In this document: one piece after another, positions 1-64,000 of the stretch
Position numbering within the stretch: the first letter of the stretch is position 1
How the letters are laid out: every line of letters begins with the position of its first letter
Source: an uncultured Eubacterium sp.
GTDB lineage: Bacteria > Bacillota > Clostridia > Lachnospirales > Lachnospiraceae
NCBI GenBank assembly: GCA_945946665.1
Contig: CAMEWO010000001.1
Span: forward strand, 186,001 to 250,000
Reading direction: 5' to 3'
DNA: 64,000 nt
Notes under the pieces: model-generated
Databases searched by the model: none
What the model saw: only the letters and a program-made list of their open reading frames with translations
What the model was told of the DNA's origin: nothing
Program-made: the position numbers and the translations under genes

Positions 1-531
1 TATGGCAAGGGACTGTCTGTATTCTCCTCCCCTTATCTCTATACTGATAAGAAATTTGTGAAGTGTTCTTACCCTTTCACATGGATACTGCTCCTCAATT
101 ATTTTCAATGATTCTTCATAAACTAAAGCTTTGTCTTCACTTTCCAGATATACCACTGACTTTAAAATAACCTGTTTCAGATGTCCATCTGCAATCTCCA
201 TTGTATCCTTTAAGGCCGTTAGAATTTTGGGATTTCTCATAAATGAGTATGCCATCTGATGAATATATACATCTACCTGGCTAAACCGGATATTTTCCCT
301 TTTCTGATAGAAATGATAAAACAGCACCGGAGGTATACAGAAAGCTCCTGTGGCAAGAATCAATGCAGAACACAGCGTATTTAGTCTGTAAATGTAACAC
401 AGCAAGGCTGACACAGATATCATTCCGGCACAAACTATTACACCATAGGAGGTAACATTAGTTTCGCTTGTTAATGCAGCCATTTTCTTAATATCACCTG
501 ACTTGACGAATACTCTTTTTCTCTTTTTCAT
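1..531 (-). CDS. TadB/GspF-like type II secretion F-domain protein (3' end outside window)
   Basis: Reading the minus strand from 531 gives an open frame that begins with a basic stretch (MKKRKRVFVKSGDIKK), has two adjacent hydrophobic segments at about residues 28-75, and then a helical cytoplasmic region containing HQMAYSFMRNPKILTALK. This is the pattern of Flp/Tad pilus inner-membrane proteins (TadB/TadC, T2SF domain), which form the platform around the assembly ATPase. The start ATG overlaps the stop of the preceding TadA-like ATPase gene (ATGA at 531-528), so the two are probably translationally coupled. The gene continues past position 1, so its C-terminus and last membrane segments are not visible. 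Assignment rests on context and the fold pattern. TadB versus TadC cannot be decided. Confidence 0.75.
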   Translation of the reverse strand, partial: MKKRKRVFVKSGDIKKMAALTSETNVTSYGVIVCAGMISVSALLCYIYRLNTLCSALILATGAFCIPPVLFYHFYQKRENIRFSQVDVYIHQMAYSFMRNPKILTALKDTMEIADGHLKQVILKSVVYLESEDKALVYEESLKIIEEQYPCERVRTLHKFLISIEIRGGEYRQSLAI

Positions 532-1574
532 ATATCACTCCATTCATATCTGCCAAAGGGATTATCAATTCCGTATTTCCTGAACCTTAAACTTATTTCC
601 TCCGGAAGTTCCTTATCTGTAAATTCTCCATTCTCATACACTATGGTACAGCAGTTTTTTCCTGAAGTCCTTGTAAAGAAACCAACCTCCTTTATGCTTC
701 TGTGCTCATGTTTATCACACTCCACCAGCACCCCCACATCAATATACTGGTAAATGCTGTTGATAAAACGGTCTGTCACATTGCTTTCACCAAGCATATT
801 GTACATTCTGTCAGGTACATTTTTCACACTGTCAAGATGCATGGTGGTCATGCAGTAAGCACCTGTACTTAAGGAATTAAGGAGATCTAAAACCTCCTGC
901 CCTCTTGATTCCGACAAAAGCACCCAGTCCACGTTATGACGCAGTCCTGCCTTAATTATCTGGGAATAACCAAATCTGCTGTCTATCCGGAATTCTACAC
1001 ACTTTTTCCCTGGATTAATTGTTCTGTAGTGGATTTCCTGATTATCTTCATATACTCCCACCTTCTCATTTGCCGGAATAAATGTAGACATATACTTTAA
1101 CAGCTCTGTCTTACCGGCATGGGGCTGTCCGCCATATACGCAGTTTAAATGAGCCGTAATACAATTTTCCAAAAGATTTATTATTGTCTCTGGAGCATAT
1201 CCACTTTCGATTAATGATTCATGGCAAAATCGTATGGTTCTTGGTATCTTCCTGATGGAGATACTCTTACTTCCACATCTTGATTCATGCCAGATTGAGA
1301 TTCTAAGATCCTCTGTATTAGCTTCCAATACAGGGCTGGACCGGTTAAAGGACGTCATCATAATATTAGCAAGACGAATAGACAGATTATCAACGTAAGA
1401 TTGTTTTAATTTCTTATCTGACAGAAAACTACCTCTCTTTAAATCTGTTATCCAGAGATTGCTGCCATCCCACTCTATATCCGTTATGTCGTTATTATTA
1501 ATCTCTTCCTTTAACTCGCTAAACAGTTCTTCCTTATGCCTGCTTAAATATTGCCTTAACTCTGCATCATCCAT
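528..1574 (-). CDS. TadA/CpaF-like pilus assembly ATPase
   Basis: A 348-residue secretion ATPase of the GspE/TadA family, which powers assembly of Flp/Tad pili at the inner face of the membrane. The visible motifs are a Walker A loop (GGQPHAGKTELL, about residue 145), a Walker B/Asp-box region (VDWVLLSESRGQEVLDLL), and the following MTTMHLDSVKNVPDR, matching the TxHA segment of CpaF proteins. The Walker A loop is unusual (QPHA where TGSG is common), but the GKT is intact. It is shorter than many CpaF proteins because the N-terminal region is reduced. The start at 1574 has GAGG eight bases upstream. The gene lies 3 bp after the small membrane-peptide gene and overlaps the TadB-like gene by 4 bp, forming a three-gene unit. 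Confidence 0.85.
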   Translation of the reverse strand: MDDAELRQYLSRHKEELFSELKEEINNNDITDIEWDGSNLWITDLKRGSFLSDKKLKQSYVDNLSIRLANIMMTSFNRSSPVLEANTEDLRISIWHESRCGSKSISIRKIPRTIRFCHESLIESGYAPETIINLLENCITAHLNCVYGGQPHAGKTELLKYMSTFIPANEKVGVYEDNQEIHYRTINPGKKCVEFRIDSRFGYSQIIKAGLRHNVDWVLLSESRGQEVLDLLNSLSTGAYCMTTMHLDSVKNVPDRMYNMLGESNVTDRFINSIYQYIDVGVLVECDKHEHRSIKEVGFFTRTSGKNCCTIVYENGEFTDKELPEEISLRFRKYGIDNPFGRYEWSDI

Positions 1575-1577
1575 AGG

Positions 1578-1763
1578 CTACGCCTCTCCTGATGTAGGTT
1601 CTTCAAATGCAGCATTAATTCTTTCCTCATAGGCTATCTTTCCCACTGCATCATTAGTCTTATCCTTGACAACACCTACAACTGAAACAGTAAGCATAAC
1701 TGCTGCCAGTGCACCGGCAAGGGCTACAACAACCTTGCCATAATGTTCGATAATATCATGCAT
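1578..1763 (-). CDS. Small single-membrane-span peptide, putative Flp-type pilin or Tad accessory
   Basis: A 61-residue protein starting MHDIIEHYGK, with one hydrophobic segment (about residues 10-32, VVVALAGALAAVMLTVSVVG) and a charged tail. I chose the ATG at 1763 because GGAGGTGAG sits 7 bases before it. An upstream ATG at 1823 has no ribosome site. Size, one membrane span and position directly before a TadA ATPase gene fit a Flp-like pilin or a small Tad-locus membrane component. There is no clear prepilin-peptidase motif (G before a hydrophobic run with E at +5), so pilin identity is an inference from context. Confidence 0.6.
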   Translation of the reverse strand: MHDIIEHYGKVVVALAGALAAVMLTVSVVGVVKDKTNDAVGKIAYEERINAAFEEPTSGEA

Positions 1764-1882
1764 TATCTCACCTCCAATCATATAATATACGCATAAATTA
1801 CTTTTACAATATTTATTATACACATAAAATCCATTTTGTAAAGTACTTTTTTATATTTTTAATATATTTTCATTATAATGAA

Positions 1883-1922
1883 AACCACACGGGAAGCTTA
1901 TAAAGTTTCTAACCGTGTGGTT
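1883..1922 (-). terminator. Rho-independent terminator after leuCD
   Basis: A perfect 10-bp outer stem (1883-1892 with 1913-1922, CCGTGTGGTT/AACCACACGG) encloses a second 7-bp stem (1893-1899 with 1903-1909, one G-U pair). On the minus strand the hairpin is followed by TTTTCATTAT. It lies just after the leuD stop and before the Tad-like genes. Confidence 0.8.
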
Positions 1923-1928
1923 GAAATA

Positions 1929-2417
1929 CTAATTATTGCTGTTAATATAGTTTACAAGCCCCTCTGCCTTAATAATCTTCTGCATGAATTCAGGGAAAGC
2001 CTGCCCCTGGAAAGTCTGACCTGTTGTCTTGTCTGTTATTACACCGCTGTCAAAATCAACAGATACATCATCTCCAGCATTAATGGCTTTTGCGGCCTCC
2101 GGACACTCAATAATAGGAAGTCCTATATTAATTGAATTACGGTAAAATATTCTTGCAAATGTCTCTGCTATTACACAGCTTACTCCAGCTGCCTTAATAG
2201 CAATTGGCGCATGTTCTCTTGAAGAACCGCATCCAAAATTCTTGTTGGCAACAATAATATCGCCCTTATTAACATTTTTTACAAAATCCTTATCAATATC
2301 CTCCATACAGTGTGTTGCCAGTTCTGCCGGGTCAGAGGAATTAAGATATCTTGCAGGAATAATTACGTCTGTATCAACATTATCACCAAATTTAAAAACC
2401 TTACCTTCTGCTTTCAT
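1929..2417 (-). CDS. leuD: 3-isopropylmalate dehydratase small subunit
   Basis: A 162-residue LeuD/swivel-domain protein. With LeuC it isomerises 2-isopropylmalate to 3-isopropylmalate in leucine synthesis. Diagnostic segments are [15 protein letters not shown] near the start, [12 protein letters not shown] (about residues 60-71), and [16 protein letters not shown]. The length is that of the short archaeal/clostridial LeuD type. The ribosome site is AAGGAG, 7 bases before the ATG. It follows leuC by 17 bp and is co-transcribed. A strong terminator follows. The partner genes leuA and leuB are not in the window. Confidence 0.97.
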
Positions 2418-2434
2418 GTCCCTACTCCTTTCAA

Positions 2435-3700
2435 TTACATTCCAATATCTGATGGCTGGCTGATTTTGCCTGTAACAGCGCTTGCAGCTGCCACAGCAGG
2501 ACTTGCAAGATATATTTCTGAATTAATGTGTCCCATACGGCCAACAAAATTTCTGTTAGTTGTAGAAACGCATCTCTCTCCATCTGCAAGGATACCCATG
2601 TAACCTCCCAGGCATGGACCGCAGGTTGGAGTGCTCACAACTGCTCCGGCATTAATAAATGTCTGAACCAGTCCTTCCTCAATAGCCTGAAGATAAATCT
2701 TCTGTGTTGCAGGAATAATAATTACGCGCAGTCCCTTTGCAACCTTTCTTCCAGAAAGAATCTTTGCGGCACATCTTAAATCATCAAGTCGTCCATTGGT
2801 ACATGAGCCAATAACAACCTGGTCAATCTTAATATCATCAATAGAATCAACAGTATGTGTATTCTCAGGAAGATGTGGAAATGCAACTGTTGACTTAAGT
2901 GTACTTAAATCAATTTCAATAACCTGGTCATACTCTGCATCCTCATCTGCTGTATACTCAACAAATGGTCTCTTGGAATGTTCTTTCATATACTGTCTCG
3001 CAATATCATCCACTGGGAAAATACCATTCTTGGCACCTGCCTCAATAGCCATGTTAGCAATAGTAAATCTGTCATCCATAGATAAACTGTCAATTCCTGA
3101 ACCTGTAAATTCAAGTGATTTATATAAAGCACCATCAACGCCAATTGTGCCAATAAGATGAAGAATTACATCCTTACCGCTTACCCACTTTGAAGGCTTT
3201 CCTGAAAGAACAACCTTAATAGCTGATGGAACCTTGAACCAAGCCTTACCTGTTGCCATTCCCGCTGCCATGTCAGTTGAGCCCACACCTGTCGAGAATG
3301 CTCCAAGTGCACCATATGTACATGTATGCGAATCAGCACCGATTATTACATCACCTGCCACTGTAAGTCCCTGCTCAGGCAGAAGGGCATGCTCAATACC
3401 CATCTGACCCACCTCAAAATAATTGGTAATGTCATGCTTTGCCGCAAACTCACGGACACATTTACAATGTTCAGCTGATTTAATATCTTTATTAGGTACA
3501 AAATGATCTGGCACAAGAGCAATCTTATCCTTGTCAAATACAGTCTTCACTGTCATCTTATCCATTTCGTGAATTGCCACAGGAGATGTGATATCATTGC
3601 CAAGAACCAGGTCAAGATCCGCCTCAATCAGCTGACCAGGCTTTACTTCAGACAATCCTGCATGAGCCGCAAGAATTTTCTGTGTCATTGTCATTCCCAT
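2435..3700 (-). CDS. leuC: 3-isopropylmalate dehydratase large subunit
   Basis: A LeuC/aconitase-family large subunit (421 residues from the chosen start) carrying the [4Fe-4S] cluster of isopropylmalate isomerase. Cluster cysteines are visible in [14 protein letters not shown] and in [32 protein letters not shown] and FPHLPENTH are also typical. I chose the ATG at 3700 ([15 protein letters not shown]) because AAAGGATGG lies just upstream. The longer alternative at 3724 has no ribosome site. It heads the leuCD operon, with a possible promoter about 80-100 bp upstream. I see no T-box leader in the short intergenic gap. Confidence 0.97.
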
Positions 3701-3775
3701 ATTAATAACCATCCTTTCAAACAATTATCTTAAGACCAATTCAGTAATCAGTCCATAAGTAAAAACTTAATCTTG

Positions 3776-3804
3776 ATTGTATAACATTACAGGCATTAAT
3801 GCAA
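3776..3804 (-). promoter_or_regulatory. Possible sigma-A promoter for leuCD
   Basis: On the minus strand: TTGCAT (3804-3799), a 17-bp spacer, and TACAAT (3781-3776), about 75 bp before the leuC start. The -35 match is only partial, so this is a plausible rather than strong call. Confidence 0.45.
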
Positions 3805-3808
3805 ATTT

Positions 3809-4903
3809 TTATTTCAAATGGTATGTGATGCTGTATCCTGATGTATGGTATGTTACTTCTCCAATGCTGCCACATATTACCGGCATGCTTGGGGAAATAT
3901 GTCCGATATCTATATCCATCAGCACTGGAACATTCATTTCCCCTATAATTCCAAGAACAGCCTGATACTGGTCAAGCCCCATCATCTCCTGCCCCATTAC
4001 AAGCGGTCTTCCAATAACGAACCCTTTAACATATTTAAACCATCCAGCCTGCTCCATCTGCCACATAGCTCTTCTGATTGAGAATACATTAAGGTCGCAG
4101 CTTTCCAGAAACCAGATAAAACCATCTTCTTTATACTTTTCAAGGAAGGAAGAAACCTTGTCAAATCTGGTTCCAAGTAAGTTTACCAGCACATCCATGC
4201 AGCCACCTATCATTCTCCCTGAAAAGGAAAGTCTGTCTTTTCCTGTAAAACTTCTTATATCAGAATCATCAGTTAAAAAATTATTCCCCACATAGGCTTT
4301 TACCGCAGATTTTTCTGTATCATTAATTGTGGCAAGAGGGTTCTGCGGAGATTTCAGGCTTTCTTTTTCCCATCTATCATATCCCCTGAATGTAATAAAC
4401 CTGTCATTATCTTCCCCTGCAAAATCCCCTGTCAGTATCCTGTAGTAATCCAGAATACACTGGTGAAATGGTCTCATTCCAAATGCCCCTGCACAGGGAC
4501 CATATATTGTTGCCACATCGTTAATTACTGTATTAATAAATGTGAAATTAGTATTGTCACTGTATCCGCCAAACCATTTTGGGATAGACTCTCCTATTCT
4601 TTCCAAATTAATATGTGGAAGAATCTCACACATAAGTTCGCCGCCTCCACAAGACAGAAGAAGCTTACTTGTATTATCACAATACATATCAGTAAGCTCA
4701 CTTCCACATTCTTTTGGCGTATTACTTATTCCAACACCGCTTCCCTTATATACATTAGGACCTTTCTTAATCTTATAACCATTATCCTTAAAATAATCTA
4801 CTGCACTTTCAAAGGCAGAAATATAAGGCTCCATGGCACATCCAAAGGATGGAGCCACAAAGCCTATAGTGTCACCCGCTTTAATAAATTCAGGATATCT
4901 CAT
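3809..4903 (-). CDS. S66-family LD-carboxypeptidase / MccF-like serine peptidase
   Basis: A 364-residue protein of peptidase family S66 (LdcA, which removes the terminal D-Ala from peptidoglycan tetrapeptides, and MccF, which cleaves microcin C-type conjugates). Visible features are the N-terminal IKAGDTIGFVAPS, the nucleophile motif FGGYSDNT (Ser of GYSD), the downstream Glu in FIWFLESCDLN, and the His in IDIGHISPSMP, which complete the Ser-Glu-His triad. It is cytosolic, with no signal peptide. The ribosome site GAGG lies 5 bases before the ATG. It follows mecA by 26 bp on the same strand. Cell-wall recycling versus antibiotic immunity cannot be resolved from sequence alone. Confidence 0.88.
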   Translation of the reverse strand: MRYPEFIKAGDTIGFVAPSFGCAMEPYISAFESAVDYFKDNGYKIKKGPNVYKGSGVGISNTPKECGSELTDMYCDNTSKLLLSCGGGELMCEILPHINLERIGESIPKWFGGYSDNTNFTFINTVINDVATIYGPCAGAFGMRPFHQCILDYYRILTGDFAGEDNDRFITFRGYDRWEKESLKSPQNPLATINDTEKSAVKAYVGNNFLTDDSDIRSFTGKDRLSFSGRMIGGCMDVLVNLLGTRFDKVSSFLEKYKEDGFIWFLESCDLNVFSIRRAMWQMEQAGWFKYVKGFVIGRPLVMGQEMMGLDQYQAVLGIIGEMNVPVLMDIDIGHISPSMPVICGSIGEVTYHTSGYSITYHLK

Positions 4904-4929
4904 ATAATCCTCGCTTATATTAATTAATT

Positions 4930-5673
4930 CTATTCACAATATTTCTTAACAATATTAATTGCATTATCGGGAATTAGCAGCTTATAGTGTTCCTCAATAT
5001 AACACTGTCTTTCTTCCGAAAAAGGACTTAATCCGGCAAATTCAGTCATGTCACTGGTAAGCTGTTCAAACTTGGTTGCAGAACATCTGCCTCTCTTAAG
5101 AATAAGGTAAAGGCTTTTGTCCTCTCTGTCCTGATATAGATAATTGCTGACACCCCAGGTTCTTCTACTCTGCTGGCAGAACATCTCCAGAATATCCATT
5201 GATTTAAAATGTGCAATCAGGCTTATTTCCTGATTGTCTTCTGATTTATTATCCTCTGTGCCATCATATTTCCTAAGTTCATCAGGTTTATATGGCTTTG
5301 CCTGAAAATCTGACAGCGAATCCCCGCCACTCTTAATTACGTTGGAAGTATTACCTTTCTTCCCAAAACCTGCAAAAGCCTTGGCAGCATTCTCACCAGC
5401 CTGCTTAAGCATATCAGCGAAATCATCATTACCGGAAGAAACAGTAAGAAGAAGGGAATGGTTAGGCTGTGGTGCAAGCTGTAATGACATAACACCTCCG
5501 TTAAATTCAACTCCTATCTCCCTATGGGCTTCTTCCATGACAACATCAAGAAGTCCATGAATCTTATCAGTATCATTCCTGAAGAAATCATCAAGAGAAA
5601 TATTATTGTCCTCCAGATCCTCCTCATAAAGAAGGCACTGAAACTTTGTATCATCTATCTTTCTAAATTCCAT
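4930..5673 (-). CDS. mecA: MecA-type adaptor protein for ClpC
   Basis: A 247-residue MecA-family protein. The N-terminal domain (MEFRKIDDTKFQCLLYEEDL, with the DNNISLDDFFRND segment that follows) recruits substrates. After a polar linker (about residues 95-140), the C-terminal domain (SLIAHFKSMDILEMFCQQ to the end) binds the ClpC unfoldase. MecA delivers proteins such as ComK to ClpCP in Bacillus. In Clostridia the substrates are mostly unknown. The paired acidic and hydrophobic pattern and the overall length match the family. Upstream lies an unassigned hairpin (5712-5751), and downstream the S66 peptidase gene follows closely. Confidence 0.9.
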   Translation of the reverse strand: MEFRKIDDTKFQCLLYEEDLEDNNISLDDFFRNDTDKIHGLLDVVMEEAHREIGVEFNGGVMSLQLAPQPNHSLLLTVSSGNDDFADMLKQAGENAAKAFAGFGKKGNTSNVIKSGGDSLSDFQAKPYKPDELRKYDGTEDNKSEDNQEISLIAHFKSMDILEMFCQQSRRTWGVSNYLYQDREDKSLYLILKRGRCSATKFEQLTSDMTEFAGLSPFSEERQCYIEEHYKLLIPDNAINIVKKYCE

Positions 5674-5711
5674 AAATCAATACCAAACCTTTTGTCACTT
5701 ACATGATATAC

Positions 5712-5751
5712 GAATTGCTTTGCTGCAATGACAAGGCAGCTACGGCAATTC
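5712..5751 (-). other. Imperfect 40-bp hairpin between hemC-like gene and mecA
   Basis: GAATTGC (5712-5718) pairs with GCAATTC (5745-5751), and an inner GCTGC (5722-5726) pairs with GCAGC (5736-5740). There is no T-run after it on either strand, so it is not a standard terminator. It could be a 5'-UTR structure of mecA or part of a repeat. Function is unknown. Confidence 0.4.
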
Positions 5752-5814
5752 TGACTGTTAACCTTAACATCATAACATACATTTCGACAAAAATATATGA
5801 ATAATTAATAAATT

Positions 5815-6489
5815 TTATACTATTTGATTAATATTTGCAATTCTATGCAATGTATCCACATCTGACAGACTCATCAGAGGAGCCAGCAATGCGTTATCAT
5901 CTCTCCTTGCCATAACAACCCACACAGCCTTCACATTCAAATCATCATATGTATTGCAAAAATAATTATACTTAAGTCCTCTTACCCTGTCCAGATTAAG
6001 AATTCTTACATAATCTGCCGGAAGCACCAGAGCATCACACAGACCGGACTGTAACCTTTTAATCTCAACGCCTGTGGCTCCGCATACACCTCTACAGCTT
6101 ACTCCGTCATACATATTCTTAATATAATCAGCAGAATTAGAAGAACTGCACTCTACCACTGCGAAAGCAAAATGATTGTGGAATTTTTTCTTTGTAATAA
6201 GCACATCCCTTGTGTCCCCCTGTGGAAGAACCATTGCCACTGTAAGATTATATAATATATTTTTATAATCTTCATTAAGTAATTCTTCATATTCTACCAC
6301 TGCCAGGTCAATCAGTCCCTGTTCCAGATCATTTAATAGTGCCCTGTAGGGAAGTCTGTCACTTATCTTTACCTTACAGGATGTGAATTTAAGGTTTATG
6401 TCTTTCTTTTTAATATATTTTAATGCCATGCCAGCCCTCCTTGCCATAACGGCACTTGCCGGCACACCAACTTTAATCACTCTGTCCAT
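5815..6489 (-). CDS. Truncated hydroxymethylbilane synthase (HemC)-like protein, probably not an active deaminase
   Basis: A 224-residue protein whose two halves follow the order of porphobilinogen deaminase domains 1 and 2: VIKVGVPASAVMARRAGMAL (family: RIGTRxSxLAL), GLIDLAVVEYEELL (GEIDLAVHSLKDLP), GDTRDVLIT (EDPRDALVS), and then GVEIKRLQSGLCDALVLPA (GNVDTRLRKLxxGxYDAIVLA). The HS-KD residues, including the catalytic Asp, are replaced. The C-terminal domain with the dipyrromethane-binding Cys is absent; the family is usually ~300 residues. I chose the ATG at 6489 (GGAG 5 bases upstream) over 6558. No other haem genes are near. It may be a ligand-binding relative of unknown role. The fold assignment comes from my reading of motifs. 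Confidence 0.7.
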   Translation of the reverse strand: MDRVIKVGVPASAVMARRAGMALKYIKKKDINLKFTSCKVKISDRLPYRALLNDLEQGLIDLAVVEYEELLNEDYKNILYNLTVAMVLPQGDTRDVLITKKKFHNHFAFAVVECSSSNSADYIKNMYDGVSCRGVCGATGVEIKRLQSGLCDALVLPADYVRILNLDRVRGLKYNYFCNTYDDLNVKAVWVVMARRDDNALLAPLMSLSDVDTLHRIANINQIV

Positions 6490-6540
6490 TATACTCCATA
6501 TATAGTTGTTTTTACCATAGAATACCACAATGTCATGTAA

Positions 6541-6569
6541 TTGACAAGGAACAGCCAATACAATATAGT
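6541..6569 (+). promoter_or_regulatory. Sigma-A promoter for the two PIG-L genes
   Basis: TTGACA (6541-6546), a 17-bp spacer, and TATAGT (6564-6569). It lies 36 bp before the first PIG-L start, in the divergent gap with the hemC-like gene. Confidence 0.8.
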
Positions 6570-6605
6570 ATTAAGGTGGTTATCCAAATGGAGGTTTTTA
6601 TAATT

Positions 6606-8060
6606 ATGAAAAAGATATATACATTGTCATTGTTAATACTATTTTGCATAATTCTTTCAGTCCCTGTATTGGCTGATGAGGCATCTGATGCACCATCATC
6701 AGCAGATAATTCTGTTCTTTCAAAACAGGCTTCTATCACTGTTAAATCCAATGGTAAAAACTGTAAAGGACTTCTTGATGATTCCTACAGTACAGTTGTT
6801 AAGTTTAATTCAGGCGATGAAATCACCGTGGAAAGTGACGAAGCGTTGAGAGGAATATACATAAAATGGCATGGAGAAGTTAATCCATGGACTTTATCTT
6901 ACAACGGCAAGACAAAATACTGTGGTGAAAATGGATTTGTCCATGAATATGTCGATCTGGAAGAAGATACCACAAGCCTTACAATCACTCTTTCAGAGAG
7001 CATTTCCATAAGCGATATTTCAGCCTATACCGGGGGTACTTTACCAGAAGATGTACAAGTATGGGAAAAGCCTTGTAAAACCGCAGATTTCCTCGTATTT
7101 GCAGCCCATGCAGATGATGATATTCTTTTTCTTGGTGGTGTTCTTGCCACCTATGGCGGTAAAGGATGCTCTGTCCAGGTTGCCTATATGTGTGATTTCT
7201 GGAATAAGGAGCCTGTAAGGGAACATGAGAAAATAGATGGTCTGTGGGAAATTGGTATACGCAATTACCCAGTATGTGGCGGTTTTGCTGATATCAAATC
7301 CTTAAGTCTTGAACGGGCAAAGGAGATATATTCCTACGATGAGGTGAAGGAATTCGTAACAGATAATATCCGCCGTTTCAAACCATTAATCTGTGTAACC
7401 CAGGATCTTAATGGTGAATATGGTCATGGAGCCCACATGATACTTGCCAGTGCAGTGTGCGAATCTGTAGATAACAGCAGCGACCCTGCCTATTTTCCTG
7501 AATCAGCAGATAAATACGGTACATTTGACGTACAGAAAACCTATCTGCATCTGTATCCCGACAATAAAATCAGACTTGATCTGCATATTCCTATTGAAAC
7601 TCTTGGTAAAAGAACAGCCCTGGAGGCTGCTTCTGATGCCTACCTTAAGCATGTGTCCCAGCAGGTTTGGGATTTTGTTGTATCTGACAACTATGAACAC
7701 AGCTGTGCAGAATTTGGTCTTTACCGCACCACTGTAGGTACCGATACAGGAAATGATATGCTGGAAAATATTATTACCTATGAAGCGCAGCAGAAACTGG
7801 AGGAAGAAAAGCAGGCATCAATTGCGGCTTCAATTACGGCATCAAAAGAGGCAGAATCCCTTGCACAATACACTGCTTCAAATAAGGCTTCTGCCCTTTC
7901 AAAAAAAACAGACTCAATGCCTGTAATAATTATTATACTGCTTCTGTTTTTAGCTATTATTCTTACTATAATATGTGCTGTTAAGTATATCAGAAGTAAA
8001 AATAAAAGATTAAGCAGGAAATACGCACAAAACAAAAAGAAACACAACAGGAGAAATTAA
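6606..8060 (+). CDS. Secreted, membrane-anchored PIG-L/LmbE-family deacetylase (paralogue 1)
   Basis: A 484-residue protein: signal peptide (residues 1-23, ending LADEAS), a beta-rich N-terminal region (about 40-145), a PIG-L/LmbE domain (about 155-380), an Ala/Ser-rich linker, and a C-terminal membrane helix (PVIIIILLLFLAIILTIICA) with a basic tail. The zinc motif AHPDDE appears as AHADDD (167-172), and the distal His pair as YGHGAHM (274/277). Family members remove N-acetyl groups from GlcNAc-type sugars. The predicted site of action is outside the cell, on wall glycans or glycolipids. I chose the ATG at 6606 over a GTG at 6576 because of the signal peptide. GGAGG lies 11 bases upstream. 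The next paralogue starts in the stop codon (TAATG). Confidence 0.85.
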   Translation: MKKIYTLSLLILFCIILSVPVLADEASDAPSSADNSVLSKQASITVKSNGKNCKGLLDDSYSTVVKFNSGDEITVESDEALRGIYIKWHGEVNPWTLSYNGKTKYCGENGFVHEYVDLEEDTTSLTITLSESISISDISAYTGGTLPEDVQVWEKPCKTADFLVFAAHADDDILFLGGVLATYGGKGCSVQVAYMCDFWNKEPVREHEKIDGLWEIGIRNYPVCGGFADIKSLSLERAKEIYSYDEVKEFVTDNIRRFKPLICVTQDLNGEYGHGAHMILASAVCESVDNSSDPAYFPESADKYGTFDVQKTYLHLYPDNKIRLDLHIPIETLGKRTALEAASDAYLKHVSQQVWDFVVSDNYEHSCAEFGLYRTTVGTDTGNDMLENIITYEAQQKLEEEKQASIAASITASKEAESLAQYTASNKASALSKKTDSMPVIIIILLLFLAIILTIICAVKYIRSKNKRLSRKYAQNKKKHNRRN

Positions 8061-9511
8061 TGACGCGAAATATAGCATCCAGACTGACATCCAGTTTAAT
8101 TAAAACTGTAATGACATTATTATCTGTACTTGCATTAGTCATAATATTCAATGAAAGCCCTGTATCTGCAGAACAACTTGATATTATGATTGATACCCCT
8201 GGAAATGCCAGCAGCCTGACAGATGGCTCCTACTCTACCACTGTAGATTACAGCTTGGGTGACAACATTATAATTTCATCAGATACTCCTATAGATTCAT
8301 TATACATAATATGGGATTCTCCTGTCAGCCAATGGACGCTGGACACCGGCAGTCAGAAGCTAATCTGTGGAACTAATGGCTTTCTCCATGAATATATTAA
8401 GCTTCCTGGGAGTACAGAAAAGCTTTCCATTAACATACATGACACATGCCGCATAAGTGACATATATGCCTTCTCGGAAGGTGATGTGCCAGATTATGTC
8501 CAGATATGGGAAAAGCCATGTGAAACCGCAGATTTTCTTGTATTTTCCACCCATGCAGACGATGAAATTCTATTTTTAGGCGGTGTCCTTGCAACTTACG
8601 GAGGGGAAGCATCTCTTCCTGTACAGGTGTGTTATCTTACTAATTACTGGAATGGTCTTCACATAAGAGAACATGAAAAACTTGATGGTCTGTGGGAATG
8701 TGGCATCAGAAACTACCCTGTAAATGGCGATTTTGATGACCTCTATTCTGAAACATTACAGCAGGCTGAATCTGTTTACGTATATGATGACATCTTAGAC
8801 TATGTAACCAGCCAGATAAGACGTTTCAAACCTAATATAGCAGTAACCCAGGATTTAGATGGAGAATATGGTCATGGAGGTCATATGATTCTTGCAAAGG
8901 CAGTGACAGAAGCTGTAGAGAATTCCATGTCAGCCACCTTCTTTCCTGACTCTGCTTCTGAATATGGTGTATGGGATGTAAAAAAGACATATCTTCATCT
9001 GTATCCGGAAAATGAAATCACTCTGGATTTAAGACAGCCTCTTTCAAAACTTAATGACAAAAGTGCCCTTCAGACAGCAACGGATGCATATCTTAAACAT
9101 GTATCACAACAATGGTGCTGGTTTTATGTATCTGATACCAATGAATACAGCTGTTCCAGATTCGGATTATACCGCAGCACAGTTGGTGCAGATACAGGCA
9201 GTGATATGACTGAAAATATAACAACATACAAGGAAACAGCAGAGCTTCTTGAAAAGGAAAAAACACTTAAACTTGAGGCAGAAAAGAAAGCTAAGGAAGA
9301 AGCTGAATTAAAAGAGAAAGAATCCGCAGAGAATGAATCAATAGCTTTGGCTAATTCGTTGAATTCCAATAACAGTACCGGCAGAGATAATGCGGAATCC
9401 ATCCTGGCTGTAATCATTCTGGTATTTCTCATGGTTATATTACAGCTAATCACTATACTGATTGTTTTCAATATTACAAAAAACCGTTCCAACAAAAGAA
9501 AAAAGTCTTAA
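8060..9511 (+). CDS. Secreted, membrane-anchored PIG-L/LmbE-family deacetylase (paralogue 2)
   Basis: A 483-residue tandem paralogue of the preceding gene with the same layout: signal peptide ending VSAEQ, a beta-rich N-terminal region, a PIG-L domain with THADDEILFLGG (closer to the AHPDDE consensus than its neighbour) and YGHGGHMILAKAV, a charged Lys/Glu-rich coiled linker (about 395-430), and a C-terminal membrane helix followed by KNRSNKRKKS. Its ATG overlaps the TAA of the first gene by one base, with AGGAG 6 bases upstream, so the pair is translationally coupled. The two share blocks such as QVWEKPC/QIWEKPC and DAYLKHVSQQ, indicating a local duplication that has since diverged. A strong terminator follows. 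The substrate is unknown. Confidence 0.85.
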   Translation: MTRNIASRLTSSLIKTVMTLLSVLALVIIFNESPVSAEQLDIMIDTPGNASSLTDGSYSTTVDYSLGDNIIISSDTPIDSLYIIWDSPVSQWTLDTGSQKLICGTNGFLHEYIKLPGSTEKLSINIHDTCRISDIYAFSEGDVPDYVQIWEKPCETADFLVFSTHADDEILFLGGVLATYGGEASLPVQVCYLTNYWNGLHIREHEKLDGLWECGIRNYPVNGDFDDLYSETLQQAESVYVYDDILDYVTSQIRRFKPNIAVTQDLDGEYGHGGHMILAKAVTEAVENSMSATFFPDSASEYGVWDVKKTYLHLYPENEITLDLRQPLSKLNDKSALQTATDAYLKHVSQQWCWFYVSDTNEYSCSRFGLYRSTVGADTGSDMTENITTYKETAELLEKEKTLKLEAEKKAKEEAELKEKESAENESIALANSLNSNNSTGRDNAESILAVIILVFLMVILQLITILIVFNITKNRSNKRKKS

Positions 9512-9542
9512 GACAGCCTCCTGCCTTAAGACTTTTATTATT
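9503..9542 (+). terminator. Rho-independent terminator of the PIG-L pair
   Basis: A perfect 10-bp stem AAGTCTTAAG (9503-9512) with CTTAAGACTT (9525-9534), followed by TTATTATT. The stop codon of the second PIG-L gene lies inside the left arm. Confidence 0.85.
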
Positions 9543-9557
9543 CATTGATTGAGAATA

Positions 9558-9827
9558 CTAACCCTTAACTGGCTTGTTATCTACACATCCTTTGAAATCT
9601 GCTATAGAAGCACCACCCTGATCGGCCTTGGTACCATTAGATGCAGAACATGACTGGCATTTATCTGAACCTGGATTAGCTTCTGTTCTGCCAAATCTGC
9701 ATACTGTAAGATTGCCGTTTTCAGTTCCGTTACCTCCATTACCGCCAGCTTCATTACTTCCGTCGGCGCATACAACTTCAGCAACATCATCAAGAACCTC
9801 AACTACAGGCTTCTCATACATCTTCAT
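9558..9827 (-). CDS. Small Cys/Gly-rich protein of unknown function, possible modified-peptide precursor
   Basis: An 89-residue protein with no recognised domain. The N-terminal segment MKMYEKPVVEVLDDVAEVV resembles the leader-like opening (YEKPVVEV...) found on many small Lachnospiraceae peptides. The rest is rich in Gly, Asn and Ser, with five cysteines (about positions 20, 43, 57, 60 and 81). There is no signal peptide or membrane span. It has its own near-perfect promoter 55-80 bp upstream, so it is probably transcribed strongly and alone. No maturation enzyme or exporter lies next to it. The neighbouring PIG-L genes are on the other strand. A precursor role is speculative. The overlapping frame at 9602-9802 is a shadow. 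Confidence 0.65.
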   Translation of the reverse strand: MKMYEKPVVEVLDDVAEVVCADGSNEAGGNGGNGTENGNLTVCRFGRTEANPGSDKCQSCSASNGTKADQGGASIADFKGCVDNKPVKG

Positions 9828-9880
9828 AAGTCCATTACTCCTTCCGTTTATCTATAAAGTAACACTATTCTGCTGCACAG

Positions 9881-9909
9881 ATTATAGCAGATAATATAAA
9901 AATTGTCAT
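9881..9909 (-). promoter_or_regulatory. Strong sigma-A promoter for the small Cys-rich protein
   Basis: On the minus strand: ATGACA (9909-9904, 5 of 6), a 17-bp spacer ending TGC (extended -10), and a perfect TATAAT (9886-9881). It lies between ilvC and the small gene. Confidence 0.85.
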
Positions 9910-9924
9910 TATATTTTTATATAA

Positions 9925-10956
<1,032 letters not shown>

Positions 10957-10984
10957 TTACCTCCAAAAGAATTTGATAAATATA

Positions 10985-11476
10985 TTATTTTAAACTTGCA
11001 GAACCCCTTGCAAGTCCTGTAATACCTGTTCTTGCAAGCTCTGTAATTTTAAAACCATTAAGTAATTCAATAAATGCATCCAGTTTACTCTGGGCTCCTG
11101 TCAGCTCAACGATAAGTGAATTAACCGACACATCTACAATCTTAGCTCTGAATACATCACTTATTGCGATAACTTCCTGTCTTCTGGCAGCGTCACATTC
11201 AATCTTAACAAGTACAAGTTCTCTGCATACTGACGCATCTGCTGGAAGCTCAACTATCTCCTTGACATCCACAAGCTTTGAAAGCTGCTTCTGAATCTGT
11301 TCGAGAACATCCTCATCACCTGTAGCCGTTATTGTCATTCTTGACAAACCCGGGTCTGTGGTTTCTCCAACAGTAAGACTATCTATGTTGTAACCTCTTC
11401 TTGAGAACAAACCGGCTACTCTGCTTAATACACCAGCATAATTCTTAACAAGAATAGAAAAAACTGCACGTCTCAT
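10985..11476 (-). CDS. ilvN: Acetolactate synthase regulatory (small) subunit
   Basis: A 163-residue ACT-domain protein that stimulates the catalytic subunit IlvB and confers feedback inhibition by valine. Residues 4-75 form the ACT domain (SILVKNYAGVLSRVAGLFSRRGYNI, read here as its N-terminal half and loop). The C-terminal ALS_ss_C domain follows (RRQEVIAISDVFRAKIVDVS...). I chose the ATG at 11476 because GGAG lies 6 bases upstream. The ATG at 11488 lies within that ribosome site. No catalytic subunit gene is adjacent, which is unusual. Instead, the gene is 42 bp downstream of an ABC ATPase gene. Confidence 0.96.
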   Translation of the reverse strand: MRRAVFSILVKNYAGVLSRVAGLFSRRGYNIDSLTVGETTDPGLSRMTITATGDEDVLEQIQKQLSKLVDVKEIVELPADASVCRELVLVKIECDAARRQEVIAISDVFRAKIVDVSVNSLIVELTGAQSKLDAFIELLNGFKITELARTGITGLARGSASLK

Positions 11477-11518
11477 AACAATCTCCATTCCACGTCTAAC
11501 ACTTATTTCAAATACTCG

Positions 11519-12115
11519 TTACATTGTAACAATTGCTTTCCCCATTGTCAACATGCAAATGCCAGCTCCAAGCATTTCAGAATCTGTGTATGAATGGGTT
11601 ACAACAATCACTGTCCTGTTATTCTGCCATTTCTTTATAAAGTTTATTACTGTCTTTTTTGTTTCATCATCAAGACCAGTAAATGGCTCATCCAGAATTA
11701 TTGTGTTTCTGTCAGAAAGCATTGCCCTTGCCACAGCTACACGCCTCCTCATACCACCGGATAGAGAATCCACCCTGATATGGAGTCTGTCTTCTGGCAG
11801 AAGTTCTGAAAGATACTGCTCTGTCTGTTCACGCGACTTACTCCCCCCATTCTTCAAAACAAACATAACATTATCAACAGCATCTCTGTCTTCTAAAAGC
11901 CTGTCCTCCTGAAAGGCTGCTGCAAACTGTTTGGAACTGCTTATATATCCTTCATCTGGTTTTTCCAGTCCCATAATCAGACGAATAAGTGTGGTTTTTC
12001 CCACACCTGATTCACCCATAATGCAATATATCTTTCCATCTTCAAATTCACAGGACACATTATTTAAAACACGCTTATCACCATATGATTTACTGACATT
12101 ATCCACTCTTATCAT
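11519..12115 (-). CDS. ABC transporter ATP-binding protein (nitrate/sulfonate/taurine-type)
   Basis: A 198-residue importer ATPase. It has Walker A GESGVGKTTLIRL (about 34-46), the signature LSGGMRRRVAVARAM, Walker B NTIILDEPFTGLD, and the H-loop VVTHSYTDSE. It is short, as in SsuB/TauB-like ATPases that serve small-molecule importers. Its ATG (12115) overlaps the permease stop as ATGA, so I reject the longer start at 12172. The cognate substrate-binding lipoprotein is not adjacent. The best candidate lies at 27387-28472. The substrate cannot be named. Confidence 0.92.
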   Translation of the reverse strand: MIRVDNVSKSYGDKRVLNNVSCEFEDGKIYCIMGESGVGKTTLIRLIMGLEKPDEGYISSSKQFAAAFQEDRLLEDRDAVDNVMFVLKNGGSKSREQTEQYLSELLPEDRLHIRVDSLSGGMRRRVAVARAMLSDRNTIILDEPFTGLDDETKKTVINFIKKWQNNRTVIVVTHSYTDSEMLGAGICMLTMGKAIVTM

Positions 12116-12873
12116 ATTCTTTCCAGCCTCTTTTTCACGTAATATAATACTGCTGTCCACAGCTTTTCCCATACGAAGCTAAGAACCACAACCATAATAC
12201 TCCAGGCAAACAGACTGGCTGTGTCAATATACAGCTTGGAGTAGTACATCTGCTCTCCTATTGACATTCTGGCAAGTCCGATAACTTCTGCAGATACACC
12301 TGCCTTCCATCCATAGGAAATTGCCATCTTAAAATCAGTACCTGCCACTTCAATAATCCTCGGGATATCAATCCAGAAGATTCTTTTTGGCAGACTAACC
12401 TGAAATACTTCTGCCATCTCTAAAAGATCACTGTCCCTCATGGAAAAGCCATTAGCCACTCCCTTGTATATCATAGGAAATGCCACAATAAATGAAGTTA
12501 ATACTGCAACTTTTCCTGAACCAAACCATATAATAAGCAATATGATAAATGATGCCATTGGCAGAGACTTCATAAGTGCTACTGGTGGTTCAAGAAAAAT
12601 CTTTGCCATCTGGTATCTATCTGCAAGATATCCTGAGATACATCCAATAACAAATGCAGCAAGATATCCTGAAATTATATTAAACATTGAAACAGCAATA
12701 ATCCTGTAAGTATCTGGTTTTGTAAGCATATTAAAAAGTACGCATAACACACTGACAGGGCTTGCCAATACTAATTCAAGCCCTGTCAGCACACTGGCAG
12801 CCTGCCAAACAATAATCCATATGACAGCCGCAATTATTCTGTTTCTGTTTTTCTTTAATGTATCTTTGTTCAT
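12112..12873 (-). CDS. ABC transporter permease (SsuC/TauC-like)
   Basis: A 253-residue binding-protein-dependent permease with about six membrane segments (for example IIAAVIWIIVWQAASVL near the start). The cytoplasmic coupling (EAA) region is visible around IYKGVANGFSMRDSDLLEMA and the following VFQVSLPKRIFWIDIP. It is the membrane partner of the next gene, whose ATPase start overlaps its stop by 4 bp. I chose the start at 12873 (MNKDTLKKNRNR), just after the GGDEF gene. The upstream alternative (12906) would overlap that gene. It belongs to the family of nitrate/sulfonate/thiamine-precursor importers. Confidence 0.92.
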   Translation of the reverse strand: MNKDTLKKNRNRIIAAVIWIIVWQAASVLTGLELVLASPVSVLCVLFNMLTKPDTYRIIAVSMFNIISGYLAAFVIGCISGYLADRYQMAKIFLEPPVALMKSLPMASFIILLIIWFGSGKVAVLTSFIVAFPMIYKGVANGFSMRDSDLLEMAEVFQVSLPKRIFWIDIPRIIEVAGTDFKMAISYGWKAGVSAEVIGLARMSIGEQMYYSKLYIDTASLFAWSIMVVVLSFVWEKLWTAVLYYVKKRLERI

Positions 12874-12889
12874 CACCGTACCCCGGCTT

Positions 12890-14689
12890 TTATAACACAC
12901 TTTCAACAGCCTTGCACACCATGTATATTACTGAGACATCCTCATTGCTCCACTTTCTTCTGTGTTCTCCAAATATATCAAAGCTGGCAACGCCAACGCA
13001 CTTTCTCTTCTTCATAAGTTTAATCTGAAGTGTAGAGCACAAATCATATTCCTTCATCGAGTTGTACAAATCCTCAAATTCGTACCCAAGAGAAGTTGTA
13101 TTGTCAACTTTATTAATTCCGTACTCATCAAAGGTTTTCATATATTTCTTATTGCCAAGGAAATCTATATCTGCCCTTTGTTCAGAATAATGTCCAAGAA
13201 TAATATCCTCATGCTCATCATCAGCAAATGTAATACTGATACCATGAATATTCAGTCTGTCCATAAGGTCATCAAGAACAGACTGCACACAACTCCATCC
13301 GTCTTTTGCTATCTTAACAATCATAGAGGATGCCATCTGGTTCTTTTCAATAGGCTTCATGAAATCTGCCACTACTCTTCCTGAATTCCTTCCTTCTGAT
13401 GTATTAAGATATGCAGAGTGAAGCTCTTCTTTGTATATGATATATCTGTCCTTGCCCTTCTCCTTGGCAATATACAGACATCCATCAGCAATTCTGAACA
13501 GTTCTTCGTATGTGGCACCATTCTGGGGATATGTTGCCACACCTATAGAAACAGAAAAAGAATATCCCGGCATTCTCTCCACCATCTTCTTCTTGAGTTT
13601 CTCCCTCATATCAGTCATATGGGTTCTGAAATCAATAACACTTGCAAAACCCGACAGGAAGCATAAAAACTCATCTCCGCCTACTCTTCCAATAAGTCCG
13701 TAGGTTTCAAATGTTTCTTTTAATCCATTGGCGAGAGCCAATATCACCTCATCTCCAAATCTGTGTCCATATGTATCATTAACAGACTTGAAATCATCAA
13801 TATCAATTATACAAAGATACTTCTCACTCTTATCCTGTGATTTTTCATATTCATTAAGTTCCTGTTCAATAACTTCCCTGATAACCTTCTTATTCAGAAG
13901 TCCTGTAAATGGATCAAGGCCCGCATCAACTGAAGCTATCCCTTCTGCCTGGACACCATCAGACAGAATTGCCATTCCAATTACCATATTAAGCGAAAGT
14001 CCGTCTGTGAAAAGTCCTCCCCTGAAAGAATACAAATCACTTGTTTTTCCGTCATCAGAAAACATAGATGTATTAAATGATACATTAAAATTCACATCAC
14101 CTTTCCTGAGAAAGTCGCAGAATTTAATAAAATCATCCAATCCATCCTTTTCAACCAGCTTATTATCTATAATTCTCTTCTGCCAGTCATCCAAAGGCTC
14201 TTTGTAAATATTCTGGCTGTGGCCACTTTCATATGTATATATGCTAATCCAGCCGTTATCCAGATTATAGTCAAAATACTTCACTTCGACACAGCTTAAG
14301 AAATGTCTGTATTTTCTCATATTGTTAAAACACATTGTAAAATTATCAGAAAAAGCAACAACATCCCTTACAAGAAAGTTATACTTTACAGCTTCCTTAT
14401 TCCTGAAATCCTGCCTTGTTTCTTTTATCCTATAGAACAGAAAATACCTGTAACATTCTGTTCCTATCATGATGCGGGATATATATGGCTCATCATACTC
14501 CTCTCTTTCGAGATAATCCTTAAACCCATCCCAGTCGTCTCTGTGCACAAGCTTATCGAGTCCACACTCCACCACCTCCCCCATCATGGCAAAGTATCTC
14601 TCATCTCCACTTATAAATCTGTATTTACTGTCAAAATAACAAATAGCTTCAATGTATTTGTTATCTATTCTGTTCATGCTAACGTGCAT
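12890..14689 (-). CDS. PAS-like / GGDEF diguanylate cyclase with C-terminal GAF-like domain
   Basis: A 599-residue signalling protein predicted to make cyclic di-GMP. The N-terminal part (about 1-110) resembles a PAS sensor. A GGDEF domain occupies about 260-420, starting at DPFTGLLNKK with the intact active-site motif RVGGDEF. The final ~150 residues resemble a GAF domain (ISITFADDEHEDIILGHYSE...). There is no membrane span, so it is cytosolic. GGAGG lies 9 bases before the chosen ATG at 14689. It sits 16 bp upstream of the ABC permease gene in the same direction, suggesting co-expression. I see no inhibitory RxxD site at the expected place, but this was not aligned. Confidence 0.88.
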   Translation of the reverse strand: MHVSMNRIDNKYIEAICYFDSKYRFISGDERYFAMMGEVVECGLDKLVHRDDWDGFKDYLEREEYDEPYISRIMIGTECYRYFLFYRIKETRQDFRNKEAVKYNFLVRDVVAFSDNFTMCFNNMRKYRHFLSCVEVKYFDYNLDNGWISIYTYESGHSQNIYKEPLDDWQKRIIDNKLVEKDGLDDFIKFCDFLRKGDVNFNVSFNTSMFSDDGKTSDLYSFRGGLFTDGLSLNMVIGMAILSDGVQAEGIASVDAGLDPFTGLLNKKVIREVIEQELNEYEKSQDKSEKYLCIIDIDDFKSVNDTYGHRFGDEVILALANGLKETFETYGLIGRVGGDEFLCFLSGFASVIDFRTHMTDMREKLKKKMVERMPGYSFSVSIGVATYPQNGATYEELFRIADGCLYIAKEKGKDRYIIYKEELHSAYLNTSEGRNSGRVVADFMKPIEKNQMASSMIVKIAKDGWSCVQSVLDDLMDRLNIHGISITFADDEHEDIILGHYSEQRADIDFLGNKKYMKTFDEYGINKVDNTTSLGYEFEDLYNSMKEYDLCSTLQIKLMKKRKCVGVASFDIFGEHRRKWSNEDVSVIYMVCKAVESVL

Positions 14690-14762
14690 TTCACATATCC
14701 TCCAAATGTAGCAACTCCATAAAAGCAAATGGAATTTTTTTCAGAATGACGAGTCTGTATGC

Positions 14763-15632
14763 TTACTCTGTCTCCTTTGACTTGAATGCAAGTACTTTAG
14801 TAATCATCTTATCTTTAACCTCAAGCACCCTGAAGTCATACCCGTCGCAATTACAGGTAAACTCTTCATCTTCAGAAGGTATCTTCCCCATTCTATATAT
14901 TATATATCCATTAATAGTATCAATATCTTCACAGTCAAAATGAATCTCAAACAAATCCTCTATATCTTCAAGAGGGGTCTTACCATCTATCACATATGAA
15001 TCATCATCTTTTTTACTGATAAGGATTTCCTCCTCATCATACTCATCAAGAATATCACCTACAATCTCCTCTAACACATCTTCCAATGTGATAAGACCTG
15101 AAGTCTGGCCATATTCATCAACTACGATTGCCATGTGTGTTTTCTTAGCCTGCATATCCTTGAAAAGTACACTTAAGTTTCTTGTCTCCGGAATATATGT
15201 AGCGTCAAATAAAAGCTGGTGCCTTACTTCTTTTAGTGTCTTTTTCCTGTTGGCATCATCTACATAGACCTTTAACAAGTCTCTTAAATGCATGACTCCG
15301 ATTATATTATCAATATCACCTTCATAAACCGGATATCTTGAAAAATTCTCATTAAGAATAAAATCAAATGCCTCATCAACTGTTGTCTCACAGTCAATGG
15401 CAATTATGTTCTTCCTGTGGATCATAACATCTGATGCCTGCCTGTCAGCAAATTCAAAGATGTTGTTTATCATCTCTGCCTCGTTCTCAGCAAGCACTCC
15501 CTGTTCATGGCCTTCATTGACCATATCCATGATTTCTTCCTCTGTTACGTCCTCGTCTCTTCTCTTGCTTATCTTTTTGAATAATCCCGATAAAAAGTTA
15601 CTATTGTTCTCCACGGGGTGACCATCGTTCAT
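14763..15632 (-). CDS. CorC/HlyC-type CBS-domain protein without membrane domain
   Basis: A 289-residue cytosolic protein. An N-terminal acidic/helical region (about 25-65) is followed by a CBS pair (about 70-195, including DVMIHRKNIIAIDCETTVDEA and MAIVVDEYGQTSGLITLEDVLEEIVGDI) and the CorC_HlyC domain (about 205-285, SYVIDGKTPLEDIEDLF). Such proteins are linked to Mg2+/Co2+ efflux, usually as the cytosolic part of CNNM-like transporters. Here the membrane domain is absent. AAAGGA lies just before the ATG. It has its own promoter that overlaps the stop codon of mazF. Confidence 0.9.
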   Translation of the reverse strand: MNDGHPVENNSNFLSGLFKKISKRRDEDVTEEEIMDMVNEGHEQGVLAENEAEMINNIFEFADRQASDVMIHRKNIIAIDCETTVDEAFDFILNENFSRYPVYEGDIDNIIGVMHLRDLLKVYVDDANRKKTLKEVRHQLLFDATYIPETRNLSVLFKDMQAKKTHMAIVVDEYGQTSGLITLEDVLEEIVGDILDEYDEEEILISKKDDDSYVIDGKTPLEDIEDLFEIHFDCEDIDTINGYIIYRMGKIPSEDEEFTCNCDGYDFRVLEVKDKMITKVLAFKSKETE

Positions 15633-15686
15633 GATTAATCCTTTCTTAAGCTTTCAGCTTAACTGTGTACTTTATTATATTATCTG

Positions 15687-15716
15687 ATTATAGCATAATA
15701 CCAACAAAACCGTCAA
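15687..15716 (-). promoter_or_regulatory. Sigma-A promoter for the CorC-like gene
   Basis: On the minus strand: TTGACG (15716-15711), an 18-bp spacer ending TGC, and TATAAT (15692-15687). The TGA of the -35 box is also the stop codon of mazF. Confidence 0.8.
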
Positions 15717-16066
15717 TTTTGTTTATCCATCTCAAGGCTGATGGACAATGCATGATTCACCTGATCTATTATCTCATTGTCCAGGTGGCACACCTTGTCT
15801 TTAAGCCTCTTCTTGTCTATGGTTCTCAACTGTTCCAACAGTATAACTGAATCCTTTACAATATTATATCGGCATGAATCCAGTTCTACATGAGTAGGCA
15901 GTTTTGATTTATGAATCTGTGATGTAATAGCTGCACATATTACTGTAGGGCTGTGTTTATTACCTGTATCATTCTGAATGATAAGAACAGGTCTGATTCC
16001 TCCCTGTTCAGAGCCAACTACCGGTCTTAAATCTGCGTAAAATATATCTCCTCGTTTTATTACCAA
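15713..16066 (-). CDS. mazF: MazF/PemK-type mRNA interferase
   Basis: A 117-residue toxin of the MazF/EndoA (NdoA) family, a ribosome-independent endoribonuclease. It starts [20 protein letters not shown] (the RGD and catalytic Arg region), followed by [19 protein letters not shown] and [18 protein letters not shown] chose the TTG at 16066 since it gives the canonical N-terminus and has GGGAG 8-9 bases upstream. An in-frame ATG at 16084 adds six residues. The order alr-mazF is common in Firmicutes. The usual antitoxin gene between them is missing: the 96 bp between alr and this start hold no plausible ORF. Confidence 0.93.
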
Positions 16067-16162
16067 AACAATCACTCCCAGCATATAGTATCAAGTTCTA
16101 ACCTTGTATCTATAAGTATCCCCAGGAAATATTCAAGTATTCATAATATTTATAAAAACAGA

Positions 16163-17428
16163 TTAATAATCCAGATTCCAGTGTACATGGAAATAATCAT
16201 GGCTTCCTATGTATCTGCCTGATCTGTAATAGTTTCTCGGAATCCTCTTATTGAGATTGCAGACAAACTCATAATTAAATGTATTTGCTAAAGCTGCTAT
16301 CTCCTCCACAGTAATCTCTTCATCCCCATCTCTGCCAATCAGGGTCACAAGTGAATCTCTTCCAACTCCTTCAATATCTGTAACATCCACCATCATCTGA
16401 TCCATACACACTCTTCCAATGATTGGCGCTTTCCTGCCATTAATAAGAACATATCCCTTTGACGAAAGTGATCTTGGATATCCATCACCATATCCAACTG
16501 CAACTGTTGCAATGTCTGTAGGACGGCTGGTAACATATGTTCCGCCATACCCAACTGCTTCTCCTGCCGGAACTCTCTTTACATATGTCACATGACTCAT
16601 AAGCTTCAATGCCGGTTTAATTAAAGCTTTTGATTTATCCACCTCCTCAGATGGATACATTCCGTACATGGCTATGCCCAGCCTTACCAGATCCATATAA
16701 GTTTCCGGCATATCAATCACAGCTGCGCTGTTGGCACAATGTATGTATTCAAACTCAATACCTTCTTCCCTGCACATAGCTATAAATTTTTTAAATTTAT
16801 CAAGCTGTACCAGAGTTTTGGATTTATCAGTCTCGTCTGAAGTGGCAAAATGAGTAAAAATACCCCTGACTTCCAGATTCTTTAAACTGTTAATATCCTT
16901 AACGATACTTACTCCTGTATTATCCGGTTCCAGCCCAATACGTCTCATTCCCGTATCAACCTTAATATGGCACAGGGCTTTCATCCCAAGACTCAAAGCC
17001 ACATCGTCCAGTTCCTTTGCCGTCTCATAATCAAATACTGAAGCAGTAACATTGTATTTTACCAGAGTCTCATATTCATCAACATTAACAAAGCCTAATA
17101 TAAGTATAGGTTTATCAATTCCATTCTCCCTTAAATTAACAGCTTCATCCAGCGTTGCCACTGCAAACATCTGTACCTTAGAGTCAACCGCTTTAGCCAC
17201 TGCCACATCTCCATGTCCATATCCATCAGCCTTGACTACTGCAATTGCCCCGGTACTCCCAGGAGTCAGTTTCATTAGAGCCTCCACATTTGATGTAATA
17301 ATATCAAGGTCAACATCTGCGTGTACTCTGTAATACTTACTCACTTTATGTTCCTCCATCTTTCCATCCCAATCTCTACTATTGTCCATAAAAATCCAAC
17401 TGCTTTTAGGCAGGTATCCCGCCTTCAT
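16163..17428 (-). CDS. alr: Alanine racemase
   Basis: A PLP-dependent enzyme making D-alanine for peptidoglycan. The PLP lysine is in AVVKADGYGHGDVAVAKA. The second catalytic base, Tyr, lies in the C-terminal beta domain near AVGYGGTYVTSRP, and GRVCMDQMMVDVT is also typical. The full frame is 421 residues with an extended N-terminus. The ATG at 17428 overlaps the stop of the NAD(P)HX-repair gene (TAATG), implying coupling. The family's usual N-terminus would start at about 17359 (MEEHKVSKYYRVHADVDLD), so that is a serious alternative. It belongs to a rex-initiated gene cluster. Confidence 0.95.
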   Translation of the reverse strand: MKAGYLPKSSWIFMDNSRDWDGKMEEHKVSKYYRVHADVDLDIITSNVEALMKLTPGSTGAIAVVKADGYGHGDVAVAKAVDSKVQMFAVATLDEAVNLRENGIDKPILILGFVNVDEYETLVKYNVTASVFDYETAKELDDVALSLGMKALCHIKVDTGMRRIGLEPDNTGVSIVKDINSLKNLEVRGIFTHFATSDETDKSKTLVQLDKFKKFIAMCREEGIEFEYIHCANSAAVIDMPETYMDLVRLGIAMYGMYPSEEVDKSKALIKPALKLMSHVTYVKRVPAGEAVGYGGTYVTSRPTDIATVAVGYGDGYPRSLSSKGYVLINGRKAPIIGRVCMDQMMVDVTDIEGVGRDSLVTLIGRDGDEEITVEEIAALANTFNYEFVCNLNKRIPRNYYRSGRYIGSHDYFHVHWNLDY

Positions 17429-19005
17429 TATCCAATATCTTTCAGAACGTAAGAAACAGCCTCCGCAATATCCCAGGCTTTCATTCCTGTTACACCATAT
17501 ATATCTTTTGCTTTATCTCCGGCTTTGCCGTGAATATATGAAGCAAGTGCTGCATAATAGGCTGTATTATTATCCTTAAACATACATATAGTGCCAGCCG
17601 CAATCCCTGTTAAAACATCACCAGAACCTGCTGTAGCCATTCCCGGATTGCCTGATGAATTAATATATGTTGAACTTCCGTCTGTAATAACTGAAGCTGC
17701 GTCCTTTAACAATGCCGTACAGCCATATTCTTTTGCAAGGCTTACTGCAGAAAATACAAGATTCTCCTTAATATTATCTATTGTTGTATTAAGAAGCCTT
17801 GCAGCCTCCCCCACATGAGGAGTGATTACAACATTAGGATTAAGTCTGTAATCTGCTGACCTTTCTGCATGAAGACTGGCAAGAAGATTCAGTCCGTCTG
17901 CATCCATTATAACATATCTGTTCTCTGACACTATATCCTTGTTGGCAATATAATCCAATATTATTCCCATAATAGCTTTGGCATTGTCATCTGTGGATAG
18001 TCCAGGACCTGCAATAATGCAGTCAGCCCACTGGCATAAGTCTGCCAGTTCTTCCACATTATCATTATAGATAACAGGAATTGCTTCCACAACATTCTTA
18101 AGAAGTGTATCCCTGTTATTCTCATGAGTAAATACTTTCACCAGACCACAGCCTGAACGGAGTGCTGCCTCAGCTGAAAGCACTGCTGCCCCTCCTATTG
18201 TTCTGGAGCCAGCAACAATAAGAACCTTGCCACATTTCCCCTTATCTGCTCCAGGATTTCTTCTGGGAAGATTTCTTAAATCATTATCATCAATTCCATA
18301 AACTATACGAGAATCACTTCCACCCACAGACAGGAATCTCTCAAATCCTTCTTTGATAAAGCCTATATCTGCCACCGTCACATGTCCTGCATGGCTTCTT
18401 CCCGGCTCAAGTGCCAGCCCCGTCTTATTATATCCAAAGGTAATAGTTTCTGCCGCCTTGACAGCTAATCCCTGTATTCTTCCAGTGGTGCAGTTGATTC
18501 CGGAAGGTGCATCTATGGAAAATACATACGCACCACTTTCGTTTATTTCACCTATTACCTGTGCATTAATGCCGGTAACATCACGGTTAAGTCCTACGCC
18601 AAATATAGCATCTACAATATAATTATATGAATCCAGAGGTTTGTAGTTACATCTTAAATATGGTGTTCTGTCAGTAAGTCTTTTTACAATACTTTTCTGG
18701 ATTCTGTACTCTTCTGTTCCCTCTTTCTCATCGTCCATAATAAAAACATCTGTGTAAATCTTTTCCTGGGCAAGTATTCTTGCCACTGCAAGACCATCTG
18801 CCCCATTATTGCCTGTACCACACACCACAAGAACAGGATTATTCTTTCTCAGTTCTGGCTTAACATCGGCTTTCACCTTGTCAATAACCCTGCCTGCCAC
18901 TGCCAGTGCTGCTCTTTCCATTAGAACCACAGAGGGTACTCCTATATTGTTAATTGAATACGTATCAACAGATTTTGCCTGGATACTGTTTAATAGTTCT
19001 ATCAA
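17428..19005 (-). CDS. nnr: Bifunctional NAD(P)H-hydrate epimerase / ADP-dependent dehydratase
   Basis: A 525-residue fusion that repairs hydrated NAD(P)H. The N-terminal YjeF_N epimerase domain (about 1-220) has VLVVCGTGNNGADGLAVAR and DAIFGVGLNRDVTG. The C-terminal ribokinase-like dehydratase (about 235-520) has GKVLIVAGSRTIGGAAVLSA and the nucleotide motif GNPGMATAGSGDVLTGIAAG. It lies 4 bp after the coiled-coil gene, and its stop overlaps the alr start. Its position behind the NADH-sensing repressor Rex fits a cofactor-related gene set. Confidence 0.96.
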   Translation of the reverse strand: MIELLNSIQAKSVDTYSINNIGVPSVVLMERAALAVAGRVIDKVKADVKPELRKNNPVLVVCGTGNNGADGLAVARILAQEKIYTDVFIMDDEKEGTEEYRIQKSIVKRLTDRTPYLRCNYKPLDSYNYIVDAIFGVGLNRDVTGINAQVIGEINESGAYVFSIDAPSGINCTTGRIQGLAVKAAETITFGYNKTGLALEPGRSHAGHVTVADIGFIKEGFERFLSVGGSDSRIVYGIDDNDLRNLPRRNPGADKGKCGKVLIVAGSRTIGGAAVLSAEAALRSGCGLVKVFTHENNRDTLLKNVVEAIPVIYNDNVEELADLCQWADCIIAGPGLSTDDNAKAIMGIILDYIANKDIVSENRYVIMDADGLNLLASLHAERSADYRLNPNVVITPHVGEAARLLNTTIDNIKENLVFSAVSLAKEYGCTALLKDAASVITDGSSTYINSSGNPGMATAGSGDVLTGIAAGTICMFKDNNTAYYAALASYIHGKAGDKAKDIYGVTGMKAWDIAEAVSYVLKDIG

Positions 19006-19009
19006 TTAT

Positions 19010-19609
19010 CTATTCTCCATCATTAATCTTATCTAATTCACTCATAACTTCTGGTCCCAGAATATCATGCATTCCTGAATAAAGAGCATTGTTTACATTC
19101 TCTTTATCCTGCTTAATCAGAAGATTTTTCTTAAGCTTGATTCTTGTTGTATCAATCCACTTATTAAGAACTTCCAGATCCTTCCTGTTCTCGTTTATTT
19201 TGCTGTAACACACTTTGACTGTCTCCACAAGAAGCTGTCTGTTGGCTTCTGCCAGCTTCCTTGGAAGTTCCATCTGTTCATCTTCAAGAGACTGTATTTT
19301 CTCCTTGGCTTCATATATAAGTTTCTGATTCTTACTCATCTTCTTCTGATGCCTTGGATTATCATCTTCCTCCATACAATCAACAACATTCTGTATGAGC
19401 TGTGCCTTAATCTTTTTAACGTCTGCAAGGTCGTTGGTAATCTGTCCCTGACGCTTTAACAGATCATTTACCCTGCCTTCCCAGAACTTTATCTCATCAG
19501 TCTTGCTGACCTCAGGAACAAGCTGATACCATCGCTGATCCAGGGTAAGAATAGGAATGCTTCTGGCGGCGCTTAAATCTTTAATTTTCTCATATGTAAT
19601 ATCTGCCAC
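19010..19609 (-). CDS. Coiled-coil protein of unknown function
   Basis: A 199-residue cytosolic protein starting VADITYEKIKDLSAARSIPI. Most of it is charged, heptad-like helix (about residues 40-165), for example EAKEKIQSLEDEQMELPRK. There is no known catalytic motif or membrane span. I chose the GTG at 19609 because GGAGG lies 7 bases upstream; the extra eight codons of the longer frame read through that ribosome site. It follows rex after a terminator-like hairpin and precedes nnr by 4 bp. I do not recognise the family. It may be a structural or scaffold protein. Confidence 0.85.
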   Translation of the reverse strand: MADITYEKIKDLSAARSIPILTLDQRWYQLVPEVSKTDEIKFWEGRVNDLLKRQGQITNDLADVKKIKAQLIQNVVDCMEEDDNPRHQKKMSKNQKLIYEAKEKIQSLEDEQMELPRKLAEANRQLLVETVKVCYSKINENRKDLEVLNKWIDTTRIKLKKNLLIKQDKENVNNALYSGMHDILGPEVMSELDKINDGE

Positions 19610-19633
19610 AAAAATGCCTCCTTTATTTACCAC

Positions 19634-19666
19634 AAAAAATGGTGCACTTTATCTATAAAGTACACC
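19634..19666 (-). terminator. Rho-independent terminator after rex
   Basis: GGTGCACTTTAT (19641-19652) pairs with ATAAAGTACACC (19655-19666, one G-U), giving a 12-bp stem with a 2-base loop. On the minus strand it is followed by ATTTTTT. The loop is too tight to form fully, so the stem would shorten by a pair or two. It would separate rex from the downstream genes, fully or partly. Confidence 0.8.
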
Positions 19667-19675
19667 ATTATAATA

Positions 19676-20317
19676 CTACATATTCTCATTATTCGCAATT
19701 GTATAAGAAAGTCTCATAAGGCTTTCAGACAAATGAACATTCTCCACAATAACATCATCTGGAAGGTTAAGATCAGTATGTGCAAAATTCCAGATAGCAT
19801 GCACTCCCGCCTTCACAACAACCTGTGCTACATCCTTGGCATGCTCCTTTGACAGAGTAAGAACTACAATCTCTATGTTATTATCCTCTATGAATTCAGA
19901 TATTCCACTGACATCTAAAATCTTAAGATTTCCAGCTGTCTTTCCGATAAGCTCTTTATCATTGTCGAATATACCCTTGATAATAAATCCTCTCTTTGCA
20001 AAATCACCTGACTTAACAAGTGCCTGTCCCATATTGCCTGCACCTATTATTATCATGTTATGGGTCTTGTCTAAACCGAGTATCTTACCAATCTCATCAT
20101 AAAGGTACCTCACATTGTAACCATAACCCTGCTGTCCAAATCCGCCAAAATTATTAAGATCCTGTCTTATCTGGGATGCAGTCACCTTCATCCTGACGCT
20201 TAATTCCTTCGATGAAATTCTCTCAATCCCACTTTCAATAAGCTCACCCAGATATCTGTAGTATCTTGGCAGTCTCCTTATAACAGCTGAAGATATCTTC
20301 TTGCCTTTATCTTCCAT
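19676..20317 (-). CDS. rex: Redox-sensing transcriptional repressor Rex
   Basis: A 213-residue NADH/NAD+-sensing repressor of fermentation and redox genes. An N-terminal winged helix (about 5-75, SSAVIRRLPRYYRYLGEL and VTASQIRQDLNNFGGFGQQG) is followed by a Rossmann domain with IIGAGNMGQALVKS and a C-terminal swapped helix (SLMRLSYTIANN). I chose the ATG at 20317 (GGGG 6 bases upstream); the ATG at 20329 overlaps that site. A consensus promoter and a long 5' leader (with inverted repeat 20352-20358/20372-20378) precede it. I found no clear Rex operator in the leader. Confidence 0.97.
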   Translation of the reverse strand: MEDKGKKISSAVIRRLPRYYRYLGELIESGIERISSKELSVRMKVTASQIRQDLNNFGGFGQQGYGYNVRYLYDEIGKILGLDKTHNMIIIGAGNMGQALVKSGDFAKRGFIIKGIFDNDKELIGKTAGNLKILDVSGISEFIEDNNIEIVVLTLSKEHAKDVAQVVVKAGVHAIWNFAHTDLNLPDDVIVENVHLSESLMRLSYTIANNENM

Positions 20318-20428
20318 CTTAATCCCCATTTCTGAGCGACTGTTATCTCAACTGTCTGCTTTCGCTCAAAACAGACAGACTAGCAAATGCTTTACACAAA
20401 ATTAACATCTCAGATTTCATTGAGTAAA

Positions 20429-20457
20429 ATTATACACCAGTGTTAATATTTTGTCAA
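20429..20457 (-). promoter_or_regulatory. Consensus sigma-A promoter for rex
   Basis: On the minus strand: TTGACA (20457-20452), exactly 17 bp, and TATAAT (20434-20429). Both boxes are perfect matches. It is just past the stop of the DEAD-box gene and leaves a 5' leader of about 105 bases. Confidence 0.92.
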
Positions 20458-20468
20458 AACCATGTAAA

Positions 20469-22109
20469 TTATTTCTTTTTCCTGCTCTTTGTTTTCTCTG
20501 TTCTGGCTGGCGTTCTTCCTTTTTTCTTTCCTGCGCCGGTGGCTTTCTCCATGTTAATTGTACGTCCGTTAATTGTAACATTTTCCATAGCTTCAAGTAC
20601 CGCATCCGCATACCTTGATGGTACTTCTACAAATGTATAGCTATCAAGCATATCAATAGAACCAACCAGCTTTCCTGGGATTCCTGATTCTCCTGCAATA
20701 GCTCCCAGAATATTGCCCGGCTTTATCTTGTCCTTTTTTCCCACATTTATAAACAGTCTGACCATACCCTTCCTGTCAGCATTCAGGTCATAATGCACAT
20801 CCTCTACTTCCATGCGGTCCGACAAACTGTCCCCTATATGCATTTTTAACAATGCTGCTGCCAGATCCATACAGGTATAATCTTCAAGATTCAGCTGGTT
20901 TTCAATATATTCAACATATTCAGACAATCCTCCGTCCTCAACAGTTTTTCTAATGTCTGAAAAAACCTGTTCCATCTTGGTATTCTTAACATCATCCATG
21001 GATGGAACTGGCTTTGCCTTAATTTTTGTCTTGCAGTAATGTTCTATATCCTTCAGCTTATAGGCCTCTTTCCCAGATACAAAGGAAAGTGCAACGCCTC
21101 CTCTTCCTGCACGGCCTGTTCTTCCGATACGATGTACGTAATACTCCTCATCCTGTGGTAAATCATAATTAAAGACAATATCCACATCATCCACATCAAT
21201 TCCTCTTGCAGCCACATCTGTAGCAATAAGGATCTCTGTCTTGCCACTTCTGAAATCCGCCATAACCCTGTCTCTCTGCTGCTGTTTCATATCACCATGA
21301 ATTCCGTCTGCAAAATATCCTCTGCCCTTAAGTTCTGAAATAAGTTCATCCACCTGCTTCTTGGTATTACAGAAAACAATTGACAGCTTTGGATTATATA
21401 TATCAACCAGTCTGCAAAGAAGCTCTGTCTTATTTTTCTGCCTTACCTCATAGTAATACTGCTCAATATTCTTTACTGTAAGTTCTTTTCTTACGACCTT
21501 TACAATCTGTGGATTATTAAGGAATTTAGCAGCAATATCAAGAATCGGCTTTGGCATTGTGGCGGAAAACATAACAGTCTGTCTCTCTGCAGGTGTATCA
21601 GAAAGAATCGTCTCCATATCCTCCCTGAATCCCATATCAAGCATTTCATCTGCCTCGTCCAGAACAACCATTTTCACATCATCAAATTTCACAGTCTTAC
21701 GTCTCATATGATCCATGACACGGCCTGGTGTACCTACAATAATCTGCACTCCATTTTTCAAAGACTTTATCTGCTTAACTATCTCCTGTCCTCCATACAC
21801 AGGCAGCACCTTAATGTCACTCATATACTTGGCAAGCTTTCTAATCTCATCAGCCACCTGTACAGCCAGTTCCCGTGTTGGACATAATATTACAGCCTGG
21901 GGTTTCTTCAGCTCCGGCTTAATCATGGAAAGCACTGGTATAGAATAGGCTGCTGTCTTTCCTGTTCCTGTCTGTGCCTGTCCAATTACATCTTCCCCTT
22001 CTAAAAGCTGTGGTATAGCCTGGGCCTGGATTGGGGAAGCTTCCTCAAATCCCATGTCCTCAACAGCTCTCATTATTCTTGCATCTATGTTTAATTCTTC
22101 AAATTTCAT
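20469..22109 (-). CDS. DEAD-box RNA helicase with DbpA-type RNA-binding domain
   Basis: A 546-residue CshA/DeaD-like helicase. Motifs visible in order are the Q motif (FEEASPIQAQAIP), Walker A AQTGTGKTAAYS, PTRELAVQ, TPGRVMDHM, DEAD (VVLDEADEMLDMG), SAT (MFSATMP), and HRIGRTGRAGRGG. The C-terminal region (about 455-525, LFINVGKKDKIKPGNILGAI) is a DbpA RNA-binding domain, and the tail is basic (GKKKGRTPARTEKTKSRKKK). DbpA/YxiN relatives act on 23S rRNA in ribosome assembly, while CshA-like ones act in RNA decay. I chose the ATG at 22109 (GGAG 6 bases upstream). The gene is monocistronic with a good promoter. Confidence 0.95.
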   Translation of the reverse strand: MKFEELNIDARIMRAVEDMGFEEASPIQAQAIPQLLEGEDVIGQAQTGTGKTAAYSIPVLSMIKPELKKPQAVILCPTRELAVQVADEIRKLAKYMSDIKVLPVYGGQEIVKQIKSLKNGVQIIVGTPGRVMDHMRRKTVKFDDVKMVVLDEADEMLDMGFREDMETILSDTPAERQTVMFSATMPKPILDIAAKFLNNPQIVKVVRKELTVKNIEQYYYEVRQKNKTELLCRLVDIYNPKLSIVFCNTKKQVDELISELKGRGYFADGIHGDMKQQQRDRVMADFRSGKTEILIATDVAARGIDVDDVDIVFNYDLPQDEEYYVHRIGRTGRAGRGGVALSFVSGKEAYKLKDIEHYCKTKIKAKPVPSMDDVKNTKMEQVFSDIRKTVEDGGLSEYVEYIENQLNLEDYTCMDLAAALLKMHIGDSLSDRMEVEDVHYDLNADRKGMVRLFINVGKKDKIKPGNILGAIAGESGIPGKLVGSIDMLDSYTFVEVPSRYADAVLEAMENVTINGRTINMEKATGAGKKKGRTPARTEKTKSRKKK

Positions 22110-22173
22110 AATAAGCTCCATGTTCCATTTCTTTTTCCTGAATTTAAATCAGCTCTGTTAACGCAGTTTTTTA

Positions 22174-22202
22174 ATTCTATAACAAAACCGACTGGAAGTC
22201 AA
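22174..22202 (-). promoter_or_regulatory. Sigma-A promoter for the DEAD-box helicase gene
   Basis: On the minus strand: TTGACT (22202-22197), 17 bp, and TAGAAT (22179-22174), 65 bp before the start codon. The leader is long enough for cold-shock-type regulation, but I see no specific element. Confidence 0.75.
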
Positions 22203-22293
22203 AAAGACTTTACAACAATCATCACAAATTGTTATTATATGTTGTAAATGCCAAAAGAAATAATTGTCTGAATATATACAAGGAGCAATAAAA

Positions 22294-24222
22294 ATGGTTT
22301 TATCATGCAGTCATATCAGTAAATCCTTTGGAACGGATGAAATAATAAAAGATGCAACATTTAACATAGAGGACAGGGAAAAGGCTGCCATAATAGGCAT
22401 TAATGGCGCGGGAAAATCCACTCTCCTTAAAATTATTGTGGGAGAACTGTCAGCAGACCAGGGTGAAGTGGCATTTGCCAAAGATTCCACCTACGGATAC
22501 CTTGCACAGCATCAGAATCTTTCATCTGACAACAGCATATATGACGAAGTATTATCCACAAGACAGGATATCTTATCCATGGAGGCTTCAATCAGGCGCA
22601 TGGAAGAAGATATGAATAATCTGTCAGGAAATGAACTTGATACTCTTATGGAACAGTACACCCGTCTGACCCATGATTTTGACCTGGCTGGAGGATACGC
22701 ATACAGAAGTGAAGTCACAGGAGTATTAAAAGGACTTGGCTTTAGTGAGAATGATTTTTCCCTGAATGTCAATACCCTGTCCGGCGGTCAGAAAACAAGA
22801 GTTGCACTTAGCAAGCTCCTGCTTTCAAAGCCTGATATAATCCTTCTCGATGAGCCTACAAACCACCTGGACATGAGTTCCATATCATGGCTGGAAGGTT
22901 TTCTGTCTGACTACAAAGGCAGTGTTATTATCGTTGCCCATGACAGATATTTCCTTGACAAAATTGTATCCAAAGTCATTGAGATAGACAATGGAACTGT
23001 TACAACATTTTCTGGAAATTATACTGATTATGCTTCAAAAAAGGCCGTTTTGAGAAATATGCAGCTTAAGGCATATATGAACCAGCAAAGAGAGATAAAG
23101 CACCAGGAAGAGGTCATCACCAAACTCAAGCAGTTTAACAGGGAAAAATCCATTAAACGTGCTGAAAGCCGTGAGAAGATGCTTGATAAAATCCAGATTC
23201 TTGACAAACCAACAGAGCTTAATGATAAGATGAATATCCGTCTGGAGCCGGGAATTGAAAGCGGAAACGATGTACTTAAGGTAACAGGATTATCCAAGGC
23301 ATTTGACAGCAACAGACTTTTTAATGATATTTCCTTTGAGATTAAAAAAGGAGAAAGGGTTGCCCTTATCGGTAATAACGGAACAGGAAAAACCACTATC
23401 CTTAAGATACTTAATGGTATTATACCAGCAGACAGCGGTGTTGTTGAACTGGGATCCAATGTATATATTGGCTACTATGACCAGGAACATCATGTACTGG
23501 ACCCTGACAAAACTTTATTCCAGGAGATTCAGGATGCATATCCTGACCTTAATAACACAAAGATAAGAAGTACCCTGGCAGCATTTTTATTTACAGGGGA
23601 CGATGTATTTAAATACATACGTGAACTGTCTGGTGGTGAGAAAGGCAGGGTTTCCCTGGCAAAGCTTATGCTCTCCAATGCCAATCTGCTTATACTGGAT
23701 GAGCCTACCAACCATCTGGATATCACCTCTAAGGAGATACTTGAAAATGCACTGAACAGCTATACAGGAACTGTTCTTTATGTTTCCCATGACAGATATT
23801 TCATTAATTCTACATCCACAAGAATTCTTGAACTTACTGCCAATACCCTTGTAAACTACATTGGAAACTACGACTACTATCTTGAAAAGAAAGACATACT
23901 CACAGCAGCTGCCATTAAGGAATCCGGTTCACTTCCTGAATCTGATAACTCCTCTGTTTCGTCTAATACTAAAGAACAGTGGCTTTCTTCTAAAGAAGAG
24001 CAGGCAAGACTTAAAAAGCTAAAAAATAACCTTGCAAGGGTGGAGGAACAGATATCATCCATCGAAGAAAGACTCAAAGAAATTGATAAGGAATATATGA
24101 ACCCTGACATCGGAAGTAACACCGGCAGGCTGATGGAGCTTCACAAAGAAAAGGAAAAACTTGATGAAAAGCTGAATAATCTATATGAACAATGGGAGGA
24201 AATCTCCATGGAAATTGGTTGA
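22294..24222 (+). CDS. ABC-F family ATPase
   Basis: A 642-residue soluble protein with two ABC ATPase domains and no membrane spans, the ABC-F type that binds the ribosomal E site to aid translation or protect from antibiotics. Domain 1 has INGAGKSTLLK and LSGGQKTRVALSKLL; the linker (about 235-300, rich in Lys/Gln/Arg) is the P-site tRNA-interaction motif region; domain 2 has GNNGTGKTTILK and LSGGEKGRVSLAKLM. A C-terminal coiled coil (about 560-640) follows. I chose the ATG at 22294 (AGGAG 8 bases upstream) over 22264. It resembles YdiF-like housekeeping members. The stop codon lies inside the -35 box of the HU promoter. Confidence 0.93.
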   Translation: MVLSCSHISKSFGTDEIIKDATFNIEDREKAAIIGINGAGKSTLLKIIVGELSADQGEVAFAKDSTYGYLAQHQNLSSDNSIYDEVLSTRQDILSMEASIRRMEEDMNNLSGNELDTLMEQYTRLTHDFDLAGGYAYRSEVTGVLKGLGFSENDFSLNVNTLSGGQKTRVALSKLLLSKPDIILLDEPTNHLDMSSISWLEGFLSDYKGSVIIVAHDRYFLDKIVSKVIEIDNGTVTTFSGNYTDYASKKAVLRNMQLKAYMNQQREIKHQEEVITKLKQFNREKSIKRAESREKMLDKIQILDKPTELNDKMNIRLEPGIESGNDVLKVTGLSKAFDSNRLFNDISFEIKKGERVALIGNNGTGKTTILKILNGIIPADSGVVELGSNVYIGYYDQEHHVLDPDKTLFQEIQDAYPDLNNTKIRSTLAAFLFTGDDVFKYIRELSGGEKGRVSLAKLMLSNANLLILDEPTNHLDITSKEILENALNSYTGTVLYVSHDRYFINSTSTRILELTANTLVNYIGNYDYYLEKKDILTAAAIKESGSLPESDNSSVSSNTKEQWLSSKEEQARLKKLKNNLARVEEQISSIEERLKEIDKEYMNPDIGSNTGRLMELHKEKEKLDEKLNNLYEQWEEISMEIG

Positions 24223-24247
24223 CAAACCATCTGTGTGGTTGTATAAA
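24219..24247 (+). promoter_or_regulatory. Sigma-A promoter for the HU gene
   Basis: TTGACA (24219-24224), 17 bp, and TATAAA (24242-24247). The TGA within the -35 box is the stop codon of the ABC-F gene, so the promoter is embedded at the gene's very end. Confidence 0.88.
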
Positions 24248-24293
24248 TAGCTTATATACTATGTTCTTAAATATAAAAGGAGGGGTTTTATCT

Positions 24294-24572
24294 ATGAACA
24301 AAAGTGAATTAGTTGCAGCAATGGCTGCCAAGTCTGAATTATCAAAGAAGGATGCTGAAAAGGCTCTTAAGGCTTTTACTGAAGTTGTTTCAGAGAAGTT
24401 AAAGAAGGGTGAGAAAATTCAGCTTGTTGGCTTTGGTACATTTGAGACAACAAAGAGGGCTGCCAGAAAGGGCAAGAATCCACAGACAGGAAAGGCTATC
24501 AAGATTGCTGCCTGCACTGCACCAAAATTCAAAGCTGGTAAGGGTTTAAAGGATGCTGTAAACAAGAAGTAA
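24294..24572 (+). CDS. hup: HU-family DNA-binding protein
   Basis: A 92-residue nucleoid protein. MNKSELVAAMAAKSELSKKDAEKAL forms the helical dimer core. KIQLVGFGTFETTKRAARKGKNPQTGK is the beta arm with the RxGxNPQTG-type signature and the Pro that kinks DNA. GGAGG lies 10 bases before the ATG. It has its own strong promoter and terminator, consistent with a highly expressed monocistronic gene. The AAG/GGT-rich codon use also suggests high expression. Confidence 0.97.
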   Translation: MNKSELVAAMAAKSELSKKDAEKALKAFTEVVSEKLKKGEKIQLVGFGTFETTKRAARKGKNPQTGKAIKIAACTAPKFKAGKGLKDAVNKK

Positions 24573-24633
24573 TTCTTTAAAGAAAATCGTATGGCAGTTA
24601 ACTGCTTTCATGCCGATTAATTATCTGCTGATT

Positions 24634-24672
24634 ATGGACCATGTATGAGATTTTCATCATGGTCCATTTTTA
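24634..24672 (+). terminator. Rho-independent terminator after HU
   Basis: ATGGACCATG (24634-24643) pairs with CATGGTCCAT (24658-24667), with an extra inner ATGA/TCAT pairing, followed by TTTTAAT. Confidence 0.88.
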
Positions 24673-24720
24673 ATAAACCTTAAACTATGACGCAGAAGCG
24701 TCTAAAGAATGGAGACGTAT

Positions 24721-25170
24721 ATGGAAATTGAACGTAAATTTCTTGTTTCATCACTGCCGGAAAATCTGCAGTCATACCCTTGCAGGGTTATTGAGCAGGG
24801 ATATCTGTGTACCAATCCTGTTGTCAGGGTAAGAAAAGATAATGACAGTTTCTATCTGACCTACAAAGGAAAAGGAATGATGGCAAGGGAGGAATATAAC
24901 CTGCCCCTTACTGAAGAAGCATACTCCCATCTTATTGGGAAAGCTGATGGAAATATTATTACCAAACACAGATATGAAATTCCTGATGGCAATGGTTACA
25001 CTATTGAACTGGATATATTTGACGGAGTATTTTCAGGTACTGTACTGGCAGAAGTAGAATTTGCCAGCGTTGAAGATGCCAATAATTATATTTTACCAGA
25101 CTGGTTTTCAGAAGATGTGACTAATAACAAAGATTATCACAACAGCAATATGAGTAAGAAAAGGATTTGA
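24721..25170 (+). CDS. CYTH-domain phosphohydrolase (triphosphate tunnel family)
   Basis: A 149-residue CYTH protein. It starts with the hallmark MEIERKFLV (ExExK), then has PVVRVRKDNDSFYLTYKGKG, EEYNLPL, KHRYEIP, YTIELDIFDG and LAEVEFAS, the charged strand residues that line the tunnel and bind triphosphate and metal. Relatives hydrolyse inorganic triphosphate or thiamine triphosphate. I chose the ATG at 24721 (GGAGACGTAT upstream). It overlaps the expected ribosome site of the ClC gene, so the two are probably one transcript. Confidence 0.9.
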   Translation: MEIERKFLVSSLPENLQSYPCRVIEQGYLCTNPVVRVRKDNDSFYLTYKGKGMMAREEYNLPLTEEAYSHLIGKADGNIITKHRYEIPDGNGYTIELDIFDGVFSGTVLAEVEFASVEDANNYILPDWFSEDVTNNKDYHNSNMSKKRI

Positions 25171-25175
25171 CAACA

Positions 25176-26450
25176 ATGAAATCAATTTTTTCCAGTGACA
25201 GTTTCAAAGTAACAAAACAGCGTTTAGAAATGGCCATTCTTGTATTTTTAAAATGGGTTGCCATATCTGTTATCATTGGCGTTGCAACAGGACTTATCGG
25301 TTCGTTGTTCGGGCTTGGACTTTCCTTTGTAACTAACTTAAGAACCAGCCATTCATGGCTGTTATTTCTTCTGCCTGCAGCAGGTTTAATTATTGTATTC
25401 ATTTACAACATAACAGGCAGCAGCAATAACAAGGGAACTAATCTTGTCATCACCGCAATCCAGTCCAATGAAGAGGTTCCGGGAAAGGTTGCGCCTTTAA
25501 TCATAATATCTACTCTTCTCACCCATCTGTGTGGTGGTTCTGCGGGAAGAGAAGGTGCTGCACTTCAGATTGGAGGTTCTGTAGGAAATGAACTGGCGAA
25601 GTTTTTCGCGCTGGATGAAAAGGACACAAGAATTTTAATAATGTGTGGAATGAGTGGCTGTTTTGCAGCACTTTTCGGCACACCAATTGCTGCCACAATC
25701 TTTTCCATGGAAGTAATCAGTGTGGGAATAATGTACTATGCTGCTCTGGTTCCATGTACTCTTTCTGCAATTATTGGTGCCGGAATATCATCTTTATTCC
25801 ATCTTCATTCAGCCCATTATGATATTGGAATTCTTCCTGCATTTACAATATCTACTGTAGTTAAGCTTATGGTTATCTCCATGATATTTGCACTTGCAAG
25901 TATAGTATTCTGTATTGTACTCCATAAGACATCAGCTCTTTTCAACAAGCATTTTCCTGTTCCATATATCAGGATTATATTTGCAGCTATATTTATAATT
26001 GCACTGAGGTTTTTAACAGGAACTGATGCTTATCTTGGTGCAGGAACAGAAATAATTGACCAGAGCTTTGTAACGCAAAGTGTATGGTGGGCATGTATTT
26101 TAAAGATTTTATTCACAGCCATTACTCTGGGTGGAGGATTCAAGGGCGGAGAGATTGTACCAACTCTTTTTATTGGAGCAACTCTTGGCAGCTTCTTAGG
26201 CCCTGTATTTGGTCTTCCTGTAGGCTTATGTGCAGCCTGTGGAATGGTTACTGTATTCTGTGGAGTAACTAACTGCCCTGTAACATCTCTTATTCTGTCA
26301 ATAGAAATGTTTGGCGGGGAAAGCATTAAATTCTGTATGGTATGTATTGCTATAGGGTATCTTCTTTCTGGATATTACAGTCTGTATAACAGCCAGAAGA
26401 TTATGTACTCAAAATATAAGACGGAGTATGTCAATAAAAATACACATTAG
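25176..26450 (+). CDS. ClC-family chloride channel or H+/anion antiporter
   Basis: A 424-residue integral membrane protein with about ten or more helices. ClC selectivity-filter segments are visible: GGSAGREGAALQIGGSVGN (GKEGP-type), and GGGFKGGEIVPTLFIGATLG (the GxFxP-type loop). No C-terminal CBS domain is present. I chose the ATG at 25176; a TTG at 25167 overlaps the CYTH stop. The gluE-type glutamate occurs in GREGA. Transporters with this short form exchange Cl- or F- for H+. Which ion is carried is not decided. The gene ends next to the palindrome region and faces the substrate-binding lipoprotein gene. Confidence 0.93.
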   Translation: MKSIFSSDSFKVTKQRLEMAILVFLKWVAISVIIGVATGLIGSLFGLGLSFVTNLRTSHSWLLFLLPAAGLIIVFIYNITGSSNNKGTNLVITAIQSNEEVPGKVAPLIIISTLLTHLCGGSAGREGAALQIGGSVGNELAKFFALDEKDTRILIMCGMSGCFAALFGTPIAATIFSMEVISVGIMYYAALVPCTLSAIIGAGISSLFHLHSAHYDIGILPAFTISTVVKLMVISMIFALASIVFCIVLHKTSALFNKHFPVPYIRIIFAAIFIIALRFLTGTDAYLGAGTEIIDQSFVTQSVWWACILKILFTAITLGGGFKGGEIVPTLFIGATLGSFLGPVFGLPVGLCAACGMVTVFCGVTNCPVTSLILSIEMFGGESIKFCMVCIAIGYLLSGYYSLYNSQKIMYSKYKTEYVNKNTH

Positions 26451-26810
26451 GTGTTGGTGGCATACGTAAATATAGGGATTAGGCTTTACAGCAGCGGACT
26501 GTGGACTCCCCTGCCCAGTGGCTTCATGGCTGTATTCAGTGTATAAAAAACACGAAGAGAATCTAAGTGTTGCGGCATATATGAATTACACTCGCTTATT
26601 TCAGCAACTGCCCTTCAACTCGCCCCTTTGGGGGCTCAGACAATCGGGCGGTTGCTGGCGAAGTGTAATCCATACATACCGCAGCACTAAGATTTCTTCT
26701 AAACGTTTTTTATACACTGAATACAGCCACGAAGCCACTGGGCGGTAGAGTCCACAGTCCGCTGCTGTATAGCCTAATCCCTATATTTACTCACACTCCA
26801 CCACCAAGGT
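26451..26810. repeat. Long imperfect palindrome 1 (~340-360 bp)
   Basis: Nearly the whole stretch folds on itself. GTAAATATAGGGATTAGGC from 26466 pairs with the complement ending at 26790. GCAGCGGACTGTGGACTC, AGTGGCTTC-TGGCTGTATTCA and TGTATAAAAAAC all recur inverted on the right. Weaker pairing (TTGGTGG with CCACCAA, 26454-26460/26801-26807) extends outward. The apex is CGCCCC-TTTG-GGGGC, centred at about 26628. The inner part is the same core as in palindrome 2, but inverted. Apparent ORFs inside (such as 26518-26748) are by-products of the palindrome. It could fold in RNA from either strand and act as a bidirectional transcription barrier. Confidence 0.93.
26552..26702 (-). repeat. Shared hairpin core, copy 1 (inverted orientation)
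   Basis: A ~150-bp core with two different arms around CGCCCC-TTTG-GGGGC. The left arm (26552-26626) carries GAAGAGAATCTAAGTGTTGC and ACACTCGCTTATTTCAGCAA. The right arm (26631-26702) carries GTAATCCATACATACC and GCACTAAGATTTCTTCT. Read on the minus strand it matches the core at 27022-27172, including which arm has the extra CTTATTT bulge. Confidence 0.88.
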
Positions 26811-26887
26811 ATGTACAGGAATAAATAAAAACAGGACTTAGAACTTTCAGAATCTGGGGCACCAACTGCACAGATTATGGCAGTTTT

Positions 26888-27080
26888 GACTGTACCCTTA
26901 TATATAAAAAGGTCACATTAGAAGAAATCTTAGCGCTGCGGCATGTATGGATTACACTTCGCCAGCAATTGCACGGATTATGGAAGCTTGGACTGTACCC
27001 TTATATATAAAAAGGTCACATTAGAAGAAATCTTAGCGCTGCGGCATGTATGGATTACACTTCGCCAACAACTGCACGAA
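26888..27080 (+). repeat. Left-arm direct repeats (period 103 bp, two copies)
   Basis: Copy 1 starts GACTGTACCCTTATATATAA at 26888, and copy 2 has the same start at 26991. Over about 85 bp they are almost identical, including AGAAGAAATCTTAGCGCTGC and GGCATGTATGGATTACACTT. They differ mainly near the end (CAGCAATTGCACGGATT versus AACAACTGCACGAATG). There is no spacer variation of the kind seen in CRISPR arrays. Confidence 0.92.
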
Positions 27081-27172
27081 TGTCTGAGCCCCGGTCAGGG
27101 GCGAGTTGTCGGGCAGTTGTTGAAATAAGCGAGTGTAAGCCATATATGTCGCAACGCTTAGATTCTCTTCGT
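27022..27172 (+). repeat. Shared hairpin core, copy 2
   Basis: Left arm (27022-27092) with TTAGAAGAAATCTTAGCGCT and GGATTACACTTCGCCAACAA, apex GCCCC-GGTCA-GGGGC, right arm (27098-27172) with CAGTTGTTGAAATAAGCGAG and CGCAACGCTTAGATTCTCTTC. The right arm has about seven extra bases (AAATAAG) that would bulge. The same asymmetry occurs in copy 1. Confidence 0.9.
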
Positions 27173-27329
27173 CGTGACCTTTTTATATATAAGGGTACAG
27201 TCCAAGCTGCCATAATCCGTGCAGTTGCTGAAATAAGCGAGTGTAAGCCATATATGCCGCAACGCTTAGATTCTCTTCGTCGTGACCTTTTTGTATATAA
27301 GGGTATAGCCAAGCCACCATAATCCGTGC
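27114..27329 (+). repeat. Right-arm direct repeats (period 108 bp, two copies)
   Basis: CAGTTG(T/C)TGAAATAAGCGAG begins at 27114 and again at 27222. Both copies run through GTGTAAGCCATATATG and TTAGATTCTCTTCGTCGTGA to TATATAAGGGTA(C/T)AG. The two right units are almost identical to each other, yet consistently different from the complement of the left units. The arms therefore duplicated as units. Confidence 0.92.
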
Positions 27330-27386
27330 AGTTGGTGCCCCAGATACTGAAAACTCCAAGTCCTATCTTTTTATTTTTTACGTTTC

Positions 27387-28472
27387 CTACATACCATAAA
27401 AGTCATCTGATGGCATGCTGCCACCGACTGACTGTGGATTCTGGCTGTATAATACAGAAAGATATGAGGAAATCTTTGCTTTGGCCTGGCTTCCTGTAAC
27501 AAATGTAATGTTGCAGAATGGGATGGCCTGCTTTGCCACTGAAGCTTTAAATATTCCGAATTCTTCCACCAGCTGTGCGGCATCATCCACATTAGAATTA
27601 ACATATTCTACTGACTGGCTGTACTCTTTCATAAACATATCAATGGCATTTTTATTGTTATTGTAATAATCTGAATTAACTGCAATAACTCCTGTTACTA
27701 CAGTACTTCCGTCATTATTCAGCTTCTCCCACTCCTTTGTCACATCAAGGACAATACGAATACTGTCTGACGTATTCATCACTGTTGTCACGTATGGCTG
27801 TGGAAGCATTGATACTGCTCCTTTTCCTTTGGAAGCCATAACTGTGGCAACCTCTGCTGCTTCGGATTTGAACTCAATAGTAACATCTTTATCAGGGTCT
27901 AATCCAGCTTTTGTAAGAAGATATCTTAACGTATACTCAGGTGTTGTACCCTTACCTGTAGTGTATATTGTCTTTCCTTTCAGGTCAGTGACAGAACGGA
28001 TACTCTCACCATTCTCAAGAATATACAATACTCCCAGAGTATTTATTCCCAACACCTTAATCTTACCATTGCTTTTGTTATACAGTGTTGATGCAGCGTT
28101 ACATGGAAGTGCTGCTATCTGGATATCTCCCTTGATTAATAAGGATGTAAATTCGTCAGCCGAAGCAGCTATGGTAAAATCATAGTTATTAGTAGTGCTT
28201 CCTTCTTTAGAATCTTTCATCAGCTTAACCATTCCGATGGCTGTTGGGCCTTTCATTGCTGCTATTTTCATGTCGGCAGGTACATATGTGGAAGTACTCT
28301 CTTCTGTGACAGCTGTTGTTTTAACATTGTCATTATTAATAGCACTGTTGCTGCTGTCAGCTGTCTTGGCACCACATCCTGCAAGGCTGGCAGCAAAAAT
28401 CACTATAGAAGCTGTCAAAGCAGCTGTCATTTTTCCTTTTAATATTTTTTCTTTTAATGATATTCCTCTCAT
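27387..28472 (-). CDS. ABC transporter substrate-binding lipoprotein (NMT1/SsuA-like)
   Basis: A 361-residue lipoprotein: basic N-terminus, hydrophobic segment and lipobox LAGC (about residues 29-32), a Ser/Thr/Asn-rich linker, then a type-2 periplasmic-binding fold like NMT1/SsuA/TauA proteins (TAIGMVKLMKDS, SLLIKGDIQIAALPCNAA, VTDLKGKTIYTTGKGTTPEYTLRYLLTKAGL). GGAGG lies 5 bases before the chosen ATG at 28472. No permease or ATPase genes are beside it. The permease/ATPase pair at 11.5-12.9 kb is of the matching family and lacks a binding protein, so the two parts probably form one importer. The ligand is not identifiable. Confidence 0.9.
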   Translation of the reverse strand: MRGISLKEKILKGKMTAALTASIVIFAASLAGCGAKTADSSNSAINNDNVKTTAVTEESTSTYVPADMKIAAMKGPTAIGMVKLMKDSKEGSTTNNYDFTIAASADEFTSLLIKGDIQIAALPCNAASTLYNKSNGKIKVLGINTLGVLYILENGESIRSVTDLKGKTIYTTGKGTTPEYTLRYLLTKAGLDPDKDVTIEFKSEAAEVATVMASKGKGAVSMLPQPYVTTVMNTSDSIRIVLDVTKEWEKLNNDGSTVVTGVIAVNSDYYNNNKNAIDMFMKEYSQSVEYVNSNVDDAAQLVEEFGIFKASVAKQAIPFCNITFVTGSQAKAKISSYLSVLYSQNPQSVGGSMPSDDFYGM

Positions 28473-28579
28473 ATTTTCCTCCATTCTGCAGACGCTTTAG
28501 CATCGAGAAATTAATTAATTGTAATTGAACATATTCGATTTCGCAAAGGAACAGCCAGGAACTTTTGCTACAGTTCGAA

Positions 28580-28621
28580 GAAAAGCAGCTTACGTCTTAA
28601 AACCAACGCAGGCTGCTTTTC
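28580..28621 (-). terminator. Probable terminator after purL
   Basis: GAAAAGCAGC (28580-28589) pairs perfectly with GCTGCTTTTC (28612-28621) across a 22-base loop. On the minus strand the 3' arm ends TTTTCTTCG, so the T-run is weak and lies inside the stem. Confidence 0.6.
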
Positions 28622-28675
28622 AAATCACAGAAACAATACGTAAATTATTAATTACTGTAATGTTCTACTTCTTAT

Positions 28676-31600
28676 TTACTTAAAATACTTTACACCTGAC
28701 TCGAATATCTTCATATCCTGCTCACCGTATATATTAATTGCCACTGAATCGCCACGTCTCTCTGAATGAGCCATCTTTCCCAGACACCTTCCATCCGGGC
28801 TTGTAATACCTTCTATAGCCATATATGAACCATTGATATTCCACTCTTCATCCATAGAAACATTGCCTTCAGGGTCACAATACTGTGTAGCTACCTGTCC
28901 ATTAGCAAATAATTTATCAAGCCATTCCTTAGGAGCTACAAAACGTCCCTCTCCATGAGATGCAGGATTGCAGTAAACACCGCCAAGTTCTGCTTCTGCA
29001 AGCCATGGACTCTTGTCAGATACCACCTTTGTATATACCATCTTAGATATATGACGGTTAATTGTATTGAATGTAAGTGTTGGTGAATTAACATCCTGTC
29101 CTGTAATTGAGCCATTAGGAACAAGTCCCAGCTTAATAAGGGCCTGAAAACCATTACATATACCAAGTGCAAGACCATCACGTTCATTCAACAGTTTCTC
29201 TACAGCTTCCTTCATCTTGGCATTTCGGAATGCTGTGGCAAAGAACTTTGCAGAACCATCTGGCTCATCACCTGCTGAGAATCCGCCTGGGAACATAATA
29301 ATCTGTGCCTGGCTGATTGCCTTTTCAAACTCATTAACAGAATCTCTGATACCTTCTGCATCAAGATTCTTAAATACCTTGACAATTACATCTGCACCAG
29401 CTCTTTCGAATGCCTTAGTACTGTCATACTCACAGTTAGTTCCTGGGAATACAGGAATGAATACTGTTGGTCTGGCAACTTTATTCTTACATACATATAC
29501 AGAGTCAGCCTTGTAAAGCCTGCTTTCAACAGGAGTTGTGTCTTTTGAAGCCTTAGTTGGGAATACCTTCTCAAGCTTATCCTTCCATACGCTTACTGCT
29601 TCTTCAACAGTAATTGAAACTTCCTTATATGTGAAAGCCTCATTATCCTTAACTTCACCAACCTTAGTATATGGACATGTTATTTCGTCAATTCTGTCTG
29701 CTGCTACTTCTGCCACAATACATCCATAACCTGGCGCAAACAGATCCTCTTCTTTAATGTCACTGCTTATTGCAAAGCCACAATGATTTCCGAATGCCAT
29801 CTTGCTTAATGCAGGAACAAGACCATTGCCATCAAGAACGTATGCTGCCTTAATAACACCATTAACAATAAGTGTATGTATATTGTCATATAATGTCTTA
29901 ATCTGCTCAAATACAGGAACATCGTACTCATCCTTCTGTATATCAAATCTGACAAGTGCATCTCCTGCGGTCTTTAATTCCGGAGTAATGATTTCTCCTT
30001 CCTTAGCAACATCAACTGCAAATGAACAAAGTGTTGGAGGTACATCAATATCCTCAAATGTACCAGACATACTGTCCTTTCCACCAATTGATGGAAGTCC
30101 AAAACCAAGCTGTGCCTCATAAGCACCAAGAAGGGCTGCAAAAGGCTGGCTCCAGCGGGATGGGTCCTCTGTCATTCTTCTGAAATACTCCTGGAAAGTA
30201 AATCTGATTTTCTTGTAATCACCACCTGCAGCAACAATCTTGGCAACAGAATCAACTATTGCATACATTGCACCGTGGTATGGGCTCCAGCTTGAAAGAT
30301 ATGGATCAAATCCATAGGCCATCATTGTAACTGTATCACACTTGCCCTTAAGTACAGGGAGCTTGGCAACCATAGCCTGTGTCTCTGTGAGCTGGTATTT
30401 ACCGCCAAATGGCATGAATACCGAACCAGCTCCGATTGAACCATCAAATCTTTCCACAAGACCTTTCTGCGAACACTCATTAAGGTCAGATAATGTCTTT
30501 AACCACTTTCCTCTTACATCAAGAACCTTCTCCGGCTTAAGGTAACAATCCTCCTTAGAAGGAATGTCAACCAGTACAGATGTCTCCTGATGCGCACCGT
30601 TAGTATCCAGAAATGCTCTTGAAATATTAACGATTTCCTTACCTCTCCATGTTAGTACAAGTCTAGGTTCCTCAGTCACAACAGCAACCTCTGTTGCTTC
30701 CAGATTCTCCTCTGCTGCATACTTAAGGAATTCTGCTACATCCTTCGGATCAACAACGCATGCCATTCTCTCCTGTGATTCAGATATTGAAAGCTCTGTT
30801 CCGTCAAGACCTTCATATTTCTTAGGTACTTTATCAAGGTCAACCCTTAAGCCGTCTGCAAGCTCACCGATAGCAACAGATACGCCGCCGGCACCGAAAT
30901 CGTTACATTTTTTAATTAATCTTGTAACTTCAGGTCTTCTGAAAAGCCTCTGCATCTTACGCTCTGTAGGAGCATTACCCTTCTGAACCTCTGCACCACA
31001 TGTATCAATAGATTTAGTAGTATGAACCTTAGAAGATCCAGTAGCTCCACCACATCCATCACGGCCCGTTCTTCCTCCAAGAAGAATGATAATATCTCCA
31101 GGGTCAGAATTCTCTCTCTTGACAGCTGCCCTAGGTGCTGCTGCAATAACAGCTCCAATCTCCATTCTCTTTGCAACATAATCAGGATGGTAAATCTCCT
31201 TTACATATCCTGTTGCAAGTCCTATCTGGTTACCATATGAGCTGTATCCGTGAGCTGCCTCTGTTACAAGCTTCTTCTGAGGCAATTTACCCTTTAATGT
31301 CTGCTGTATTGGTTTGGTAGGATCAGCTGCACCTGTGATACGCATAGCCTGATATACATAAGTACGTCCTGAAAGTGGGTCTCTTATTGCACCTCCAAGA
31401 CATGTAGCAGCGCCACCGAATGGCTCAATCTCTGTAGGATGATTGTGTGTCTCATTCTTAAAGTTTACAAGCCACTCCTCAGTCTTGCCATCTATCTCAA
31501 CAGGGACAACAATTGAACAGGCATTAATCTCATCTGACTCTTCCTGGTCATCAAGCTTTCCCTCTGCTTTTAACTTCTTCATTGCAAGAAGGGCAAGGTC

Positions 31601-32428
31601 CATAAGACATACGAACTTGTCCTTTCTTCCCTTATAAATCTCCTCCCTGTCAGCAAGATACTTCTTGTATGTTGCCTCCATAGGAGTTCTGTAATATCCG
31701 TCTTTGAAATTAACATCTACCAGTTCTGTGGCAAATGTAGTATGACGGCAGTGGTCTGACCAGTATGTATCTAACACACGAATTTCTGTTGTGGAAGGAT
31801 CACGCTTTTCTGTATCATGAAAATGCTCCTGGATAAACTTAAAATCCTTAAATGTCATGGCAAGACCAAGGGAATCATAAAGTTCCTTTAATTCTGCCTC
31901 AGGCATATCCTTGAATCCCTCAAAATAAGTAATATCAGGAGGTGCCGGAAAATCAGTTACAAGAGTATCTGGAATCTGGCTGTCTGCCTCTCTTGAATCT
32001 ACTGGATTAATACACAGTTCCTTAATCTTTTCCTTCTGGTCATCTGTAAGATCACCTGAAATAACATAGGTTGTAGCAGTTCTTATTACTGGAACCTCAT
32101 TCTCATTAAAGAACTTAACGCACTGTTCAGCGGAATCGGCTCTCTGGTCAAACTGTCCTGGAAGATACTCAACTGAGAATATAAAATCCTCTGGCTGTGC
32201 CTTGAATTCTGTCTCATACACATCATCTACCGGTGGTTCTGAAAATACTGTTGTAAGTGCCTTTTTATATGTCTCCTCTGAAAGGTTTTCAATATCATAA
32301 CGGATAAGGACCCTTACATCAGTAACAGACTTGATATTAAGATATCCTGTAATCTCATCATGAAGTTCCTTTGCATTAACAGCATAAGGCTTTTTCTTCT
32401 CAACAAATACTCTTTTAACGCTGCTCAT
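28676..32428 (-). CDS. purL: Phosphoribosylformylglycinamidine synthase (long form)
   Basis: A 1250-residue single-chain FGAM synthase of purine synthesis, with PurS-like N-terminal, two ATP-binding (AIRS-like) domains, and a C-terminal glutaminase. Visible motifs are DPSTTEIRVLDTYWSDHCRH, KNETHNHPTEIEPFGGAATC, LPSIGGKDSMSGT, and the glutaminase Cys in GLALGICNGFQALIKLGL with HGEGRF. This long type is usual for Clostridia with this operon style. Two ATGs (32431 and 32428) follow AGGAGG; I use the second for spacing (6 bases). It is flanked by its own promoter and a probable terminator, so it is likely monocistronic. Confidence 0.97.
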   Translation of the reverse strand: MSSVKRVFVEKKKPYAVNAKELHDEITGYLNIKSVTDVRVLIRYDIENLSEETYKKALTTVFSEPPVDDVYETEFKAQPEDFIFSVEYLPGQFDQRADSAEQCVKFFNENEVPVIRTATTYVISGDLTDDQKEKIKELCINPVDSREADSQIPDTLVTDFPAPPDITYFEGFKDMPEAELKELYDSLGLAMTFKDFKFIQEHFHDTEKRDPSTTEIRVLDTYWSDHCRHTTFATELVDVNFKDGYYRTPMEATYKKYLADREEIYKGRKDKFVCLMDLALLAMKKLKAEGKLDDQEESDEINACSIVVPVEIDGKTEEWLVNFKNETHNHPTEIEPFGGAATCLGGAIRDPLSGRTYVYQAMRITGAADPTKPIQQTLKGKLPQKKLVTEAAHGYSSYGNQIGLATGYVKEIYHPDYVAKRMEIGAVIAAAPRAAVKRENSDPGDIIILLGGRTGRDGCGGATGSSKVHTTKSIDTCGAEVQKGNAPTERKMQRLFRRPEVTRLIKKCNDFGAGGVSVAIGELADGLRVDLDKVPKKYEGLDGTELSISESQERMACVVDPKDVAEFLKYAAEENLEATEVAVVTEEPRLVLTWRGKEIVNISRAFLDTNGAHQETSVLVDIPSKEDCYLKPEKVLDVRGKWLKTLSDLNECSQKGLVERFDGSIGAGSVFMPFGGKYQLTETQAMVAKLPVLKGKCDTVTMMAYGFDPYLSSWSPYHGAMYAIVDSVAKIVAAGGDYKKIRFTFQEYFRRMTEDPSRWSQPFAALLGAYEAQLGFGLPSIGGKDSMSGTFEDIDVPPTLCSFAVDVAKEGEIITPELKTAGDALVRFDIQKDEYDVPVFEQIKTLYDNIHTLIVNGVIKAAYVLDGNGLVPALSKMAFGNHCGFAISSDIKEEDLFAPGYGCIVAEVAADRIDEITCPYTKVGEVKDNEAFTYKEVSITVEEAVSVWKDKLEKVFPTKASKDTTPVESRLYKADSVYVCKNKVARPTVFIPVFPGTNCEYDSTKAFERAGADVIVKVFKNLDAEGIRDSVNEFEKAISQAQIIMFPGGFSAGDEPDGSAKFFATAFRNAKMKEAVEKLLNERDGLALGICNGFQALIKLGLVPNGSITGQDVNSPTLTFNTINRHISKMVYTKVVSDKSPWLAEAELGGVYCNPASHGEGRFVAPKEWLDKLFANGQVATQYCDPEGNVSMDEEWNINGSYMAIEGITSPDGRCLGKMAHSERRGDSVAINIYGEQDMKIFESGVKYFK

Positions 32429-32477
32429 CATTTTCCTCCTGCTTATCTTAGTGAATAGCTTTATGTGAATAAAATGT

Positions 32478-32507
32478 ATTGTACCACATAGCTTAATAAT
32501 TTACCAA
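32478..32507 (-). promoter_or_regulatory. Probable sigma-A promoter for purL
   Basis: On the minus strand: TTGGTA (32507-32502), an 18-bp spacer ending TGG, and TACAAT (32483-32478), about 50 bp before the purL start. I see no purine riboswitch. Confidence 0.6.
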
Positions 32508-32528
32508 CAAAAAAACTAATGATTATTA

Positions 32529-33464
32529 TTATTCATGCATCCTTCTGATTATCTTGTAAACCACCTGGTTACTCATCACCGTTGGTGAAGTGTGGGCAAA
32601 GAATATTATTCCATCTGTCTGGCTTACAATCTGGGATTTGACGAATCCCTCACAAGGGTCAATAACCTCTCCTATAACATCTCCACGGAATACCGGGTCT
32701 CCCGGCTCCTTCAATCTTCTGTAGAACCCTCCGTCATAGGATTTTACAGCCATAAGGTCCTGTTCATGAATCACACTTGCAATATAACCGCTATGATTAT
32801 TATATTTTAATATTCCCATCCTTGTAAGGAACCTCAACACAGAAGAAACTGCCTGCCTTGCTGACTTATCATCAATATTATCTGTACTGTTGGTATATAT
32901 TGAAAATGCGTTGGTTCCAGTCATCTGCCAGTTATAATTAAGCGTTACCGTGTCCATTGGTTTAGGACTTCTTATGACAACATACTGAAGCCCGAAAAGA
33001 TTGGCAAGACTGGCACTCTGGAAACCAGTCTCCATCATTCTCACATGGGGAATAAAATCTCCCGGCATATAAAAGCTGGCAAACTGGATACCGTAATTAT
33101 ATCCTCCCACCTTCTCGAATAACATTGATGCAAACCTGTCCACCGTATCACCTTCCAGATTTCCCGGAAATCTTCTGTTAACATCTGTATTATCAATAGG
33201 CCAGAATCTTTTTCCCACATTGGCAGAATATTTATTTCCTGTAGGAACTACAAGAATCTCATGATTATGACTTATGGCGCCATGGCTTTCCAGTTCCTTC
33301 AACGCTTTTATAAGCAGAGAACATATATACATCTGCTGAATTTCATTGCCTCTCAAAGCACCAATGATACATGCCGACTTCTCTCCGCCACCGAATCTGT
33401 AGCCTTCAACCTCGAAATTCTCCCTGTACAGCCCCTTAAATGTAAACAAGCTTTCTTTTCTCAT
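32529..33464 (-). CDS. Aspartoacylase/succinylglutamate desuccinylase-like protein lacking metal ligands
   Basis: A 311-residue paralogue of the upstream gene. The first zinc motif, HGDE in the family, reads RGNE here (GALRGNEIQQMY), and the later DIHSS segment reads GIQFAS, so at least two metal-ligand His residues are lost. The rest of the fold is retained (VVPTGNKYSANVGKRFWPIDNTDVNRRFPG and the C-terminal beta domain ending in a swivel-like segment, IISQTDGIIFFAHTSP-type). It starts 2 bp after its neighbour's stop, with AAGGA upstream. It may be a regulatory or structural partner of the active-looking paralogue. The substrate is unknown. Confidence 0.8.
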   Translation of the reverse strand: MRKESLFTFKGLYRENFEVEGYRFGGGEKSACIIGALRGNEIQQMYICSLLIKALKELESHGAISHNHEILVVPTGNKYSANVGKRFWPIDNTDVNRRFPGNLEGDTVDRFASMLFEKVGGYNYGIQFASFYMPGDFIPHVRMMETGFQSASLANLFGLQYVVIRSPKPMDTVTLNYNWQMTGTNAFSIYTNSTDNIDDKSARQAVSSVLRFLTRMGILKYNNHSGYIASVIHEQDLMAVKSYDGGFYRRLKEPGDPVFRGDVIGEVIDPCEGFVKSQIVSQTDGIIFFAHTSPTVMSNQVVYKIIRRMHE

Positions 33465-33466
33465 TA

Positions 33467-34405
33467 CTATTCCTTCTTTCCGCCGTATACCCTTGCCACA
33501 AGTGAGCCCTGATATACAACAGGATGTTCTCTCAATGTGAATATGATTCCATCTACAGGAGATTCAATTCTCTGTACTATTCTTCCTGTAATAGGCTCAA
33601 TAACATCTCCAATGTGAGTTCCCATTCCTATAGCCCCAAGATTCTTAACTGCAGGAACAAATACTCCACCAGTACCTGATCTTAAGAATTCCACCTGTCC
33701 TTCTGTAGATATAATAGGCTGTCTTACAGAGATTTGTTCCCCTTCCCATATTCCAAGTTCAATCATCAGATTAAAGGTTCCCTCAATAAGCTGGTCACAA
33801 TACTCCTTGTTAATCCTGTTTCCCACTCCCATCTCAATGGCAAGGGTTGGAACATCCATATTATTAAGGCTGTATGCCAGCGTTGCATCAAGAACTGTCT
33901 TCGAGGAATATATCCAGACAAAATCAGTATTAATAATCTTGGCAAATGGGAGAAGTTTACTCTGGTTCTCCTCTGTAAGCCTTGCCTGGGGCATCTCTTT
34001 GATAAATATATTGCTGGAATGAATATCCAGGCAGAAATCACTGCCAATTATATTATCAATAATTCCTGCAGCCACATACTCTGCCACAGCTCCGTTATTA
34101 TCACCAGGAAAAGACCTGTTCATATCAAGTTCGAACATTGGTATTCCCCTGCTGCCAATATCAAGTCCAAGGGGATTCAGGTCTGGGTATATATCTACTA
34201 TTCCCTTAAGCTTTTCCGGATGGCTGTTAATTCTTCTGATTACTTCGTAACATATATACTGTCCGTCCAGTTCATCTCCGTGTATTCCAGTAACAATTGA
34301 CAGCCTTTTTTCCTTTCCTGAAAGGGTATCAGGAGCAAGTCTGTTCTTGTGAACAGTCCATTTTTCATGGACAGGCAGTTCAATCGATACAATCTCTTCT
34401 ATCAT
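33467..34405 (-). CDS. Succinylglutamate desuccinylase/aspartoacylase-family zinc hydrolase
   Basis: A 312-residue M14-like deacylase with intact metal motifs: VTGIHGDELDGQYIC (HxxE) and DFCLDIHSSN (distal His). It has the DMNRSFPG substrate segment and a C-terminal beta domain (IGMGTHIGDVIEPITGRIV). Family members cut N-acyl amino acids or related amides. This cytosolic subfamily is uncharacterised in Clostridia. GGAGG lies ~12 bases before the ATG. The gene is 23 bp after the FapA-like gene and 2 bp before its degenerate paralogue, so the three form a unit. Confidence 0.85.
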   Translation of the reverse strand: MIEEIVSIELPVHEKWTVHKNRLAPDTLSGKEKRLSIVTGIHGDELDGQYICYEVIRRINSHPEKLKGIVDIYPDLNPLGLDIGSRGIPMFELDMNRSFPGDNNGAVAEYVAAGIIDNIIGSDFCLDIHSSNIFIKEMPQARLTEENQSKLLPFAKIINTDFVWIYSSKTVLDATLAYSLNNMDVPTLAIEMGVGNRINKEYCDQLIEGTFNLMIELGIWEGEQISVRQPIISTEGQVEFLRSGTGGVFVPAVKNLGAIGMGTHIGDVIEPITGRIVQRIESPVDGIIFTLREHPVVYQGSLVARVYGGKKE

Positions 34406-34428
34406 AGTAATCTCTGTTCCTCCGCATA

Positions 34429-35841
34429 TTAATCAAATTCCATCATTCCACTGACAGACAGTTTACCATTAATCTGTCTTACAATCAGTGAGCCAAATGT
34501 TGAATCCGGCATATATGAAACTCCGTTAACAAACACCTTTGTTCCCGGAAAAATATTCTTATATATCTTAACCTGGGAGTGCTCTCCTGCATTAATCAGG
34601 TCACACAAATACTTTGCCTCCTCATTATACTTGGTTTTCTCTGACATTTTGATTATCTTTGACTGCATTACCTTGTTATACATCTCAGGGTCATATTTGT
34701 CAGAGCCTGCAACATTTAACAAAGAATACTTCTCCATAATGGTATCCAGCATATCAATCTCGATATTAACATCCTTAATGGCTTTAATTGCATCAGCATA
34801 TTCCTGCTTGATGGATTTAACAGCACCTGCCCTTATCACTGTTGTTACACAGTTTTCCACACCTGCATTGCCGGTCTGTACTCCCAGAACACCAGTAACA
34901 TCTCCTCCCTGGATAGAACTTTGCCTGCCATTAACAACAACCTTGCCATATGCAACCACGTTACAATTTAACAAATAATTAGCTGTTAAATTACCTTTAC
35001 AGTTAATTGACACATTCTCAAAGAACCTGCCACTTATATCTCCTCCAGCTTCAACTCTGGCAAGACACTTTCCGTTAACTCCATTCTTGAAACATATATT
35101 CTTATCGGCTTTAATAACTGCAGCTTCCACATGTCCATTAATAGAAATACTTCCCCTGGCACATACAGACATACCACTTATTACATTTCCCCTTATATCT
35201 ATATCACCATTAAAATCGATATTTCCAGTAGATAAATCCACATCTCCTGGTATAGTAAGGACATTCCTCACATTAAGGTCGTAGTTTCTATACTCTACCT
35301 TTCCGTCTATTTCTGCATAATATGTCAAGCCGTCTTCTGATACTGTAAAGCCCCTTCCTCGCATTGGTGATTTAGGTTTTCCAGATTTAGGAATTAACAG
35401 TTTTCCCCTTACATCATATCCATACAGCCCACTTGTAGGAGGTGTGTACTCCACCAGCTTATCTCCTGCACTTACCAGCTCAAATAGTCTCATATTATGG
35501 TAATCTACTGAACCATCCTCTCTTATCATTGGTTTCCCAAGGTCATCTGTATTAAAGAAAAAAGTATACTCTCCATCTATTCCATCTTCCGCCTCTTTTC
35601 CAGATGCAACAAGTTCACTGGAATTGTATCTCTTTTCCTGAAGGATACTGTAAATCTTACCCTCATCGATTCCCATTTTAACGCCTTTATTTTCAATAGC
35701 CTGCCTGATATCCTCATAAGTATATTCAACACTCTTATCTGAGGGAACAGCAAGCTTAACATAGGCAGACATATTATCATCTGATATGAATACAGATATA
35801 TTCTTATTAAGTTCTAGTTCTTTTTCTATATCCTGAATCAT
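34429..35841 (-). CDS. FapA (DUF342) family protein
   Basis: A 470-residue cytosolic protein of the flagellar assembly protein A (DUF342) family. After an N-terminal domain (about 1-165) comes a stack of short beta repeats, as in a right-handed beta-helix (LTIPGDVDLSTGNIDFNGDI, DIRGNVISGMSVCARGSISI, NGHVEAAVIKADKNICFKNG), and a C-terminal helical hairpin (about 345-410). Bacillus relatives are polar or polymer-binding. The precise function is not established. GGGGGAG precedes the ATG. It is upstream of the two aspartoacylase-like genes. Confidence 0.88.
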   Translation of the reverse strand: MIQDIEKELELNKNISVFISDDNMSAYVKLAVPSDKSVEYTYEDIRQAIENKGVKMGIDEGKIYSILQEKRYNSSELVASGKEAEDGIDGEYTFFFNTDDLGKPMIREDGSVDYHNMRLFELVSAGDKLVEYTPPTSGLYGYDVRGKLLIPKSGKPKSPMRGRGFTVSEDGLTYYAEIDGKVEYRNYDLNVRNVLTIPGDVDLSTGNIDFNGDIDIRGNVISGMSVCARGSISINGHVEAAVIKADKNICFKNGVNGKCLARVEAGGDISGRFFENVSINCKGNLTANYLLNCNVVAYGKVVVNGRQSSIQGGDVTGVLGVQTGNAGVENCVTTVIRAGAVKSIKQEYADAIKAIKDVNIEIDMLDTIMEKYSLLNVAGSDKYDPEMYNKVMQSKIIKMSEKTKYNEEAKYLCDLINAGEHSQVKIYKNIFPGTKVFVNGVSYMPDSTFGSLIVRQINGKLSVSGMMEFD

Positions 35842-35921
35842 AACACTCCCCCTGTTTCATCTGCTTAAGTAAGGTTGTTCCACGTTCTTTCATACACCAG
35901 GAACATTATATGCATCAATGG

Positions 35922-36878
35922 TTACATCTGTAACCGCATCTGCTCCATATATTCTACTGACATATTCCAGTCAAGAATTGAAGAAACATCTTTACCCGCT
36001 TCAAGTGCCATACGTATCTGTTCCATCTGCCCTGCACTGTAATGTGAATCTGCATATAATGAAACATCTACTCCTGACATAATCCCTTTTAATATTTCCT
36101 GTGTCTGTTCCTCATTCAGTTCCAGACTTCTTTTTCCCTTATCATCTTCCTCTCTGCACATCTCCATGGAGACAGGATCTATAAATGGATCTCCGTAATC
36201 TTCCACATCGATTCCTTCCTGCAGTCCAAGACGAATCTGTTCCATCTGGGAGGAAGAAAAACCAGTCATTGCATATGCCGAAACATCCACACCTGCTTCC
36301 AGTCCAAGACGTATTTCCTTCATCTGCTCACTGTTAAACTCATGGAGCAGATATCTGGTAACATCAACACAATGCTCAAGACCAAGACGAATCTCTTTAA
36401 GCTGAAATTCGTCATATCCTTCCTTGAGATAAAAACTTAAATCAATTCCATTCTTATCGGCAAGCCTTAACTGTTTAATAGCTTCCCCACTGTATCCCTT
36501 GTCCACATAGTACATGACATCATAGCTGTACTGGCTGGCAAGACGGATTTCACGCATTACGGTATAATCCCTGACAGGATCAATTAAGAATGTAAGCTTA
36601 ACACCATCCTGCATTGCCTGCTTAATCTCTTCCATCTGTCTGTAATCAAACTTGGGATCAGAATAATATGACACATCAAGTCCCATCTCAAGTCCCAGCC
36701 TTATGGACTTCATCTGGGATGCGTCATATTCCGTGCTGGCATATCTCAAATAATCGACGCCACTGGTGTAGCCTTTATGAATCTCCATACTCTGGAATTT
36801 GTCAAAGCCCAGTGATTCCATCTGTTCCCTAAAATCATCACGGTCTATTATATTAGCAATTGATTGTGTTAGTTCCAT
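35922..36878 (-). CDS. Protein made of about ten ~26-residue repeats, unknown function
   Basis: A 318-residue protein that is almost entirely repeats with the pattern xxxQMxEIRLGLExGvDVsxYxDPxF. Clear copies include NSEQMKEIRLGLEAGVDVSA, SSSQMEQIRLGLQEGIDVED and SAGQMEQIRMALEAGKDVSS. Each unit is probably a helix plus a short turn, stacking into a solenoid. One unit (about residue 245) is interrupted by a charged insert (CREEDDKGKRSLELNEE). I chose the ATG at 36878 (GAGG 6 bases upstream); a TTG at 36908 would add ten residues. It has no signal peptide or catalytic motif. It looks like a protein-binding scaffold. Confidence 0.85.
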   Translation of the reverse strand: MELTQSIANIIDRDDFREQMESLGFDKFQSMEIHKGYTSGVDYLRYASTEYDASQMKSIRLGLEMGLDVSYYSDPKFDYRQMEEIKQAMQDGVKLTFLIDPVRDYTVMREIRLASQYSYDVMYYVDKGYSGEAIKQLRLADKNGIDLSFYLKEGYDEFQLKEIRLGLEHCVDVTRYLLHEFNSEQMKEIRLGLEAGVDVSAYAMTGFSSSQMEQIRLGLQEGIDVEDYGDPFIDPVSMEMCREEDDKGKRSLELNEEQTQEILKGIMSGVDVSLYADSHYSAGQMEQIRMALEAGKDVSSILDWNMSVEYMEQMRLQM

Positions 36879-36958
36879 TTCAAACCTCGTTTCTACATTA
36901 TATTTCAATTTGTTAGTAACCCCTTCTTTGATTATACTTTAAAAAATAATTAATTGCA

Positions 36959-39442
36959 CTATATATTTTCCCAGAAATCTCCTAAGACATCTTTTACTCC
37001 ACGCAAATCAGTGATTTCAATATTATTCCATTCCCTTGGAAACATTCCTGCGTAATCACTGTTTAGAAATCTGTCATCCAGAAGTTCAATAACTCCCACA
37101 TCCTCACTGGTTCTTATAACTCTGCCTGCAGCCTGAAGAACTTTATTCATTCCCGGATAAACATAAGAATAGGCAAAACCATCTTTTCCACAGTTATTAA
37201 AGTAATCTTTAAGTATATCCCTCTTCCTGCAAATCATAGGCAGCCCTGTTCCCACAATAACAGCACCAACAAGATTTTCCTCTCTTAAGTCAATCCCCTC
37301 GGAAAACACTCCTCCTGTAACACAGAATCCTACGAGAGAGCCATTGCACATTCTTTCGTTAAATGCATTAAGAAAACCCTCCCGGTCCCCCTCTCTCATG
37401 TCTGATTTCTGCAATATTACCTTTGTAGATTCTTTTAAGAATAAATCTTCCTGTTCCATATCCTCCACAACATCAGGACTGTATTCCTTCACATATATGT
37501 CATACACATTCTCCATATACGAATAAGATGGAAAGAAAACCATATATTTCCCTGGATGAATCTTAATGGTATTATCAATATATCTGCATATTTTCATATA
37601 TTCAGCATGGTTTCTTCTTGTGTATCTGCTGCTAACATCTCTTCCCACAATTACTTTTCTTCTCTCTGCCGGAAATGATGACTGGGCATACACAGCATAA
37701 TCATCCAGACATCCTGTAAGCATTTCCTTAAAATAATTAACTGGAAGAAGTGTGGCTGAAAAAAATATTGTACTTCTTCCCATTGCAAGTCTTTCTGACA
37801 AATTAGAAGATGGGTCTACGCAGAACAGATTAAGGCAGAATCTTCCATTCTCATCGTGTTCTGTATAGCAGACATACTTCTCATCAAGACGGTCATAGCA
37901 ATTCAGAAAACCATTTATCTCAAAGAAGAAATCCAGCAATTCCTTTCTATGGACGTAATTCTTATTCTTATCAAGGAAATCCATAATACCAATTCCCAGA
38001 TTAGTAAGATACTCTGGAAGCCGTCCCATGGATTCAGGTCCGCCAAGGATTCTTACTGTATCACATTCCCTTTTCATCCCAAGAAGGAGCTTATTCACCT
38101 TCTCAAACTGTGAAAGCAGCTTCTTATTATGAAATCCCTCACCATCCTTTTTATCACCTGTCAGCAGCCTTTTGGTAGCAAGAACATCCTCCTTGACAAG
38201 AACAGCACTGTACATTTCCCTTGCCCTGTCCACCAGATTGTGAGCCTCATCCACAAGGAATATATAATCCCCCTTCTGTCCCTGGGCAAAATATCTTTTT
38301 AATGATACATCCGGGTCAAAAACATAATTGTAATCACATATTACTCCATCGCACCAGTAACTGGCATCAAGTCCCATCTCAAAAGGACAGACATTAAACA
38401 TCTCTGCGTATTTTTCCACTACCTGTCTGTCAATCACCATATTTTCTGTAACCATATGGTATACAGCATCATTTACCCTGTCGTAATGTCCCTTTGCCCT
38501 GGCACAGTCCCTGGGATTACAGTTACGTTCCTCTAAAGGACATATTTTATCTCTTGCTGTCAGAGTAATATTGCGGAATACAAGTCCCTGGTCTCTCAGA
38601 ATCTTAAAAGTATCCTGTGCCACTGTTCTTGTTATAGTTTTAGAGGTAAGATAAAATATCTTGTCTGCCATGCCCTGTCCCATAGCCTTGACAGCAGGGA
38701 ATATGGTGGAAATTGTTTTTCCTACACCTGTGGATGCCTGAATAAACAGATTTTTCCCCTTCTCAATAGATCTGTATACCCCGACGCATAAATTCTTCTG
38801 TCCCGGTCTGTAAGTAAAGGGAAACTCCACATTTTCAATGGAATTCTGCCTTTCCTCACGACTCCTGAATACAAAGTCACTCCATAATTTAAAACTGGCA
38901 ATAAGAGAATCAAACCATATTTTTAATTCCTCATATGATAATTCTTCCTTAAACTGTTTTATATCTTCTGTTTCCGGATTGCAGTAGGTCAGCTGTATTG
39001 CAATTGAAGACAGTACCTTATGTGAGGCATATATATACCCATAACACATAGCCTGTGCCTTGTGGACATATACTGGTTCCTCCATTCTATGCACATCGCT
39101 TCCCACAGTCTTAATCTCATCTATTATCACATCAGAAATGGGAATTGTATCCCCCTGGTCGTTCTCCTGCAAATCACAGATTATCCCATCAGCCCTTCCT
39201 TCAATCAATACACTGTAACTTCTGGTGTCATCCTGCAAATCCACTGTATATTTTAAAGGAACCTCTGCATGATATCTGCTTCCGGCTGCTTTCTGGAGCT
39301 TTCTGTGTATTCTTGCTCCCTCCTGCATCACCCTGACATCCATCAGCTTTCCGGAACCCGAATCAATATCGCCAGTGCTGAATATAAATTCAACCAGATT
39401 CCTGACTGATATTCTTAATGTTTTTTCCTTTACTTCATACAT
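36959..39442 (-). CDS. RecB/Cas4-like nuclease fused to an XPD/DinG-type iron-sulfur helicase
   Basis: An 827-residue protein. Residues ~1-190 form a PD-(D/E)XK nuclease: Asp85 (EGRADGI), Glu109-Ile-Lys111 (IIDEIKT) and a QxxxY motif (Gln130, HKAQAMCYGY). Residues ~205-827 are a superfamily-2 helicase of the XPD/DinG group, with Walker A QASTGVGKT (about 235-243), DEAH (398-401) and four cysteines (301, 308, 313 and 352) placed as an Fe-S cluster. Such enzymes unwind DNA 5'-3' in repair. A nuclease-helicase fusion suggests processing of DNA ends or flaps. GAGG lies 7 bases upstream. It follows another predicted nuclease-fold gene by 42 bp. Confidence 0.88.
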   Translation of the reverse strand: MYEVKEKTLRISVRNLVEFIFSTGDIDSGSGKLMDVRVMQEGARIHRKLQKAAGSRYHAEVPLKYTVDLQDDTRSYSVLIEGRADGIICDLQENDQGDTIPISDVIIDEIKTVGSDVHRMEEPVYVHKAQAMCYGYIYASHKVLSSIAIQLTYCNPETEDIKQFKEELSYEELKIWFDSLIASFKLWSDFVFRSREERQNSIENVEFPFTYRPGQKNLCVGVYRSIEKGKNLFIQASTGVGKTISTIFPAVKAMGQGMADKIFYLTSKTITRTVAQDTFKILRDQGLVFRNITLTARDKICPLEERNCNPRDCARAKGHYDRVNDAVYHMVTENMVIDRQVVEKYAEMFNVCPFEMGLDASYWCDGVICDYNYVFDPDVSLKRYFAQGQKGDYIFLVDEAHNLVDRAREMYSAVLVKEDVLATKRLLTGDKKDGEGFHNKKLLSQFEKVNKLLLGMKRECDTVRILGGPESMGRLPEYLTNLGIGIMDFLDKNKNYVHRKELLDFFFEINGFLNCYDRLDEKYVCYTEHDENGRFCLNLFCVDPSSNLSERLAMGRSTIFFSATLLPVNYFKEMLTGCLDDYAVYAQSSFPAERRKVIVGRDVSSRYTRRNHAEYMKICRYIDNTIKIHPGKYMVFFPSYSYMENVYDIYVKEYSPDVVEDMEQEDLFLKESTKVILQKSDMREGDREGFLNAFNERMCNGSLVGFCVTGGVFSEGIDLREENLVGAVIVGTGLPMICRKRDILKDYFNNCGKDGFAYSYVYPGMNKVLQAAGRVIRTSEDVGVIELLDDRFLNSDYAGMFPREWNNIEITDLRGVKDVLGDFWENI

Positions 39443-39484
39443 CTTAAATCCTCAACAATTTGCTTTTACAGATATATTCACCAA

Positions 39485-40294
39485 TTAATGTGCTGCAGCC
39501 TCATACAGAAAGGCATTGCCTTCCTTACCAACCCTTGATACAACTCCAAGATAATACAGGATATTAAGAACCATCCTTGCTGTATCTTCACTGATTCCAC
39601 ATGTTTTTGAATAATCCTTAACAGTAAACTTCTCCTTCAGTTCCAGAGGAAGAAACATCATATAGTCCTCCGGCTGGTCAAGTTCAATTATTCTCCTTAC
39701 ACCCACAGGGATTCTGTCATAACGCCAGGAACCCTTCTTTCCTGTTTCATTCCAGCCGTTAAGAAGCTTGTAATCTTCTACATCCATAAGAAGAAGGCGT
39801 ATATGAAGATTAGGATTTTTTAAAAAACTCTTAATCTTGTATAATTCAAAAAAAGCGTCGTACTCATTGTAATGCCTTGAAGATAATCTTTTCTTACCAG
39901 TTGTTTCTAAAGTTTCCGGGTCAACCCAGTAAATCCACTTATTGTATGGACATGGGTAAACAACTGTAACAGTATAGTGATTAAGAAAAACAGCCAGCTT
40001 ATCCCGAAGCTTATTAAGCTGCCTTGTCTGGATTTCAATAACACCTGTCTGGTTGTATATATCAGCAAAATATCCATCCAGTGCCACCTCATGCTTGTCC
40101 TCATCAGGCTCAAAATATAATTTTAATACGCTGTGAAGTGTCTTCTCTCCCAGAGTTCCTATTCCTTTTCTGGAAACCTGTTTGTCAAGAGTCTTTCTTA
40201 TGGCAGACTCCAGCTCTGTCTGGTTAACATACATGTCCGAATTATTCAATTTTTCTTTTTTATTGTTATTATCTTTATTGTTATCCTTTTTCAT
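39485..40294 (-). CDS. Predicted PD-(D/E)XK-like protein with C-terminal winged helix
   Basis: A 269-residue protein. After a Lys/Asn-rich head, residues ~45-120 have the order Glu50 (GEKTLH), Asp78 (GYFADIYNQTG) and Glu87-Ile-Gln89 (VIEIQTRQL), which fits an E...D...ExQ variant of the PD-(D/E)XK nuclease core. The C-terminal ~50 residues (FTVKDYSKTCGISEDTARMV...) look like a winged helix for DNA binding. No annotation of this family is certain to me. It lies just upstream of the nuclease-helicase fusion in the same direction, so a joint DNA-repair role is plausible. The start at 40294 has a modest ribosome site. Confidence 0.72.
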   Translation of the reverse strand: MKKDNNKDNNNKKEKLNNSDMYVNQTELESAIRKTLDKQVSRKGIGTLGEKTLHSVLKLYFEPDEDKHEVALDGYFADIYNQTGVIEIQTRQLNKLRDKLAVFLNHYTVTVVYPCPYNKWIYWVDPETLETTGKKRLSSRHYNEYDAFFELYKIKSFLKNPNLHIRLLLMDVEDYKLLNGWNETGKKGSWRYDRIPVGVRRIIELDQPEDYMMFLPLELKEKFTVKDYSKTCGISEDTARMVLNILYYLGVVSRVGKEGNAFLYEAAAH

Positions 40295-40486
40295 TCTAAA
40301 TGCCTACTGAATATCTGATTAAAGAATGCATATTCCAAGTCATCCATAACATATTCTGTCCTATATTTTACCACAGGTGAGAAACACTGGCAATTTATTG
40401 ATAAAGAATTTCATGAAACCATTGACTTTTTTCACTTATAAAGGCAAAATCTAGATATGAAAAAGTGCTGCAAAATGGAGGTTTTT

Positions 40487-41563
40487 ATGATAAGTGTTTC
40501 TTTATGTATGATTGTTAAGAATGAGTCCGGTGTCCTTGACAGATGCCTTACTTCCTACAGCGGACTTTTTGATGAAATTATAATTGTTGACACTGGCTCT
40601 ACTGACAACACCATTGAGATTGCCTCAAAATACACTGACAAAATATTTACCTACCAGTGGAAAGATGATTTTGCTGATGCAAGAAATTTTTCCTTTAGCA
40701 AAGCTTCCTGCGACTATATCTTTACTGCCGATGCAGATGAAGTTTTAGACGAAAGAAACCGTCAGGCTTTTCTTGAACTAAAATCAATGCTGCTTCCTGA
40801 GATTGATATTGTTCAGATGAAATATGTAAATGTAAGTGATTTTAACACTGTTTATAATTCAGAAAAAGAATTACGGCCTAAACTTTTCAAACGCTTAAGA
40901 ACTTTTTTATGGGTAAATCCAATCCATGAGACTGTGAGACTTTCTCCTGTCGTTTTTGACAGTGATATTGAGATTCTTCATATGCCTGTAAAGTCTCACA
41001 ACAAACGGGATTTTCACACATTTATCAATGCATTTAAGCATAATATCCCCCTTGATTCCTATGTGATTGTTATGTTTTGTAAGGAATCCTGGATTGCAGG
41101 ACAGAAGGAAGATTACCATACTCTTCTTCCTGTATTTTTGCAGTATATGGAACAGTACAAGCAGGAAAATGGCGGACTTTCCTGCTACAAGGAGGTAAAC
41201 TGCTGCCTTGCAAGGATGAACCGTGTTCTTGGAAATAAGGATAACTTCTTTAAAATTGCCCTTAAGGAAGTAGCCCTTGAACCCTCCTCTGAGATATGTC
41301 TGGAACTGGGGAATTACTATATGGATAATGAGGATTATGAAGAAGCAGTTCTCTGGTTTATCAATGCTTATAGTGAAACAAAACCTATCCTTGATATCCA
41401 TGCAGGTGGTGATGAACCTTTAAAAGCCCTGTCAGAATGTTATAAAAAAATGTCCCAGGAAAAGCTATCCACCGGGGAATGTGCTTTAGCCGGAACATAT
41501 GATGATTTAAGCAGACAATACAAGATCCAGGCAGATAACTGGAAACTTCCTGAAGAAATATAA
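40487..41563 (+). CDS. Family 2 glycosyltransferase with C-terminal helical (TPR-like) region
   Basis: A 358-residue cytosolic enzyme. The GT-A fold starts at ISVSLCMIVKNESGVLDRCL, followed by DEIIIVDTGSTDNT and the metal-binding TADADEVLD (DxD-type). The remainder (about 190-340) is helical with a TPR-like pattern (ICLELGNYYMDNEDYEEAVL). Relatives include SunS-type peptide S-glycosyltransferases and wall glycan enzymes. The acceptor is unknown. I chose the ATG at 40487 (GGAGG 5 bases upstream) over 40457. It is an isolated plus-strand gene, ending 2 bp from the convergent zinc-ribbon gene. Confidence 0.88.
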   Translation: MISVSLCMIVKNESGVLDRCLTSYSGLFDEIIIVDTGSTDNTIEIASKYTDKIFTYQWKDDFADARNFSFSKASCDYIFTADADEVLDERNRQAFLELKSMLLPEIDIVQMKYVNVSDFNTVYNSEKELRPKLFKRLRTFLWVNPIHETVRLSPVVFDSDIEILHMPVKSHNKRDFHTFINAFKHNIPLDSYVIVMFCKESWIAGQKEDYHTLLPVFLQYMEQYKQENGGLSCYKEVNCCLARMNRVLGNKDNFFKIALKEVALEPSSEICLELGNYYMDNEDYEEAVLWFINAYSETKPILDIHAGGDEPLKALSECYKKMSQEKLSTGECALAGTYDDLSRQYKIQADNWKLPEEI

Positions 41564-41565
41564 CA

Positions 41566-41970
41566 TCAGGTCTTCTTAATGAATTCAATTCTGCATCTTG
41601 GACACTTGATACTGATTCTGCCTTTGCCTTTAGGAACTCTGATTTTCTGTCCACATCCAGGACACTTGAATATTCTGTGAGTCTTAGAATCCTTAATTCT
41701 TGCCTTCATAGAATTAAATCTTCCAACAATCTTATATCTTATCTGAAGATACTTCTGATTCTCTGTGTTTCTTCTGGAAATATTGCGGCTTAAGACCCTG
41801 AAATAAGAATACACAAGGACTGCCAATGCCGCAGTATATATAATTCCACTATGAACAAACAATGTAATAATTAATAAGCACAAGGAAAAATAGATTAGAA
41901 ATCTAGAGAACTGGTCAACTCCATACCTTCCCTGCATAAATCTATAAATTCTCTGTCTGAATTTATCCAT
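41566..41970 (-). CDS. Small membrane protein with C-terminal zinc ribbon
   Basis: A 134-residue protein with a short amphipathic N-terminus, two adjacent membrane segments (about 20-55, FLIYFSLCLLIITLFV and IIYTAALAVLVYSYF), a basic stretch, and a C-terminal zinc ribbon with CPGCGQKIRVPKGKG and IKCPRC. Such ribbons bind Zn2+ and often mediate protein or nucleic-acid contacts. I chose the ATG at 41970. The longer start at 42006 has no ribosome site. It is downstream of yfcE. Function is unknown; the architecture recurs in Lachnospiraceae. Confidence 0.85.
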   Translation of the reverse strand: MDKFRQRIYRFMQGRYGVDQFSRFLIYFSLCLLIITLFVHSGIIYTAALAVLVYSYFRVLSRNISRRNTENQKYLQIRYKIVGRFNSMKARIKDSKTHRIFKCPGCGQKIRVPKGKGRISIKCPRCRIEFIKKT

Positions 41971-42060
41971 TGCTGACTCTTCCTTTCCATACCTGTTACA
42001 CAACAATGATACTTTATCATACTGGAAAGTAAATGCAATTAAAAAAATATAAATAAATTA

Positions 42061-42600
42061 TTAATCTTGTGTCTTATATATATTGCCATCCATATCTTTC
42101 CAGTAAAAATGATCTGAAAAAATAATATAGCTGTGTGGGCTGTCCATCTTGGGAATTGACACAGAGCCGGGATTAATATATATATACCCCTCTCTTGTCT
42201 CACAACATGGGATATGGGTGTGCCCACATATAAGATAATCCCCCTCTGCAAGAGCAGGTGTATTTTTCTCATCAAGCTTATGGCCATGGGCAAGAACAAG
42301 ATGCCTGTCATTAACGTACATGTGGCATACTTCAGCCAGCACATTAAAATCAAGAACCATCTGATCCACCTCAGTATCACAGTTACCTCTTACACATAAT
42401 ATTTTATTTCTTAAAGGGTTAAGAAGTGCAATAACCTCCTTAGGTGCATACTCCTGTGGCAGGTCATTTCTTGGTCCATGGTACAGAATATCACCAAGGA
42501 GAACCAGCATATCAGCCTGTTCCTCATGGAATCTCTCAAGCATCTTACGGCAGTAATATGCAGAACCATGAATATCTGATGCAATCATTATCTTTTTCAT
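42061..42600 (-). CDS. yfcE: YfcE-type metallophosphoesterase
   Basis: A 179-residue Mn2+-dependent phosphodiesterase. The metal motifs are in order: ASDIHG, LLGDILYHGPRND, VRGNCD, LAHGHK and CGHTHIP. YfcE cleaves model phosphodiesters; the cellular substrate is not known. GGAGG lies 5 bases before the chosen ATG at 42600, so the longer frame to 42666 is rejected. It is 55 bp downstream of folT and possibly co-transcribed. A weak hairpin (42628-42634/42640-42646) lies between them. Confidence 0.95.
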   Translation of the reverse strand: MKKIMIASDIHGSAYYCRKMLERFHEEQADMLVLLGDILYHGPRNDLPQEYAPKEVIALLNPLRNKILCVRGNCDTEVDQMVLDFNVLAEVCHMYVNDRHLVLAHGHKLDEKNTPALAEGDYLICGHTHIPCCETREGYIYINPGSVSIPKMDSPHSYIIFSDHFYWKDMDGNIYKTQD

Positions 42601-42655
42601 TGTTTCCTCCAGATATAAAAATACGTATGCCAGTTTACCACCGGCACAGGATATA

Positions 42656-43678
42656 CTAGAATCCAATCCTGAAACGGATGTCTCTTATGAACTCCAGCAC
42701 ATAGTATGATAATATCACATTTACTGGAAGCTGTATAAGATTTTTAATAAGCCTTGCCGTGAAATAGAATGCAAAACCTTTTCCATACATAACTGAAACC
42801 CAGTAAGTTCCGAGAAGAATATTAACTAATACCATATCCACTGCAATAGCAATAGTTGTACGCAAAAGGAATGCCATATCTATCTTGTCATCTGCGTACA
42901 TCCCCATGATTTTAAATATTATGTATACAATCATTACAGCTACTGTCACGTCAAAGCCCCATAAAACTTCTGTAGTTTTTCTGTCTGTGTACATGGCAAG
43001 TATCCCTGCAAATGTTACAAACACTGATGCTACAAGAGGTACTACATTGAGTCTGGTAAATCCAAGAACCGTAAGCACCACAAAAAGGATTATGAAGAGA
43101 ATCAGAATACTGATAACATTTCCTTCCATGCTATTATTCCCGTTTATTGCATCCATAATAAACTTAATGCCACTGCCCTGGCCTACCACTGCCTTTGTCT
43201 CTTTATCCGTAATTCTGGCAAATGGAGCAAATACAGTTACTAAAAGAGCTGCCACTGGCAGTACTATCTGAGCCCATTTAACAACAGACTTAAGGATTTT
43301 ATTATCTTTGGAAGAAGTCATTTTGGAAGGATATTTTTTGTAGAAAAACACGCCATATATAAAGCAGGCAAGAGCAGCATTTATTGTCCATCCTGGAAAA
43401 TATGGTCCTGTTGGCTTAACAATAAGCTGTACAATATCTCCCACAGCGCCACAGACCATTCCAACAACAGGACCAAACAAGCTTCCTATCACCACATTTA
43501 CTATGAATGAAATTGAAATTCTCAAAGATACAGTAACCTGAACTGACAAAAAGACTGCAAATACAGTGTGCAATGCTATAAGAAGTGCCGCCATAATAAC
43601 TGAGCGGATATTCTTAAATTCCCTTGCTGAATCAATAAACATCTGAAAAAAAGCGTTGTGTGTTTTGTGTTCTGACAT
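42656..43678 (-). CDS. folT: Folate-specific ECF transporter S component with a large insertion
   Basis: The S component that captures folates for a shared energy-coupling module (EcfAAT, not in the window). Residues ~25-115 (LLIALHTVFAVFLSV..., GSLFGPVVGMVCGAVGDIVQ, GPYFPGWTINAALA) and ~268-340 (ARLIKNLIQLPVNVILSYYV) match FolT. Between them, residues ~128-265 are extra and hold four hydrophobic segments, making the protein 340 residues rather than ~170-200. The family call is strongly supported by the tetrahydrofolate riboswitch directly upstream. The ribosome site GGAGG is 7 bases before the ATG and can pair with an upstream AACCTC. Confidence 0.9.
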   Translation of the reverse strand: MSEHKTHNAFFQMFIDSAREFKNIRSVIMAALLIALHTVFAVFLSVQVTVSLRISISFIVNVVIGSLFGPVVGMVCGAVGDIVQLIVKPTGPYFPGWTINAALACFIYGVFFYKKYPSKMTSSKDNKILKSVVKWAQIVLPVAALLVTVFAPFARITDKETKAVVGQGSGIKFIMDAINGNNSMEGNVISILILFIILFVVLTVLGFTRLNVVPLVASVFVTFAGILAMYTDRKTTEVLWGFDVTVAVMIVYIIFKIMGMYADDKIDMAFLLRTTIAIAVDMVLVNILLGTYWVSVMYGKGFAFYFTARLIKNLIQLPVNVILSYYVLEFIRDIRFRIGF

Positions 43679-43734
43679 AAAAAAACCTCCTTTGCAGTTT
43701 CGATACTACATAAGAGGTTATTTTCCATGATATG

Positions 43735-43834
43735 TAGCAGCGGGATGCGAACCATGTACCGCAAGAAAATCTTTTCGTCCGGATGACAACTCCCTGTTCA
43801 CCTGGCACTTAACGCACACAGTCCTACTCTGCAT
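43735..43834 (-). promoter_or_regulatory. Tetrahydrofolate (THF) riboswitch controlling folT
   Basis: On the minus strand from 43832: GCAGAGTAG, then GTGTGCGTTAAGTGCC, AGGGAGTTGTC, CGGACGAAA, TTGCGGTACATGG and TTCGCATCCCGCTGC, ending at about 43735. These blocks and their order are the conserved core of the THF riboswitch class, with closing GCAG/CTGC helix P1. Downstream, AACCTC (43710-43715) is complementary to the folT ribosome site (GAGGTT), and CTACATA/TATGTAG can form a competing hairpin. Folate binding therefore most likely blocks translation initiation. Confidence 0.93.
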
Positions 43835-43860
43835 AAATTGTTATTGTTATTTTCTGGTTA

Positions 43861-43888
43861 ATTATAGCAAATAAATTATATATGTCAA
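43861..43888 (-). promoter_or_regulatory. Sigma-A promoter for the folT riboswitch transcript
   Basis: On the minus strand: TTGACA (43888-43883), a 16-bp spacer ending TGC (extended -10), and TATAAT (43866-43861). Transcription would start about 20 bases before the riboswitch. Confidence 0.9.
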
Positions 43889-43896
43889 TACAGTTT

Positions 43897-44568
43897 TCAT
43901 CTTGCAACCCTTAAAACAGGCGGAACCTTATATTTTGAAGTACAGCTTAAGAAATTCTGAAGAGAATTAGGTATTTTGTACATATCAAGAATCTTCTTCA
44001 TAAATGCAATAGTCCTTTTCTTGTACTTCATATTGCTAAGAACATACACCGCTGCCTCATCATTATAGTTCTTTGAAAACTGCTTGGCATATCTGGCAAA
44101 TTTATTCTTGTTAAGCTCTGGAATATCATCATAATTCTGCATAATCTCCAGAGCTTCTATAATCCTTGTATTATCATAGGTCAATGGAATATGGACCTTC
44201 TTGGCGTGGATATTGCCAATATTGCAGGTTTCCTTATCCATTATTGTAGAATACAACCAGATTTCATCATCTTTACAGGCAGTAAGGCCATACTTCACAT
44301 AAAGCTTACTGCCTATGTACATCCCATCCAGATTCTCTTCCCCAAAGAAATGGTTAAGTACATCCTCATTGTCGATCTGTCCTGACCATGCATACATTCC
44401 CTTAGCCACACGGCTTAAAAGCCCCTGCTTTGTCAGCCTCTCCAACGCCTTAAAAAAAGCCCCCTGAGACATCTTCGAAAAGTTTGAAGTATACAGATCA
44501 TTGGCAACAATAACACTGCCCTTGGGACAGCTTTCAAAATACTCAATGATTTTATCTTTATTCTTCAT
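43897..44568 (-). CDS. AbiEi/DUF6088-like antitoxin-type protein without partner
   Basis: A 223-residue protein. The N-terminal winged helix (about 5-65) contains KGSVIVANDLYTSNFSKMSQ and LTKQGLLSRVAKGMYAWSG, the pattern of AbiEi-type transcriptional antitoxins (DUF6088). The C-terminal part resembles the AbiEi antitoxin core (GSKLYVKYGLTACKDDEIWLYS). The usual AbiEii nucleotidyltransferase toxin is not adjacent: the neighbours are folT and a LiaF-like gene. It could be an orphan antitoxin, an anti-phage remnant, or a regulator. The family call is moderate. Confidence 0.78.
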   Translation of the reverse strand: MKNKDKIIEYFESCPKGSVIVANDLYTSNFSKMSQGAFFKALERLTKQGLLSRVAKGMYAWSGQIDNEDVLNHFFGEENLDGMYIGSKLYVKYGLTACKDDEIWLYSTIMDKETCNIGNIHAKKVHIPLTYDNTRIIEALEIMQNYDDIPELNKNKFARYAKQFSKNYNDEAAVYVLSNMKYKKRTIAFMKKILDMYKIPNSLQNFLSCTSKYKVPPVLRVAR

Positions 44569-44593
44569 ATACCTGCAATATCCTTAAATATAA

Positions 44594-45310
44594 CTACTTT
44601 GCAACCTCTTCCACTGTAAGTTCCTCTGTGCCATCAAGCTTACACAGGTCTTCTTCTGCATCAGGATCATCCATTTTCTCAAGATCATCATTCTCTGAAG
44701 CTGCTGCCAAATCTTCCTGCACATCATCATTGTCTGCCTCATCAGCTGATTCAGAATTATCATCACTCACAGGTTCACCTGATTCATTCTCTGGAAGGTC
44801 GTCATCTGAATCAATATCCTCATAATCGTCATCATCATCCACATAGAAATTAACAGGAACAATTTCAATATTACTGCACACAGCTGTACCAATTACATAA
44901 ACTGTATGGATTCCGTCTTCCTCAACATTCTCAATAAGGTTATTTACACGGCTGGCATGATTCTCCACATCACATGCCGTGTTAACCCCCTCTGGAAGAA
45001 CAATGGTAACGTCACTGCATTTGCTTGAGAAATCGATATATACATCCTTCTCAAATATTGCAAGTCCTAAGTCAATAACTACCTTAGATGCAATCGACTT
45101 AACTTCACATCCTGTAAACACCTCATCATCAACCTCTACAACTTTGTTGCTAAAAATTGCATTGTACTTTCTTACTTCACTGGAAAGGCTGTCATTCTCC
45201 TCCTGCTCAAATCTGGCAGAGACCTCCTTATACTTGTCATAAGCAATCTTTGATGCAACACCTATTGCTCCGAGAGCAGCTACTGTCTTTAAAAACTTTT
45301 TCTTTGCCAT
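44594..45310 (-). CDS. LiaF-like protein with acidic tail
   Basis: A 238-residue protein. A short hydrophobic N-terminal stretch (FLKTVAALGAIGVASKIAYD) is followed by a beta-repeat domain (about 48-155, YNAIFSNKVVEVDDEVFTGC, IDLGLAIFEKDVYIDF, VTIVLPEGVNTACDVEN), similar to LiaF/DUF2807-like folds of cell-envelope stress proteins. The last ~75 residues are strongly acidic (DDDDDYEDIDSDDD...). AAAGGAG lies 7 bases before the ATG. It lies between an AbiEi-like gene and queH. A stress-sensing role is inferred from the fold only. Confidence 0.75.
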   Translation of the reverse strand: MAKKKFLKTVAALGAIGVASKIAYDKYKEVSARFEQEENDSLSSEVRKYNAIFSNKVVEVDDEVFTGCEVKSIASKVVIDLGLAIFEKDVYIDFSSKCSDVTIVLPEGVNTACDVENHASRVNNLIENVEEDGIHTVYVIGTAVCSNIEIVPVNFYVDDDDDYEDIDSDDDLPENESGEPVSDDNSESADEADNDDVQEDLAAASENDDLEKMDDPDAEEDLCKLDGTEELTVEEVAK

Positions 45311-45373
45311 AAATAAACTCCTTTCTAACCAATAAAAATTGTCTGCAATGATTTATAAAAATACAGCAAAACA

Positions 45374-46000
45374 CTACTGGTCTCTTCGTGAAAATACGCA
45401 GCCACAGTAATTCTGCCTGTATAAACCATATTCTTTTGAAAGCTGGATAGATCTCTTGTATCCTTCTTTCTTCTTAAAATCTGATAAGAGATAGTTAACA
45501 CCATACTCCTGACCAATGCTTTGACCAATCTGGTTTATCTTCACACTGTTCTTTAACGGGCTTATAGTAAGTGTAGTTGTAAAATAATCAAACCCATGTA
45601 AAGCAGCCTGCTTTGCAGTTTCCCTAAGCCGCATGTCATAACAGGCAAAGCACCTCTCTCCACCCTCTTTACAGTGTTCTAATCCCTTAACTCTGTTAAA
45701 AAAGACTGATGGTTCATAATCTCCTTCAATGAAAGACACAGGATACTTACTATTATATTCATTGATAAAACGAATCTGTTCCCTTACTCTTTTCTGATAT
45801 TCCTCTGTCTGTGAAATATTAGGATTATAATAAAAGACAGTAACCTCAAAGAAACGTGAAAGATATTCGATACAGTGACTGCTGCATGGAGCACAGCAGC
45901 TGTGAAGCAGCAATCCTGGCACAACACCTTCCTGTTCAAGCTTTGCTGTCAGTATATCAAGTTCCTTCTGAAAATTCCTGTTCTCGAAAGCAACGCCCAT
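45374..46000 (-). CDS. queH: Epoxyqueuosine reductase QueH
   Basis: A 208-residue DUF208/QueH enzyme for the last step of queuosine tRNA modification. LLHSCCAPCSSHCIEYL holds the conserved Cys cluster; FYYNPNISQTEEYQKR and CYDMRLRETAKQA are also typical, as is the terminal NYCGCVFS. I chose the ATG at 46000 (AGGTG about 9 bases upstream). A GTG at 46012 would overlap hisC by 11 bp. Either way it is coupled to hisC, whose stop is at 46002-46004. QueG is the unrelated enzyme with the same role in other bacteria. Confidence 0.93.
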   Translation of the reverse strand: MGVAFENRNFQKELDILTAKLEQEGVVPGLLLHSCCAPCSSHCIEYLSRFFEVTVFYYNPNISQTEEYQKRVREQIRFINEYNSKYPVSFIEGDYEPSVFFNRVKGLEHCKEGGERCFACYDMRLRETAKQAALHGFDYFTTTLTISPLKNSVKINQIGQSIGQEYGVNYLLSDFKKKEGYKRSIQLSKEYGLYRQNYCGCVFSRRDQ

Positions 46001-46001
46001 A

Positions 46002-47063
46002 CTATCTGTCACCTGTTATCTCTGCCAAAGCTTCAAACAGCTTATCCATCTGTTCATCTGTTCCAACTGTTATTCTTAAATAGTTGTCAATCCTTGGTTT
46101 GTCAAAATATCTCACATAAATCTTTCTCTTCTTAAGCTCCTCAAATATTACTGAAGCTGGTACACTGCTGTGAGAAGCAAATATAAAATTAGCTTTGGAT
46201 TCAGGAAAAGTAAATCCTAACTCCCTAAGTCTCTCCTCAGTTCTTGTTCTTGTAGCAATTATCTTAGCAACTGTTTCATTAAAATAATCCACATCCTTCA
46301 TTGATGCAGCTCCATATGCCAGAGATGTAGCATTCATAGTGTAGGAATTAACAGAGAATTTAACATCATTAAGTGCCTTAATAAGTCTTTCGTTACCCAT
46401 AGCATAACCGATTCTCATACCAGCCATTGAACGGGACTTTGAATAGGTCTGTACTACAAGGAGATTATCGTATTTCTCAATAAACTTTACTGCTGACTGT
46501 CCACCAAAATCAATGTAGGCTTCGTCAACAATAACAACTGAATCCTGATTTGACTTAATTATATCCTCCACACTGTCAAGTTCCATATAAATAGCTGTTG
46601 GAGCATTAGGATTAGGGAATATTATTCCCCCATTCTTCCCCTTATAATCAGATGGATTAATTCTAAACTGGCTGTCTACAGGCTTTTTCTCATATTTTAC
46701 CCTGTATACATCCGCCCATACCTCATAGAAGGAATATGATATATCAGGGAAAAATACTGGCAGGTCAGAATTAAAAAATGTCATAAAGCACATTGATATT
46801 ACATCATCTGAACCTACGCCTACAAACACCTGGTCAGAACTTAAGTTATACCTCTCTGCAATGGCATCAACTAAAACTGATGCTTCAGGATCCGGATAAA
46901 GTCTTAATCTGTCTGTATCAAATTGTTTAACAGCATCTATGGCCTTTGGTGAAGCGGGATAAGGATTCTCATTGGTATTAAGTTTGATTACCCCTGTATC
47001 CTTTGGCTGTTCACCCGGAACATAAGGCTCCACTTTCCTGATATAATTCTCCCATGTTTTCAT
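46002..47063 (-). CDS. hisC: Histidinol-phosphate aminotransferase
   Basis: A 353-residue PLP class I/II aminotransferase. It has LNTNENPYPASPKAI near the start, GVGSDDVISM, DEAYIDFGG, the PLP lysine in VVQTYSKSRSMAGMRIGYAMG, and the C-terminal YLRITVGTDEQMD. It makes L-histidinol phosphate in histidine synthesis; related enzymes also act on aromatic amino acids. I chose the ATG at 47063 (GAGG 6 bases upstream). The remaining his genes are not nearby. Its 3' end overlaps or abuts queH. A hairpin (AGCTTAT/ATAAGCT, 47099-47121) lies in the leader. Confidence 0.95.
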   Translation of the reverse strand: MKTWENYIRKVEPYVPGEQPKDTGVIKLNTNENPYPASPKAIDAVKQFDTDRLRLYPDPEASVLVDAIAERYNLSSDQVFVGVGSDDVISMCFMTFFNSDLPVFFPDISYSFYEVWADVYRVKYEKKPVDSQFRINPSDYKGKNGGIIFPNPNAPTAIYMELDSVEDIIKSNQDSVVIVDEAYIDFGGQSAVKFIEKYDNLLVVQTYSKSRSMAGMRIGYAMGNERLIKALNDVKFSVNSYTMNATSLAYGAASMKDVDYFNETVAKIIATRTRTEERLRELGFTFPESKANFIFASHSSVPASVIFEELKKRKIYVRYFDKPRIDNYLRITVGTDEQMDKLFEALAEITGDR

Positions 47064-47184
47064 AATCTTCCTCATTTCTAACATAACTTATGTGACAAAG
47101 CTTATGCAAAATTAATAAGCTGTAATCTTTCTTAAGTATACTCGTTTATCTTAAGGATAGCAATGTTTAGAGGATAAAAATTTC

Positions 47185-48996
47185 TTATCTTTTCCTGAAT
47201 ACTGCTATAACTCCTTCTGTATAAGACAGAGTTTCATACCCCTTTTCATGATAGAATTGTTCCAGGTCGTAATCATAATCTGTACCTCTTAAATCAAGTA
47301 CAAGATACTCTGTCTCTTTGTCCGTATAGAAATCTTCATATATCACATCACGGTAAGAAAGCTTCCCACAAAGGAAAGTACCTGCTGTAACCTCTGCATC
47401 CTCAGGAACATGGCTTAATGCCTCATCCATAATATCATACGTACGCCTGTGTTCCGGTTTATAATAATCCTCTATATACTCTATGCGTTGTGTCATGCAG
47501 GATACAAAGAAAATAAAGGAAACAACAGCCATCATTGAAAGCGTCCTTCCTCTATTCTTACTTTTTTCCTTAAGGAACACCATAGACATATAGAAAAGAA
47601 GTGAAGCGCTTCCGAATGTATACTGGAATCCAATATCATGGGCATAGCTGTAATCCGGCATAAGATTAAACATTACAAATGGTGCTGCAAGAATATACAG
47701 CCTCACATCTTTACAAAATACCGGTATGAAAAGCATAGGTGCAAGCACAAGCACCATATACCTGATATTTTCAGGATTCATTATCTGGGTAACTGTGTAG
47801 GAAGGATTGGCAAATACTGTCTTAATCATGCTGACAATATTACCATCTTTTTCATAAATCATGTTATTAAACCTGTTTGTTGCTGTATTCATTCCACAAC
47901 TGTCAATGTATGAGACAGCCACAACAAAATATATAATGGAAATCCCCATTACAGCCAGAGATTTCAGATGATTATCGTCCTTTTTCTTCCTGTATGACAG
48001 ATAAAAAGCAGCAATAAAAAAAGCATAAATACCAGCATCCTCTTTAACACCTAACAGAAATACTGTAGAAAGCAGTATCTTCCACCATGAGCCACATTCA
48101 AAGGAATACAGTAAGCAGAATATTGCCACAGGAAGAAACATATTCTCATGAATATCATAATTACATCCTGCTGCCACAAAAGGCATAAAACAGAAAGCTG
48201 TGACTGCAAGGCCCGTATGAAACCGTGTAAAATCCATTTTCCTAAGCAGAAGTGAAAGAGGAATTGCTGCCGATGCAAGGACAATCCCCTGACTTATCTG
48301 GATAGTTTCATTAAATGGAAACAGAAAATATAATGGATAAATAAGCCAGAAAACAGGAGACAAATGTACGCTGCAATGAGAAAGAAGCATATCTCTTTCC
48401 AAGGTTGTCTGCATTGTGAAATGCTCTCTCATATAGTAAAACATCTGAAAGAACAAGCCTCCGTCAAAATTAGGCACAGCATAACTAAGATATCTGTATA
48501 CGCTGGTAACTCCGATAAATCCCCCAAGAATAACAGAAGGAACAGCAACCATAACTAACATTGCTGTTTTACTTATGTTAATGTCAATATCTTCCCTCTC
48601 CTTAACAAGATATGAGAAGGATAAAAGTACAACACCACATACTGCCAGGCAGGTATATGCCTCTCTCTTAAAAGAAACAGTTATTATTCCAAGTATGAAT
48701 ACAGAAATAAATAACAAAAGATTAAATCCCCACTCTGTCCTGAACCTGTAATTATCAAAAAGAATAAGGGCTGCAATTATAATAATCATAACAGTATATG
48801 CTGTGATGGAGGTTAAAGCTACAGTACTGATATCTTCCACAGGGTTAAATCCTTCATCTGCAAGCCAAAGCAGATTAAAAGACGAAACAAAGCACCACGC
48901 TGTCAGTAGACTGACAGCGCAGTGCTTAATATTTCTGCTACAAAAAATCACATTAAACATATTCTTCAATGAAAAATTGTTCATAAAGGGTTTCAT
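47185..48996 (-). CDS. DUF2079 multi-pass membrane protein
   Basis: A 603-residue membrane protein with about 12 hydrophobic segments and an extracytoplasmic segment after them. The ERDMLLSHCSVHLSPVFWL motif and following LYFLFPFNETIQISQ are the DUF2079 signature; the fold is GT-C-like, as in lipid-linked sugar transferases. The C-terminal part (about 530-603, DAEVTAGTFLCGKLSYRDVIYE) is a soluble domain. The role is not established. GGAG lies 8 bases before the ATG. It follows the ROK gene by about 50 bp in the same direction. Confidence 0.85.
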   Translation of the reverse strand: MKPFMNNFSLKNMFNVIFCSRNIKHCAVSLLTAWCFVSSFNLLWLADEGFNPVEDISTVALTSITAYTVMIIIIAALILFDNYRFRTEWGFNLLLFISVFILGIITVSFKREAYTCLAVCGVVLLSFSYLVKEREDIDINISKTAMLVMVAVPSVILGGFIGVTSVYRYLSYAVPNFDGGLFFQMFYYMREHFTMQTTLERDMLLSHCSVHLSPVFWLIYPLYFLFPFNETIQISQGIVLASAAIPLSLLLRKMDFTRFHTGLAVTAFCFMPFVAAGCNYDIHENMFLPVAIFCLLYSFECGSWWKILLSTVFLLGVKEDAGIYAFFIAAFYLSYRKKKDDNHLKSLAVMGISIIYFVVAVSYIDSCGMNTATNRFNNMIYEKDGNIVSMIKTVFANPSYTVTQIMNPENIRYMVLVLAPMLFIPVFCKDVRLYILAAPFVMFNLMPDYSYAHDIGFQYTFGSASLLFYMSMVFLKEKSKNRGRTLSMMAVVSFIFFVSCMTQRIEYIEDYYKPEHRRTYDIMDEALSHVPEDAEVTAGTFLCGKLSYRDVIYEDFYTDKETEYLVLDLRGTDYDYDLEQFYHEKGYETLSYTEGVIAVFRKR

Positions 48997-49044
48997 CAGT
49001 TATACTCCACATACTTGCTATCTGTATTAATACTATCAAAAAAT

Positions 49045-50199
49045 CTATATAGTATCAATATATTTTGCAATATATGTGAGGGCTGCGCCGGACTGGGCTT
49101 TTGCATCAGAACAGGTGGCAAATGACAGATAACTTCCGTCTGTACCAAAGGAGTACCTCATTGATAATTTTTCCCTGATTAAATCACTGTAACATTTAAG
49201 GTATTCTGCAACAGATCCACCTACAATCACTCTGCAGTCATATATTGTGTACAGGTTATTAATTCCTATAGTAAGATTATCAAGATACTCATCAAATACT
49301 TTACCTGCATCTGTATCACCTGATTCCAGTCTGTGGAAAAATTCATCCAGTGTAATCCCTAAGTTATCTGACAGGCAACGTTTTGATACATAACTTTCAA
49401 AACAGCCTTTCTTACCACAAAAACACTTTTTCCCATCAGGATGGATAGTCATATGTCCGAATTCTCCTGATTTATTGTGTCTTAAGGATGTTCCGTACAA
49501 TTCACCATATACTTCACTGTTGCTGCAATAGGCTCCGCCCACACCCTGTCCAAGCATTAGGTACAGATAATCACCACCATCCGTATTTCTTATATTAAAC
49601 CAGTATTCGGCATAACTGCCTGATTTGGCATCATTCATACATATCCATGGATATGGGATATACTGTGCAAGTTCCTTTACGGAGCAGTTTTTAACTCCCA
49701 TGGTTGGTACATCAATAATCATGGTTCCATCATCATTAAGAATTCCCGGAACAGTAATTCCTACGCCAAGTATCTTTCCGCTTCCAGTTCCAGCCTTTTT
49801 AATGCATTTATCTACAAGAGCTGCTGCCTCTTTAGCGTACATATCGTCAGCGCTGAACCTTTCATCAAGTCTTTCTTCTGCAATAATATTTCCATAAAGG
49901 TCCACAACTTTTGCTACTGTTTTACTGTCTGTAATATTCAGAGCCACCGCAAGGGCTGCCTTCTGGTTAATGGAAAAAATCTGTGCCTTTCTTCCTCCTT
50001 TAGAATTAAAGCTTCCATCAATACTGACATACCCCTCATCTAAAAGAGTATTCAGATTCCGGTAAATGGTAGGCATGGAAAGTCCGATTTCTTCAAAGAT
50101 TTCCTGTCTGGAAGTCTGACCCTTGTTGTAGATATATTTATATATCCTGTTTTTATTTATTAACTTAACATCCCTGGAAGTAATTGTGGATTTATCCAT
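49045..50199 (-). CDS. ROK-family transcriptional regulator (NagC/XylR-like)
   Basis: A 384-residue regulator. The N-terminal winged helix (about 10-70, GQTSRQEIFEEIGLSMPTIY) is followed by a ROK sugar-kinase-like domain with LGVGITVPGIL, LGQGVGGAYCSN and the zinc site GHMTIHPDGKKCFCGKKGCF. It is the last gene of the sugar operon (DUF4867-isomerase-kinase-aldolase), 47 bp after fsa, so it probably represses or activates that operon in response to its sugar. The inverted repeat at 54685-54706 upstream of the operon is a candidate operator. Confidence 0.93.
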   Translation of the reverse strand: MDKSTITSRDVKLINKNRIYKYIYNKGQTSRQEIFEEIGLSMPTIYRNLNTLLDEGYVSIDGSFNSKGGRKAQIFSINQKAALAVALNITDSKTVAKVVDLYGNIIAEERLDERFSADDMYAKEAAALVDKCIKKAGTGSGKILGVGITVPGILNDDGTMIIDVPTMGVKNCSVKELAQYIPYPWICMNDAKSGSYAEYWFNIRNTDGGDYLYLMLGQGVGGAYCSNSEVYGELYGTSLRHNKSGEFGHMTIHPDGKKCFCGKKGCFESYVSKRCLSDNLGITLDEFFHRLESGDTDAGKVFDEYLDNLTIGINNLYTIYDCRVIVGGSVAEYLKCYSDLIREKLSMRYSFGTDGSYLSFATCSDAKAQSGAALTYIAKYIDTI

Positions 50200-50246
50200 A
50201 TAAAGTCATTTTGCCCTTCTGTGATTAATATTTATGACCATTTTTA

Positions 50247-50900
50247 TTATTTACCAAATACAGCCTCATAATCAGCTTTAAATTTCTCAATTCCTGCATC
50301 TGTGAGTGGATGGTGTATCATCTGTTCAATTACCTTGTATGGCACTGTTGCAATATCAGCACCAGCAAGAGCACAGTCTGTAAAATGAATTGGATTACGG
50401 ACACTGGCACATATAATTTCAGTCTGAATGTCATAGTTAGAGAATATATCGACTATATCCTGAATAAGCTGGATTCCCGGCTGTGATATATCATCAAGTC
50501 TTCCAAGGAAAGGTGACACAAAAGTAGCACCTGCTCTTGCTGCAAGTACTGCCTGATTTGCAGTAAAGATTAAAGTAACGTTAACCTTGATTCCCTCTGA
50601 AGTTAAAACCTTAGTTGCCTTAAGACCTTCTGCTGTCATTGGAATCTTTACTACCATATTAGGGTGAATCTTGGCAATTTCTCTTCCCTCTTCAATCATT
50701 CCCTCTGCTGTAGTAGTTGTAGCTTTAACCTCACCGCTGATTGGTCCATCAACAATTGATGCAATTTCCTTGATAACCTGGTTAAAATCCCTTCCCTCTT
50801 TTGCAATGAGAGATGGATTAGTTGTAACACCACAGATTACACCCATGTCATTTGCTTTCTTAATTTCCTCAACATTAGCTGTGTCAATAAATATTTTCAT
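50247..50900 (-). CDS. Transaldolase / fructose-6-phosphate aldolase (small type)
   Basis: A 217-residue subfamily 3/4 transaldolase. It starts [20 protein letters not shown], has [13 protein letters not shown], the Schiff-base lysine in [17 protein letters not shown] (family KxNxTLIF), and [20 protein letters not shown]. It links pentose phosphates to hexose metabolism or cuts fructose-6-phosphate. AAGGAG lies 7 bases before the ATG. It is co-directional with xylB, isomerase and DUF4867 genes. Transaldolase and FSA roles cannot be separated on this sequence alone. Confidence 0.93.
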
Positions 50901-50929
50901 TTTGTCTCTCCTTATTTGATTTATTATTT

Positions 50930-52447
50930 TTAATTAATTACTTTAAAAACAGATTTAAGTGCTGGATAAATCCCGGTGAAATTCCTGTACTTTTCTTCAT
51001 ATCTTTCAGCAATCTGAACATCTGGCTTTACTGTCTCTGATACCCTGCATATGGCATCTGCGGCAGCCTTTACCGATGGATAGGCACCTGATGCCACCAT
51101 TGCAAGCATGGCTGCCCCCATGGAAGGACCTTCCTCCACCTGCAAAATGTTAATGTCAACATTAAGCACATTGGCAATTATCTTTCTCCACAGTGGACTT
51201 TTGGCACCTCCACCACAAAGAGTTGCATTAGTAATATTCATTCCCAGCTTCTTTGCCACCTCAAAGGAATCTCTTATGGCAAATGCCACTCCCTCAAGAA
51301 CCGCCTGTGTCATATCACTTCTTGACGTATCCATGGTTATTCCTGTAAATGTGGCCCTGGCCATTGGGTCATTGTGTGGTGAGCGCTCACCCATAAGGTA
51401 AGGAAGAAAATAAACACGGTTTCTTCCCAGTTTATCATCAGTTATGCTTTCCTGCTCTTTACTGAATTCCTTAGTATTAAGAATATCTTCCATCCACCAT
51501 TTGTTGCATGAAGCGGCACTTAACATACATCCCATAAGATGATATGTTCCATCTGCATGGGCAAATGAGTGAAGAGCGTTATTCTCATCCACTCCGAAGG
51601 AACTGCTTGATATGAATATTGTTCCGCTTGTTCCCAGGGAAATATTACATCTGCCATCTGTGACGGTTCCAGTTCCAACTGCTGCAGCCGCATTATCTCC
51701 TGCTCCTGCTGCAACCTTAATTGATGCTGGAACACGCATTTTTGCTGCATAGGAAGTATCTAATGTTCCAATACACTGGTAGCTTTCAAAAATCTGTGGA
51801 AGCTGCTGTCTTGTAATGCCACATATATCAATCATTTCCTGAGACCATGTCCTGTTTTTCACATCAAAGAGCAGCATGCCGGAAGCGTCTGAAACATCTG
51901 TTGAAAAAACTCCTGTAAGCTTATATGCAATATAATCCTTGGGAAGCATTATTTTCTTAATCTTCTTGAAATTATCCGGTTCATTCTTCTTAAGCCACAG
52001 TATCTTAGGTGCTGTAAATCCTGCAAATGCTATATTGGCTGTGTATTCTGAAAGCTTTTCCTTCCCAATGGTTTCATTAAGGTACTCACACTCACTTGCA
52101 GTTCTATTGTCATTCCACAGAATTGCTGGTCTTATTACCTCATCATTCTCATCAAGAATTACAAGTCCGTGCATCTGTCCACCAAAGCTTATGCCTGCAA
52201 TTTGTCTTGCAATATCAGTATAATGGTATTCTTCGCACCCATCTGCACTGTCATCGTCTGCCCCGACAAGTTCCTTTACGCCACAAACCACAGCTTCAAG
52301 CCAGTCCTCTGGATTTTGTTCAGACCAACCCGGCTTAGGAAAGCTTATTGGATATTCTTTTGACACCATTCCTGCCACATTACCACGCTCATCCATAAGA
52401 AGCATTTTCACAGAAGAAGTACCAAGGTCAATTCCTATATAATACAT
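50930..52447 (-). CDS. xylB: Xylulokinase (FGGY family)
   Basis: A 505-residue sugar kinase. The N-terminal [20 protein letters not shown] binds ATP phosphate; [16 protein letters not shown] is the xylulokinase substrate loop with Met-His; [12 protein letters not shown] and the C-terminal [19 protein letters not shown] are also typical. GGAGG lies 7 bases before the ATG. It follows the isomerase gene by 22 bp. Together they would phosphorylate a ketose such as D-xylulose, or L-ribulose/L-fuculose, made by the isomerase. Confidence 0.95.
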
Positions 52448-52469
52448 GGTTAAACCTCCTCACTGTTTA

Positions 52470-53954
52470 CTATTTGAATGGATTCTCTGTTCTGTAGAGA
52501 ACATTTTCAGGATGATTGTAACCAACCTCTTCCACGCCAAGATACTTGAATACTTCAAAAAGAGCTTTTCCAAAATGTCCGAAAGCAACTGCACCGTGAT
52601 GTGGGAAATTGTTCTCAATCAGGTAATGCCTGTAGAAACGTCCCATCTGTGGCACTGCAAATATACCGATGGAACCAAATGACCTTGTTGCAACAGGAAG
52701 CACTTCACCCTGGGCAATATAAGCAGTAAGCTTGCAGTCAGCTGAACTCTGCAGTCTGAAGAATGTTATATCCCCTGGTACAATATCACCTTCCAGTGTT
52801 CCGTTGGTAACTTCCTCTGGAAGTGAACGTGCCATAATCATCTGGTTACACATTGTAGGGCATGACAGCTTCTTTGATGATGTGTTGCCACAGTGGAAGC
52901 CCATAAATACATCCCTCTGTGTGTATGGGAACTTATCCTTAATATCTGCATTATATATGTCTGAAGGGACTGTATTGTTAATATCAAGGAGAGTAACTAT
53001 ATCATCACTTACAACTGTTCCGATAAACTCACTTAATGCCCCATATATATCAACCTCGCAGGAAACCGGAATTCCCATAGATGTAAGTCTTGAATTCACA
53101 TAACATGGGACGAAACCAAACTGTGTCTGGAATGCTGGCCAGCATTTTCCTGCTATTGCAACAAACTGTCTGGAGCCTCTGTGAGCCTCCACCCAGTCAA
53201 GAAGTGTAAGCTCATACTGTGCAAGCTTACTTAAAATCTCCGGCTTCTTGTTACCTGCTCCCAGCTCTTCTTCCATACTTTTAACAGTCTCTGGAATTCT
53301 TGAATCTCCAGCATGTTTGTTAAAGCTCTCAAACAAGTCAAGCTCAGAATTCTCCTCTATCTCAACTCCAAGATTATAAAGAGGTTTGATTGGTGCATTA
53401 CATGCAAGGAAGTTAGTCGGTCTTGGACCAAAACTTATAATCTTCAAATTGCTAATTGCATATAAAGCCTTAGCTATTGGAACAAATTCATGAAGCATGT
53501 CGGCACATTCCTCTGCTGTTCCAACAGGATACTCAGGAATGTATGCCTTTACATTACGCAATTTAAGATTGTAGCTTGCATTGAGCATTCCACAGAATGC
53601 ATCTCCTCTTCCGCCTACCAGTCCCCCATCAGCTGATGTTTCCTCAGCAGCTGCCATAAACATCTTAGGGCCGTCAAAATATTTTGCCAGCATAGTCTCA
53701 GCAATCTCTGGACCGAAATTACCAAGATAAACACACAATGCGTTACATCCGGCTTTCTTAATATCCTCCAATGCCTGCATCATATGGATTTCACTCTCAA
53801 CGATACATATTGGACATTCATAGATTTCTTCCGGATTATACTTACTTGTGTATGCCTTCACAAGATTTTCTCTTCTTGTCACTGAAAGACTTTCCGGAAA
53901 ACAGTCACGGCTCACAGCAACAATACCTACTTTGATTTTTGGTGTGTTAATCAT
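52470..53954 (-). CDS. L-fucose/L-arabinose isomerase-family protein
   Basis: A 494-residue metal-dependent ketol isomerase-like protein. The C-terminal part fits the FucI/AraA fold (PGDITFFRLQSSADCKLTAYIA and IGIFAVPQMGRFYRHYLIEN). The central section has KCWPAFQTQFGFVPCYVNSR and CEVDIYGALSEFIGTVVSDD, with the Glu/Asp/His metal residues expected. It is not close to classical AraA (~500 aa) or FucI (~590 aa), so the substrate is open. It lies upstream of xylB in a five-gene operon. Known family members isomerise L-arabinose, L-fucose or D-arabinose. Confidence 0.85.
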   Translation of the reverse strand: MINTPKIKVGIVAVSRDCFPESLSVTRRENLVKAYTSKYNPEEIYECPICIVESEIHMMQALEDIKKAGCNALCVYLGNFGPEIAETMLAKYFDGPKMFMAAAEETSADGGLVGGRGDAFCGMLNASYNLKLRNVKAYIPEYPVGTAEECADMLHEFVPIAKALYAISNLKIISFGPRPTNFLACNAPIKPLYNLGVEIEENSELDLFESFNKHAGDSRIPETVKSMEEELGAGNKKPEILSKLAQYELTLLDWVEAHRGSRQFVAIAGKCWPAFQTQFGFVPCYVNSRLTSMGIPVSCEVDIYGALSEFIGTVVSDDIVTLLDINNTVPSDIYNADIKDKFPYTQRDVFMGFHCGNTSSKKLSCPTMCNQMIMARSLPEEVTNGTLEGDIVPGDITFFRLQSSADCKLTAYIAQGEVLPVATRSFGSIGIFAVPQMGRFYRHYLIENNFPHHGAVAFGHFGKALFEVFKYLGVEEVGYNHPENVLYRTENPFK

Positions 53955-54037
53955 TCTTTACCTCTTTCTGCACGTACATGCTATTATTGTTTTATAATTA
54001 TTATCTTTTTAAATCCTTCCGTCCTTAAATCCATCTT

Positions 54038-54652
54038 CTATACTGACAGATTATCTCCCTTCAGTCCATTAAATGCTCCCGGTATATTGGCATCCTTATG
54101 GGCTATAAGCCATTTGTTAGTAGCGGCAAGAAGCTTATCCTCACCATCAGTCCCTACTGGCATCTTAAGGTCATAATTAGTTCCCTGTGGCAGCACCACA
54201 ACACACTTAAAGCCATTGCCATCCACGCCACATGGAGCATAATGAAGGGTTGTAGCATACATCTCCACCGCCGTTCCTTCTTCAACTAAAAATGCTTCAA
54301 TATTGTCTGTATTGTATGTAAAATCATCCTCTATATCCTGCTGTTTTCCAAGAAGAAGTATCATATCAGTACATGCAACATTGACCTCACTGCTCCTGTG
54401 ATATTCTACTGCGTTAAGCTTCTGGTTATGACCATTACAGAAACCCACCTGGACAGGATACTCTCCAAAATATCTATTCTTCATATCTGCAGCAAATTCA
54501 GTTTTCATAAGAGACGTATCTTCTGGCACATACACCACATCATCCGGTATCGGTGTACTCTCCATTGCATTAATCACACTGGATAAATCAATATTTTTTA
54601 TGATTCGTCCATATTTTTTAAAATTATCATCCATTACACTGTATATCTTCAT
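54038..54652 (-). CDS. DUF4867 family protein (cupin-like), first gene of the sugar operon
   Basis: A 204-residue protein with a cupin-like core (GFCNGHNQKLNAVEYHRSSE, then ACTDMILLLGKQ, and AFLVEEGTAVEMYATTLHYA). DUF4867 proteins occur beside sugar-catabolic genes in Clostridia; a mutarotase-like or lactone role is possible but unproven. The His/Glu residues in HNQKLNAVEYH and TTLHYAP look like a metal site. The start at 54652 has GGAGG 12 bases upstream, which is far. A better-spaced ATG at 54659 is out of frame and opens a ten-codon ORF that overlaps this start. Confidence 0.85.
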   Translation of the reverse strand: MKIYSVMDDNFKKYGRIIKNIDLSSVINAMESTPIPDDVVYVPEDTSLMKTEFAADMKNRYFGEYPVQVGFCNGHNQKLNAVEYHRSSEVNVACTDMILLLGKQQDIEDDFTYNTDNIEAFLVEEGTAVEMYATTLHYAPCGVDGNGFKCVVVLPQGTNYDLKMPVGTDGEDKLLAATNKWLIAHKDANIPGAFNGLKGDNLSV

Positions 54653-54659
54653 TACTCAT
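54627..54659 (-). other. Possible ten-codon upstream ORF overlapping the DUF4867 start
   Basis: On the minus strand, GGAGGACCCC-ATG gives ideal spacing (5 bases) for the frame M-S-N-E-D-I-Q-C-N-G-stop (54659-54627). It overlaps the DUF4867 start at 54652 in another frame. It may modulate translation or be chance. Confidence 0.35.
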
Positions 54660-54684
54660 GGGGTCCTCCTTTATAAAAGATTAT

Positions 54685-54706
54685 GGTTCATATGTGTGTC
54701 TGAACC
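54685..54706. promoter_or_regulatory. Inverted repeat upstream of the sugar operon (possible operator)
   Basis: GGTTCA (54685-54690) and TGAACC (54701-54706) flank ten bases, and further symmetric bases (TAT/ATA) extend outward. It is 33 bp upstream of the DUF4867 start. It could be the ROK operator or a leader hairpin. A likely -10 (TATAAT, 54785-54780, minus) lies further upstream. Confidence 0.45.
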
Positions 54707-54866
54707 TATAGAAATCTGCTGTTTATCTAGAAATTGTAAGCAATTCAGACTTTTATAAAACCACTTTATGAAAGTTATTATTATAGTACCACACTCTTAC
54801 TTTTATTGCAATAATAATGTACTATTTCTGTGAAACGATTGATAAAAACAGATACATCTATTAGAA

Positions 54867-54894
54867 TATAGTAATATGAAAATTCGTTACTATA
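54867..54894 (+). promoter_or_regulatory. Inverted repeat before the SPL-like gene
   Basis: TATAGTAA (54867-54874) and TTACTATA (54887-54894) form an 8-bp stem with a 12-base loop, ending 1-2 bases before the GGGAGG ribosome site. Its left arm overlaps a possible -10 box. It could be an operator or a leader hairpin. Confidence 0.4.
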
Positions 54895-54907
54895 TGGGAG
54901 GCTGGTT

Positions 54908-55786
54908 ATGCACTTCGTAAAAGTAAAAGGAATCTTATCTTCAAAAAACGGAATGAACCTGTACCGTGGCTGTTCCCACGGGTGTATTTACTGTGACTCC
55001 CGGAGTAAATGCTATCATATAGACCATCCTTTTGAAGATATTGAAGTTAAGGAGAATGCCGTTGAACTGTTAGAGTATGCCCTTACACACAAAAGAAAAA
55101 AATGCATGATAGGTACCGGTTCCATGACAGACCCATATATTCCATTGGAAATGGAATTAGGAAATGTCAGAAAAGCCGTAGAATTAATATACGAACATGG
55201 TTTTGGATTTACAGTCATTACAAAATCAAACAGGATTCTAAGAGACCTGGACCTGCTTAAAAAAATAAATGATAAGACAAAATGTGTTGTGCAGATGACT
55301 TTGACTACATACGACGAGGATTTGTGCAGAAAAATTGAACCAAATGTCAGCACGACAAGAGAACGCTTTGAAGTACTAAAGAAGCTTAGAGATGCAGGGA
55401 TACCAACAGTTGTATGGCTAACCCCAATTCTACCTTTTATCAATGATACAGAAGATAATATCTCTGGCATTTTAGATATGTGTATTGAAGCAAAGGTTTA
55501 TGGTGTTATCTGCTATGGAATGGGACTGACACTCAGGGAAGGAAACAGAGAATATTTCTATGAACAGCTGGACCGTTTATTTCCGCATTTGAAGAAAAAA
55601 TATATCCACACATATGGAAACCAGTACATTATTGACAGTCCTGATAACACACACTTAATGAAGTTTTTCCACCAGAAATGCAGTGAGAACGGAATTATAC
55701 ATGACAATCAAAAGATTTTCAATTACCTTAGTACTTTTGAAGAAAAAGGACATGGTAAACAGTTAAGCCTGTGGGACTGGGCATAA
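54908..55786 (+). CDS. SPL-family radical SAM protein
   Basis: A 292-residue radical SAM enzyme. RGCSHGCIYCDSRSKC holds the CxxxCxxC cluster that binds the [4Fe-4S] and SAM. GTGSMTDPYIPLEME and FTVITKSNRILRDLDLL fit spore photoproduct lyase-like and Rv2578c-like proteins. Its function is not known: these relatives are not all lyases. GGGAGG lies 6 bases before the ATG. It is an isolated plus-strand gene, convergent with the metal permease. Confidence 0.9.
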   Translation: MHFVKVKGILSSKNGMNLYRGCSHGCIYCDSRSKCYHIDHPFEDIEVKENAVELLEYALTHKRKKCMIGTGSMTDPYIPLEMELGNVRKAVELIYEHGFGFTVITKSNRILRDLDLLKKINDKTKCVVQMTLTTYDEDLCRKIEPNVSTTRERFEVLKKLRDAGIPTVVWLTPILPFINDTEDNISGILDMCIEAKVYGVICYGMGLTLREGNREYFYEQLDRLFPHLKKKYIHTYGNQYIIDSPDNTHLMKFFHQKCSENGIIHDNQKIFNYLSTFEEKGHGKQLSLWDWA

Positions 55787-55800
55787 ACTCATAATGTACA

Positions 55801-56652
55801 TTACAATATAAAATCAATAATAATTCCGCACGCAACTCCAATTGCATAGAGGAGAGCTACTATCTTAATATTCTCCTTAATATCACGGTTTTCTTTAAAC
55901 AGAACAATTAATCCTGCACCAGCACCAACAAGAAGTCCTGACATTGTTGCTCCAATAGATATTACTCCCTCAACATAAAGCTGGGTAATAACCACTGAAG
56001 CTGCACAGTTTGGAATAAGTCCAACAATTCCTGAAAGGATTGAGCCTAAAACTGGTCTGTCTAGTATTATTCCAGCAATAGAATCTTCTCCTACAAAGAA
56101 CACAGCCGTATTTAACAGGAAAGAAATAACCAGAATAAAAGCAAATATTGTCAATGTGTGATTTAATGCTGACTTCACTATGCTTTTGTCACAGTGGCAA
56201 TGGTCATGGTCACACATATGTCCGATTTTGCTTGTAAAATCCTGCTCCTGTGATGACTTTCTTATACGGATTACAAAGTCAATAATAAAACCTGCCACCA
56301 TACCAATCACAGCCTTAACAGCAATCATTGAAAGAATAGTGGTCATTGGAACCTTTTCTGACAAGAATACAGGAAGCATTTCATCTGATGTAGACAGATA
56401 TATTGAAATAAGAGTACCAAGAGTAATAACCCTTCCAGCATACAGATTAGAACCTGCTGTAGAGAATCCGCATTGTGGAAAAGCTCCAAGTATTCCTCCC
56501 ACAAGAGGTCCCAGCTTTCCTGATTTCTTAATTGTATTTTTAGTTTTGGCTGTAGTCTTATGCTCAATATATTCCATGGCAAGATAAGTCAGGAACAAAA
56601 ATGGTAAGAGCTTTACACCATCAACCAGAGTATCTAATACAACGTCTAACAT
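55801..56652 (-). CDS. Putative metal/metalloid efflux permease (arsenic/manganese-type)
   Basis: A 283-residue membrane protein with ~9-10 helices in two similar halves. GILGAFPQCGFSTAGSNLYA in the first half and GIVGLIPNCAASVVITQLYV in the second are the repeated PxC-type motifs of this permease family. A cytoplasmic loop rich in His/Cys/Asp (CDHDHCHCDK) separates the halves and may bind metal. Family members have been called arsenic efflux or manganese transporters; I cannot decide. Its start is 2 bp from the PAP2 stop, so it is translationally coupled. Confidence 0.82.
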   Translation of the reverse strand: MLDVVLDTLVDGVKLLPFLFLTYLAMEYIEHKTTAKTKNTIKKSGKLGPLVGGILGAFPQCGFSTAGSNLYAGRVITLGTLISIYLSTSDEMLPVFLSEKVPMTTILSMIAVKAVIGMVAGFIIDFVIRIRKSSQEQDFTSKIGHMCDHDHCHCDKSIVKSALNHTLTIFAFILVISFLLNTAVFFVGEDSIAGIILDRPVLGSILSGIVGLIPNCAASVVITQLYVEGVISIGATMSGLLVGAGAGLIVLFKENRDIKENIKIVALLYAIGVACGIIIDFIL

Positions 56653-56654
56653 AT

Positions 56655-57266
56655 CTATTTATCCTTTCCAATCAGACTTCTATAAGTTACCTTTCCCTCT
56701 AAAACATCAGCAAATTTAGGAAACCTCTTCATTAATGCCTTAACAATATAATATGCAATAATTCCATACAAACTTCCAAAAATGAGACTGGCAAGTACAT
56801 CTGTTGGATAATGGACTGTAAGGTAAAGTCTTGATATTGCAATTAATGAAGCAAGAACAATGGCCCATATTCCTTCTTTTTTTCTCCACATAAAAATTGC
56901 CAGTGCAGCTGCAAATGAAGCCGAGGTATGCCCTGAAGGAAAAGAAAAATCACTTATCGAATTAAATATATTATATAAATTCTCAAACTCATTGCTTATT
57001 ACCATATATTGTCCATTTTCCCAGAAACATCTTGGACGCTGCCACAGATTTTTCATTATTCCGTTGCAGAAAATAAGTGAAAATATAAGAGCTGCTGCTA
57101 TTGTAAAACCTATTTTTCTATATTTCTTAGGAAGAACAGTGAGGCACAGAAGTGCCATAAGAATCCATAAGAATCCCGCATTTCCCAAAGTTGTTATTCC
57201 ATACATTATAGGATTGAGTACCGGATTATGCAATGACTCAAACCAATGTAAAATCTGAATTTCCAT
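56655..57266 (-). CDS. PAP2-type membrane phosphatase
   Basis: A 203-residue integral membrane phosphatase. Its conserved triad is KNLWQRPR, FPSGHTSASFA and SRLYLTVHYPTDV, the three PAP2 catalytic motifs. Relatives hydrolyse phosphatidic acid, undecaprenyl pyrophosphate or other lipid phosphates; UppP-like recycling is plausible. The ribosome site GAGG is 6 bases upstream. It lies 19 bp after the RNase H gene and 2 bp before the permease gene. Confidence 0.93.
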   Translation of the reverse strand: MEIQILHWFESLHNPVLNPIMYGITTLGNAGFLWILMALLCLTVLPKKYRKIGFTIAAALIFSLIFCNGIMKNLWQRPRCFWENGQYMVISNEFENLYNIFNSISDFSFPSGHTSASFAAALAIFMWRKKEGIWAIVLASLIAISRLYLTVHYPTDVLASLIFGSLYGIIAYYIVKALMKRFPKFADVLEGKVTYRSLIGKDK

Positions 57267-57285
57267 AAACTAAACCTCATTTCTG

Positions 57286-57906
57286 TTAAATAATTCCGAC
57301 TGCCTTCTTAGCCAGAATATCTGCTTCTTCATTACCACTCACTCCCGAATGTCCCTTAACCTTAATAAAATTAAGAGAAATCCTGTCAGAAACGGACTGC
57401 ACATAATCGTGGTACTCTTTAGTGCCTTTTTTATTTCGTTTCCACTCCCCTGTAGCCCACATGCTTATCCCCATGTAGTCATAATAGATGTCAAGGCTTT
57501 TAATTCCAATCTCCAGTGCTTTTTCAATGGCTGCCATACTTCCCAGAACTTCCCCTGCAACATTCCTCATGGAAGCCATCTCAGGGTCATTACCATTGCC
57601 TGACAGTATTATCTTCTCACCATTATATACAAGAAAGCCGCCATAGCCATACACTCCAGTGGTCTGGTTAAAGGATCCATCTACAAAGCTGTAAGCCTCA
57701 CTTAAAGTTGCACTTAATTCTTCATTACCAGGTGATGATTCTTCTACTGATGTATTATCTGGCGCAAATACATAGTCTTCTGCCTCTTTAAGCGTCTTAA
57801 ATCCTTTGAATTGTGCCCCTTTAAAACCTGTAACGCTGTTCTTGCAATCATTCCAGTCAGTATATATGCCAGGATTACGCCCTATCCTTACTCCATAATA
57901 CTTCAT
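57286..57906 (-). CDS. rnhA: Ribonuclease HI with N-terminal viroplasmin-type domain
   Basis: A 206-residue protein. Residues ~1-50 form a caulimovirus viroplasmin/RNase H N-terminal domain (YYGVRIGRNPGIYTDWNDCK). The RNase H core has catalytic Asp in FVDGSFNQ, Glu in GEVLGSMAAIEKAL, Asp in YDYMGISMW and Asp in GNEEADILAKKA. It degrades RNA in RNA-DNA hybrids. I chose the ATG at 57906 (GGGGGAG upstream). The longer frame to 58029 is not supported. It is followed closely by the PAP2 gene. Confidence 0.95.
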   Translation of the reverse strand: MKYYGVRIGRNPGIYTDWNDCKNSVTGFKGAQFKGFKTLKEAEDYVFAPDNTSVEESSPGNEELSATLSEAYSFVDGSFNQTTGVYGYGGFLVYNGEKIILSGNGNDPEMASMRNVAGEVLGSMAAIEKALEIGIKSLDIYYDYMGISMWATGEWKRNKKGTKEYHDYVQSVSDRISLNFIKVKGHSGVSGNEEADILAKKAVGII

Positions 57907-57958
57907 ATACTCCCCCACTTTTCGTGTAGTCTCAAACCATATTATTGTACACAAATCA

Positions 57959-59719
57959 TTACATTCCGTCAATAGGAAGGCTGTTTCTAAGGCACAGCCG
58001 TCCCCAGCCCTGTGAAGAGGATGGTGCATCCAGTCCCTCTATTGGTTTTGCCCCTCTTTGGAGATATGTCTTTAATTTATCACCATACATATAAGGGTCA
58101 TTGCCTCTTACGATTCCCCATTCCATAAGTAATGCTGCCGCCCCTGTGCAGAAAGGAACCGCAAATGATGTTCCGGAAACAACTGTAGTGTCATTAATCA
58201 TCACATTTTCACCAGGAGCAATTAAATCAGGCTTAACCCTGACATCATATCCTGTTCTTGACAGATATCCTCTTCCAGAAAAAGTGGACACAACATTCCG
58301 CAAAGAATCATATGCTCCCACTGTTATAACTCTTTCTGCTGTAGAAGGAATTGTGTATGTCAGTCCGGAAGAAGGTTTTAGGAATCCAGTTCCACTGTTT
58401 AATGTAACTGTTGTAGGAAGCCACATATCAATATGTCCGTTTTTTATATTATTTCCTGTTATAATTAATTTCCACAATCCAGGTGTTACATAATCATTAA
58501 CCGGAATAAGTCCAATGAATACCTCCATAGCACTGCTGAAGGGCTTGAGCTGTCCGTTAAATGCAATTATTTCCACATCTCCAAGTTTTCCTCTGTTTAT
58601 TACTGATGCATTGTCAGGAATAATATAAGAAAACCCTTCCGGAGAAACCACCTTAATATCCATCCTGTCAAGGCCGCTTCTCCATACTGCAAAGCTTATG
58701 TCAGTTTCATATTCTCTTACAGCAAGCTCAAATTCCATACTTTCACCAGTTCCAAAATCTCCCTGTGTATGTATGGTACCTTCCCCCTCATTACCACTTC
58801 CCACACATATATTACATTTCCATACACCGCTTACATCATTGATATAGGATGTCTGAATATCATCTGACAGGTGAGGTCCATAATTATTGCCAAAGCTTAT
58901 ATTCAGCGCCACTGGCATGGATAATGAAGCTGCTGTGCGGATACAGTAATCAACTGCCCTCATCATATCCGTAGTGGTGGAAAAGCCTCCCATAGACCTC
59001 TTTATCTTCACAAATATAATAGATGCTCCATATGCTACACCATCATTGCCACAGGCTATTTTGCATACATTAATTCCGTGTCTCAATATATCCTCAAAAA
59101 GCCCGGTTTCAGACTGGGAATCACTGCCTGCATCTCTTCTTCCCGGAAAGTTATCTTCAAACAGGACAGGATTATTTCTTTTTGCAATTTCTTCATTAAT
59201 ACTGTCACTGTCATAATACATGTCAGTATTCTGATCCCACATTCTTAGTATTCTTGTGCTTCCATCTGGATTTTTAAATGCAGGGTCATCCACATTAATT
59301 CCTGTGTCAATCACCGCCACTGCCACTCCTCTGCCACTTAAAGACGGAAGCATTAAAGCTGTGCCACCAGTTACTCCTGTGACACAGCTTTCTCTCTTTT
59401 CGTTTATCAAATCAAAATATAGTATCTTTGGCTTCTCCACATATTCTATTACAGGTTCAGCAGCTATTAAATTAACATTTTCCCGGCTGGTAACAATCAC
59501 GCTATAGTTACACAACAATGGATATACCAAAGTTCCAGGATAGGAAGTTGTTATGGTATTAACAAATATGTCCTCTGATTGGCTGTTGTATTTTACAACT
59601 ATCTCCCAGGTATCATTCTCCGAATCTACGCCTGCAGACAAATCGTCAAATGTCTCCCTTTCGTTGCGGGTAGCTTCCAGACTTACCATCAGCAGTGATT
59701 CCAGTTTCTGACTAAACAT
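57959..59719 (-). CDS. S8 subtilisin-like peptidase (Csp-like)
   Basis: A 586-residue peptidase. The catalytic triad is visible: Asp138 (VAVIDTGI), His214 (HGINVCKIACG, where most subtilases have HGTHV), and Ser518 (SGTSFAVPF), with oxyanion Asn310 (GSGNEG). An N-terminal region (~1-110) resembles a prodomain, and a beta insert (~320-460) resembles the jellyroll domain of Clostridium Csp germination proteases. There is no signal peptide. I chose the ATG at 59719 (GGAGG, 5 bases). Such proteins are common in Lachnospiraceae even outside sporulation loci. The function is unresolved. Confidence 0.88.
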   Translation of the reverse strand: MFSQKLESLLMVSLEATRNERETFDDLSAGVDSENDTWEIVVKYNSQSEDIFVNTITTSYPGTLVYPLLCNYSVIVTSRENVNLIAAEPVIEYVEKPKILYFDLINEKRESCVTGVTGGTALMLPSLSGRGVAVAVIDTGINVDDPAFKNPDGSTRILRMWDQNTDMYYDSDSINEEIAKRNNPVLFEDNFPGRRDAGSDSQSETGLFEDILRHGINVCKIACGNDGVAYGASIIFVKIKRSMGGFSTTTDMMRAVDYCIRTAASLSMPVALNISFGNNYGPHLSDDIQTSYINDVSGVWKCNICVGSGNEGEGTIHTQGDFGTGESMEFELAVREYETDISFAVWRSGLDRMDIKVVSPEGFSYIIPDNASVINRGKLGDVEIIAFNGQLKPFSSAMEVFIGLIPVNDYVTPGLWKLIITGNNIKNGHIDMWLPTTVTLNSGTGFLKPSSGLTYTIPSTAERVITVGAYDSLRNVVSTFSGRGYLSRTGYDVRVKPDLIAPGENVMINDTTVVSGTSFAVPFCTGAAALLMEWGIVRGNDPYMYGDKLKTYLQRGAKPIEGLDAPSSSQGWGRLCLRNSLPIDGM

Positions 59720-59905
59720 TATGCCCTCCAGGCTGTATGTCATTATATTCTATGATCTGTAATTCTGTACAAATGACAAAAAACTGTATTATATTATTAT
59801 TTAATCATTTTTCTTAATGAAATCACTGTTTTTTTAGTGTAACATATTGTCCATGATAACAGAATAAACAGTATACATTAATAAATACATGAAAGGTATA
59901 TAGTA

Positions 59906-61327
59906 ATGGAACAGGAAAATAAGGAAAATGAAGCAAAAACACATCTATCAGAAAAGGACAAAAAGTTCAGGGACTTTGCACTTAATGGCAATCTCTGGCT
60001 GGTAATATTCTACGTATGTATTCCCCTATCTGCATTCCAGCTTATAAACCATCTTTTCAATATCCTTGATACAATGATGGCATCCCATGTAAGCGCCATA
60101 GCAGTATCGGCAGTTGCTTATCTTACACAGATACAGAATATGATTAGTGCTATTGGAATGGGGCTGGCTGTAGGAAGTTCATTAAAAATCAGTGAAGCCT
60201 ATGGTGCAGGTGATTACCAGATGGTAAAGAAAAGATTAAGCACTCTTATAGCTATCTGCGGCATAATTTCTCTGGCAGTTCTATGTCTTGCCCCTATAAC
60301 TCCTGCATTCTTAAGAATAACCGGAACCCCGGAAGAATTCATTGCTGTTGGTTCAAAATACTTCGTTGTAACACTGTTTGCCACTGTACTCAGCTTCTTT
60401 AACAACGTATATATTGCTATAGAGCGTTCCCGTGGCAATTCAAAAAGAATCTTAAGACTTAACATGCTTGTTATAACTCTTAAGCTGTCAATAACAGCAT
60501 TTTTCATATATGGACTTAACGCTGACATCACCATGATTGCAGTAGCCAGTGTTATTTCACAGAGTTTTCTTTTCATAATGGCAATAAGAAATCTTACAGA
60601 GGGAGATAATGCATTTACCTTCAGCATTAAATCAATTCATTTCAAAAAAAATGTTGTCAACCCTATGCTTAACCTCTCCTTCCCTGTTATAGTTGAAAAG
60701 GTGGCATTTGCACTGGGAAAGACAGTTGTGAATTCCATGAGCAAGGAATATGGTTCTGTCACAGTTGGTGCCCTGGGAATATCAAATAATATTAATGGAA
60801 TTACAACCCAGTGCCAGAATGGTTTTCAGGATGGCGGTGCCTCCATTATAAGCCAGAATATAGGAGCCGGCAACCTTAAACGGGCTCTGGACACGTTCTG
60901 GAGACTTCTGATTATAAATGCAGGAATCGGGCTAATCGGTTATATCCTTCTTAATGTGTTTATAGAGCCAATCACATGGCTTTTTGCCAACAGCCAGGAG
61001 GGCTTCAATGCGGAGTTCCAGCAGACCATTATTAAGGTATTCCGTTATGATTCTTTTGGCGGATGCGTTCCACTTGGAATAAATGCTGCTGTAATGGCAC
61101 TGCTGTTTGGATTTGGAAAAACCAAGCTTACACTGTTCTGCAATTTCTGCCGTGTATTCGTATTCAGAATCCCAATTCTGTGGGCATTACAGAATTTTAC
61201 CACTCTGGGAAGTGAAAGTGTCGGTATAGTTATGGGGGCAAGCAATATTCTGACTGCAATGCTTTCCTGCATTGTAGCAGCATTTGTAATCCACGGTATT
61301 AAAAAGAAACAAGAGGTGCAACAGTAA
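59906..61327 (+). CDS. MATE-family multidrug/metabolite efflux transporter
   Basis: A 473-residue 12-helix membrane protein. FALNGNLWLVIFYVCIPL near the start, DTMMASHVSAIAVSAVAY (the MATE helix-1/2 pattern), GGASIISQNIGAGNLKRA and DSFGGCVPLGINAAVMAL match NorM/DinF-type exporters, driven by Na+ or H+ gradients. It has a polar acidic/basic head (MEQENKENEAKTHLSEKDK). It stands alone on the plus strand and ends in a bidirectional terminator. The substrate is not predicted. Confidence 0.92.
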   Translation: MEQENKENEAKTHLSEKDKKFRDFALNGNLWLVIFYVCIPLSAFQLINHLFNILDTMMASHVSAIAVSAVAYLTQIQNMISAIGMGLAVGSSLKISEAYGAGDYQMVKKRLSTLIAICGIISLAVLCLAPITPAFLRITGTPEEFIAVGSKYFVVTLFATVLSFFNNVYIAIERSRGNSKRILRLNMLVITLKLSITAFFIYGLNADITMIAVASVISQSFLFIMAIRNLTEGDNAFTFSIKSIHFKKNVVNPMLNLSFPVIVEKVAFALGKTVVNSMSKEYGSVTVGALGISNNINGITTQCQNGFQDGGASIISQNIGAGNLKRALDTFWRLLIINAGIGLIGYILLNVFIEPITWLFANSQEGFNAEFQQTIIKVFRYDSFGGCVPLGINAAVMALLFGFGKTKLTLFCNFCRVFVFRIPILWALQNFTTLGSESVGIVMGASNILTAMLSCIVAAFVIHGIKKKQEVQQ

Positions 61328-61345
61328 ACTGCTGCGCCTCATTTC
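61313..61345. terminator. Bidirectional terminator between MATE and cohesin genes
   Basis: GAGGTGCA (61313-61320) pairs with TGCGCCTC (61333-61340, one G-U), with an inner CAG/CTG stem around TAAA. The MATE stop codon lies in the loop. On the minus strand it is followed by TTGTTTCTTTTT, so it best serves the cohesin gene. Confidence 0.75.
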
Positions 61346-61369
61346 TTGTAGAAGAATTAATTTCATGCT

Positions 61370-62812
61370 TTATCTTTTCTTGTTAAGCTTGCCTACACTG
61401 ACAATTGCAATTATAAGACACACAACACTCAATGCAAGGGATATTATCACAATAACAGTCTTAAGGTTATCATTAAGCTTTGTGGTTGCCTTTGCCGAAG
61501 CCGGTGCTGCAGTTGCCTTTTCCACATTGGCATCACTGAAATACTCATTTACTGTTCCGTCAAAGAAGAATCTCTGTACTGTGCTGTATTTCATATCATA
61601 TACATACCATCCAGCCTTTCCGGAACTGTCCATTCCATAGAACAGATAAAACTCTGCTGTGTCCTTTCTACCGCTTGGTTTAAGAACATCTACATTACAC
61701 CCTTCAATCTCCATTGTTTCAATCTCAAATCCTGAAGGAATCTCCATTCCTGATGTTACAGGAAGGTACGCATAATGACTTTCCAGCTGCTCTATATCAA
61801 TGTAATAATCATAGGACTTCTTTACAGAATCATATATATAATAACCAGCCTTTGCGTTGCCATCTAATGACACAAGGTACACAAGAGTAATCTTATCACT
61901 AAAGCCCTTGGCTGCCGGAACTTCTGTATCATCTATTATCACAGTTGAAGCTTCAAAACCAGCCGGAACAGGATGAGCCTCAAAATCACCGTCAATTGCA
62001 AATCTGTTATCACCCACAGCAATCTCCTTGGCATCTTCATCAGGTGTCACAGGCTCTGCCGGAGTCTCTGCACCGCCTCCATCTGGTTCAGTCTGGGCAG
62101 TTACATCCTTATACGTACTGATAACATATGTCTTCTTCGTTCCATTTTCAGCAGTTACAGTTATGTATGTTTTATTGTCCCCAGGATCCATTCTTGTTCC
62201 TGTAACAGAAATCTTAGCCTCCGGACTGCTTGCTGTGGCACTTACTACCAGCTTTGCCACATCTCCTCCCACCATCATGGTATATTCTGTCACATCCTTG
62301 GAAAATGCTGGAGATAAAGTACCAGGACTAACCTTTAATGATGAAAGATAATTATCTGAAGATGCTGTTGATGGAGCGTTACCTTTCACAGTTCCTGAAC
62401 CGGCATTTACCTGCATGTAATCTCCTGATGATGAAGCCACGCTGGAACCTGAGGATACACTTACACTTGTCTCCCCTGCTTTCATCACCTTAAAATTAAC
62501 AGTTCTTGTCTTAGTTTTAAATGTATCAACATCAATCCACAAAACAGAGCCGGCAGAACCTGAATCCGCGCCTGAAACATACTGTAACGCTGAAGCATCG
62601 TATGAAAGATAAATCTTCGTGGCACTTATTTCATCAGAAGAAGAAATTGTAATCTTGACACTTACCTCATCCCCCACATTACCACTGGCACCTTCCACAG
62701 ATACTGATGCACTGGAAGCGGCCTTCGCACTGTAAATATTAAGGAAAAAGCATAAAAACACTGCCATAATGCCACACAATATGCTAACTGCAAACTTTTT
62801 GGTTTTTTTCAT
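61370..62812 (-). CDS. Membrane-anchored cohesin-domain surface protein
   Basis: A 480-residue protein: signal peptide (~1-28), cohesin domain (~30-150: VSVEGASGNVGDEVSVKITI, IYLSYDASALQYVSGADSG and KAGETSVSVSSG), a cadherin-like beta-sandwich (~158-235: SPAFSKDVTEYTMMVGG), an acidic Pro-rich linker, two repeats of a small domain (~260-430: AGYYIYDSVKKSYDYYI and KAGWYVYDMKYSTVQRF), and a C-terminal membrane helix (LKTVIVIISLALSVVCLIIA) with basic end. Cohesins bind dockerins; the neighbouring gene bears one. GGAGG lies 6 bases before the ATG at 62812. It lies 26 bp after that gene, so they are co-transcribed. Confidence 0.87.
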   Translation of the reverse strand: MKKTKKFAVSILCGIMAVFLCFFLNIYSAKAASSASVSVEGASGNVGDEVSVKITISSSDEISATKIYLSYDASALQYVSGADSGSAGSVLWIDVDTFKTKTRTVNFKVMKAGETSVSVSSGSSVASSSGDYMQVNAGSGTVKGNAPSTASSDNYLSSLKVSPGTLSPAFSKDVTEYTMMVGGDVAKLVVSATASSPEAKISVTGTRMDPGDNKTYITVTAENGTKKTYVISTYKDVTAQTEPDGGGAETPAEPVTPDEDAKEIAVGDNRFAIDGDFEAHPVPAGFEASTVIIDDTEVPAAKGFSDKITLVYLVSLDGNAKAGYYIYDSVKKSYDYYIDIEQLESHYAYLPVTSGMEIPSGFEIETMEIEGCNVDVLKPSGRKDTAEFYLFYGMDSSGKAGWYVYDMKYSTVQRFFFDGTVNEYFSDANVEKATAAPASAKATTKLNDNLKTVIVIISLALSVVCLIIAIVSVGKLNKKR

Positions 62813-62838
62813 ATCAAACCTCCATTCCAGCAATCCTG

Positions 62839-64000
62839 CTAATCATTAAGAATCATGTTCTTAGTTTTAACAATATCAATAATGTCTAATGTACCATTAT
62901 TATCAATATCTGCTGCCCTCTTATATGCCCCGGAAAGCTCACCTTTTCCAAGCATATCATTCTTTATCTTTACAATATCAAGAATGTCAACACTTCCATC
63001 TCCGTTAACATCACCTTCAACAGATACAGTGTAAGATGACACCTTGACATTAGAAGAATTATATATGTTAACCAGGTCTCCTGTAGCACATATATCAGAC
63101 TTAGTATTACCATTCATGTCCGTTATTCTTACATAACAACCATTAGTTACCGCAATCTTTCCTGTTATTTCTGAAGGACTGATTCCTGAAGCAATTCCTG
63201 ATATAATTCCATTCTCTGAATCCACCGCATATTCAGTGTTCATGTTGGCGTCACCGCCACCCTGTGAATTAGGTCTTGCTATGTTCACAGTATAATTACG
63301 CACCTTACCATTCTGGGCTGTAACCTTAATATTAATTACATTAGTACCATATTTCAGGTTATATGTTCCCGTTCCGCTTACACTTGCTTTATCTGAAACG
63401 GCAGTGGCAGCAACAGTTACCGATGATACCGAACTTGCCACAACTGCACCATACTCTGAATTGTACATGTTAAACGAAGGTGTTAGACTGATTCCGTTAA
63501 CGCTTAATCCGGCAAGGTAATTATTAGGATTACCATCACCTGTAGGCTTGCTGCATGTAGCAGATGGCATATTATTAAATACCGGAATATAAAATGTTAT
63601 TGCATTATCCCTTTTAAATTCTTCTGTATAGGCAGTTGCAGCCTTAGCTGACTCACTGAATGCTGCCTGAATATTAGTCATATACTGGTGATAATACGAA
63701 CCTGAAAACACATCAAACTTCTCATAGTATATGGTGTTCTGTCCAACATTAATGTATGCTTTACCAACAAAGATGGCACCACCGATAAGTGCTCTCATTC
63801 TTGTATTCCATGGTCTTAATGTAGTTGAATCCTCCACAGCTGCGTACTTAAGTCCAACCTCCACAGCACTTAAATTACCTGACTTATAGGCACCAATATT
63901 GTAATAATTGTAAAGTCCGGTAAGACCTGACACATTACCAGATATAGAATTGCCTGTTCCGTTAATCCCCTGCTCCTGAAGAATTCTTGTGGCCAGGTGA
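62839..64000 (-). CDS. Glucosaminidase-like cell-wall hydrolase with C-terminal dockerin (5' end outside window)
   Basis: The frame is open to the window edge, so the first residues seen are HLATRILQEQGINGTGNSIS. The catalytic part (HLATRILQEQ, YNYYNIGAYKSG, RALIGGAIFVGKAYI) resembles endo-beta-N-acetylglucosaminidases (GH73/LytD type); its start and part of the active site are beyond 64000. A cadherin-like beta-sandwich follows (LSVNGISLTPSFNMYNSEYG). At the C-terminus is a dockerin with two calcium loops, DVNGDGSVDILDIVKIKN and DIDNNGTLDIIDIVKTKN. It is upstream of the cohesin protein in one operon. A GTG at 63933 should not be used as the start, as the frame continues. Confidence 0.87.
   Translation of the reverse strand, partial: HLATRILQEQGINGTGNSISGNVSGLTGLYNYYNIGAYKSGNLSAVEVGLKYAAVEDSTTLRPWNTRMRALIGGAIFVGKAYINVGQNTIYYEKFDVFSGSYYHQYMTNIQAAFSESAKAATAYTEEFKRDNAITFYIPVFNNMPSATCSKPTGDGNPNNYLAGLSVNGISLTPSFNMYNSEYGAVVASSVSSVTVAATAVSDKASVSGTGTYNLKYGTNVINIKVTAQNGKVRNYTVNIARPNSQGGGDANMNTEYAVDSENGIISGIASGISPSEITGKIAVTNGCYVRITDMNGNTKSDICATGDLVNIYNSSNVKVSSYTVSVEGDVNGDGSVDILDIVKIKNDMLGKGELSGAYKRAADIDNNGTLDIIDIVKTKNMILND

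Follow-up and report, generated by a model that had tools for sequence, protein, structure and literature searches.

ERIC is an intergenic unit of about 100-170 bp, and ERIC, IRU and RU units belong to enterobacteria, where they are flanked by unrelated DNA. In the attC sites of integrons, the polarity of the folded single-strand hairpin is set by extrahelical bases; the base of the hairpin is conserved and its tip is variable. Published work describes REPs as 20-40 bp long and GTAG- or CGTC-tagged (PMC3733652), RU-1 to RU-3 as small mobile sequences between genes (PMC2759123), and quasipalindrome correction as changing several bases on both arms at once (PMC8794818). Here we describe two much larger palindromes in a 64,000-nucleotide stretch of DNA (the window) from an uncultured Eubacterium sp. 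What is conserved in them is an asymmetric hairpin core; at its tip, a GC stem closes an internal loop that reads AACTC on one strand and TCARACA on the opposite strand.

Two palindromes between convergent genes

The window belongs to a genome of 2.45 Mb, hereafter G000; its sister species is G011. Palindromes 1 and 2 occupy the gap between the 3' ends of convergent genes for a chloride channel (ClC) and a substrate-binding protein. This gap is 936 bp here and 8-121 bp in the 7 of 21 congeners for which one retrieved locus spanned both genes (G005, G006, G007, G010, G013, G014 and G021). The features are as follows.

25167..26450, + strand: flanking gene, voltage-gated chloride channel family (Voltage_CLC)
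26466..26551, + strand: left outer arm of palindrome 1, beginning just past the ClC stop codon (26450)
26552..26702, + strand: core copy 1, the asymmetric hairpin unit
26617..26642, + strand: apical motif of copy 1, AACTCGCCCC-loop-GGGGCTCAGACA (G000:C1:212617-212642)
26705..26790, + strand: right outer arm of palindrome 1, pairing with 26466-26551 at 94% complementarity
26820..27377, no strand: palindrome 2, with outermost arms 26820-26880 and 27317-27377, 84% complementary
26860..27065, - strand: tandem-duplicated arm unit on the left of palindrome 2 (26860-26962 and 26963-27065, 94% identical)
27021..27172, - strand: core copy 2
27081..27107, - strand: apical motif of copy 2 (G000:C1:213081-213107)
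27110..27308, - strand: counterpart tandem duplication on the right of palindrome 2 (27110-27200 and 27218-27308, 95% identical)
27387..28484, - strand: flanking convergent gene, ABC-type substrate-binding protein (NMT1 / Phosphonate-bd)

The initial annotation had described a hairpin core occurring twice, in opposite orientations, as the heart of two giant palindromes, and this description was borne out. The copies at 26552-26702 (+) and 27021/27022-27172 (-) are 89% identical and lie in opposite orientation; both have the CCCC-loop-GGGG apex, and both show the same difference between left and right arms, CTCGCTTATTTCAGC versus GCTGGCGAAG, an asymmetry also seen in the 39 copies of the alignment described below. 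Each copy is the centre of a much larger palindrome (26466-26790 and 26820-27377). The outer arms of palindrome 1 measure 86 bp each, and in a search of the own genome the sole match of the left one, except at its core-side edge, was its own partner arm. Each side of palindrome 2 carries the same tandem duplication of the inner arm, an arrangement difficult to explain unless one arm copied the other. Folded as single-stranded DNA, palindromes 1 and 2 have z-scores of -23.5 and -33.1, respectively, with none of 100 dinucleotide shuffles of each being as stable.

Simple ORF calling puts ORFs inside the palindromes: those at 27050-27322 (+), 27055-27312 (-) and 26518-26748 (+), of 76-90 amino acids, lie entirely within them. 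The 90-residue ORF had no Pfam match, and these palindrome-internal ORFs are likely false genes. Elsewhere in the window, at 43736-43833 (-), a THF riboswitch aptamer scored far over threshold.

A dispersed core with a conserved tip

In G000 the 151-bp asymmetric core occupies 31 sites, with no fewer than 41 complete or almost complete copies besides partial ones; the count is a minimum because 40 of 44 candidate regions were scored. Complementary arms extend beyond the core in all 41 copies (31-236 bp, median 92 bp, median identity 0.90) and reach at least 40 bp in 37 of them, so that whole palindromes around cores span 213-625 bp. In 23 of the 41 copies, the arm segment tested on one side, 12-80 bp away from the core, had no match at another site among the own-genome loci compared, about 330 kb plus two loci. 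The proposal of a dispersed repeat with different flanks is thus upheld, and the one-off rearrangement that the initial annotation had envisaged for a sequence lacking other copies in its genome or relatives does not apply. Closely spaced pairs in G000 are arranged + then - in 10 of 10 cases.

Long palindromes away from cores numbered only two in 330 kb of G000, the finder having returned 44 palindromes for 41 cores, with some counted twice. One of the two, L074 6305-6481, is a core-deleted site. The other, L067 7875-8004 on contig C7, is a core-less palindrome with arms of ~57 bp and a short loop, lying between two co-directional genes; it is perhaps a remnant, or another kind of palindrome. 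Applied to 1.05 Mb of G011, the same finder gave 7 palindromes, of which six adjoin a core and the seventh falls in a tRNA region (tRNAs named by eye); it gave no palindrome of comparable size in one mononucleotide-shuffled 341-kb control made from sister-species DNA.

We aligned 39 of the 41 copies (alignment A1; L059_10701 and L068_10444 left out) and predicted the structure from that same alignment. Standard pairs occupy 96.5% of its pair cells, and both-side changes were seen in 22 of 45 pairs, against a mean of 8.3 in shuffles. Nearly fixed in A1 are the unpaired left-strand CGCTTATTTC and the tip, AACTC...TCARACA. A second alignment, A2, holds distant copies: 27 loci picked by eye for a similar base yielded 24 copies, of which 22 were aligned (a copy containing N and the second copy from one locus were omitted). 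Here 91.3% of cells are paired, and the covariation score is 0.70, compared with 0.09-0.17 for slid structures and 0.17 for shuffled ones. Cells changed on both sides number 98 and those changed on one side 3; the number of pair types (31) is not above that of shuffles (29.0; 141 of 500). The invariance of the tip in this distant set is partly built in, because the set was drawn with a fixed tip sequence. The conserved bulged hairpin proposed as the selected unit is recovered with covariation in both alignments. Covariation alone would label this palindrome family an RNA.

Relatives also occur beyond the genus, in other Lachnospiraceae and in other phyla. A search of 200 genomes sampled from the family with model R1, under strict filters and with 15 candidates scored per genome, identified copies in six further genera (best E-values from 3e-13 to 0.004). 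We take the sampled family, f1, to be Lachnospiraceae because contig C16 of one of its genomes, G347, shares sequence with Butyrivibrio hungatei NK4A153. The tip pattern was found in 15 of 392 genomes of an order sample (own genome included; a reversed-pattern control gave one match), in 9 of 299 genomes of a phylum sample and in at least 120 stretches of a database scan. Organism names cover 80 of these stretches; among the matches listed are Acidithiobacillus, Zoogloea, Denitromonas, Thiobacillus, Geobacter, Desulfobacterales, Nitrospirae, Bacteroidetes, Butyrivibrio and [Clostridium] fimetarium. An automatic filter for arms starting at most 40 nt from the tip was passed by 44 of 145 tip matches from the scan and viral loci together, many of the failures being palindromic by eye and left uncounted; no viral locus among the matches listed passed it. 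A locus filed as viral (L475, IMG/VR 3300028327_000735) carries three tip motifs, near 1887, 2146 and 7040, with short matching stems adjoining.

With model R2, built from the 22 aligned copies of A2 (all outside the genus, one from a rumen Bacillota MAG, and all chosen by their tip), 40 of the 41 copies in G000 are matched at E < 1 and 35 at E <= 0.05; two matches are partial, L068:5083 was missed, and there was one extra match at E = 0.52. This supports the view that distant and local copies form one family, with the tip-based choice being a caution.

The short gap in congeners bears on a different explanation, namely that bidirectional terminators grew here by template switching alone, without dispersal of a core. 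By eye, the same convergent site (8-121 bp in the 7 congeners) holds at most one small hairpin, and an arm at L060 holds a terminator-like hairpin with a T run together with an inverted copy. We consider this explanation quite improbable: one homologous core occurs at 31 sites and the tip is common across phyla, and local growth alone cannot account for such a family. Arm growth from local sequence could nevertheless be right as part of the explanation.

A non-autonomous transposon of REP/REPIN type, moved by a Y1 (RAYT) transposase, would fit the dispersed extragenic palindromes and their patchy distribution. It would also fit their frequent pairing in inverted orientation: across three sets, 15 of 18 multi-copy sites have the order + then -, and the order - then + does not occur. 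The transposase domain PF01797 is matched in 10 of 16 carriers examined and unmatched in the other six (G000, G011, G134, G526, G529 and G166, the G011 assembly being only 77% complete), and the palindromes are far larger than REPs. We rejected the Y1 transposase as the driver and find this origin most improbable.

SbcCD cuts hairpins, and loss of SbcD was considered as a condition for carrying the element. A match to SbcD (TIGR00619) over cut-off is missing in G000, G011, G134, G236, G280 and G347 and present in the other 10 of the 16 carriers; of 22 genomes regarded as lacking the element, 10 have no such match either. No overall association was found, and this candidate was rejected. Since SbcCD cuts hairpins, an absence of SbcD from G000 and G011, the latter only 77% complete, could help palindromes persist there.

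A cargo gene was likewise rejected: Pfam assigned the ORFs tested between or beside paired copies, 10 in all, to enoyl-CoA hydratase (2), RuvA, RNase_T exonuclease, DUF2971, PGA_cap and peptidase M16, and gave no family for the remaining three. The 10 genes beside G000 copies belong to ordinary families or none, and no trans-acting gene for spread was found among these candidates. As for carriage by plasmids or phages, also rejected, the window core had no match in plasmid and phage collections, and one Acidithiobacillus and one Zoogloea copy had none in the plasmid collection.

Core flips and swaps, gene context and the level of arm pairing

By BLAST, the core was found in one of 21 congeners, the sister species G011, which is 95% identical to G000 in DNA over one matched stretch. 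At comparable sites the palindromes are common to both species and their contents shift: cores are flipped and swapped, both arms have changed together at two sites, and short-repeat junctions mark sites without a core. For 10 cores at orthologous sites, identity between the species is 98.8-99.4% in three and 83% in one, whose counterpart is its best match; the other six are closer to cores elsewhere. Core orientation is reversed between the species at L071 and L083 and, once contig strand is considered by hand, seemingly at L094; at L083 the outermost arms are common to both species and the inner arms differ.

Arms were compared at four sites, L071, L066, L061_8574 and C9 (L061_4836 was left out, its G011 arm running off the contig). 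At L071, 18 columns differ between the species yet agree between the arms within each, and 15 differ in one arm only. The corresponding numbers at L066 are 35 and 10, the change there being a single replaced block and not scattered changes. L061_8574 is nearly unchanged (1 one-arm column, none concerted), and C9 has 11 one-arm columns and none concerted. Of 15 G011 loci retrieved with the core, 8 lie within 350 bp of a contig end. At L071 (4880-4910 and 5240-5260), the inverted repeat seems to extend into the 3'-terminal codons of a MATE-like gene and into the stop codon of a TrpB-like gene (both named by eye), as though the end of one gene were a copy of the end of the other; the C-termini of congeners are too divergent to show the direction of copying.

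At three sites (L074:6402, C9:34033 and C1:387086) the core is present in G011 and absent in G000. The junctions in G000 coincide with direct repeats of 4-5 bp (GCGT, TCTAA and CGCC) and arm remnants persist, which is why we read these sites as losses. The sister-species comparisons gave no clean new insertion or target duplication, only shared palindromes, with losses. Of the proposed insertion in either orientation, the two orientations are confirmed, whereas recent insertion is not, the core-minus sites resembling deletions.

Many copies lie ~60-310 bp from a gene's stop codon. For single copies between co-directional genes, with gene calls made as simple ORF picks, the ratio of sense to antisense is 5:1, 11:6 and 19:11 in three sets; under looser gene calls, a first count made largely outside G000 came to 15:12. 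Divergent single sites number 4 and 13 in two sets, and antisense contexts also occur. Orientation is thus only partly free: both orientations exist, yet multi-copy sites show a strong + then - order and single copies lean ~2:1 with the gene. This lean is compatible with strand, gene or replication mattering and does not settle which. The tip strand also tends to be the G-rich strand by local GC skew (21:10, 18:6 and 57:31 in the three sets), an agreement that may be a consequence of gene direction.

The three-set counts above and the mismatch counts below rest on a strict tip pattern (32 of the 41 G000 copies), with duplicates removed across three sets: G000, other Lachnospiraceae and a scan set of many phyla that includes some Lachnospiraceae. 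Sites scored as "unclear" or "within ORF" were left out (3 and 1, 12 and 2, and 42 and 23, respectively).

The initial annotation offered a structured RNA module as one possibility. Such an RNA would reside in mRNA 3' ends as a terminator, processing or protein-binding element, with a protein reading the tip loop; the fixed unpaired tip, the strong stem covariation, the distance from stop codons and the sense bias all agree with it. A selected transcript fold would tolerate G-U and not A-C mismatches. For arm positions beyond 70 nt from the tip, G-U and A-C counts are 49/51 in G000, 88/47 in other Lachnospiraceae and 36/33 in the scan set; over all positions they are 92/152 (weighted by some fixed core mismatches), 145/98 and 93/113. 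A control of 24 tRNAs gave 21/2, leaning slightly to G-U by picking the best acceptor register. There is thus little G-U excess over A-C, unlike in tRNA stems, and arm pairing is probably maintained at the DNA level; the moderate excess in other Lachnospiraceae, which favours the RNA, leaves room for some RNA role there.

Antisense and divergent sites likewise speak against an RNA, as does the near lack of one-side intermediates in A2, which suits template switching as described in PMC8794818. Rfam 15 gave no relevant family, the window passing a gathering threshold only at the THF riboswitch elsewhere. E-value scans of 26440-27400 and six related loci returned sub-threshold matches to other families only, such as one to group-II-D1D4-5 (E = 0.035) that adjoins the element in L231. 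The RNA module is weakened by the near symmetry of outer-arm mismatches in two of three sets, and we regard it as unlikely.

Proposed history and comparison with known systems

We interpret the two palindromes of the window, with a probability of about 0.6, as members of a cross-phylum family of dispersed extragenic DNA palindromes whose arms are rewritten by template switching and whose cores are exchanged by conversion. Template switching within a strand as the DNA replicates is the most likely process by which the arms, often site-specific, would be kept complementary and rewritten. The flips and swaps may come from inversion across the arms and from non-allelic conversion between cores, and cores may be lost through deletion between the short direct repeats seen at the junctions. 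The fixation of both asymmetry and tip across phyla suggests a putative hairpin-recognising protein, which would bind the folded single strand and would once have spread the element. At gene ends the palindrome occupies the position of a terminator and may act as one.

A variant that we hold to be doubtful starts from an element with nothing but the recognised tip, a folded single strand that would insert at a site, or insert anew where a palindrome already stands. The 3' end of this strand would copy the neighbouring host strand, yielding a palindrome of the site's own gene-end sequence, and both arms would later be rewritten together.

If the cross-phylum family is real, a widespread kind of palindromic DNA has so far had no name, and the position of such palindromes at contig ends may be part of the reason. 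The family would also show, in nature, how template switching couples the evolution of two arms along hundreds of base pairs, and its invariant tip would be a concrete bait for a putative hairpin-binding protein. The initial annotation knew of no named family, and we also found none: Rfam holds no relevant family, and an open-licence library of papers, searched with motif strings and topics and judged by title and start of abstract, yielded no description of this element.

The REP/BIME/REPIN sequences with RAYT (TnpA-REP) share with this family dispersed extragenic palindromes, inverted pairs and, on the REP side, DNA hairpins recognised by a protein. Inverted pairs are thus common to both, and the 20-40-bp tagged palindrome and a consistent Y1 transposase are not: here 150-bp cores lie within 213-625-bp palindromes with a conserved tip and often site-specific arms, six carriers have no Y1 transposase match, and no GTAG or CGTC tag was noticed by eye in the core alignment. 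ERIC/IRU, RU and MITE-like enterobacterial units are alike in being small mobile intergenic sequences of about 100-170 bp; in contrast to ERIC/IRU/RU, the tip described here is found in several phyla, and the two flanks repeat each other in inverted orientation. Template-switch hairpins show similar both-arm changes, there as a general mutation process and here tied to one dispersed family. The likeness to attC lies in the asymmetric hairpin of a folded strand, but the order of conservation is reversed, with the tip conserved and the base variable in the present palindromes.
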